Assembly (NCBI GenBank): GCA_017464085.1 | Contig: JAFUEE010000111.1 | Coordinates: forward strand, 1 to 34,239 | Direction: 5' to 3' | DNA: 34,239 bases | DNA from: Pseudomonadota bacterium | Lineage (GTDB): Bacteria; Myxococcota_A; Bradymonadia; UBA4248 | Part shown: positions 1 to 34,239 of the stretch, in pieces | Layout: every line of letters begins with the position of its first letter | Position numbering within the stretch: position 1 is the first letter of the stretch | The notes under the pieces: model-generated | Database searches by the model: none | What the model saw: only the letters and a program-made list of their open reading frames with translations | What the model was told of the DNA's origin: nothing | Program-made: the position numbers and the translations under genes

Positions 1-52
1 GGCGGTTGATGATTTGTTGGGGGCTTTGGTGTGTGGGATGTTTTGCGTTTGA
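1..52 (+). CDS. Possible 3' end of a plus-strand gene cut by the window edge
   Basis: Reading from base 2, an open frame of 16 codons ends at TGA 50-52 and gives AVDDLLGALVCGMFCV. It is followed four bases later by a strong hairpin (56-85), which is what one expects behind a plus-strand gene; the same hairpin type follows the plus-strand lipoprotein gene near 30050. Too short for any functional statement, and chance openness cannot be excluded. Confidence 0.3.
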   Translation, partial: AVDDLLGALVCGMFCV

Positions 53-55
53 TGT

Positions 56-86
56 AGAGACGTTCCGTGGAGACTGAACGTCTCTT
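56..86 (+). terminator. GACGTTC hairpin, probable terminator
   Basis: AGAGACGTTC (56-65) pairs perfectly with GAACGTCTCT (76-85) over a 10-base loop. A close relative lies near 30050-30072 behind another plus-strand gene, where it is followed by TTTT; a 10-bp version with one G-U pair lies at 161-184 (GAAGACGTTC / GAACGTTTTC). The T-tract here is only short, so termination is inferred from position and from the better copy. Confidence 0.45.
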
Positions 87-158
87 GCGCGTCGTATGCG
101 CAGCATAGACGCGCCCAGATAAAAAAAAGCGCCGTATGCGCGATAGGCGCATAGGCGC
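87..158. repeat. Two copies of the bulged TAT/ATA hairpin family
   Basis: Copy 1 (87-114): outer stem GCGCGTC/GACGCGC, unpaired G94, then TATGC-GCA-GCATA. Copy 2 (129-158): outer stem GCGCC/GGCGC, unpaired G134, then TATGCGC...GCGCATA. Copy 2 is preceded by A8 on the plus strand, so read on the minus strand it is a GC-rich hairpin followed by T8, a good factor-independent terminator for the barrel-protein gene ending at 187. The family recurs at 5871-5936, 8315-8396, 16309-16377, 20297-20381 and 29970-30110. Confidence 0.85.
121..158 (-). terminator. Terminator of the outer-membrane barrel gene
   Basis: On the minus strand the hairpin 158-129 is followed directly by eight T residues (128-121), about 30 bases after the stop codon of the gene ending at 187. 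Stem plus T-tract is the classical intrinsic terminator arrangement. Confidence 0.75.
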
Positions 159-186
159 GTGAAGACGTTCGTTGGAACGTTTTCGA

Positions 187-1314
187 TCAATAAGAGAATG
201 CCGCCGTAAACATGAATTTCGTGAAGTTCTTGGATGGGCTGACGGTATCGAACCAGGGGAAACGCAGTGTCTTGTTGTCGGCGGTTTTCCAAGGTTGCGT
301 GCTGACCATAGAGAGTGCCAGGGAAACGTATTTGATTGGGACGTATGTGAACGTGAGCGAGCCAGAGCTGTACTGTGAATGCCCGCGACCGACTTTTGCG
401 TATGGGCTGACGAATTCGTCATCTTTGGAGATGGTGCCGTTGTCATAAGTCCAGCCGTCTGCGACCGCGAGACCGACTGTCATGCCGAACTGCTTGATGA
501 ATTGATAATTGATGGCGAACTGATTTGCGAGTTCGATTTCGGTGAGTACGCCGCCGATGGCGACAGCGTGCGCGCCGAGGAGTTCTTCGCCAGTTGAGCG
601 AGAGAGGACATCGACTTCAGATGGGTCAAGCGTTGTACTCGTGTATTTGTGGAAGCTGTGCCCGTAAGTGATGCCATAGGCAAATGTGAACTTATCGAGT
701 GTAAAGCTTGCCGAGAGCGTAGGTGCAATCGTCGTGTAGAGATTGGTGTTGATGGACGCCGTCGAGGTCGGGAGGGTGAAACCGAGCGAAGCATCGAAAC
801 TGAGTTTGAAATCGCCGGATTTATAGCTCCAGATGTTGCGTGCGAGACCAATTTCGGAGTCGGCCCAACGGAATTCGTACTGTCCGTTTGTGCCGCCTGC
901 TTTGCTCATCCACTGGCTGAAACCGGTTTGAGCATAGATATCGACATCGATGACGGGAATCGTGTAGGTGCCTGCGACAGAGAACTTAAAGCGAGAGCGG
1001 ATGCGTTTGGCGTATTCATGCTTGGTGAATGCACCGAGACCGAGGTCGAAACCGAGTGTGGCGGCAACCGACCAGGATTTGTCGTCATCCTTTTTGTCTG
1101 AATCGTCTTTTTTGTCGCTGTTTTTGGCTTCTTCTGCCGGTTTTGCTTCGTCAGCGGACTTTGCGTCAGCGGGTTTTGCTTCGTCTGATTTGACGATATG
1201 GTGAAGTCCCGAAGTATCCTTAGAATCTGTATTGACAGCTTCCTGCGCCATGGCCGAGACGGGCAGGCTCAGTGAAGCCGCAAGTGCCATGAGTGTTGTG
1301 AGCCGTGTGTGCAT
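187..1314 (-). CDS. Outer-membrane beta-barrel protein with acidic/Lys-rich periplasmic linker
   Basis: 375 residues. A Sec signal peptide is clear (MHTRLTTLMALAASLSLPVSA-MAQ, cleavage near residue 23). Residues about 30-80 are a low-complexity Ala/Lys/Asp/Glu linker with repeats of the EAKPA and DKKDD type. From about residue 82 onward the chain is rich in alternating hydrophobic/polar beta strands with many Gly, Tyr and Thr, and it ends in FMFTAAFSY, a C-terminal aromatic residue typical of BAM-inserted barrels. No specific family is recognised: a porin- or transporter-like barrel is the likely class, substrate unknown. The gene has its own promoter (1405-1433) and terminator (121-158), so it looks monocistronic. 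The charged linker may lie in the periplasm or on the peptidoglycan (inference). Confidence 0.85.
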   Translation of the reverse strand: MHTRLTTLMALAASLSLPVSAMAQEAVNTDSKDTSGLHHIVKSDEAKPADAKSADEAKPAEEAKNSDKKDDSDKKDDDKSWSVAATLGFDLGLGAFTKHEYAKRIRSRFKFSVAGTYTIPVIDVDIYAQTGFSQWMSKAGGTNGQYEFRWADSEIGLARNIWSYKSGDFKLSFDASLGFTLPTSTASINTNLYTTIAPTLSASFTLDKFTFAYGITYGHSFHKYTSTTLDPSEVDVLSRSTGEELLGAHAVAIGGVLTEIELANQFAINYQFIKQFGMTVGLAVADGWTYDNGTISKDDEFVSPYAKVGRGHSQYSSGSLTFTYVPIKYVSLALSMVSTQPWKTADNKTLRFPWFDTVSPSKNFTKFMFTAAFSY

Positions 1315-1404
1315 GTTTTTGATCCTTATGTGTATAGCGCTGTCAATGATTTGGCTAATTTGTGCGACATGTGCGCAGAGGGCGCATCATGTGTTAGATA
1401 CAGA

Positions 1405-1433
1405 TTTGTATATATGCTCAGTGTGTTTGTCAA
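1405..1433 (-). promoter_or_regulatory. Sigma70-type promoter for the barrel protein gene
   Basis: On the minus strand TTGACA (1433-1428) is followed after 17 bases by TACAAA (1410-1405), about 90 bases before the ATG at 1314. The -35 is a perfect consensus; the -10 is weaker. The surrounding 1380-1540 segment is AT-rich. Confidence 0.55.
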
Positions 1434-1543
1434 GTAAATAGAAATATTATGCAAAAGAGGGGGATGTAAAAAGAGGCGCATTGTTCAAAATTCAAAATTT
1501 TTTGAGGAGTTTGAACAAAATTAAAGATATGCGAGTGATGTGC

Positions 1544-1568
1544 GCTCCGGAGCGAGGTGCTCCGGAGG
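1544..1568 (-). terminator. Palindromic hairpin behind the metallopeptidase gene
   Basis: CTCCGGAG occurs at 1545-1552 and 1560-1567 and can pair with itself over a short loop. It lies just downstream of the stop codon at 1580 of the minus-strand gene. There is no T-tract on the minus strand (there is a short one on the plus strand), so termination is only suggested. The remaining 1441-1540 bases hold only AT-rich sequence with a 7-bp inverted repeat (GTTCAAA/TTTGAAC). Confidence 0.35.
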
Positions 1569-1579
1569 TTTTGTCATGA

Positions 1580-3631
1580 TCAGAGTTTGACGCTGTAGAC
1601 GAAGCTGGTCTTAGGCATTCTGAGCATTCTTTCGCGGATAAGCGCGATGGGGACTTGTGAGTTATCGACGTGCTGCTGCTGGAGTTTGAGTAGAGCGTCT
1701 TTGTCGCCTTTTGCCTTGATCTGTGCGATGGCGGTCATGATGCGATTGACGGATTCCGGCATTTTGTCATAGTGGACGGTGAAAGCGCCTTTATCTGTGC
1801 CGTTTGCGGCCATGGCTTCTGGATCGAAAGTGAGTGCGCCGTCTTCCATGAGCATGCCGACCTGGATTGCAGCGAGTTGCGAGTAGGGCTGGATCTGTCC
1901 GCTGGCGGTTTTCATGCCGCGGGCGATATGGCCGAAAGCCCAATAGATGGCATACGCATAGCTGTTGTCGGCCATTTCCTGTGTGATGACGTTTTTCTGG
2001 ACGAGATAGGGCAGATACCAGAGTGCGGCGGTCTGAGCTTTGAATTCTTCGGCCATGGAAGCGAGGTTTCCGCCGAAGATTTCGTCATCGACCTTTCCAT
2101 TGACTTTATATTCATGCGCGGGGCCGAGGTTATGCGCGGCTTCGTGAATGATGGTGCTGAGGAGTTCGGGCATAGCGCCGGCGTTGAGGTGGCTGATGTC
2201 TGCCGCTGTGAAGAAAGAGGATGCGAGCGCGACGCGCTCTTTGAGTGTGTCGGCATCGGTATAGAGGTTGCTCATGGCGACTGTGCGTCCACGGCCTTCG
2301 TTGGCGACGGGGCCCCAGTTGGGAAGCGACTGACCGATGGTTGCGCCGAAACCGTCGCGGTCGTCGCCGCTGTTTGTCACGATGTCGATAAAGTCGGGGA
2401 GATGGAAGCTGACTGTGCGTTTTTCGTAGGGGGCGCCGGCGATTTTTGCGATCTGTTCTTCCATGTCTTGCTGAATCGGGGAGATTTTTTCCTGCCACTG
2501 GAGCGCATCAGGATTGATGCGTGCGAACGTGAGGTGGAAGCCGGCTTTGCGCGAGCAGGGTTCCCAATAGGTTTCGTCGGGGGCGCATCTGACGTACCAT
2601 GCGGAATTTGTGGAGTTCATCGCGGCCCAAGCTTCGTCGGCGGGATCCCAGTTGTTCGTGGTGAAGGCTTCTGCGGCAGCGGTGAGGTATTTGCGGAGGG
2701 CTTCTTCTTTGGGGGTATTCTCGAGCGCGGCGGCGGCTTCTTTGAGCGCGTCGCTGACGGCTTTCATTTCGTCTTTGAAGTATTCGGGATAAGGCACTGC
2801 TTTGAATGCGTTTCCGTCTTTAACGACAGCAGTGAATGGCGTGAGGAGCTCCTGTGCATTGGGCTGAGCGTCAAGTTTGGCGCAGAAATTTTCTTCTTTC
2901 TGAAGTTCTTCGGGATAGACGCCGACTGGAATTTTGGCATCTGTCGCGATGGCGCGGCAAGCGGGATCATCTTTCATTTTGGGGCTGCCGGCTTCGATGC
3001 CCCAGTTCCTGCGGGCCATGCTGCGCGAGAGGACATCGTCTTCGGGAATGAGCGCGAGAGCTTTGTCGAGGCCGGACTGCCGTGTATAGAGTGCATCGAT
3101 GGCTTTGCCGGCTTTGAGCATGGCGCGGACGAAATTCTTTTCGTCCTCCGGGCTCTTTGAAAAATCGGAAGCGACGAGCGTGGCTGCGCCCTGGTCGAGC
3201 TCTTCGGCGACTTTTTCGAGGCGTGCGCGTTCTTTTTCGTCTTCGATTTTTTTGCCCATGAGCGGGTCTTTCATCACCTCGACCATGCGTTTGTAGGTGT
3301 CGAGGAATTCAGGCGTGAAATTGCCGCTGTCATCTTTCCAGGTGAAGGAATCCGAGCCTGGGTAGAAATTGAGTGCCGCGAGAGCTTCCGGGCGCAGCGT
3401 TTTGCTTGGCGTTTCTTCGGAAATCCAGAAGACCGGCAGATTGAGGCGCACGGCGGCGCGGTTGAAGTCGAGCCTGTCGAGCTGGTCGAGCGCGACTTCC
3501 TGTTTGGCCTGAGCCTGTTCTGTCTGGGCTTCAGTATTGGGTTTCACGTTTTCTTCCTTTTTGTTGCAAGCGGAAACAGTGAGGAGCAGTGCTGCGGCAG
3601 CGGCTGCCCAGTATTTGAGATGATGTTTCAT
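1580..3631 (-). CDS. Lipoprotein zinc metallopeptidase, M49 (dipeptidyl peptidase III)-like
   Basis: 683 residues. The N-terminus has a lipoprotein signal (hydrophobic run ending LLLTVSAC, Cys at about 22), followed by a Lys/Glu/Gln-rich tether. The HExxH zinc motif sits late in the chain in IIHEAAHNLGPAHEY, followed about 30 residues later by SMAEEFKAQTAALW. An 'HE..H.LGP' motif followed by an 'EE.KA' helix is the pattern I know from bacterial M49-like (DPP III/Nudix-associated) peptidases, where the second motif gives the third zinc ligand. Canonical M49 has HExxxH, so this is the shorter HExxH variant. The likely role is an envelope-anchored peptidase acting on short peptides; substrate unknown. 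It starts 35 bases after the GNAT gene and could be co-transcribed with it. The Shine-Dalgarno is weak (GGAAA). Confidence 0.75.
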   Translation of the reverse strand: MKHHLKYWAAAAAALLLTVSACNKKEENVKPNTEAQTEQAQAKQEVALDQLDRLDFNRAAVRLNLPVFWISEETPSKTLRPEALAALNFYPGSDSFTWKDDSGNFTPEFLDTYKRMVEVMKDPLMGKKIEDEKERARLEKVAEELDQGAATLVASDFSKSPEDEKNFVRAMLKAGKAIDALYTRQSGLDKALALIPEDDVLSRSMARRNWGIEAGSPKMKDDPACRAIATDAKIPVGVYPEELQKEENFCAKLDAQPNAQELLTPFTAVVKDGNAFKAVPYPEYFKDEMKAVSDALKEAAAALENTPKEEALRKYLTAAAEAFTTNNWDPADEAWAAMNSTNSAWYVRCAPDETYWEPCSRKAGFHLTFARINPDALQWQEKISPIQQDMEEQIAKIAGAPYEKRTVSFHLPDFIDIVTNSGDDRDGFGATIGQSLPNWGPVANEGRGRTVAMSNLYTDADTLKERVALASSFFTAADISHLNAGAMPELLSTIIHEAAHNLGPAHEYKVNGKVDDEIFGGNLASMAEEFKAQTAALWYLPYLVQKNVITQEMADNSYAYAIYWAFGHIARGMKTASGQIQPYSQLAAIQVGMLMEDGALTFDPEAMAANGTDKGAFTVHYDKMPESVNRIMTAIAQIKAKGDKDALLKLQQQHVDNSQVPIALIRERMLRMPKTSFVYSVKL

Positions 3632-3666
3632 GAGTTTTCCATAGCTATGACGGCCTGGATGGCCGG

Positions 3667-4215
3667 TTAGGATTTTGGATTCTTCCAGCGCGGGTCATTC
3701 GGGCGTATGACTTCGCCGATGGGCCGTGGCGGTTTGAGGTCGAGGGTCATCTGTACGATGAACCGTCCTGTATTTGGGGCAAAAAAAACGCGCCGTTTGC
3801 GAAAGCCGATCTTGTGGAAACAGCCTTGCGCGCGCTTGTTATTGGCATAAGTTTCGAGGAGGACGCGGCCGATGCCTTTTGTCGCAAGGATGAGCGTGAA
3901 CTGCTTGATGGCTTCATAGCCATAGCCGTGCCCCCAGTATTGCGGGTCTGCGATGACGATTCCCAGTGTGCACTGGCATGTCCGCCTGATATATTCTCTC
4001 GCGGTGATCGTGCCTACGGGCTCTCCGTTGACGACGATGATTCTTTCCAAAATCTCCCCTTCGGTTTGCGCGCACAGTCTTCCGTATGCGTAATCGTTCA
4101 GGGAGAGCTCGTGGTGCTCGTCATCGGCCCAATAGACGACCTCATCGAGGAAGCGCTTTTCGTAGAAGTGCGCATAGTCTTCGAAAGTCGGGATCTTTAG
4201 CGAAACAGCGGACAT
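3667..4215 (-). CDS. GNAT-family N-acetyltransferase (RimJ/RimL-like)
   Basis: 182 residues. The acetyl-CoA binding motif A is visible as LGIVIADPQYWGHGYGYEA (the Q/RxxGxG/A loop is YWGHGYG), followed by motif B with LLETYANNKRAQGCFHKIGF, where the 'N..A...Y/F.K.GF' pattern is typical for RimJ/RimL-type GNATs. Family members acetylate amines such as ribosomal-protein N-termini, polyamines or drugs; the substrate cannot be deduced. The C-terminal 20 residues are Pro/Arg-rich. It lies 131 bases after asnS on the same strand and 35 bases before the metallopeptidase gene. No clear Shine-Dalgarno precedes the ATG. Confidence 0.85.
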   Translation of the reverse strand: MSAVSLKIPTFEDYAHFYEKRFLDEVVYWADDEHHELSLNDYAYGRLCAQTEGEILERIIVVNGEPVGTITAREYIRRTCQCTLGIVIADPQYWGHGYGYEAIKQFTLILATKGIGRVLLETYANNKRAQGCFHKIGFRKRRVFFAPNTGRFIVQMTLDLKPPRPIGEVIRPNDPRWKNPKS

Positions 4216-4346
4216 GAAGCTTTATTGGCCGCGCGCGGTGCCATGAGTTCTGTGGGACTTGTGTCACTGCGAGGCGGTTTGAGTGGGAAATGCGCCCGTG
4301 CCCCGAGCATAGGCTTGCAGGGGGCATTCGGGTGAAGGGATGGTGA

Positions 4347-5750
4347 TTAGAATGCGATCTGTCGCGGTGCGCGCGGGAACGGGATGACGTCGCGGATATT
4401 GTCGATGCCCGTGGCGTACATCATGGCGCGCTCGAAGCCGAGGCCGAAGCCTGCGTGCGGCACGGTGCCATAACGGCGCAGATCCCTGTACCACCAGTAG
4501 TCTTCCTTGACCATGCCGAGCTCGTCCATGCGGCGGTCAAAGTAATCGAGCCGTTCTTCGCGCTGGCTGCCGCCGATCATTTCGCCGATGCCCGGGACGA
4601 GGACGTCCATGGCCGCGACGGTCTTGTTGTCGTCGTTCATGCGCATATAGAATGCTTTGATTTCTTTTGGGTAGTTGATGACAGCGACGGGGCCGCCGAC
4701 GACTTTTTCGGTCAGTGCGCGCTCGTGTTCGGTCTGCATGTCCATGCCCCAGAAGACATCGAAATCGAATTTCTGGTCGAGTTTCTGGAGGCGCGCGACG
4801 GCTTCGGTATAATCCATGACCGTGAGCTTTGAATTGACGAGCGTCTCGAGGCGCTTGATGCAGTCTTTGTCGACGCGCTGCTGGAAGAATTCCATATCAT
4901 CGGCGCGTTCGTCGAGGACGGCTTTGAAGATATGCTGGATGAACGCCCACGCGAGTTCTGCGTCATCGTGGAGGTCCGCGAAAGCGATTTCGGGCTCGAC
5001 CATCCAGAATTCGGAGAGGTGACGGCGCGTATTTGAATTTTCAGCGCGGAACGTAGGTCCGAAAGTATAGACGCGCGTGAGCGCGGTGGCATACGTCTCG
5101 ACGTTGAGCTGACCGGATACGGTCAGATGCGCAGGTTTTCCAAAGAAATCCTGGCTGTAATCGATGTCTCCATTTTCGAGGCGCGGCATATTGGCGAAGT
5201 CGAGCGTGGAGACTCGGAACATGTCGCCTGCGCCTTCGCAGTCGCTGCCCGTGATGAGCGGCGTGTGCACCCAGTAGAACTGGCGTTCATTGAAGAACTG
5301 GTGGACGGCCATCGAGAGCGTGTGCCGGATGCGTGCCACGGCGCCAAAGAGGTTTGTCCTGGGGCGCAGATGCGCGACTTCGCGCAGAAATTCGCGCGTG
5401 TGAGGTTTGGGCTGGATCGGGTAGGAGTTGGGATCATCGACCCATCCGACGACCTCGACGTTGTCCGCGATGACTTCGTGAGCCTGTTTGCCGCCTTCGG
5501 AGGCGACGAGTTTGCCCGTGATGCGGACCGCGCAGCCGCAGGTGATGCGCGTCACATCGGATGCATAGTTTGCGAGCGTGTCGTTGGCGACGATCTGGAG
5601 CGTGGCAAAGCAGGTGCCGTCGCTGACATTGATAAACGAAAATGATTTGGAGTTGCGAATGGTGCGCACCCAGCCTTCAATGACGACGCTTTCGCCAACG
5701 GCGATGCGCCCGGCCTGGATGTCTTTGATCATGGTGACTTGACTGGACAT
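4347..5750 (-). CDS. asnS: Asparaginyl-tRNA synthetase
   Basis: 467 residues, the normal length for bacterial AsnRS. It charges tRNA-Asn with asparagine in the cytoplasm. The N-terminal OB-fold anticodon-binding domain (about residues 10-105) contains [19 protein letters not shown]. The class II core follows: motif 2 as [21 protein letters not shown] and motif 3 as [15 protein letters not shown], ending in [16 protein letters not shown]. Asn- rather than Asp-specificity is inferred from overall similarity, in particular the [12 protein letters not shown] segment. The ATG at 5750 is preceded by GGGAG. A hairpin with a short T-run (5761-5789) lies just upstream. Confidence 0.97.
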
Positions 5751-5760
5751 GGATTCTCCC

Positions 5761-5789
5761 GGAAAAATCGGGCTTCGAAATGAAAGCCC
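5761..5789 (-). promoter_or_regulatory. Hairpin with T-run in the asnS leader
   Basis: On the minus strand GGGCTT (5789-5784) pairs with AAGCCC (5775-5770) over an 8-base loop and is followed by GATTTTTCC, immediately before the asnS Shine-Dalgarno. It could be a weak attenuator, but I see no T-box or leader peptide, so the role is uncertain. Confidence 0.25.
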
Positions 5790-5862
5790 TTTCTTGAAGC
5801 GGCGTTTTTTACACCATGCGGATGTTTTTTTTCAAGAATATGTATGCAGGTGTGGGCATATC

Positions 5863-5900
5863 AAAAAAAAGCGCCGCGTATGCCGCAGGCATAGCGGCGC
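5863..5900 (-). terminator. Intrinsic terminator of sppA
   Basis: On the minus strand a perfect GC-rich hairpin (5900-5871, outer stem GCGCCGC/GCGGCGC) is followed by T8 (5870-5863), about 40 bases after the sppA stop at 5941. It is also a member of the bulged TAT/ATA repeat family. Confidence 0.8.
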
Positions 5901-5936
5901 GCGCTGGCCGTATGCGCGAATGCGCATAGGCTGCGC
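5871..5936. repeat. Two copies of the bulged TAT/ATA hairpin family
   Basis: Copy 3 (5871-5900): GCGCCGC, bulged G5878, TATGCC-GCA-GGCATA, GCGGCGC. Copy 4 (5903-5936): GCC, bulged G5910, TATGCGC-loop-GCGCATA, GGC with further imperfect pairing outside. Both lie between asnS and sppA. Confidence 0.85.
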
Positions 5937-5940
5937 CTTG

Positions 5941-6882
5941 TCAGCGTCCCACATAGAGGAATTTGAATGATTCGGGGCTCTGGATGGCCTGCTGTGCCGT
6001 CGTGCGCACGGAATCTGCGACGCCGCTGACGCCATCCTTGAGCAGCGCTGACAGAATCGCGTCCGTGTCTTTTTTGGGGTAGATGAGCGTGTGCTTGCCT
6101 TCCATGCCGGCCTGAGCTTTGAGGTCTGCGATGGCTGCCTGCATGCCGCCGAGAGCGTCGACGAGGCCGAGTTTATGCGCCTCTCTCCCGGTCCAGACTC
6201 TCCCGTCCGCGATCTGCGTCACCTTTTCCTTGGGGAGGTTTCGCGCGTCGGAAACATGTGTGACGAACTGGTCGAGGATTTCGAGGCCGAGAGAAGTGAA
6301 GTATGCGCTGTCGGTCTCGTTGAATTCGCGGTAGGGGGAGCCGGCGTCCTTGAGCGCGCCAGTCTTGATGGTGTGGACCTTGACTTTGATGACTTCCATG
6401 AGGTCCTTGAATTCCATGACCTGGGAGATGACGCCGATCGAGCCGGTAAGCGTGCCGGGATTTGCGAAGATCTTGGGGCCCGCGCATGCGACATAGTAGC
6501 CGCCGGATGCCGCCATGTCGCCCATGGAAATGACGACAGGCTTCTGGATGCCGCGTATGGCCTCGACCATTTCCTGGCTTGCGGAGACCGAGCCGCCAGG
6601 GGAGTCGATGCGGACCAGTATGGCCTTGACCTGCTCATTGTCAGAGAAATCCTGAATGGTGCGCACGGTCTGATCGGCGCTTTCGATCGCGCCTTTGATC
6701 TCGACGACACCGATGCCGTTTTCCGCGACGAGGTCGCCGGACGCGAGCGTCGCCACTGCGCTCATGCAGATCAGGAAGATGAGGAAAAAGAACGCGAGAA
6801 TGCCGATGACGATGCCGATGGAGATTTTTTCGCTGCTGCGTGCGTTGCTTTCCTGCGCGGGCGTGTCTTTGGTCTCGTTCAA
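5941..6882 (-). CDS. sppA: Signal peptide peptidase SppA (S49 serine peptidase)
   Basis: 313 residues, the short one-domain form. One N-terminal membrane anchor (about residues 23-50, SIGIVIGILAFFFLIFLICM) places the catalytic domain outside the cytoplasmic membrane. The nucleophile Ser is in MAASGGYYVACAG and the general-base Lys in HTIKTGALKDAGSPYRE, the Ser/Lys dyad of S49 peptidases; the upstream strand IDSPGGSVSASQ is also typical. It degrades leftover signal peptides in the membrane. The start is TTG at 6882, chosen because AAAGGAG lies 7 bases upstream. A candidate RNA with its own terminator lies directly upstream (6955-7182), and a terminator follows. Confidence 0.95.
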   Translation of the reverse strand: MNETKDTPAQESNARSSEKISIGIVIGILAFFFLIFLICMSAVATLASGDLVAENGIGVVEIKGAIESADQTVRTIQDFSDNEQVKAILVRIDSPGGSVSASQEMVEAIRGIQKPVVISMGDMAASGGYYVACAGPKIFANPGTLTGSIGVISQVMEFKDLMEVIKVKVHTIKTGALKDAGSPYREFNETDSAYFTSLGLEILDQFVTHVSDARNLPKEKVTQIADGRVWTGREAHKLGLVDALGGMQAAIADLKAQAGMEGKHTLIYPKKDTDAILSALLKDGVSGVADSVRTTAQQAIQSPESFKFLYVGR

Positions 6883-6954
6883 TTTAAAACTCCTTTGGGG
6901 CTTTTCCGCCGTGCCGATGCGCGAGCCGGACGTGCTTTGACCGGGCCTGAATAC

Positions 6955-7182
6955 AGAAAAAGAGACTCAAAGCGGTGAGTCTCTTCTTCTGCTCGTCATC
7001 TCGACTTCCTGTCGGAGCTGAACATCCATGTTCATGACGAAAATCAAGGGATATCTGGACCGTCCCTGGCCCGGGGAACATCCGTGTCTGATATCCCGGT
7101 GCGGCTGGCGGGGTGCTGAGCCGCGAAGTTTTGCCATCCTTAGCGATGCGCTGAACGGCGAATGTGACCACTCAGTGCGGAA
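6955..7182 (-). ncRNA. Candidate structured RNA upstream of sppA (sRNA or leader)
   Basis: About 228 nt on the minus strand between a promoter-like sequence (7189-7215) and a good intrinsic terminator (6957-6984), with no convincing ORF. Read 5' to 3' on the minus strand the segment is dense in local helices: AGCG-CAT-CGCT; GCGGCT/AGCCGC; GGGATATC/GATATCCC enclosing TCCC/GGGA; and CGTCAT/ATGACG enclosing TGAACAT-GG-ATGTTCA plus GAC/GTC. The last set makes a three-way-junction shape. I recognise no 6S, tmRNA, SRP, RNase P or known riboswitch core. It could be an independent sRNA, or a cis-regulatory leader controlling read-through into sppA, whose TTG start lies about 75 bases after the terminator. 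Confidence 0.5.
6957..6984 (-). terminator. Intrinsic terminator of the candidate RNA
   Basis: AGAGACTCA (6984-6976 on the minus strand) pairs perfectly with TGAGTCTCT (6969-6961) over a 6-base loop, followed by TTTT. It ends the structured RNA or attenuates transcription into sppA. Confidence 0.75.
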
Positions 7183-7188
7183 AGGGTG

Positions 7189-7215
7189 ATACTACAATCG
7201 GGAGGGGAAGTGCAA
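7189..7215 (-). promoter_or_regulatory. Promoter-like sequence for the candidate RNA
   Basis: Minus strand TTGCAC (7215-7210) and TAGTAT (7194-7189) with a 15-base spacer; shifting the -35 by one or two bases gives a 16-17 spacer. The AT-rich stretch 7215-7270 upstream could act as an UP element. Moderate match only. Confidence 0.4.
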
Positions 7216-7316
7216 GAATAAAATTCAAAATTCTTTAAGTTTTGTGAATAAAATTCATAAAAACTTAATAGATTCCGAGCGTCGTATGCTCAATCGTGCG
7301 AGTGTGCGTGCAGTGT

Positions 7317-7799
7317 CTAAATGGGGGCATTGAAATCGATCCTCCCGTAAGCCTGTTTGAGCTTCTCGCTTTTAGCGATGAAGATGCCTTCCTGGACGGC
7401 ATCGAGCGCTTCCTGCCATCGTTTTGCGTCCCAGAGTTCGACGTGCCCGCGCTGCCCGATCCAGACGACATCTTTTTCGAGCCCGGCGAATTTTCTCAGC
7501 GAAGCGACGTTGATGCGGCCCTGCGCGTCAAGCTGGCATTCGAGCGAATTTGCGCCGAAAAAGCGGTCGAGCAGGTCTGCGTCGTCGCCGGGGAGCGCGC
7601 AGTATCTGCGCTGGAAATCGTCGAAACCCTCCTTGGAGAAAACGAAAAGCTGGCTTGAAAGCCCATAAGTCACGACGAGTTCTTCTCCGGTATAGTCTTC
7701 GCGCACGCCGAGCAGTGCTTCCCTGAATTTTTTGGGAACTGCCACGCGCCCTTTGGAATCAAGGGTGTGTTCGTATGTGCCGCGAAAAAAGACGCTCAA
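7317..7799 (-). CDS. mraZ: Transcriptional regulator MraZ
   Basis: 160 residues with the TTG start at 7799. MraZ is a ring-forming DNA-binding protein with two AbrB/SpoVT-like halves. Half 1 has FRGTYEHTLDSKGRVAVPKKF and half 2 has CQLDAQGRINVASLRKFAG, the duplicated 'D..GR..vp..lR' signature. A longer frame begins at ATG 7865, but MraZ proteins start just before the F.G.Y.H motif, AGGTG precedes TTG 7799, and an operator-like site sits inside the extra segment, so TTG is preferred. MraZ normally opens the dcw cell-division cluster before rsmH (mraW). Here it stands alone: the next gene downstream is sppA behind the candidate RNA. It normally binds repeated TGGGN boxes and represses its own promoter. 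Confidence 0.93.
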   Translation of the reverse strand: MSVFFRGTYEHTLDSKGRVAVPKKFREALLGVREDYTGEELVVTYGLSSQLFVFSKEGFDDFQRRYCALPGDDADLLDRFFGANSLECQLDAQGRINVASLRKFAGLEKDVVWIGQRGHVELWDAKRWQEALDAVQEGIFIAKSEKLKQAYGRIDFNAPI

Positions 7800-7818
7800 G
7801 ATATCACCTGTACGAAAA

Positions 7819-7876
7819 TGGGAAAATTCCCCACTTGTCACCACTCTATATGCCTTCATCCCCACGCCGATGTCAA
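7819..7876 (-). promoter_or_regulatory. mraZ promoter with MraZ-box-like operator
   Basis: On the minus strand TTGACA (7876-7871) precedes an AT-rich -10 region (CATATA with an 18-base spacer, or TATAGA with 20). Right behind it lies a 26-bp site (7844-7819) that reads GTGGTGACAAGTGGGG and then AATTTTCCCA. The two GTGG boxes are 10 bases apart, the spacing known for MraZ TGGGN operator boxes. The site is a diverged copy of the 26-bp unit repeated at 8146-8268. Confidence 0.6.
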
Positions 7877-8135
7877 TATGGCACTTTTGGAAGGCAAGTT
7901 TTTATGGTTTGGAAATTCGAGATTAAATTGAATTTTTGATAACAAGTTTCGGGTTTGATTGAATTATATTTGTATTGTCATTCGAATTTGGTTGAAAATT
8001 AATCTGATTTCATAGGCTGAAAAATAATTCGGGCCTGCGCGTAGGCGGCATGCGCGCGGGAAACAGTCGTGCCGCTGCGAAGGGGGATGTGCCGCGAGAG
8101 CGCTAAAATAGAGGCTATGAGCGAGATGTTCTGCT
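7877..8135. other. Non-coding AT-rich spacer upstream of mraZ
   Basis: No credible gene. 7900-8030 is strongly AT-rich, unlike the neighbourhood; 8030-8100 is GC-rich. Nothing else is recognised before the 26-bp repeat array begins. Confidence 0.6.
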
Positions 8136-8268
8136 GTGGGGACGGGTGGGGAAATTTTCCAGTGGGTAAACGTGGGGAAATTTTCCAGTGGGTAAACGTG
8201 GGGAAATTTTCCAGTGGGTAAACGTGGGGAAATTTTTCCGGTGGGTAAACGTGGGGAAATTTTCCTGC
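8136..8268. repeat. 26-bp tandem repeat array, MraZ-box-like
   Basis: GTGGGGAAATTTTCC recurs at 8146, 8172, 8198, 8224 and 8251 (steps 26, 26, 26, 27), preceded by a partial copy at 8136. Between copies the sequence is (A/G)GTGGGTAAAC, so each junction holds two GTGGG boxes with 10-base spacing. Copies are almost identical. There are no unique spacers, so it is not a CRISPR array. It lies about 340-470 bases upstream of the mraZ start and is related to the mraZ-proximal site. Confidence 0.9.
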
Positions 8269-8314
8269 AGGGAAGCGAGGGGACTCCTTTCGATTTTTTG
8301 TTCATTTGTGCCTG

Positions 8315-8396
8315 GCCGTCCTATCTCGCTGGTGCGAGATACGGCCGGCTTTTGCGCGCGTCTATGGGGCATCTGAGGGATGCCCCATACGCCGGC
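8315..8396. repeat. Two reverse-oriented copies of the bulged TAT/ATA hairpin family
   Basis: Copy 5 (8315-8349): TATCTCGC-loop-GCGAGATA, bulged C8342, outer stem with one mismatch. Copy 6 (8358-8396): TATGGGGCATC-loop-GATGCCCCATA (11-bp perfect inner stem), bulged C8390. Both sit behind the minus-strand small membrane protein gene ending at 8405 and may stop its transcription, although the clearest T-run (TTTT, 8350) is on the plus strand. Confidence 0.75.
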
Positions 8397-8404
8397 GCGA
8401 ATTC

Positions 8405-8641
8405 TTAGAGCCCCGTGATGGTCTCGAAAGCGACGGGGGGCAGGTTGAAGCTGCAGGATGTGTAGAGGGCAAAAAGAGTGAAGAACAGGATGCCCATGAG
8501 GAGCGGCAGGAGCCTGCGCGAGAGCTTGTTGTCGAGTTTTCGCGCCCAGAAAGCCATGATGCCGGCGGACAGCAGCGCGCCGGCAAAGCCCAGGCACAGG
8601 ATGGCGGGCTGCATGATGATCATTATGCCGACGGGAGTCAC
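8405..8641 (-). CDS. Small membrane protein, function unknown
   Basis: 78 residues with two predicted membrane helices: about 5-30 (IMIIMQPAILCLGFAGALLS) and about 45-65 (LLPLLMGILFFTLFALY). Between them is a short charged loop (ARKLDNKLSRR), likely cytoplasmic by the positive-inside rule. The GTG start at 8641 overlaps the TGA of the preceding lipoprotein gene in a GTGA arrangement, which argues for a real, translationally coupled gene. I do not recognise the family. A start at a later ATG is possible. Confidence 0.6.
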   Translation of the reverse strand: MTPVGIMIIMQPAILCLGFAGALLSAGIMAFWARKLDNKLSRRLLPLLMGILFFTLFALYTSCSFNLPPVAFETITGL

Positions 8642-9435
8642 TCGGCATCCTCCTTCTGGAAGCTGTCCAGACCGCGCGTTTCCAGGTCTTTGACTGGAAT
8701 CTTTGATATTTTTTCGAGGATCTGCCCATCCTGTTTGATGCGGCTCGTGCGCGTGACTTCGCCGGAGTCGGGATCGTGCACGAAGTGCAGGGAGCGCCAG
8801 AAGGCCGGCACTTTGTCTTCGAGACGGTATTCAGCGGTTTCGTATTCAGCGGCGCTGATGTGCGTGGTGAATTCGAGCGACTGTGTCTCGGGATGGGGAA
8901 TCGGGGCGCCGAGCTTGGAAAAGCCCGGTATTTCTTCAAATGCGCCAGAGGCTTTATGCCAGAGCCATGCGCGGTAATAGGCGTTGTGCATGCCGATGGA
9001 GGTCGGCACGAGCACGTCCTGGATGCCGTCAAAATTGAGGTCGCTGAGCATGATACACGTCGCGGATTCGTTGTTTCCCATCAGGTCGACATCGGACTCG
9101 AAGGCTCGGCTTGGCTTGCCGTCTTTGAGTATCGAGACGGTGACGTGCGCGTCTTTGCAGTGTGTCGAGATGGCTGGCCCGTCTGCAGACAGCTCGTATG
9201 TGATTTCGCGTGTTTTGCTGTCCTCGGCTGTTTCTGTTTGGACGGCATCTGTAGCGCCGGAGGATGCGTCATGCTTCGCCGCCTGAGTGTCTTCCAGAGG
9301 TTCGGCCGCCTGTGAGCGCGGGGTTTCGGAGGGGGTTTCGGCATTGATTGCGGGACTGCATCCGGCAAGCCATGCTGCGGTTAGAATGCCGATGCCTGTG
9401 AAAGGTGCTTTGTGGTGTGGTGGATTCATGATCAT
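8638..9435 (-). CDS. Lipoprotein with XAC2610/FG-GAP-like domain
   Basis: 265 residues from ATG 9435 (a longer frame opens at 9471, but the signal peptide looks normal from 9435). The hydrophobic run ends TAAWLAGC, a good lipobox, followed by a Ser/Ala/Glu/Thr-rich tether of about 60 residues. The globular part contains LSDLNFDGIQDVLVPTSIG and YYRAWLWHKASGAFEEIPG, the 'D.NFDG..D........Y..W......F' pattern of XAC2610-like and FG-GAP-like proteins, where the Asp-rich loop resembles a calcium-binding loop. Role unknown; probably an envelope protein. It overlaps the small membrane-protein gene by 4 bases. A hairpin (TGCCGCA/TGCGGCA, 9464-9479) lies in the leader. Confidence 0.75.
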   Translation of the reverse strand: MIMNPPHHKAPFTGIGILTAAWLAGCSPAINAETPSETPRSQAAEPLEDTQAAKHDASSGATDAVQTETAEDSKTREITYELSADGPAISTHCKDAHVTVSILKDGKPSRAFESDVDLMGNNESATCIMLSDLNFDGIQDVLVPTSIGMHNAYYRAWLWHKASGAFEEIPGFSKLGAPIPHPETQSLEFTTHISAAEYETAEYRLEDKVPAFWRSLHFVHDPDSGEVTRTSRIKQDGQILEKISKIPVKDLETRGLDSFQKEDAE

Positions 9436-9688
9436 GAGAGGAGTCCGGGGCTGAGGGGGATATTGCCGCAAGTGCGGCAGGCTGCAGCGATGATTTTATG
9501 ACATTCCGGGCTGTCGGGCAAGTGCGTTGGGATGGGGGATCCTGATCAGGCTGCGCAGCACTTTCTGAGCAGTACTTTTATCAATAATAATAAGGGCAAA
9601 CGCTAAAGCTTATGATATATGACGGATAGTATAGTGGTGTTAGCTGGTCTTCTGGACTTTTTTGAGCTTGTTCATGAGGAGAAGTATT

Positions 9689-12600
9689 TTGAAACGGGAG
9701 AAATACGCACGTTGGGTTCTGGGAATGTTGGCCTGTCTCGGGCTTATGATCGTCGGGTGCTCGCTGGATGATATCAAGGAAACAGGCGCCGCCTGTCCGG
9801 GCCTGTCGAAGATCAAGGTAGAGGACGGTTCGATATTGTCGTGTCGTTTTGTGGATGGCAAGTGCAGCATCGACAGTTTTGATGTCGCCTTCAGCGCGCA
9901 AGCGCGAGATGCGCTGTGCGCAGGCGCGGAGGATTGCGATGCAGAGCAGATCAAGCGCAAGCGCGAGTATTTTAGCGAATTTTTGATGTATTTTTCGCGC
10001 CGCTCGTGTCCAGTGGATTATACATGCATCGAGAAGGATGCGATGTGTATTTATTCGGTCGTGGAGGATCTGATCATCTGCAATGGTCTGGGCATCGATC
10101 CGATGAGCAATATATATTACTGTGGCGCGAAAGGGGAGTGCCTCGGCGACGATCACGGGGAGACGTGTCAGAGCGGCTATTCGTGTCAGGGGGGCGTATG
10201 CAGTCCGGGCTGTGTGGAAGGCCAGGTGCTCTGTGACGGCGCGTGCATTGTGCCCGAGACGGACATGATTTATTGCGGCGCATCCGGGGACTGCACCGGT
10301 GACAGCCGTGGGGAGGCATGCCCGAGCGGCTACTCGTGTCAGGGCGGTGTATGCAAGCAAGGCTGCGTGGCAGGCCAGGTGCTCTGTGACGGCGCGTGCA
10401 TCGTGCCCGAGACGGACATGATTTATTGCGGCGCATCCGGGGACTGCACTGGGGATAATCGCGGTCATTCATGCCAGAGCGGTCATTCATGCCAGGGCGG
10501 TGTATGCCTCCCTGGGTGCTTGCCTGGCCAGGTGCTTTGCGATGGCGCGTGTATCGTGCCGGCTTCAGATATGCATTATTGTGGCGCGTCCGGGGATTGC
10601 GCCGGTGCGGATCGCGGGGAGGCGTGTCCGAGCGGCTATTCGTGTCAGGGCGGTATCTGTCGTCAGGGGTGCGTGGCAGGTCAGGTGCTCTGCGACGGCG
10701 CGTGCATCGTGCCGGGCACGGATCCGAACCATTGCGGCGCATCCTTGGACTGCCATGGTGAAAATAGCGGGGAGGCGTGCCCGAGCGGCAAATCCTGTCA
10801 GGGCGGTGTCTGCAAGGCCGGCTGTCTTGCGGGCCAGATCCTCTGTGACGGCGCGTGCATCTTGCCCGGTACTGACCCGAATTTCTGCGGCGCGTCTGGC
10901 GACTGCCAGAACGAAAATCGCGGGGAGGCGTGCCCGAGCGGCACGTCTTGTCAGGGCGGTGCCTGCAAGGCCGGCTGCCTTGCGGGGCAGATCCTCTGTG
11001 ACGGCGCGTGCATCTTGCCCGGAACTGACCCGAATTTCTGCGGCGCGTCTGGCGACTGCCAGAACGAAAATCGCGGGGAGGTGTGCCCGAGCGGCAAATC
11101 CTGCAAGGGCGGTGTCTGCACGGTTGAATGTCTTGCCGGGCAGGTGGTGTGCAACGAGCAGTGCGTCATCCCCGAAACGGATCCGAATTATTGCGGTGCA
11201 TCGGGCGATTGCCAGGGGGCGAATGCGGGAGAAAGCTGCCCCAGCGGTTATGCGTGCAAGAATGGCAAATGCGTGGCCGGCTGCATCGAAGGGCAGGTGT
11301 TCTGCAATGGCCGGTGCATCTCTCCTGAGACGGATCCAACCTATTGTGGCGCGAAATCTGGCGGAAGCTGTTCGGATGAATCTGAAGAAAGCGAGAATTA
11401 TCGCGGCGCAATTTGTGTCGGCGGTCAGATCTGTTCAGGCGGCAAGTGCGTATGCCCGGACAGCGCGCCTGTGAGTTGTCAGATTGAACCGGGCGTTTTC
11501 CTCTGCACGGATCCGGCAATCAAGAATGAATATTGCGGCTGCACGAGCGAGGCGGCTGGAGAAAATTGTACACTAAGAGCCGGCGAAGCGGGCAAGTCCT
11601 ATAATTGCGTTGAAAGCAAGTGTACGCTCACTAATTGTGATGCCGGGGAGACTCAGTGCGGCGATATGTGTATCAACCTGTTTTCGGCAGATGCGAATAA
11701 CTGCGGTAAATGCGGGCTTGTGTGCAGCACGCAGGCTCCGCCGAATGCATCTGCGGCAGGCTGTGACCTGGGCGTGTGCCGGTTTACATGCAATGACGGG
11801 TATTTCAATACCTGTCTGCTCAATGCAAAGACGGAGGATGAAAAGAAAGCATGCACGCTTGCGACGAACATCGCTTGCGTCAAGATTGGGACGAACACCT
11901 GTTGCGGGGATGGCTGTACGAATTGCGAGGATATGAACACGGACAAGGAGACCTTTGCCTGTTCAGCGGGCAGTTGCATCGTGTCCTCCTGCAAAGTCGG
12001 CCAGCAGTATTGTGGCGGCGAGTGCAAGACCGTCGCGACTGACAAGGATAACTGTGGCAGCTGCGGCAATCTTTGCGGGGAGGGGACGGCTTGTACGGAT
12101 GGCATCTGCCTTTGTCCGGCGTCTCAGACGAACTGCGGCACGGATGCAGTGCCCGCTTGCAAGAACCTCAAGGAAGACAAGGATTACTGCGGCAATTGCG
12201 GTACAAACTGTGACAGCATCAAGCCGGCAAATACCAAGGTCAAGGCATGCTCGGAGGGGGAATGCAAATATGAATGTGAAGATGGGTATTACAACAAGGG
12301 CGGTGATACTGCGACATCGATCAGCTGTGTGCTGATCGGCACCAATACGTGCTGCGGCGCGAATTGCGAGAGCTGCGATAGCATGGCATCTGCTGGTTCA
12401 TATTATATGTGCGACCAACCGGGGGCTGGCGGTAAATGCGTGAAATCGTCCTGCGGCGCCGGGCAGATGCTCTGCGCTGGGGAATGTTCGTCTACGGCAT
12501 CGGATAGCAACAACTGCGGCGCTTGCGGGCATAAGTGCGGCGCCAAGACGAATTGCACGAACAGCATGTGTGTCTGCTCGACAGCCGGGGAGACGAACTG

Positions 12601-15600
12601 CGGTTCTGATGCTTCGCCGCAGTGCAAAAATCTCAAGACTGACGTGACCAACTGCGGCGGCTGCAATATCACTTGCGCGTCGCTTGCGCCTTCCAGCACC
12701 GATGTGGCCGCATGTTCTGCCGGCGTCTGTCAGTTCTCGTGCAAAGCCGGGTATTACAACAAGGGCACCGGGACGACAGCGACGACGATTAACTGCGTGA
12801 AGATCGGCACCAATACTTGCTGCGGCAATAACTGCGTCAACTGCGAGGACAGCAATACGTCCAAAGTGACGTATGCATGTTCCAATGAAAAATGTGTCGA
12901 ATCGTCGTGCGGCGCGGGAGAATTGCTCTGCGGCGGCTCGTGCAAGACCGTTGCGACAGATAAAAGCAACTGCGGCAGTTGCGGCAATGTCTGCGGCAGC
13001 GGCACAGCGTGCACCAACGGCAAGTGTCAGTGCAGCGCTGCGGGGACGAGCAACTGCGGCTCGGATGCAGCCCCAAACTGCGTGAATACTCAAAGCAATG
13101 CGAATTATTGCGGCAATTGCGCGACCAATTGCTCTGATATAGCTCCGGCAAATGCCGAAGTCGCCACGACCGGGTGTGTTTCCGGGGTCTGCCAGTTCAA
13201 ATGCAAGGCAGGTTACTTTAATAAAGGCACGGGCACGACGTCCACGACGATCAACTGTGTTCAGATCGGCACGAATACCTGTTGCGGAAACAGCTGCGCC
13301 AATTGCGATGCGCTCGCGAGTAACGGCAATTATTTTGCGTGCAGCGAGGGGGAATGCAAGAAATCCGCATGTGGTTCGGGGCAAATGCTCTGCAATGGCG
13401 CTTGTTCGACGACGGCGACTGACAACAGCAACTGCGGTTCCTGCGGTCATGTGTGCGGTGCAGGGGCGAAATGTCAGAATGGCGCGTGTGTGTGTACCGA
13501 GGCAGGCAAAACGAATTGCGGCACGGATCAGGCGCCGCAATGCAAATCGCTCACTTCTGATGTTTCCAACTGCGGCGGCTGCGGCATCACCTGCGCCTCC
13601 CAGGCACCGGAAAATACGGTGGTTTCAGCCTGTTCTGGCAGCGTATGCCAGTTTGCTTGCGCGGATGGCTACCAGAACAAGGGCGGCGGCGTGACCTCGG
13701 CCACGATCAACTGCGTGCTCAAAGGCTCGAACGCGTGCTGCGGCAACGGCTGCACGAACTGTGAGGATCTCAATACGGCCTCTGCCAAATACAGCTGTTC
13801 AGACGGTTCATGCGTGCAATCCTCATGTGGTGCCGGTGAACAGCTCTGCGGGGCTTCCTGTCAGAATACCTCGACAAGCAGTAATCACTGCGGCGCCTGC
13901 AATAACAAATGCGGCTCTGGCACTTCGTGTGCCGCTGGAAAGTGCGCGTGCACTGCGGCAAACACGACAAATTGCGGTTCGGATGCTTCTCCGAATTGCG
14001 TGAATACGCAAAATAACCCGAATTTCTGCGGCAATTGCGGCACGAAATGCTCTGCAGTCGCACCGGCAAATGCCGAGGTTGCGAATACCGGCTGCGTTTC
14101 TGGCGTATGCCAGTTCAAATGCAAATCTGGCTTCTATAACAAAGGCACGGGAACGACCGCGACGACGATCAACTGCGTGCAGATCGGCACCAACACATGC
14201 TGTGGAAACAGCTGCACCAATTGCGATGCGATGGCAAGCAATGGCGTTTATTACACGTGTAGCAACGGTTCTTGTTCGAAATCCGCTTGCGGCGCTGGTC
14301 AGATGCTCTGCGGCGGGAACTGTGCTTCCCTCAACGACAAGGCGACCTGCGGTTCCTGCAACAAATCTTGCGGCGGCGGCGCTGAATTTATCTGCACGAA
14401 CGGCAGCTGTGTATGCGCGGATAATAACAAGACAAATTGCGGTACGGATGCCAATCCCAATTGCGTTTCACTCATCACGACATCCAACTGCGGGTATTGC
14501 GGCCATATCTGCGGTGCTGGCACGACATGCACCAATGGCAATTGTGTCTGTGAAAACAACAAGACGAACTGCGGTTCGGATGCTGCGCCCGCGTGTTACA
14601 GCTTGTCTTCTGATCCGTCGCACTGCGGTTCGTGCCAGACTTCGTGTAATGCGATCAAACCCATGAACAGCAGCGTCAAGGCTGGCAACAGCGGCTGTGT
14701 TCAGGGCGTTTGCCATTTCCAGTGCAATTACGGGTATTACAACGCAGGCAGCGGCGATACGGCTGCGACGATCAATTGTGTCAGCAATTCGACGGCGACG
14801 TGTTGTGGCGCCAGCTGTGTGAACTGCAATAACCAGAAGGCTTCGCTTGGCGGCAATGATGTCGTGCTCTCAGTCGGATGTTCGGCCGGCGCCTGTCAGG
14901 CGACGGCGTGCAAGGCTGGATATACTGTAAGCGCTGGCACATGCGTCGCGAGCGGCGATGCGACCTGCTGCGGCACGGGCTGTGTCAACTGCAATCAGGC
15001 GAACAATGCCCGTGCAGGTATCTGCGATGCCGGCACGAAGAAGTGCAAGATTACGAATTGCACGTCCGGTTATCATCTCAATGGCACCGGCGTGAACAAT
15101 TCCTGCGTGGAAAATTCAGAAACCGCATGTGCAGCGACGAATTCGGCGGTGACGAGCAACTGCGCTTCCGACAATTCAAAACATTATGCCGGCGGCTACT
15201 GCAAGAATGGCGCGTGCTTCATTTATAAATGCGCTCCAGGTTATGTTGTCGTCAATAACAACACATGCGTGCCCTGCACGCCTGAAGATGTGTCGCAGTG
15301 CAGCGGTGTGTCCAATGCGGCGGCTTATGGATGCAGCAATAACCAGTGTGTCGTGTCGGTATGCAGCGATGGTTATCACGTCTATAACGGCGCCTGCGAG
15401 CCGAACAGCAATGCAAACTGCGGTGCCCATGGCACATCGTGCACGACTTCGAATGTCACGAACAGCACTGCGGTCGCATGCAGCAGCGCCGGAGTCTGCC
15501 AAGCGACTGCATGCAAATCGAATTATCATGTCTATAATGGCATGTGTGAGGCCGATACAGCCCTTAACTGTGGTTCGCATGGCCTGGTTTGCTCGTCACT

Positions 15601-16303
15601 GAATGTGCCGAATGGCTCGATTTTCACTTGCCAGAATAAGATCTGCAAAGCGGGAGCCTGCAAGACCGGCTATCATGTCTATAACGGCGCTTGCGAAGAG
15701 AATAACATCGCAAACTGCGGCTCGCATGGCAATCAATGCAGACCAGCTGATGTGCCATACAGCGAGGATATGATATGCGATGGGGGACTGTGCAAAGCAA
15801 AGACGTGCAAAAAAGGCTTTGAATTGGAGCGTGGCGTTTGCGTTGGTATTTCATTGGTCTTGCCTCTTGAGCATTCTTCAGATAAATCTGAATTTCGTGA
15901 GGTTGGGTGTGAGTATGATAATGGTGTAATGTATTATGCTGAGAAGGAAAAGCCAGGTTTGCGCTTCGATACCGGAGAGAAGACAACCATTCAGATGGCT
16001 GATATGTATTTGAGCAGAGATGGCAAATACATTAGCTCAGAAAATAAAACTCAGTTTGCTGTAGCCTATCATCTCGATTTTCATGTTGATTGGAAATATC
16101 TCATGGATGGTGTTGTTGAGCATGTCTATTGTCCAGATATTAAAAGTGGCGAATATAAAGATGAAATAGAAGCCCATCAAAGTGGTTATTGTAATGATAT
16201 ATGGATGTATTGCGCATATACCCCATCTGGAGATTATTATTTATTTGCTTTCCCTGGATGGCACGAATATAGTTTTGCTGTTTGGAGAAAGTATTTGCGC
16301 TGA
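9689..16303 (+). CDS. Giant Cys-rich repeat lipoprotein (MXAN_6577-like Cys repeats)
   Basis: 2204 residues from TTG 9689, chosen because AGGAG lies 7 bases upstream; in-frame ATG 9674 and TTG 9662 have no Shine-Dalgarno. The signal peptide ends CLGLMIVGC (lipobox). Residues about 25-125 are a unique Cys-containing domain. Three repeat classes follow. Class A has 51-residue units with 8 Cys each and motifs GQVLCDGACIVP, YCGASGDC and CPSGYSCQGGVC; there are eight full units plus one partial. Class B has about 153-155-residue units with CCGNxCxNC, NCGSCGNVCG, TNCGSDAAPNC and GYYNKGTGTT; there are about five or six. Class C has units of about 48 residues with YHVYNGACE and NCGSHG. The last 150 residues are non-repetitive, aromatic and AT-rich in codons. 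'TDxxNCGxCG' units are known from myxobacterial Cys-rich surface proteins. The protein is probably disulfide-rich and surface-exposed, a stalk or adhesin (inference). Confidence 0.85.
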   Translation: MKREKYARWVLGMLACLGLMIVGCSLDDIKETGAACPGLSKIKVEDGSILSCRFVDGKCSIDSFDVAFSAQARDALCAGAEDCDAEQIKRKREYFSEFLMYFSRRSCPVDYTCIEKDAMCIYSVVEDLIICNGLGIDPMSNIYYCGAKGECLGDDHGETCQSGYSCQGGVCSPGCVEGQVLCDGACIVPETDMIYCGASGDCTGDSRGEACPSGYSCQGGVCKQGCVAGQVLCDGACIVPETDMIYCGASGDCTGDNRGHSCQSGHSCQGGVCLPGCLPGQVLCDGACIVPASDMHYCGASGDCAGADRGEACPSGYSCQGGICRQGCVAGQVLCDGACIVPGTDPNHCGASLDCHGENSGEACPSGKSCQGGVCKAGCLAGQILCDGACILPGTDPNFCGASGDCQNENRGEACPSGTSCQGGACKAGCLAGQILCDGACILPGTDPNFCGASGDCQNENRGEVCPSGKSCKGGVCTVECLAGQVVCNEQCVIPETDPNYCGASGDCQGANAGESCPSGYACKNGKCVAGCIEGQVFCNGRCISPETDPTYCGAKSGGSCSDESEESENYRGAICVGGQICSGGKCVCPDSAPVSCQIEPGVFLCTDPAIKNEYCGCTSEAAGENCTLRAGEAGKSYNCVESKCTLTNCDAGETQCGDMCINLFSADANNCGKCGLVCSTQAPPNASAAGCDLGVCRFTCNDGYFNTCLLNAKTEDEKKACTLATNIACVKIGTNTCCGDGCTNCEDMNTDKETFACSAGSCIVSSCKVGQQYCGGECKTVATDKDNCGSCGNLCGEGTACTDGICLCPASQTNCGTDAVPACKNLKEDKDYCGNCGTNCDSIKPANTKVKACSEGECKYECEDGYYNKGGDTATSISCVLIGTNTCCGANCESCDSMASAGSYYMCDQPGAGGKCVKSSCGAGQMLCAGECSSTASDSNNCGACGHKCGAKTNCTNSMCVCSTAGETNCGSDASPQCKNLKTDVTNCGGCNITCASLAPSSTDVAACSAGVCQFSCKAGYYNKGTGTTATTINCVKIGTNTCCGNNCVNCEDSNTSKVTYACSNEKCVESSCGAGELLCGGSCKTVATDKSNCGSCGNVCGSGTACTNGKCQCSAAGTSNCGSDAAPNCVNTQSNANYCGNCATNCSDIAPANAEVATTGCVSGVCQFKCKAGYFNKGTGTTSTTINCVQIGTNTCCGNSCANCDALASNGNYFACSEGECKKSACGSGQMLCNGACSTTATDNSNCGSCGHVCGAGAKCQNGACVCTEAGKTNCGTDQAPQCKSLTSDVSNCGGCGITCASQAPENTVVSACSGSVCQFACADGYQNKGGGVTSATINCVLKGSNACCGNGCTNCEDLNTASAKYSCSDGSCVQSSCGAGEQLCGASCQNTSTSSNHCGACNNKCGSGTSCAAGKCACTAANTTNCGSDASPNCVNTQNNPNFCGNCGTKCSAVAPANAEVANTGCVSGVCQFKCKSGFYNKGTGTTATTINCVQIGTNTCCGNSCTNCDAMASNGVYYTCSNGSCSKSACGAGQMLCGGNCASLNDKATCGSCNKSCGGGAEFICTNGSCVCADNNKTNCGTDANPNCVSLITTSNCGYCGHICGAGTTCTNGNCVCENNKTNCGSDAAPACYSLSSDPSHCGSCQTSCNAIKPMNSSVKAGNSGCVQGVCHFQCNYGYYNAGSGDTAATINCVSNSTATCCGASCVNCNNQKASLGGNDVVLSVGCSAGACQATACKAGYTVSAGTCVASGDATCCGTGCVNCNQANNARAGICDAGTKKCKITNCTSGYHLNGTGVNNSCVENSETACAATNSAVTSNCASDNSKHYAGGYCKNGACFIYKCAPGYVVVNNNTCVPCTPEDVSQCSGVSNAAAYGCSNNQCVVSVCSDGYHVYNGACEPNSNANCGAHGTSCTTSNVTNSTAVACSSAGVCQATACKSNYHVYNGMCEADTALNCGSHGLVCSSLNVPNGSIFTCQNKICKAGACKTGYHVYNGACEENNIANCGSHGNQCRPADVPYSEDMICDGGLCKAKTCKKGFELERGVCVGISLVLPLEHSSDKSEFREVGCEYDNGVMYYAEKEKPGLRFDTGEKTTIQMADMYLSRDGKYISSENKTQFAVAYHLDFHVDWKYLMDGVVEHVYCPDIKSGEYKDEIEAHQSGYCNDIWMYCAYTPSGDYYLFAFPGWHEYSFAVWRKYLR
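10057..11460 (+). repeat. Class A 153-bp coding repeats in the giant lipoprotein gene
   Basis: Units begin near 10212, 10365, 10518, 10671, 10824, 10977, 11130 and 11283, each 153 bp and encoding 51 residues; a partial unit lies before and the last is altered by an insertion. The units near 10824 and 10977 are almost identical at the DNA level over more than 100 bases, including silent positions, which shows recent duplication or conversion. Confidence 0.9.
11890..14800 (+). repeat. Class B coding repeats (about 460-468 bp)
   Basis: Units start at the CCGxxC(T/E/V/A)NC motif near 11895, 12350, 12818, 13279, 13737 and 14200, then degenerate forms near 14803 and 14963. DNA identity between units is lower than in class A, so this part is older or has diverged more. 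Confidence 0.8.
15270..15842 (+). repeat. Class C coding repeats
   Basis: Three successive units carry YHVYNG(A/M)CE followed by NCG(S/A)HG and a CxxxxCKA stretch, with step lengths of roughly 140-145 bp; a degenerate first unit precedes them. The array ends abruptly at about 15840, where base composition drops in GC. Confidence 0.75.
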
Positions 16304-16308
16304 TTAGT

Positions 16309-16377
16309 CCGCTATTGGCGAAGCCAATACGCGGCCCTTTGAAGCCGGCTATGGCGATGCCATATGCCGGCTTTTTT
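16309..16377 (+). terminator. Tandem TAT/ATA hairpins, second one an intrinsic terminator
   Basis: Copy 7 (16309-16334): CCGC, TATTGGC-GAA-GCCAATA, bulged C16330, GCGG. Copy 8 (16344-16377): GCCGGC, TATGGC-GAT-GCCATA, bulged T16365, GCCGGC, then T6. Copy 8 is a textbook terminator 41 bases behind the giant gene's stop codon. In both copies the bulge is on the 3' arm, so they are reverse-oriented relative to copies 1-4. Confidence 0.85.
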
Positions 16378-16513
16378 ATGCGCACATCGCGCGCAAGCGC
16401 TCACAAAATCACCATCAGCCCTTGGGATGAAAAGCCGCGTGCGTCAAAATGGATGGGCACTTATTGCTCTTGGGGTTCTCCCTGGTTCGCCATTTGACAA
16501 TTGGTCAAAGCGA

Positions 16514-16536
16514 ATGCTGGGGCAGAGCCCCAGCAT
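16514..16536. other. Perfect 10-bp hairpin between convergent genes
   Basis: ATGCTGGGGC pairs with GCCCCAGCAT over AGA, 12 bases beyond the stop of the minus-strand DUF1295 gene. It lacks a T-tract on either strand. It could act as a transcript-end stabiliser; it does not show the TAT/ATA-bulge signature. Confidence 0.5.
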
Positions 16537-16547
16537 ATACACAGGCT

Positions 16548-17339
16548 TTATGCTACCAGCCATTTATATTTTTCGACACTGTAGAGCGGAATGAGTGGCA
16601 CCATGATGGGCGTCTTCTTGACGTATGCCTGATATTCGGGATCGTCGCCATAGGTGCGGTTTTGACGCATTTCGAGTCTTCGCGCGCCGCCGAACATGAC
16701 ATAAATGATGCCGAGATATCCGGCCAGTACGGCGACCCATTGCCATACGCCATTCAAACAATTCACACATCCCACGAACACACCCGTCCAGAACAACATC
16801 TCGCCAAAATAGTTTGGGCATCGCACGATTCGGTATAGTCCTGTATCGACGAAACGCTTCGGATCTTTCTTTTTTGCTGCGCTTTTTTGAAGGTCTGCAA
16901 GGGTTTCAATGATTAAACCACATGCGCTAAGGCAAAGCCCGATGACAAGTACCATGTCGGTGCCCGCACCGTTTTGGAGGCGGAACAGGACGGGGGCAGT
17001 TTCGCAGGCATAGAGCAGCGCCGCGCTGATCCAGATGGCCGCTTTGACCCCAAACTTCATTCCTTTGCCGGACTTGATCTCTGTTTTCATCTTAGCATTA
17101 TAGGCGGCGCTTTTAAGTTCACGATACAAGAGATAGCCGCTGAGGCGGCAGCCATACGCGAGAAACAGAACACTCGCGATGACCGTTCCAATGCTCAGCG
17201 TATCGCGAAACAGAATTAGCAATGCCGCGCCGATGGCGGCTACGGCAAAACCGTAGCCAATCGAGATAAACCAGACGTACTTCTTGAAGCCGCAGGCGCT
17301 TGCCAGTAAAGCGACTGCGAGCAAGATTAAAAATAACAT
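16548..17339 (-). CDS. DUF1295 (steroid 5-alpha-reductase-like/ICMT-like) membrane protein
   Basis: 263 residues with about six to seven hydrophobic helices starting at the N-terminus. The signature is LADLQKSAAKKKDPKRFVDT followed by GLYRIVRCPNYFGEMLFWTG, the conserved C-terminal motif of DUF1295 proteins, a family related to steroid 5-alpha reductases and isoprenylcysteine methyltransferases. These are integral membrane enzymes using NADPH or S-adenosylmethionine on lipid substrates; the actual substrate here is unknown. The motif region with RCPNYFGE is intact, so it is probably active. It is convergent with the giant lipoprotein gene. Confidence 0.88.
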   Translation of the reverse strand: MLFLILLAVALLASACGFKKYVWFISIGYGFAVAAIGAALLILFRDTLSIGTVIASVLFLAYGCRLSGYLLYRELKSAAYNAKMKTEIKSGKGMKFGVKAAIWISAALLYACETAPVLFRLQNGAGTDMVLVIGLCLSACGLIIETLADLQKSAAKKKDPKRFVDTGLYRIVRCPNYFGEMLFWTGVFVGCVNCLNGVWQWVAVLAGYLGIIYVMFGGARRLEMRQNRTYGDDPEYQAYVKKTPIMVPLIPLYSVEKYKWLVA

Positions 17340-17813
17340 GGAATTGACCTCCGAGAAATGCGCTTATTATAAAGGATATGCAGCTACCGTTTCGTGAGCG
17401 TTCAAAATGTTCTGAAAACCTCGAGTGATCGGGGGGGGCATCCTGTTTGACACGCTGGGAACACTCAGCCGTATCGTCGCTTCGAAACCGATGTCTTGAA
17501 AAAGGCAATTCGTGAAAATTACCTTTTCAAGAGGCCTTGAAACATATCGGATGTTAGCATACTTTTTCATGTGGTGCCAAAGGCTATTCTGAGAGACACT
17601 CTGGGGGCAAAGCTGTACTGTGATGGGGCGCATTTGTTTATTGTCTGGATATCGATAATCACAGAATGTATAATCCCATCGTTTATGAAGATTTCATAAG
17701 CAGGCTCTTTCGCAAGCAAAGCTTTAAATGCGTTTGATATGGAAGAAAGACAATAGGCAGACAATCATAGTTTTAGGGCATGAACAATCACGCGGTTGGA
17801 GAACATAGAGCGA
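17340..17813. other. Non-coding spacer, no gene supported
   Basis: About 470 bases between divergent genes. Short ORFs on both strands lack Shine-Dalgarno sequences and recognisable motifs. One imperfect inverted repeat is visible (CTTGAAAAAGG near 17495 and CCTTTTCAAG near 17523). The AT-rich part near 17640-17780 probably holds the promoter of the next gene, but no clear consensus was chosen. Confidence 0.5.
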
Positions 17814-19928
17814 ATGCAGGAGAAAAAGACAGCAGGTATTGGCGATGACAAAGCGTTGATGAAAAATGTTCGCAATGCGGTGCGCGTTCATCAATATGAA
17901 GTGACGGTGGGCGATCTCATTTCTGAGACTGGTCTTGGGGATCATGAAGCCAAAGGTGCGCTCGATGCACTCATGCAAACGCATGAATGTACGCTTCGCG
18001 TCAGTGAGGGCGGCGATCTTATCTATGCATTCAGCAAGGGACTTGCTGTTCGCAAGGAAAATTCCTGGTTTAGGCGGCATGCTTGGGCGATTGGAAATGC
18101 AGCTAAAACAGCTGTTAAGTTTCTGTTCATGCTGGTTTTCCTATTTTATACGGTCATCAGTGTTGTTGTTCTAACTGCATTTGCATTGGCTTGGGCTTTT
18201 ATAACTGCGGTGGTTTGGCTTCCAATTATGGTTGTTCACGGACTCATCTTAAGGAACTTTGGTTTTGAGCATGGCCTCCTATATCACGCTTTTAAAAAGT
18301 GGTTTGATATTGATTTAGATGAAGTATTATCGCTTAAACATTTTTTTAAATCTATATGGATATTTTTTGTTGGTTCATCCGCTGAAGATATTCTGCCGCT
18401 TCATCGTCGCTTGAGCGACTTTGTGTTTGGTCCTTCAGAAAAAACGTACGCCATCAATGAACATGTGGCCTGTGCGCGACTGATTCGCGCCAAACAAGGC
18501 GTGATCACGGCTGAGGATTGGATGTTCATTACTGGTAAACCTATCAAAGAGGCTGAAAGTGATTTATCTAAGTTTACAGCGGAATTTGATGGCAAGGCAG
18601 AGATTACGGAAAATGGCACTTTGGTTTATGTCTTTGAAACCATGATGCGGACGACTGATAATATCAAGAGCGATCCGCCTTTACCAGTCTGGGATGTGCT
18701 TGAACCGCCTTTGAGCCTCACTGGCAGTAAAAAAGGCAAACGGAGCATCATCTTTGTCAATGTGCTGATGTTTCTGCTCTCTGGGTATGTGAGCTATTAT
18801 ACGATTGCGGGTCATTATTCGATGACGCTTTTTAACTTTATGACCACGCTGTTTCCGTTTATTTTCTATTCCATTGTTTTTCTTTTTCCTTTGGTTCGCT
18901 TGCCACGCAATATATGGCTTAACCGCAAGCGGCGCGCGCGTTCCGTAAGGGATGCAGTATTGGCGGCGCTTTATCCGCTAAGTGAAGCGCCAGATGCATT
19001 GCCGATACTGCGCACCGATATTTTGAATACAGCCATATCTATTTTGTCAATGCATGCGTATAAAAAACGTCTTCAGATGAAAGAGGTCGATCATGCTGTT
19101 GATTTCCTCATGGAAGACCTTGGGGGGGAATGCATTGAAGATCTTGCGGATAAGGCCTATGTATTCAAGAAGTTGGCCATGCATTTGGCGGATGCTCAAA
19201 AAACAAGAAAACGTTTGTCATTGGATCGCCTGGTGACAGGGGATGCGCAGATTGCGTTTTCAACAGATCAGGCGGAATTGGAAAAGATTGGTGTGCGCGA
19301 GGAAAGAAAAGCGCTCACGGAGTTTGATCGTAAACTCGAAAGTGATTCTCATGCATCTATGGTGCGACAGAGCAGTCATGCTGAATATGCGCTGGCGAAT
19401 ACGCAGCCCAAAACAAATATTCAGATTGCGGATAATGAACGCAAATTTAAACAATTCACAGAGAATCGTGAATGGATCTGCCATCAACTCGAGTGGGCTG
19501 TTCAAAACCATGAGTTCGCTGAGGCTGATGAGATTATCAATCAATATCCGCCTGAGCTCATGGAGGATGAGACCTATGCCGCTTTAGCGCGTGCTTGTTC
19601 TCGTGGTCACAAAATGACTGGTGTGAAGTCGAATGTGGAGCATTTCTTCGATTTCAAAATGTTTGAAATTGAGTGCCCAAAGACAGTACTTGCTTTAGGC
19701 TTTTTGGATATACTTTTTGCGGCTGTTTCGTTTTCATCCATTACCGCGGAACGTTGGGTTTCGCCTCTTATTGGTGGTCTCCTTCTCGTGGCTCATTTTG
19801 TGGTGACATTCGTGGCCTGTTCGAATCTTTCAATCAATCCGTGGAAATATGTAGATGAGGATGATCGATCGCAAGTCTGTATTTGGGTGTTTCCGGTTTT
19901 GTTGATAGCTGCTTGTGTTCTGATGTGA
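17814..19928 (+). CDS. Large membrane protein with three winged-helix-like repeats, function unknown
   Basis: 704 residues from ATG 17814 (a TTG at 17796 extends the frame by 6 codons; GGAG at 17798 favours ATG with a long spacing). Hydrophobic helix pairs lie near residues 100-145, 305-360 and 630-700. Three similar segments occur outside the membrane: near residues 25-75 (VTVGDLISETGLGDHEAKGA ... GGDLIYAF), near 220-275 (ITAEDWMFITGKPIKEAESD ... NGTLVYVF) and near 405-460 (LQMKEVDHAVDFLMEDLGGE ... DKAYVF). All follow 'helix-turn-helix, then a beta-hairpin ending in (L)(I/V)Y.F', a winged-helix-like shape. I do not know the family. Codon use is more AT-rich than its neighbours. It is monocistronic with a terminator at 19942-19974. 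Confidence 0.8.
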   Translation: MQEKKTAGIGDDKALMKNVRNAVRVHQYEVTVGDLISETGLGDHEAKGALDALMQTHECTLRVSEGGDLIYAFSKGLAVRKENSWFRRHAWAIGNAAKTAVKFLFMLVFLFYTVISVVVLTAFALAWAFITAVVWLPIMVVHGLILRNFGFEHGLLYHAFKKWFDIDLDEVLSLKHFFKSIWIFFVGSSAEDILPLHRRLSDFVFGPSEKTYAINEHVACARLIRAKQGVITAEDWMFITGKPIKEAESDLSKFTAEFDGKAEITENGTLVYVFETMMRTTDNIKSDPPLPVWDVLEPPLSLTGSKKGKRSIIFVNVLMFLLSGYVSYYTIAGHYSMTLFNFMTTLFPFIFYSIVFLFPLVRLPRNIWLNRKRRARSVRDAVLAALYPLSEAPDALPILRTDILNTAISILSMHAYKKRLQMKEVDHAVDFLMEDLGGECIEDLADKAYVFKKLAMHLADAQKTRKRLSLDRLVTGDAQIAFSTDQAELEKIGVREERKALTEFDRKLESDSHASMVRQSSHAEYALANTQPKTNIQIADNERKFKQFTENREWICHQLEWAVQNHEFAEADEIINQYPPELMEDETYAALARACSRGHKMTGVKSNVEHFFDFKMFEIECPKTVLALGFLDILFAAVSFSSITAERWVSPLIGGLLLVAHFVVTFVACSNLSINPWKYVDEDDRSQVCIWVFPVLLIAACVLM

Positions 19929-19941
19929 TCGCGGCGTGATA

Positions 19942-19974
19942 GGCAACCGTGTGCAATGCACACGGCTGCTTTTT
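19942..19974 (+). terminator. Intrinsic terminator
   Basis: CCGTGTGC (19947-19954) pairs with GCACACGG (19958-19965) over AAT, followed by CTGCTTTTT. It lies 14 bases behind the stop codon of the 704-residue membrane protein gene. Confidence 0.8.
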
Positions 19975-20024
19975 GGGATAGTTTAGAAAATTGTAAGCAA
20001 TGTCTGTTTTAGGAGTCTGTGAAT

Positions 20025-20187
20025 TCGATTTGAGATAATCGACAATCTCGGCATTGCGTGCATCGAAGCGTTTATAGGCTTTGTCAAGCGTTTTTACTGT
20101 AACGGAAAAATTGACGCGCATCGTGGCGAGATCGGCATCCACTTTGCGTTCGGAAAGACCGCGGACGGAAACAACGTGATTGGGGTT
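20025..20187 (-). pseudogene. Remnant of a SIMPL-domain (DUF541/YggE-like) gene
   Basis: The minus-strand frame reads NPNHVVSVRGLSERKVDADL, then ATMRVNFSVTVKTLDKAYKR and FDARNAEIVDYLKSN. This matches the start of SIMPL-domain proteins (V.V.G......DLA.....V.......A......N...I..L). Immediately upstream in the same frame is a TGA (20190-20188), so the signal-peptide part is missing. After about 55 residues the similarity ends in unrelated sequence, whereas the family runs to over 200 residues. It is therefore a fragment of a once larger gene. YggE-type proteins are periplasmic and linked to oxidative stress. Confidence 0.6.
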
Positions 20188-20296
20188 TCACATGATGTGT
20201 CGCATTATAGCTACTACTGATGGTGATACCAAGGGAGCGCAGAGGCGTGTGGTGACACGCTGAATGGCATCTGTGTTGTGATATGAGTTCTGAAAC

Positions 20297-20381
20297 GCAC
20301 GCCGTATGTCAATAGGCGTGCGCGTGCGGCGTATGCGCAGCATAGCCGTGCGCGTCCGGCGTATGCGCAGCATAGCCGGGC
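20297..20381. repeat. Three tandem copies of the bulged TAT/ATA hairpin family
   Basis: Copy 9 (20297-20321): GCACGCC, bulged G20304, TAT-loop-ATA, GGCGTGC. Copy 10 (20324-20351): GTGCGGC, bulged G20331, TATGC-GCA-GCATA, GCCGTGC (two G-U pairs). Copy 11 (20354-20381): GTCCGGC, bulged G20361, TATGC-GCA-GCATA, GCCGGGC (one G-U pair). Outer stems differ between copies but each remains self-complementary. They lie upstream of dnaX with no T-tract. Confidence 0.88.
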
Positions 20382-20460
20382 CCACAAAAACGCATGCCCA
20401 AAAATCTTTAAACGATCGGGGAAATCATGTAAAACGCCTGCGGCTTTGACGGAGGGCTTT

Positions 20461-22644
20461 ATGTCGTACATCGTGCTTGCCAGGAAGTGGCGTCCGCAGA
20501 AATTTGAAGACCTTGTGGGGCAGCAGCATATCGCGCAGACGCTGAGGAATGCGATCAGGCAGGACCGTGTGGCGCATGCGTTTCTGTTCACCGGTTCGCG
20601 CGGCGTGGGCAAGACTTCGACGGCGAGGATTTTTGCGAAAGCGCTCAACTGCGAGCATGCGCCGTGTGACGAGCCGTGCAATGTGTGCAGGAATTGCGTG
20701 GAGATCACGGAAGGCCGTTCGATGGATGTCATCGAGATCGACGGTGCGTCCAACCGAGGCATTAACGAAATCCGCGAGGTGCTTGAGGCCGTGCGCTATG
20801 CGCCGACGACCGGGCGCTATAAGATTTACATCATCGACGAAGTGCACATGCTGACGACGGAGGCGTTCAACGCGCTGCTGAAGACGCTTGAGGAGCCGCC
20901 GCCGCATGTCGTGTTTATTTTTGCGACGACAGACCCGAACAAGATTCCGATCACGATCGTGAGCCGTTGTCAGCGGTATGATTTCAAGCGCATCAGCTTG
21001 GACGATCTGGTGGCGCATCTGGGGCGTATCGCGTCTGAGGAGCAGATTGCGTTCGAGGAGTCGGCGCTGCGCCTGATCGCGCGGACGGCGCGCGGCGGCG
21101 TGCGTGATGCGCTCAGCGCGATGGATCAGATTATCGCGTTTGCGGAACAGCCGATTTCCGGGGAACGCGCGGCAGAGGTGCTCGGCGTTGCGAGCCGCGA
21201 GACGCTGATGCGGATGGCTGAGTGCGTGATTAAAAAAGATGTCGCGGGCGCGCTCGCATGCATCGACAAGGTCGATCATTATGGCCAGAATTTGTCGCAG
21301 TTCGGTTTCGATCTGCTTGAATTCTGGAGAGATGTGACGGTTTTGGCTGCTGTCAAGGGGGGCAATGCGCCGGTCGAGCTCAATGCGGTGGAATGTGATG
21401 CTGTGCGCGCGTGGCTGCCGCTCGTCAGTTTTGATGTTCTGCAGCGTGTTTTCCAGATCTGGTATCAGACGACGGAAGCGTTGCCGAAAAGCCTTTCGCC
21501 AAGGCTTGTCATGGAGATGGCGACTGTGCGCATGTGTCAGGTCGAGCATGTCGTGCCGTTGGACGGCATCTTGCGCAAGCTCGATGACGTGACACGGGCG
21601 GTCACTGCGGGCACGGGGATTGCGCCGGATGCGCTCTCACATGTTCAGGAATATCTGAAAGGACAGGGGCTTTCCCTGCCCGATGAAAAAAAAAAGCCTT
21701 TGACGGGTGAAGGCGCGGGAGGCGTGTCGGGGAAAAATGATGGCGATGCCCCGCGCGTGACTGATCCTGCGAATGCTGTGTCGGATGCGCGCAATGTCAC
21801 GTCCAGGGCTGAGGTGCCCTATGTTGCGCCCAAAGCGCCGGATGCTCCCGCCAGGCCGAATTTCAATGCGCCAGCGGCGGCGCCAGCCCGTCCGAATTTC
21901 AATGCGCCGGATGCTCCCGCCAGGCCGAATTTCAATGCGCCAGCGGCGGCGCCAGCCCGTCCGAATTTCAATGCGCCGGCGCCGGCAGCGCACGTGCCTG
22001 CGCCCGAAACTGAGCTTCAGGAACCGGATTATTTTGATGATATGCCATGGCCTGAAGACGCGGATGCCTCGGTATCGCTTGAGGATATGCTTGACGCGCC
22101 CGGGGAGTGGACGGTTGCCGGGGATGATGAGGAAGATGAGGACGAGGAGACAGGAAATGCACCTGCAGGTAAAAAAATGCTTGCAGTTTCCAGGGAACAG
22201 CCTAAAAGTGCACCGCCTGCCGCAGGCTCTGCGCGAGCCGAAGTTGATCCCAATCAGCGTTGGAAGCGCGTGGTGATGCGGCTGCGCGAGCCAATATCGA
22301 CGATCATGTCGCGTGCGCGGCTGAACAGCTTTTCGCCGAGCAGTGTGGATGTGACGCTTTCGCAGTCATACCGCGATATGCTCACGGCAAAGCATATCCA
22401 GGATGTGGAACGCATACTGGATGCGGAGGTCGGGCATGGTTGCCGTCTGCATGTCATGTACAGTGACATCGGCGATGACAGCGACACGCTCGATGCCGAG
22501 CGGGTGCGTGAGGCGATGAGGAAGCAGGAAGATGCGTTCGCACGGGTGCTGGCGCAACCGGTGATGCGCAAAGTGATGGAAGTTTTTCACGTCGATCCCG
22601 ACGGGATTCGATTGACATTTAACCCAGACAGGACATCTAAATGA
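20461..22644 (+). CDS. dnaX: DNA polymerase III subunit tau (gamma/tau, clamp loader)
   Basis: 727 residues from ATG 20461, preceded by GGAGGG; the longer frame from 20446 lacks support. DnaX is the ATPase core of the clamp loader that places the beta clamp on primed DNA. Visible are Walker A GSRGVGKT (45-52), zinc cysteines C64, C73, C76 and C79 within CEHAPCDEPCNVCRNC, the Walker B-like IIDEVHML, and sensor 1 in FATTDPNKIPITIVSRCQRYDF-type sequence. After the AAA+ and collar domains (to about residue 405) comes a Pro/Ala-rich linker with four RPNFNAP repeats, an acidic stretch and a C-terminal domain of about 130 residues. An A10G run at codons 409-412 is a likely slippage site giving a short gamma form. 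The stop overlaps ybaB as ATGA. Confidence 0.96.
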   Translation: MSYIVLARKWRPQKFEDLVGQQHIAQTLRNAIRQDRVAHAFLFTGSRGVGKTSTARIFAKALNCEHAPCDEPCNVCRNCVEITEGRSMDVIEIDGASNRGINEIREVLEAVRYAPTTGRYKIYIIDEVHMLTTEAFNALLKTLEEPPPHVVFIFATTDPNKIPITIVSRCQRYDFKRISLDDLVAHLGRIASEEQIAFEESALRLIARTARGGVRDALSAMDQIIAFAEQPISGERAAEVLGVASRETLMRMAECVIKKDVAGALACIDKVDHYGQNLSQFGFDLLEFWRDVTVLAAVKGGNAPVELNAVECDAVRAWLPLVSFDVLQRVFQIWYQTTEALPKSLSPRLVMEMATVRMCQVEHVVPLDGILRKLDDVTRAVTAGTGIAPDALSHVQEYLKGQGLSLPDEKKKPLTGEGAGGVSGKNDGDAPRVTDPANAVSDARNVTSRAEVPYVAPKAPDAPARPNFNAPAAAPARPNFNAPDAPARPNFNAPAAAPARPNFNAPAPAAHVPAPETELQEPDYFDDMPWPEDADASVSLEDMLDAPGEWTVAGDDEEDEDEETGNAPAGKKMLAVSREQPKSAPPAAGSARAEVDPNQRWKRVVMRLREPISTIMSRARLNSFSPSSVDVTLSQSYRDMLTAKHIQDVERILDAEVGHGCRLHVMYSDIGDDSDTLDAERVREAMRKQEDAFARVLAQPVMRKVMEVFHVDPDGIRLTFNPDRTSK
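21686..21696 (+). promoter_or_regulatory. dnaX slippery sequence (A10G), probable gamma-producing frameshift site
   Basis: The frame is GAT GAA AAA AAA AAG CCT, so the heptamer A AAA AAG has the same phase as in E. coli dnaX. A -1 shift gives GCC TTT GAC GGG TGA, ending after 416 residues; losing one A gives AGC CTT TGA. A small stem, GCCTT/AAGGC, begins right after the run, and an AGGGG lies about 16-20 bases upstream. The site is directly after the collar domain, where gamma normally ends. Confidence 0.75.
21843..21984 (+). repeat. In-frame repeat in the dnaX linker
   Basis: Four copies of an (A)PARPNFNAP coding unit; at DNA level a block of about 69 bp carrying two units is duplicated almost exactly. 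It encodes a Pro/Ala/Asn-rich flexible linker in tau. Confidence 0.85.
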
Positions 22645-22970
22645 GTAAAGTCGTAAAGAACACAGGTTTGAATCAGATTTTGTCGCAGGCCCAGAAGCTT
22701 CAGGGCCGTCTCGGCCGTCTCGAGGAAGAGATGAAATCGAAAGTGGTGGAAGCGTCTGCTGGCGACGGCAAAGTGACAGCAGTCGTGAACGGCAACCGCG
22801 AGCTGATTGCCCTCAACATCGATCCCTCTGTACTCACCAGCGAGAATCCCGAGCTTCTCGAGAACCTCGTGATCAGCGCCGTGAACACCGCGCTGAATAA
22901 TGTGCGCGAGATGGTGAACCATGAGATGAACAAGGCGACGGGCGGCTTCTCGATTCCCGGCCTCATGTAA
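22641..22970 (+). CDS. ybaB: YbaB/EbfC family nucleoid-associated protein
   Basis: 109 residues, the usual family length. The features are an N-terminal Gln/Lys/Glu-rich helix (LNQILSQAQKLQGRLGRLEE), a central strand region (GDGKVTAVVNGNRELIALNI) and the conserved C-terminal helix ending MNKATGGFSIPGLM. YbaB/EbfC dimers bind DNA and help shape the nucleoid. Its ATG overlaps the dnaX TGA, as in many bacteria where dnaX-ybaB(-recR) form an operon. recR is not the next gene here; a spacer and rpmH follow. Confidence 0.93.
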   Translation: MSKVVKNTGLNQILSQAQKLQGRLGRLEEEMKSKVVEASAGDGKVTAVVNGNRELIALNIDPSVLTSENPELLENLVISAVNTALNNVREMVNHEMNKATGGFSIPGLM

Positions 22971-23068
22971 TTTTTTATACCGCGCCGCCGTTCTGGCAGC
23001 ATCACGCGATTGGATGCGTGCTGTGCACGAAATATTTCAGTGCAGATGCGGATGGCGCGTAAAAATAC

Positions 23069-23122
23069 TTGACTTTAGGCAGTCAAAGTGCCAGAAAGCG
23101 CCTTGTTTTTGCGCCTTTCTGG
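23069..23122 (+). promoter_or_regulatory. Two inverted repeats in the rpmH upstream region
   Basis: TTGACT (23069-23074) and AGTCAA (23081-23086) form a 6-bp inverted repeat. CCAGAAAGCGC (23091-23101) pairs with GCGC-C-TTTCTGG (23111-23122), an 11-bp stem with one bulge. They lie 65-120 bases before rpmH. TTGACT could also be a -35 element. Whether this is promoter, operator or leader structure is open. The rest of 22971-23187 shows only an imperfect hairpin near 22998-23030. Confidence 0.4.
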
Positions 23123-23187
23123 TGCAGAGGATACAGTCATCTGTCATGTGGGAGCATGACATTCAGCCATAGAAATCGGAGAAAACG

Positions 23188-23340
23188 ATGAAACGCACAT
23201 ATCAGCCGAGCAAAATCAAACGCGCTCACACGCATGGATTCCGTTCGAGAATGTCGACAGCTCAGGGCCGCGAAGTCCTCAACCGTCGCCGCGCCAAAGG
23301 CCGTAAACGCCTTGTGCCGAGCGTTCCTGCGAAACACTAG
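23188..23340 (+). CDS. rpmH: 50S ribosomal protein L34
   Basis: 50 residues, [20 protein letters not shown] then [20 protein letters not shown] and [10 protein letters not shown]. This is the highly conserved L34 sequence, very rich in Arg and Lys, a component of the large subunit that binds 23S rRNA. GGAG precedes the ATG. It is the first gene of the rpmH-rnpA-yidD-yidC-jag group, with only 11 bases before rnpA. dnaA, often upstream, is not present here. Confidence 0.97.
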
Positions 23341-23351
23341 GATTTAGTCGT

Positions 23352-23717
23352 ATGGAAGTTACCCCTGGCCGTCGTTTCGGATGGGGTAAAAGTATTCGCC
23401 TGCGAAAGCATGCACAATACTGTCGAGTACAGTCCAAAGGACGTCGGATAGGCGGGAAGTTCCTCTTAGTGATCTTCGCGCCTTCTTCGTTTTTGGGCGT
23501 TCGTTTTGGACTGACGGTGAGCAAAAAAGTCGGGAAGGCTGTTGTCCGCAACAAAGTGAAGCGGCGCCTCCGCGATATCCTTCGCCATCATCAGGCAGTT
23601 CTGGGCGGTCTTGATGTCGTGTGGATCGCCAAAGCGGATGCTGCCTCAGCCAGCTACGCATCCCTTGAGCGCGAAGTGGTTGCTCTGCTCGACCGGATTC
23701 ACCGGAGCCAGTCATGA
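23352..23717 (+). CDS. rnpA: Ribonuclease P protein component
   Basis: 121 residues. The RNase P protein helps the catalytic RNA bind and cleave pre-tRNA 5' leaders. Conserved parts seen are the N-terminal substrate-binding segment ([19 protein letters not shown]) and the RNR signature region [24 protein letters not shown]. The long first residues ([13 protein letters not shown]) precede the usual 'RL....F' start of the domain, and the ATG 11 bases after rpmH was kept. The stop overlaps yidD as ATGA. Confidence 0.96.
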
Positions 23718-23968
23718 AAGGGCCGTTAAAACGTGTGTCCACAGGTCTGACCCGTCTGCCACAGAAGCTCTGTCTTGGGCTGATCTGGGTCTATCAGACC
23801 GGCATCTCTCCGAGACTCGGTGCCAACTGCCGATACCGGCCGACTTGCAGCGCATACGCGCGCGAGGCCATTGAAAAGTACGGCGCCTTGAAAGGCTGCT
23901 GGCTCGCTTTCAGGCGGATTATGCGCTGTCACCCCTGGCACCCCGGTGGGTATGACCCTGTGCCCTAA
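23714..23968 (+). CDS. yidD: Membrane protein insertion efficiency factor YidD
   Basis: 84 residues. The family hallmark is seen as [20 protein letters not shown] followed by [20 protein letters not shown] and [18 protein letters not shown], with conserved Cys residues in CRYRPTCS and RCHPW. YidD is a small membrane-associated amphipathic protein that supports YidC/Sec-dependent insertion. It overlaps rnpA by 4 bases and is followed by yidC after 36 bases. Confidence 0.96.
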
Positions 23969-24004
23969 TTCCCCCTATTCGAACGCGCTGCGAGCGCAGC
24001 GCGC

Positions 24005-25738
24005 ATGGAGCATGCCTTGAATTATTTAAGCTACAATGGACAGGGAGACGGCAATGGCGGCAGCGGTCGCTGGGCCATCGCGATGGGGCTGATGCTCCTC
24101 GTCCTCCTCGTCTTTCAGTACCTCGCGCCAAAACCGCAGGTCGATCCAAACGCACAGAAAGCTGAGCAGACAAAGGCTCAGGCTGCCCCTGCGGAGGCTG
24201 TGCCGGTCGCTGTCAAATACGATCTCGCGCCTCGGACGCTCTCCACGGACACCTACGACGTGACGTTCACCAATGCCGGCGGCGGCCGCGTCTCATCTTT
24301 CCTTCTCAAAGAGCCTGACCGCTATTCGGAACACGGCGATTTCATACGTTCCCAGAAGCCCGAAGTCGATTCAAAAGGCGGCATCCTGCCCCTCGAAGTC
24401 AAGTTCGGCGCTTTCGGCATCGTCCCCGAGACGCAGTTCAAGACTGTCAGTGCCGAAAATGATCACAAACAGGCGCGCTTCGTCTATCAGGATCTTTCCG
24501 GAAATTACGAGTTTGAAAAGACGTTCACCGCGACTGACAAGCCTTATGTCGTCCATGCATCGTTTAAGCTGACAAACCGCACCGCCCAGGCGCTCGCGGA
24601 CGATCTCGCGATTTCGATGTTCATCCGGCAGATCAAAGGCGAAGAGCCCGGTCTCTTCACGCCCGGTTCGTATGTCGCCGCCAAATGTTACACCGGCGGC
24701 TCGATGAAATATCTCGATGCGACAGACAAGGACAAGAACAAGTCTTTTGACAATAACCTCAAATGGTTCGCGGTCGATGAGTCCTATTTTGCCATGGCTA
24801 TGACTGCCAATCACGGCGCGTCCTGCGAAATCCGCAATGATGACGGCCTCCTCAAAAGCACCCTCAATGTCCCTGTCGTGATTCAGCCCAACCAGGCCGT
24901 GACCTACGACTTTGATATCTTCATGGGCCCGAAAGAGGCGCGCTATCTCAACTTCGGGGAGCCCGCAGACAAGAGCCTCGAGCTCGAGGCGGTCATCGAT
25001 TATGGCTTCATGGAAGTGCTCGCGAAGCCGATGGCATGGATTCTCGACAAATTCCATGACTGGACGGGCAACTGGGGTATCGCGATCATCATTCTGACAT
25101 TGATTGTCCGCATCCTCCTCTGGCCGATTGCCCAGAAGAGCCAGGTCTCGATGTCGCGCATGTCCAAGATCGCGCCGCTCATGCAGGAAATCCAGGAAAA
25201 ATACAAGGATGACCCCGCGACGATGCAGCAGAAGCAGCTCGAGCTCTATCAGCAGTACAAGATCAGCCCGTTCGGCTGCCTTCCGCTGCTCATCCAGATG
25301 CCGATTTTCTTCGCGCTCTATCGCTGTATCTTTGTGACCGGCGGTCTCTATCGCGCGCCGTTCTACGGCTGGATTCACGATCTCTCCGCGCCCGATCCCT
25401 ACTTCATCCTGCCGATCATTTCCGTGCTCCTCCTCGTCGGCCAGCAGCTCCTGACCCCGAATGCCGCGAAAAACAAGCAGCAGAAGATCATGATGATCGC
25501 GATGCCCGTCATCTTCGGCGCCATGATGCTCTTCCTGCCGTCCGGACTTTGCCTCTACATGGTCATTAGCTCGACATTCTCCATGGTTCAGAGTTATTAT
25601 GTGCGCCGCCTGATCGCCCGCGAGGAAGATATCGTTCCCGAAAAAGGCGATGATGACGCGAACACGATCGACGTGGAAGCGCTTTCGAGCAAGGACAAAC
25701 GCGCGGCAAAACGCCGTGAGGAATCCAAAGAATCGTAA
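24005..25738 (+). CDS. yidC: Membrane protein insertase YidC
   Basis: 577 residues, the Gram-negative long form. A first membrane helix (about 22-40, AIAMGLMLLVLLVFQYL) is followed by a linker and the periplasmic beta-sandwich domain (about 70-350). The conserved insertase core follows: WGIAIIILTLIVRILLWPIA, the coiled-coil loop QKSQVSMSRMSKIAPLMQEI, then KISPFGCLPLLIQMPIFFAL and later hydrophobic helices. The Arg within LIVRILLWP matches the conserved hydrophilic-groove Arg. The C-terminal tail is highly charged (KDKRAAKRREESKES), as expected for ribosome contact. It folds and inserts inner-membrane proteins alone or with SecYEG. Confidence 0.97.
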   Translation: MEHALNYLSYNGQGDGNGGSGRWAIAMGLMLLVLLVFQYLAPKPQVDPNAQKAEQTKAQAAPAEAVPVAVKYDLAPRTLSTDTYDVTFTNAGGGRVSSFLLKEPDRYSEHGDFIRSQKPEVDSKGGILPLEVKFGAFGIVPETQFKTVSAENDHKQARFVYQDLSGNYEFEKTFTATDKPYVVHASFKLTNRTAQALADDLAISMFIRQIKGEEPGLFTPGSYVAAKCYTGGSMKYLDATDKDKNKSFDNNLKWFAVDESYFAMAMTANHGASCEIRNDDGLLKSTLNVPVVIQPNQAVTYDFDIFMGPKEARYLNFGEPADKSLELEAVIDYGFMEVLAKPMAWILDKFHDWTGNWGIAIIILTLIVRILLWPIAQKSQVSMSRMSKIAPLMQEIQEKYKDDPATMQQKQLELYQQYKISPFGCLPLLIQMPIFFALYRCIFVTGGLYRAPFYGWIHDLSAPDPYFILPIISVLLLVGQQLLTPNAAKNKQQKIMMIAMPVIFGAMMLFLPSGLCLYMVISSTFSMVQSYYVRRLIAREEDIVPEKGDDDANTIDVEALSSKDKRAAKRREESKES

Positions 25739-25745
25739 TTGGTTC

Positions 25746-25778
25746 GCGTCCCTTGCGGCTCCGGCCGCTACGGGACGC
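25746..25778 (+). other. Strong hairpin between yidC and jag
   Basis: GCGTCCC (25746-25752) pairs with GGGACGC (25772-25778), and inside it GCGGC (25755-25759) pairs with GCCGC (25764-25768) over TCCG. It starts 8 bases behind the yidC stop and has no T-tract. It may protect the yidC transcript end or attenuate jag; it does not belong to the TAT/ATA family. Confidence 0.55.
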
Positions 25779-25852
25779 CTGCCGCCGCTATTTCGCCGCT
25801 GGCTCAATACGCTGCGGCTTCTTTTTCTGATCTATCTCCCGAGGCAAGCGAT

Positions 25853-26326
25853 ATGGATTATATGTATGACGATTACGATGGCGATGTCGTGGACCGCGCT
25901 GTCGATTTCCTGGCCGATATCCTCTCCTATATGGGGTTCGATGCCGAGATCCACACGGAAGTGATTGATAATACTGCCGTGTTTGATGTCATTGGGGCGG
26001 ATGCGGACTGTCTTTCCCCCGGCAAAGATCCCTCCGTCGTGAACGCGCTCGCTTGGGTGCTCAAGCGCGCCCGCTTTACGCTCGGCTCCGGCTACCGCTT
26101 CGATGTCGATGTGAACAGCTACCGCCTGGAACGCATCCATAAGCTCGAAGGCGTCGCCGAAGAGATGCACGACAAGCTCAACAGCGGCATCGACAGCATC
26201 ACGTGCTTCGGCATGGATAACGTGGACCGCCGCGCGCTTCATCTCCTGCTCAATGCCGATCCGACCGTCAAGACTGAATCGAACGGTTACGGCTCGTTCC
26301 GTCACCTTGAGATCAGCAAGAATTGA
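25853..26326 (+). CDS. jag: Jag/KhpB-like RNA-binding protein (KH-R3H)
   Basis: 157 residues from ATG 25853 (GAGG 8 bases upstream; the open frame extends back to the yidC stop without support). The KH part (about 1-75) contains FLADILSYMGFDAEIHTEV and VFDVIGADADCLSPGKDPSV. The GxxG loop expected for RNA contact reads SPGKDPS, so it is degenerate. The R3H part (about 80-157) contains FDVDVNSYRLERIHKLEGVA, then DNVDRRALHLLLNADPTVKT and ESNGYGSFRHLEI, matching 'DV..YR..R...L' and 'R...H..L.....V.T.S.G....R'. The N-terminal Jag domain is absent. Position after yidC supports the assignment. Confidence 0.88.
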   Translation: MDYMYDDYDGDVVDRAVDFLADILSYMGFDAEIHTEVIDNTAVFDVIGADADCLSPGKDPSVVNALAWVLKRARFTLGSGYRFDVDVNSYRLERIHKLEGVAEEMHDKLNSGIDSITCFGMDNVDRRALHLLLNADPTVKTESNGYGSFRHLEISKN

Positions 26327-26328
26327 TC

Positions 26329-26685
26329 ATGGTCAAAAAATCTGAACGCTATCAAAATGAGAGCGTTTCTTTTTCCAATCCGTTTGCGGCACTTGCCGGG
26401 CTTGGCGCTTCATCTTCCGAGAAGCCCGTTTCTGATCGTCCCGTCGATGTGCCGCCGGAAACGCCGGCCCCTGAGATACGGCTCCCAAAAGTCAAATCGA
26501 CACGCATCGAGCGCGCGCATCGAGGCGGCAAGACTGTCACCGCCGTATCATTCCACAACGCCCCGTCCGATGAGGAAAAACTCGCGTGGCTCAAGGCCAT
26601 GAAGAAAGAACTCGGCGTGGGCGGCTCGATCGAGGATGGGGTGGTCTGCCTTCAGGGCGATCAACGGGAACGCCTCAAAAACTGA
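26329..26685 (+). CDS. eIF1/SUI1-like translation factor (YciH-like)
   Basis: 118 residues from ATG 26329, 2 bases after the jag stop. Residues 1-60 are a low-complexity Ser/Pro-rich tail. Residues about 60-118 hold the SUI1 fold: VKSTRIERAHRGGKTVTAVS then DEEKLAWLKAMKKELGVGGS and IEDGVVCLQGDQRERLKN. The pattern 'R..R..RgGK.VT...........L...LK..lG.GGs..dg...iQGD.R..l' is that of YciH/SUI1 proteins. These bind near the ribosomal P site and affect initiation fidelity. The protein stops right after QGDQRERLKN, slightly shorter than E. coli YciH. Its place between jag and engB is unusual. Confidence 0.85.
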   Translation: MVKKSERYQNESVSFSNPFAALAGLGASSSEKPVSDRPVDVPPETPAPEIRLPKVKSTRIERAHRGGKTVTAVSFHNAPSDEEKLAWLKAMKKELGVGGSIEDGVVCLQGDQRERLKN

Positions 26686-26708
26686 AAGTCTCAATCATTG
26701 GAGGATGT

Positions 26709-27350
26709 ATGCTGGACTATCGAAAGGTGAAATTTGTGACGAGCGCGGCTGCGCCCAAACAGTTCCCGACCACGCTGTTTCCTGAGGTTGCCATCGTCGG
26801 GCGCTCGAATGTCGGCAAATCCTCTTTGCTCAACATGCTCTGCGAACAGAAACGTCTCGCGCGCGTCAGCAAGACGCCCGGACGCACGCAGCTCATCAAT
26901 TTCTTTTCGGTCGAAGACCGCGCGTATCTCGTCGATCTGCCGGGATATGGCTATGCCGATGTGCCCGAATCCGTCCAGAGCAAATGGGACACGATGATGC
27001 ACGATTACCTCGCGAAACGCGAGCAGCTCCTGGGGCTCATGCTCCTGCTCGACATCCGCAGGACGCCCTCCGAGCACGATATGATGATGCTCAACTGGTG
27101 CATGGAACGCGAACTCCCCGTCCTCGTCGTGCTCACAAAGGCCGACAAAGTCGGCAGGAACGAAGCCTATAACCAGACACATAAGCTCGCGAAGCTCCTC
27201 AACGCTTCGCCGAAACAGTTCATCACGACTTCGACGCTTAAAAAGACTGGTATCGATCTCCTTCGCGACAATCTGAACGCCCTCTTTGACGACTATTTTG
27301 ATATCAAGCGCGAGATCGATATCGTGACCGGCGCGAACGCGCCGGCGTGA
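26709..27350 (+). CDS. engB: Ribosome biogenesis GTPase EngB (YsxC/YihA)
   Basis: 213 residues from ATG 26709, with GGAGG just upstream (a longer frame from 26586 overlaps the SUI1 gene and is rejected). GTPase motifs are G1 GRSNVGKSS, G2 region TPGRTQLINFF, G3 DLPGYGYA, G4 TKADK and G5 near TSTLKKTG. EngB is a small TRAFAC-class GTPase needed for late 50S subunit assembly. It is probably the last gene of the rpmH group: a large hairpin follows at 27376-27421. Confidence 0.97.
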   Translation: MLDYRKVKFVTSAAAPKQFPTTLFPEVAIVGRSNVGKSSLLNMLCEQKRLARVSKTPGRTQLINFFSVEDRAYLVDLPGYGYADVPESVQSKWDTMMHDYLAKREQLLGLMLLLDIRRTPSEHDMMMLNWCMERELPVLVVLTKADKVGRNEAYNQTHKLAKLLNASPKQFITTSTLKKTGIDLLRDNLNALFDDYFDIKREIDIVTGANAPA

Positions 27351-27375
27351 TTGTTTTGGTTTTGGGGAGGTCTTT

Positions 27376-27421
27376 GTGGGGGAAACCCTTTCTTTTTGCC
27401 AAAAGAAAGGGTTTCCCCCAC
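27376..27421. terminator. 21-bp perfect hairpin behind engB
   Basis: Bases 27376-27396 pair perfectly with 27401-27421 over the 4-base loop TGCC. The stem runs GTGGGGGAAACCC-TTTCTTTT on the left. No T-tract follows (CCCCCC instead), so it is not a standard intrinsic terminator, but it lies 26 bases after the engB stop and is probably a transcript-end structure. Confidence 0.6.
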
Positions 27422-27470
27422 CCCCCTTCCTAAAGAAAGGCATGTGAATGGTGGATGGCGCAGGTTTTCA

Positions 27471-27498
27471 TTGCGATATGATGCGCGCTTGATATAAT
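27471..27498 (+). promoter_or_regulatory. Sigma70 promoter of the 689-residue lipoprotein gene
   Basis: TTGCGA (27471-27476), 16-base spacer, TATAAT (27493-27498), a perfect -10. Transcription would start near 27505, leaving a leader of about 380 nt before the ATG at 27885. The leader contains the 43-bp repeats. The surrounding GCGATAT ... ATCGCATATC bases also form an imperfect inverted repeat, a possible operator. Confidence 0.65.
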
Positions 27499-27573
27499 CG
27501 CATATCATTGCTTGGCGTCCTTTCTTAACACGCTCTGACTCATAAAGCTGTTGTTGGCTTGAAGCGTTGGTGC

Positions 27574-27850
27574 GATAAGGCGACTGTAGGGTGCTGATGG
27601 TCAATTTCAGTCTGGAGATAAGGTGACTGCAGGGTGCTGATGGTCAGTTTCAGTCTGGAGATAAGGCGACTGCAGGGTGCTGATGGTCAGTTTCAGTCTG
27701 GAGATAAGGTGACTGCAGGGTGCTGATGGTCAGTTTCAGTCTGGAGATAAGGCGACTGCAGGGTGCCGATGGTCAGTTTCAGCCTGGAGATAAGGCGACT
27801 GCAGGGTGCCGATGGTCAGTTTCTGCCCGGAGAGAAGGTTTCTGCAGGTT
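27574..27850 (+). repeat. 43-bp tandem repeat in a transcribed leader
   Basis: Units begin with GATAAGG at 27574, 27617, 27660, 27703, 27746 and 27789, exactly 43 bp apart, with a degenerate seventh at about 27832. Base 8 alternates C,T,C,T,C,C, suggesting growth by 86-bp dimers. Each unit can fold as GACTG ... CAGTC enclosing CTGA-TGG-TCAG, with GGAGATAAGG unpaired between hairpins (the last two copies weaken the outer stem). 43 is not a multiple of 3 and the array lies before the supported start codon, so it is non-coding. Confidence 0.9.
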
Positions 27851-27884
27851 GTTAAATGGGTATTTGCATTTGGGAGGTTGGTGG

Positions 27885-29954
27885 ATGAAGTATCGCGTTG
27901 TGTTGTGCGTATTATGTGCGGGGCTGTCTGTCGCTGGGTGCGGTAAAAAGGCGCCTGAGGCGCAGCAAGAGACGCCAGGTGTTGCGGATCATGCCGTTGA
28001 AAAAGTGGAAACAGCTGCACCTGAGGCACCTGCTGCTGAGGAAAAGACGGACGCACAGGGCAGTGAGGTTGCTGATAAGCAGGACGGGACAGCACCGGAA
28101 GCGGACGCTGCGCCTTGGCCGAAACGCCCGGATCTGCTCAAGGATGCGCTGTGCATGAAGGGGAATTGCAAATGCGGCGATGGCTTTTGCGCCAAAAATG
28201 CCTGGTGCCTCAAAGGGGAGTGCTTTTGTGGATACAATCCGCCGTGGGCATCTGAGTATCATGATGGCAGCGAGACATACGAACCCGATTGCAGTGATCT
28301 GGGCATATTTTTGAAGAGCAAGGATTATGGGGGATTCACCTGTGAATGGATGGATCAGAGCCCGCACTTTGCTTGTGAAAATAGCGAGGGCTGCAAGACG
28401 CGCAAAGGCAAGTCTGTGAACGATGGCGATTTTGTGACCGAAGGTGATGGCATTAAGAAAATCTCAAGCATGATCGAAGCACCGGTGCTCTATGATCTGT
28501 GCGGCATTGAGGCTTCCGAAAAGCTCCGATATGATCGCTCCAAATTTGAGGCGTTTGCAAACAAGCTGGCGACGTTTCGCGAGCCCGAGGATTGCGCGGA
28601 CGTGACGGATACGGATTCCTTTGCGCTGTCGTGCGTGCGCTCTGCTAGAGCGGTGGATAACCTGTGTGAGATTCGTCGCAACTGCGATGTCTGGTTTGTG
28701 CCTGAAAATGAGCGTGATCGCTATGTCTGTGAGTTCGATGCGGGGCTTCATCCGGATCCGAGCCTGGGCGGTGCGTTTTATTACTCCATGCCGGTGGGGA
28801 TCAGATGCGATCACGAGGATGGCTGCGCTTGCGCGAATGCGCGCATTGCCAAAGGGCAGTACTGCAATGACGGTGAAGGCGCGAAGCATCCTCAATATAA
28901 GTCCGCAAAGCTGCCGAAAGTCGATGATGCAGACATCATTCGTCCGCTCAAGGAACATTCCTTTGTGGAAGAATATTCTGGCGGTTTGAAATGGGCCGAT
29001 TATGAAAAAACGCTTGAAGTGCCCAAACTCAAGCTCCAGAAGCTGATTGACGGCGATGCGTTGGGCAAGAAATTATCCGACAAGGAAAAGGAAGATTATT
29101 TCCGCGCATGCCGGATTAGGGAGAGCAAAAAACTATCGGGCGGTGCGGAAGTCAGCTTCATTACATGTGAATCTGTGGATTACAAGGGGGATACGGATGA
29201 TTCGTGCTGCGGAGATAGAGGAGACTCGACTGCCTGTTCTGGCGGATTTCTCGCGTTGCGCGCATCGTCAGACGACAGCTATCGCGTCTATCCGATCGGC
29301 AAGCTTCCCGAGGTGTGCTGCTCTGGAGACGATTGCGCAGAGGAATACAGCTATTTCCTCGGCGATGTCTATGCGTCGTCGTTTTTGGACACGAAATCGC
29401 TTCATGTCACGATCGGCAGGAATTACCACGAGGATTCTGAGGCGGAATGGCCTGAGGACGGCATGTTCTGCAGTGTGGAGACATTTGGGCTCAGGCTTGA
29501 GCATTATGTCTTTGCGGGCGCAAAATATCGCATGGTCGGCAAGTATCCCGAATATAAGTTCAGCAAACGCGTGCGTCATTCGAACAGCGAAGCGCATTGT
29601 GGGGAGTATGTGCATGCGGACGTGATGCAGGGAAAACTGACGCTCAAAGACGACAGCTGGACGTATGTGAGCCAGCTTGGTCATATCAGTTTGGTTCTGT
29701 CGGATCCCGAGCAGCTTAAAGAAAATCACGAGAGAGGGCGTAAGGCGGAGGAGAATGATGAAGAAGGGCGTTTTATCGTGCCGGATATTGTGCCCGAGTA
29801 TAAGAAATATCTCCAGTATGCGCGTCGCAACTATGTGTTTGATGCCGAAGCGTTCAAAGACTTCTATAAGGCAGAAGACCTGAGGCAGGAAACAGGCAAC
29901 CTGAATGCGGATATGAAGGCATTTCAGGGGATTCAGCTGAAAGCATCATATTGA
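27885..29954 (+). CDS. Large Cys-containing lipoprotein, function unknown
   Basis: 689 residues from ATG 27885 (GGGAGG 7 bases upstream). An upstream extension of the frame to 27720 would translate the tandem repeat and bury the signal peptide, so it is rejected. The signal sequence ends VLCAGLSVAGC (lipobox LSVAGC), followed by an Ala/Glu/Pro-rich tether to about residue 90. Next comes a compact Cys-rich module, LCMKGNCKCGDGFCAKNAWC then LKGECFCGY, EGF-like in spacing. The rest (about 120-689) is a mixed alpha/beta region with scattered Cys pairs (DSCCGDRGDSTAC, VCCSGDDC). No family recognised. It is probably an envelope or surface protein stabilised by disulfides. Confidence 0.8.
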   Translation: MKYRVVLCVLCAGLSVAGCGKKAPEAQQETPGVADHAVEKVETAAPEAPAAEEKTDAQGSEVADKQDGTAPEADAAPWPKRPDLLKDALCMKGNCKCGDGFCAKNAWCLKGECFCGYNPPWASEYHDGSETYEPDCSDLGIFLKSKDYGGFTCEWMDQSPHFACENSEGCKTRKGKSVNDGDFVTEGDGIKKISSMIEAPVLYDLCGIEASEKLRYDRSKFEAFANKLATFREPEDCADVTDTDSFALSCVRSARAVDNLCEIRRNCDVWFVPENERDRYVCEFDAGLHPDPSLGGAFYYSMPVGIRCDHEDGCACANARIAKGQYCNDGEGAKHPQYKSAKLPKVDDADIIRPLKEHSFVEEYSGGLKWADYEKTLEVPKLKLQKLIDGDALGKKLSDKEKEDYFRACRIRESKKLSGGAEVSFITCESVDYKGDTDDSCCGDRGDSTACSGGFLALRASSDDSYRVYPIGKLPEVCCSGDDCAEEYSYFLGDVYASSFLDTKSLHVTIGRNYHEDSEAEWPEDGMFCSVETFGLRLEHYVFAGAKYRMVGKYPEYKFSKRVRHSNSEAHCGEYVHADVMQGKLTLKDDSWTYVSQLGHISLVLSDPEQLKENHERGRKAEENDEEGRFIVPDIVPEYKKYLQYARRNYVFDAEAFKDFYKAEDLRQETGNLNADMKAFQGIQLKASY

Positions 29955-29969
29955 ATTGTCCGTGACCGC

Positions 29970-30110
29970 GCGGCGCGTATCGGCGCAGCCGATAGCGACG
30001 CGAAAAACAAGCCGTATGCGCCATCGGCGCATAGGCGTGCCCAATGCAGAGACGTTCTGTGGAACGTCTCTTTTGCGCGGCGCGTATCTGCCGCAGGCAG
30101 ATAGCGGTGC
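29970..30110. repeat. Three copies of the bulged TAT/ATA family around a GACGTTC hairpin
   Basis: Copy 12 (about 29970-30003): TATCGGC-GCA-GCCGATA. Copy 13 (30012-30037): GCC, bulged G, TATGCGCC-ATC-GGCGCATA, GGC. Copy 14 (about 30075-30110): TATCTGCC-GCA-GGCAGATA. Outer stems of 12 and 14 have one mismatch. Between copies 13 and 14 lies GAGACGTTC/GAACGTCTC. The arrangement resembles the left window edge (56-184), so the two hairpin types travel together. Confidence 0.85.
30050..30075 (+). terminator. GACGTTC hairpin with T4, probable terminator
   Basis: GAGACGTTC pairs with GAACGTCTC over TGTG and is followed by TTTT. It lies about 100 bases behind the 689-residue lipoprotein gene and before the tRNA promoter. 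Confidence 0.6.
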
Positions 30111-30132
30111 GATAAAAAAGTAAAAAAAAAGG

Positions 30133-30161
30133 TTGACGTGGCGGAAAAGTGACTGTATAAG
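30133..30161 (+). promoter_or_regulatory. Promoter of the tRNA-Cys pair
   Basis: TTGACG (30133-30138), exactly 17 bases, TATAAG (30156-30161), followed by GCCGCCTC, a GC-rich discriminator typical of stable-RNA promoters. Start expected near 30168, a few bases before the first tRNA. Confidence 0.8.
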
Positions 30162-30175
30162 CCGCCTCAGTTGCT

Positions 30176-30249
30176 GGCGAGTTGGCCGAGAGGCTAGGCA
30201 GAGGACTGCAAATCCTTCTACAGCGGTTCGAATCCGTTACTCGCCTCCA
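30176..30249 (+). tRNA. tRNA-Cys (GCA), copy 1, CCA encoded
   Basis: Acceptor stem GGCGAGT/ACTCGCC with discriminator T (U73, the Cys identity base) and encoded CCA. The anticodon stem GAGGA/TCCTT encloses CTGCAAA, so the anticodon is GCA. The T arm AGCGG-TTCGAAT-CCGTT is complete. All arms fold normally. Confidence 0.96.
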
Positions 30250-30255
30250 CCCCCT

Positions 30256-30326
30256 GGCGAGTTGGCCGAGAGGCTAGGCAGAGGACTGCAAATCCTTCTA
30301 CAGCGGTTCGAATCCGTTACTCGCCT
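30256..30326 (+). tRNA. tRNA-Cys (GCA), copy 2, CCA not encoded
   Basis: The same sequence as copy 1 from the acceptor 5' end through the discriminator T, 80 bp downstream. After ACTCGCCT it continues TTAAGG and not CCA, so CCA must be added by tRNA nucleotidyltransferase. It is followed at once by an intrinsic terminator. Confidence 0.95.
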
Positions 30327-30328
30327 TT

Positions 30329-30352
30329 AAGGCCCATTGGGCCTTTTTTTTT
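30329..30352 (+). terminator. Terminator of the tRNA-Cys operon
   Basis: AAGGCCC-ATT-GGGCCTT followed by a T-run of seven or more. Classical intrinsic terminator. Confidence 0.9.
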
Positions 30353-30373
30353 ACCCTTTTTTAGGCGTTTCCG

Positions 30374-31291
30374 ATGAACCAGACGAAACCCGCATCGCCG
30401 CCCGCTCTGCGCATTGCGATGAATCGTGAGGGGGGTCTGTTTATTTTTTTGATGCTCGCCGTTGGCGGAGCGGCAGTGTATTCGGGCAAGAATGGCCTGA
30501 TGTTGCTGTTCTGTTGCATGTTTGCGGCGTTCGTGCTTTTTTCGGTCGTCGCGCGTCGCAATCTGTCGGTGCCGCTCGTGATTGAGCGGCGATTTGTGGA
30601 GGAGATTTTTGCGCAGAAAGATGTGCGCATGGATGTTCTGATCACAAATGCAGGTAATTTTCCTGTTTATGGGCTGCATGTGTACGAGCGCTTTGAGGAT
30701 GGGCGGACCATCGGGCCGATGTACGTGAGGCAGATTGCGCCTGGGGAGACGGCTGTGGCGCGCTATATGTGCAGGTTTCCGACGCGAGGGAATGCGAGAT
30801 TTTGCGGATTTCAGGTGCGTTCGAGGTTTCCGCTGCCATTTTTTGAACTGCGGTATGATATCGCGCAGCTGGAAACGGCGTATGTCTATCCACATCCGGA
30901 GAATTATCGCGAGCCGCTGGGGGTTGCATCGCTCGACAGCGCGCTTGAACCGGAGGTGCGTCAGCGAGCCGATGAGACCATTCGCGAGCTTGCGCATGGC
31001 CGGAGAGCCGGAAGGATTCTCTGGAAATTATCTGCAAAACGTCAGATTTGGCTTGAAGCTGTGCCGAAGCGGAAGCGGATTTCGATGCATCGTCCGGTGA
31101 TTCAGATTGTCCCTAGGAGTGTTCTCGGAAACGAAAAATATGAAAGACAGATTTCTCAGATCACTTGGCTGGTCCTCGATCAGCTGCAGTATGATAAGAC
31201 AGGCGTGATTGTCGTGGAGAATCGGCATTACGCGTATGGTCAGACGGCTGCGCAGCGCCGCGAACTTCTTGAAATGCTTTCGACAGTCTAG
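30374..31291 (+). CDS. DUF58-like membrane-anchored protein
   Basis: 305 residues. Two adjacent hydrophobic helices near the N-terminus (about 21-58, GGLFIFLMLAVGGAAVYSG and LMLLFCCMFAAFVLFSVVA) are followed by a beta-rich region (IERRFVEEIFAQKDVRMDVL then ITNAGNFPVYGLHVYERF) and CRFPTRGNARFCGFQVRSRF-PLPFFEL. The later GRRAGRILWKLSAKRQIWLE resembles the DUF58 signature 'GD..R.I.W..SAR...L'. The canonical family has Y..GD..R before this, here replaced by HGRRAGR. DUF58 genes usually sit beside a MoxR ATPase and a transglutaminase-like gene; neither is seen here. Function unknown. Confidence 0.65.
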   Translation: MNQTKPASPPALRIAMNREGGLFIFLMLAVGGAAVYSGKNGLMLLFCCMFAAFVLFSVVARRNLSVPLVIERRFVEEIFAQKDVRMDVLITNAGNFPVYGLHVYERFEDGRTIGPMYVRQIAPGETAVARYMCRFPTRGNARFCGFQVRSRFPLPFFELRYDIAQLETAYVYPHPENYREPLGVASLDSALEPEVRQRADETIRELAHGRRAGRILWKLSAKRQIWLEAVPKRKRISMHRPVIQIVPRSVLGNEKYERQISQITWLVLDQLQYDKTGVIVVENRHYAYGQTAAQRRELLEMLSTV

Positions 31292-31349
31292 GGGCTGGGC
31301 GTTTCGGCTGTCTGCGCTCTCAATATAAGGTTATAACAGGGTTTGGTAT

Positions 31350-32555
31350 ATGATTGATTTTGCTCGCGAGTTTGAGAAAGCGCCTAAAAATTTGATGAAG
31401 GCGAAGCCGAATGAGCTTCTGTTTGCGGAGGATTATCCCGAAGGGCGGATGCAAGTCGTGTGTGCGGCTATGAATGAAGACCGCGCGTTGCTGGATAACA
31501 TGGTTGACAAGCTTTTAAGCGAGCCGGAGGGGGAGAAGCATCTGGTTCGTGCGCTGAACAATCTGAAGGCGATTGGGCATCATGGCTCGTTGATTTTTTC
31601 TGAGGCGATATTTGAGGCGCTTGAGAAGACGTGGGATCAGCCGACGATGCTGCTGAAGTTTTTGCAGATCCTTGACTGCGTGACGTATGAGCTGCGGACG
31701 GGACTTGGATGGATCGGGGAGAAAGCAGGTGCATTGCTCGACAGCGGGAATCTTTCTGGGGAGCTGAAGTTTAAGCTGTGGATGCACTGGGGAGCTGCTG
31801 TGCTGCGTTCGAGCGTGGATGCTGCGCCATTGATTGAAGGGCTTGGGCCGAGGCGGCCGAACGGGTTAAGCCGGACGCAGGTCAATGCGCTTCGAGATTC
31901 GCTTCGAGATGATCAGGTGGCGTGGGATATGCGCGGGGCAGCGCTCTATCTGCTCTTGGGCAATCAGCTGATGGCGATTGACAAGGCGCAGGCTTTTGTC
32001 GAGGCTGCGTATGCAAGTTTTCCGCTTGAGTCGCTTGAGGGCGTGGAAATACTTGCGATTGCTGTGGAGCAGGATGCATCCGCGCTTGCGGAATATGATG
32101 TGATTCAGTCCAAGCTTGCGCAGATACGTCAGGAAAATCTGTACTTGCGCGATATGTCGCAGGAGAATTTCGTGAACGCCTCGATGCGCGTCTTTGGTGG
32201 GCAGGAAGCGCTTGCGGATACGCCGCTTCAGGTGGCGCTGTCGCTGCAGTCTGCCGATAAGAATGACCGGATGGTGATGTCAGCTTATATCGATGATGCA
32301 CGGCGTGGCGACTGGATTTATCTGGCCAAGAGATTCAATGTGATTCGGCAATTATGTGCCTGTTTCTTTGAGCATTTTGTGGCGGAAAATCCGGTGATTC
32401 GCAATTTCAGCATGGATATGGTGAATGCGCTTGTGGAATTGGCGAATGCGGATGCGCTTCTGGCTGACAGGTGGGGGGAAGCATTTGAGCGCGGTGACTT
32501 GGATGCCTTGCGAGCGGATGCGCCGAAATGGTGTGCATTCTGTCAGGCAATTTGA
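31350..32555 (+). CDS. Hypothetical alpha-helical protein
   Basis: 401 residues without signal peptide or membrane helix, so probably cytoplasmic. The sequence is almost wholly helical, rich in Leu, Ala and acidic residues, with repeated amphipathic helices such as VVCAAMNEDRALLDNMVDKL, HLVRALNNLKAIGHHGSLIF and MLLKFLQILDCVTYELRTGL. This resembles a HEAT/ARM-type solenoid in pattern, but no repeat consensus is clear. It starts 58 bases after the DUF58-like gene and could share its transcript. No family recognised. Confidence 0.75.
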   Translation: MIDFAREFEKAPKNLMKAKPNELLFAEDYPEGRMQVVCAAMNEDRALLDNMVDKLLSEPEGEKHLVRALNNLKAIGHHGSLIFSEAIFEALEKTWDQPTMLLKFLQILDCVTYELRTGLGWIGEKAGALLDSGNLSGELKFKLWMHWGAAVLRSSVDAAPLIEGLGPRRPNGLSRTQVNALRDSLRDDQVAWDMRGAALYLLLGNQLMAIDKAQAFVEAAYASFPLESLEGVEILAIAVEQDASALAEYDVIQSKLAQIRQENLYLRDMSQENFVNASMRVFGGQEALADTPLQVALSLQSADKNDRMVMSAYIDDARRGDWIYLAKRFNVIRQLCACFFEHFVAENPVIRNFSMDMVNALVELANADALLADRWGEAFERGDLDALRADAPKWCAFCQAI

Positions 32556-32713
32556 TACAATTTTTAAGGGAAGTCTGAGTAATTGACCTTTCCCCGAGCC
32601 GCTTCTTCATAAATGGCGAGGGAGGTTTTTGGGGGGGAACGGAAAGCGAATTATTCAGAGGTTCCTGAAGTCAGGGTGTTTATCGGCAGTTTCTTGAAGG
32701 TTGGGGTGAAATC

Positions 32714-33739
32714 ATGGCGATTTGGGATAAGAGTGAGCTGGATGATTTGGGGGAGCCGAAAGATGCGATTTGGGGGGATGATCAGAAGCCGAAAAGTGTT
32801 GGGGGCTTTTCGGCGCCCGATGCATCAAATGATCAGCCGGATATTGAGATTGGCGGATTTCCGTTTGGCAAAGGGGCTTTGCCTGGCGGCCAAAGCCGTG
32901 GGCTTTTATCTGGTGACACAGGTGGAAAGCGTCAGCTTGGGGGCGCATCACCCGTCATCCTGAAGAAGGACGCGCCTTTGGCAGTAGGCGCATCAAGTGG
33001 CGCACAGGAAATATATGCGCCGGTCAAGACTCAAGCGTCTAGATCTGTCGCGCAAGCAGGCGCGGATCATCGCGCTGGTGTGACCTATAACTATATGTAT
33101 CCGACGGAAGTGGAGTGCGTATGCCACTTTCCGGATGTGCCGTATGGGGCAAAAGGCGCGTGCAAGTGGATAAAGGGAGAGACATTTCCTGTATTGAAGA
33201 GCACAAACCGGGCGACATTTTTGTTATTGTTCGGTTTCTTTTGGTCATTGATCACTTATCCGCTTCTGGGGCCATCGTGGGTTCGCACGATTGTGAGTGG
33301 GGAGCTTGATACTGGTGGTGGGTCGTTTACGAACAATACTGGCCTTTCGGATCGAGCGGCATATATATTGTTTGGATTTATATTTTTAACTATAGGCGCT
33401 GTTATACTGGGTCTAGGTATTTATTTTAGGATTAGCCATACTTGGGTGACGTTTAAGGGCGGTGTGATAGAATATGAGCAAGGCTTTATAAGGAAAGGTA
33501 ATGTCATTACGCTGAGACCGCGAGAATTCGTATTGAGTGCAGAGTCGACGTCTTCAGAGAATAAACAGAATATATATACTATTTATCTGGTCAATCACAT
33601 CAATCATCAGAAATATGTACTTGTTCGAGGTTTAAAAGAAAATGTAAAGTATGAATATATGTCATTTTTTGAGATGTTGTTGAAGGAGAGCCAATGTCAA
33701 GCCGATCAGCTGCAAGAAGTGGAGGAGATTAGAGTTTAG
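32714..33739 (+). CDS. Hypothetical two-helix membrane protein with disordered N-terminus
   Basis: 341 residues; GAAGGTTGGGG lies before ATG 32714. Residues 1-125 are Gly/Ser/Asp-rich and probably disordered, without signal peptide, so this part is cytoplasmic. Residues about 130-160 contain VECVCHFPDVPYGAKGACKW. Two membrane helices follow (about 168-187 FLLLFGFFWSLITYPLLGPS and about 218-240 YILFGFIFLTIGAVILGLGI) around a polar loop. The C-terminal 100 residues are beta-rich (HTWVTFKGGVIEYEQGFIRK), resembling a PH-like membrane-protein tail. The 3' half is AT-rich. No family recognised. Confidence 0.75.
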   Translation: MAIWDKSELDDLGEPKDAIWGDDQKPKSVGGFSAPDASNDQPDIEIGGFPFGKGALPGGQSRGLLSGDTGGKRQLGGASPVILKKDAPLAVGASSGAQEIYAPVKTQASRSVAQAGADHRAGVTYNYMYPTEVECVCHFPDVPYGAKGACKWIKGETFPVLKSTNRATFLLLFGFFWSLITYPLLGPSWVRTIVSGELDTGGGSFTNNTGLSDRAAYILFGFIFLTIGAVILGLGIYFRISHTWVTFKGGVIEYEQGFIRKGNVITLRPREFVLSAESTSSENKQNIYTIYLVNHINHQKYVLVRGLKENVKYEYMSFFEMLLKESQCQADQLQEVEEIRV

Positions 33740-34119
33740 TGAATTTTAGGCTGTGTTCAGCGTTTGTGGATATGAAATACAAGGCAGTAGGCAATAGAAG
33801 GTAGGCAGTAGTGTGCCTGATAAGGGCAATGCTTTATTGCGCGATATCATGATTGAATATTATGCAATTGTTCAGAGTTTCCTTAAGGGGGTGTCGAGGT
33901 ATTGAGGTGTTTGCGCACATGTGGCAGGCATAAATGCGCGTGATACAGGTTCTTGGGTTATGTGTCGTGCACGGGGGATCGCCGCGAATTGCGGAATCGT
34001 TGTAAAGCCTGGTTATGTGTCGCGCACAGGGGGATGCCGAAAGATGGAAGTGGGTGTGATGGCTGGATTTGTCCTCTTGGTGAATAGTATCTTCAAGGTC
34101 ACTGCTGTCCCACAACTTT
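33740..34119. other. Non-coding stretch with a short direct repeat
   Basis: No convincing gene: the short ORFs have no Shine-Dalgarno or motif. A direct repeat GGTTATGTGTCG(T/C)GCAC with a following GGGGGAT occurs at 33956 and 34011. Near 33780-33812 GGCAGTAG and AGGTAGGCAGTAG form short irregular repeats of the kind often found between genes. No promoter was chosen. Confidence 0.45.
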
Positions 34120-34239
34120 TCAGAACAGCGCAAGCTGAGGATTCACAATAGGTTCAGTCATCTTAGGTATGAGGTAATCGTCGAGAATTTCGTTTGAGAA
34201 CAAATTAATACGTATCCAATTCAGAATTTCACGCATTGA
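34120..34239 (-). CDS. Possible partial gene at the right edge
   Basis: On the minus strand 40 codons are open from the window edge to TGA 34122-34120. The peptide is SMREILNWIRINLFSNEILD then DYLIPKMTEPIVNPQLALF, which has the look of coding sequence, either a C-terminal fragment or a very short ORF starting at ATG 34236. Too short for recognition. Confidence 0.3.
   Translation of the reverse strand, partial: SMREILNWIRINLFSNEILDDYLIPKMTEPIVNPQLALF

Follow-up and report, generated by a model that had tools for sequence, protein, structure and literature searches.

We describe a set of predicted MraZ boxes upstream of the mraZ promoter, which takes the form of a tandem array in the stretch of 34,239 nucleotides analyzed here (the window). 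Such an upstream set is kept in the class and is mostly flipped, a pattern suggestive of simultaneous control of mraZ by its own product from two locations. We lean towards the reading that the array is an expanded distal operator, and that oligomeric MraZ sitting at both the distal and the promoter sites would bridge them in a loop and tighten autorepression. We report the sites and how they are oriented, conserved and spaced, as well as their specificity across the genome, and infer binding, bridging and the repressive outcome.

The repeat array noticed in the preliminary description is real: five units of 26 or 27 bp occupy positions 8136–8265, every one of them holding a pair of GTGGG boxes at 10-bp spacing. 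The units begin at 8136, 8162, 8188, 8214 and 8241, the fourth step being 27 bp, although the copy number of this 130-bp array may be miscounted, since the source is metagenome assemblies. TRF places the 26-bp repeat at 8146–8265 (period 26, 4.6 copies, 96% matches). Units 2–5 (8162–8265, plus strand; 26/27-bp units GTGGGTAAACGTGGGGAAATTTTCCA), delimited by TRF, pattern search and alignment, carry GTGGGTAAACGTGGGG, and each includes, besides its two boxes, an inverted box that is degenerate (TTCCA); unit 1, a distal MraZ-box doublet at the mraZ-side end of the array (8136–8151, plus strand), deviates and reads GTGGGGACGGGTGGGG. All ten GTGGG boxes of the array (8136–8255) are on the plus strand, and no other plus-strand GTGGG occurs in 7701–8700. 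A terminator-like hairpin follows just past the array (8276–8292, plus strand); the scan gave this one match, whereas 2.4 would be expected by chance.

Scattering of the unit through the genome, which had been named at the outset as evidence to the contrary, was looked for by pattern searches over the 4.3-Mb genome. The exact pattern GTGGGN5GTGGGG has five occurrences, each inside the array, and the unit core with up to two mismatches has a single occurrence outside it, which rules out a dispersed repeat or mobile element as the identity of the array. A coding repeat is ruled out as well, the period of 26 not being a multiple of three, so that the reading frame shifts at each unit, and a known RNA element is ruled out by the absence of an Rfam match. 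Other repeats are present in the window. A second tandem array at 27574–27838 (43 bp, 6.2 copies, 95% match by TRF) is upstream of a lipoprotein-like gene or overlaps its start. A tandem pair of tRNA-Cys genes, which form identical 80-bp repeats (30176–30326), shares the window with a very long cysteine-rich repeat protein (9662–16303; a frame of 2213 aa with 153-bp, or 51-aa, repeats).

The mraZ gene next to the array (7317–7799, minus strand) starts with TTG at 7799 and encodes 160 aa (PF02381, E=1e-29). Its product is intact: both halves match PF02381, and both DxxxR motifs are kept (DSKGR and DAQGR). The mraZ promoter (7847–7876, minus strand), identified by eye and by alignment of eight relatives, consists of the −35 element TTGACA at 7876–7871, an 18-bp spacer and the −10 element CATATA at 7852–7847. 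A strict consensus promoter scan did not list it, because the −10 matches weakly, while TTGACA-N17/18-nATAnn aligns in most of the eight family genomes (in G007 the −10 is CATTAG). The spacer between −35 and −10 contains promoter box 1, GTGGGG (7865–7860, minus strand), which the preliminary description omitted and which is found at the same place in seven of the eight family genomes, the exception being G004. The promoter operator (7844–7819, minus strand), located by pattern search and alignment, is the 26-bp site described earlier: box 2 (GTGGT) at 7844, just past the −10, is followed 10 bp on by box 3 (GTGGG) at 7834 and then by an inverted TCCCA. This site, GTGGTGACAAGTGGGGAATTTTCCCA, agrees with the array unit at 20 of 26 positions by manual count. 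The pattern GTGGGR-N5-TCCCA is present at mraZ in six of the eight family genomes and in all seven f5 genomes searched.

Some 290 bp separate the promoter operator from the start of the array upstream, so that, unlike the promoter copy, the array is not over or just after the mraZ −10. With its boxes on the plus strand and those of the mraZ operator on the minus strand, the array is also inverted, a feature previously unremarked. The spacer from the promoter to the distal array (7877–8135) is AT-rich, with 38% GC at 7880–8060 against 54% in the window. The rsmH gene is not beside mraZ but on another contig of the same genome, and the two genes are apart in family f1, unlike in the f2 and f5 loci read. 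No box pair was found at the relocated rsmH in the family rsmH loci fetched, some of which end early at contig ends. The separation of mraZ and rsmH in this family raises the question of what MraZ regulates besides itself.

Family f1, to which the genome of the window (G000) belongs, comprises eight genomes, two of them close, and consists mostly of gut Myxococcota; the named relatives are from the gut of buffalo, goat and cattle, with UBA4248 in addition. All eight genomes carry another box doublet 196–329 bp further upstream than the promoter operator, unit 1 being the counterpart in the window. In six genomes (G000, G002, G003, G005, G006 and G007) the distal doublet is inverted and its gap to the proximal site is 273–313 bp (mean 293, sd 12); in G001 and G004 it is forward, with gaps of 196 (G004) and 329 bp. 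A single inverted distal doublet is found also in relatives without an array. The upstream neighbourhood of the distal site differs among these genomes, and the end of the upstream gene lies at very different distances, the stop codon and the distal site being separated by about 10 bp in G003 and about 120 bp in G006. The pattern GTGGGRN4GTGGGR has 27 exact copies in the eight genomes (about 30 Mb), 15 of them upstream of mraZ. Helical phasing of the inverted gaps was at most suggestive (Rayleigh R 0.68, p about 0.06, n=6, the genomes not being independent). Together with the right box, the 10-bp spacing and the intact mraZ adjoining, the concentration of exact doublets at mraZ makes it very probable that the array units are MraZ sites, as predicted from the sequence.

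The sister species G002 keeps the unit 1 doublet perfectly (TTTTCCCCACCCGTCCCCAC on the mraZ strand). The mraZ genes of G000 and G002 are 88% identical, and the distal doublet is intact while the rest of the intergenic spacer aligns poorly. Beside this doublet G002 has its own, diverged array of 25-bp units. With unit 1 identical and a separate array alongside it, units 2–5 seem to have been added at the mraZ-distal end, in an expansion that has a common origin with the array of G002 and has since diverged. The preliminary description took the array for an amplified version of the mraZ operator; the MraZ-type boxes, their spacing and the adjoining intact mraZ bear out part of this, but the founder of the array is likely a separate, conserved distal site, unit 1, and not the promoter operator.

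Boxes at −160 to −500 from mraZ were also counted in other families and compared with dinucleotide-preserving shuffles, in which gene context is not kept. In family f5 inverted distal boxes were present in all 17 loci (54 observed, 6.2 expected) and forward ones were at chance level (6 against 5.2); the box pattern and the range were picked after viewing the first loci, so these figures, like those for f1, are descriptive and not a blind test. The distal excess was weaker in families f3, f4 and f7 (19 against 6.3). Both orientations were mildly elevated (22 against 8.2 and 16 against 6.4), and a strong bias was absent, in the other classes sampled from the phylum; the E. coli control had boxes at −44, −34 and −24 only, with no distal set. 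Tandem arrays in the distal region were found elsewhere: 23 bp in 4.5 copies (L017), 11 bp in 5.5 copies (L020) and 25 bp in 3.3 copies (L009), as well as 19-bp arrays of 10–16 copies in L024, L027 and L028, at about −430 to −720 from mraZ, just past the distal boxes. The 19-bp units (L024–L028) and the 23-bp units (L017) have box-like but degenerate sequences. Putative inverted distal MraZ boxes are thus class-wide, and several lineages appear to have expanded them into tandem arrays. The conserved distal doublet in family f1, taken with the class-wide distal boxes, suggests that the array in the window arose when a conserved distal operator was expanded in this particular lineage.

Other elements were observed in the same upstream regions. 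In family f5 (L017, L023, L029–L033) a TGTGGAAAA-like element is found repeatedly in the stretch from the distal MraZ boxes to the promoter; its reverse complement, TTTTCCACA, is a relaxed DnaA box. Two such elements are in tandem in L017 and none is in the window, where the intergenic region has no DnaA box fitting TTWTNCACA, while the f5 relatives do have them; the element may link mraZ to DnaA. Some f5 mraZ leaders (L017, L029 and L033) have hairpins whose loops read AAGGA/ACGGA, like those of CsrA/Rsm-type binding sites; structure prediction yields the stems, and their stability is not above that of shuffles. In family f11, outside the class of the window (L105, L111, L115 and L127), two forward GTGGG boxes 31 bp apart lie at about −270 to −360 from mraZ, some 200–260 bp upstream of the promoter boxes, and are possibly another distal operator, or coding sequence.

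In the mechanism we propose, MraZ, an oligomeric ring repressor, would bind the boxes over the mraZ core promoter and also the inverted distal boxes about 290 bp upstream, and would bridge the two sites across the AT-rich spacer. A single ring has several DNA-binding subunits and could therefore hold two operators, which favours a bridged two-site complex. Bridging would raise the occupancy of the promoter by MraZ and sharpen autorepression, and the extra units, which add sites beyond the conserved doublet as seen from the promoter, would increase the occupancy of the distal anchor and leave its distance from the promoter unchanged. Some observations count against bridging: the distal site is forward in G001 and G004 and only 196 bp away in the latter; adjacent array units, at a spacing of 26 bp or about 2.5 turns, lie on opposite faces of the helix; and titration would use the same distal sites. 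More tentatively, and with less confidence than in the local mechanism, we suggest that MraZ of this class may form a long-range two-site nucleoprotein complex, in which the ring bridges a repeatedly amplified inverted distal cluster to the promoter operator, and that this autoregulation persisted in a family where mraZ left the dcw cluster.

The other explanations overlap, and the probabilities we give to them need not sum with that of bridging to one. Titration, the main rival of bridging, would have the extra sites soak up free MraZ as decoys and set the threshold or the noise of autorepression, their position and orientation being irrelevant. It is in line with the number of boxes, ten in the array and three at the promoter, with the variation of array copy number between species and with a genome that has no other exact doublets of the array form to compete. 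We nevertheless consider it unlikely: titration does not predict that relatives lacking an array keep a single inverted doublet whose distance hardly varies, and the strong orientation bias of the distal boxes in f5 speaks against it too. That a single inverted site is conserved at 293 ± 12 bp speaks more for a positional role, such as bridging, than for simple titration. It is somewhat less doubtful that units 2–5 are a neutral minisatellite grown from a functional site, which is compatible with a functional unit 1, although this too we would not expect. The first box of each doublet is degenerate in the extra units of G002 (GTGGGTAAAC against GGCAAAC or GGATAAAC), so that full doublets are not maintained there; however, the second box, with its GTGGGG core, is kept in most of these units, two of them form the class-wide GTGGGR-N5-TCCCA site, and arrays recur in the same upstream region in several lineages.

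The boxes normally sit on the coding strand just after a −10, and the distal ones could therefore be the operator of a divergent or antisense transcript. A divergent promoter would require the inverted orientation, and the terminator-like hairpin past the array is on the plus strand, but no −35/−10 conserved beside the distal boxes was found in f1 (read by eye) or in f5 (by alignment), no conserved divergent gene was seen, Rfam gave no match, and the boxes are forward in two family genomes; this origin seems distinctly improbable. Even less credit can be given to a roadblock or insulator, in which MraZ between the end of the upstream gene and the mraZ promoter would halt read-through transcription: in several genomes the distal site closely follows the upstream gene or the terminator of that gene, yet its distance to the upstream stop is far more variable than that to the promoter operator. 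The runs of GGG and GGGG in the array are also reminiscent of the G-quadruplex reported downstream of PmraZ in S. aureus, where an element of this kind was proposed for the mraZ promoter (PMC11796246). A G-quadruplex in place of a protein-binding array is nonetheless extremely improbable, as it needs neither a conserved GTG before each G-run nor a 10-bp period, and pairing of the units would leave loops of 7 and 12 nt, which exceed what is usual in a canonical G4.

MraZ is among the most widely conserved bacterial regulators, and solved MraZ structures exist. A conserved second operator at a set distance, mostly flipped, would give the MraZ ring with its many DNA-binding subunits a natural reason to exist, namely bridging, and the copy-number differences among relatives offer ready-made variants for relating operator number to the autorepression of a cell-division regulator. 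In the literature searched we found no relevant report of a distal MraZ operator, of MraZ with DNA looping or of MraZ binding sites in this class. MraZ represses its own cluster, and both E. coli and M. genitalium use it as a repressor (PMC8475190); the B. cenocepacia protein binds a site of four repeats and probably does so in the form of an octameric toroid (PMC7761207). Autoregulatory MraZ operators were described in E. coli (Eraso et al. 2014) and Mollicutes (Fisunov et al. 2016), according to the statements citing them in PMC8475190 and PMC5138195.

As here, the known MraZ operators have GTGGG/TGGGN boxes every 10 bp downstream of the mraZ −10, and MraZ represses its own promoter. They sit at the promoter, whereas here there is also a distal, mostly inverted and sometimes amplified set 200–330 bp upstream, and mraZ of family f1, unlike that of the known systems, is separated from rsmH. 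The arrangement resembles the two-operator repression loops of lac, gal and ara in having a proximal promoter operator, a distal operator and an oligomeric repressor able to hold both; it differs from them in the MraZ/AbrB-like ring fold and the multi-box arrays, and looping here would be a proposal from the arrangement of sites. The datA locus, a titration locus for DnaA, is similar in being a cluster of binding sites for a cell-cycle regulator, but the array described here is in the upstream region of the regulator's own gene, with conserved distance and orientation.
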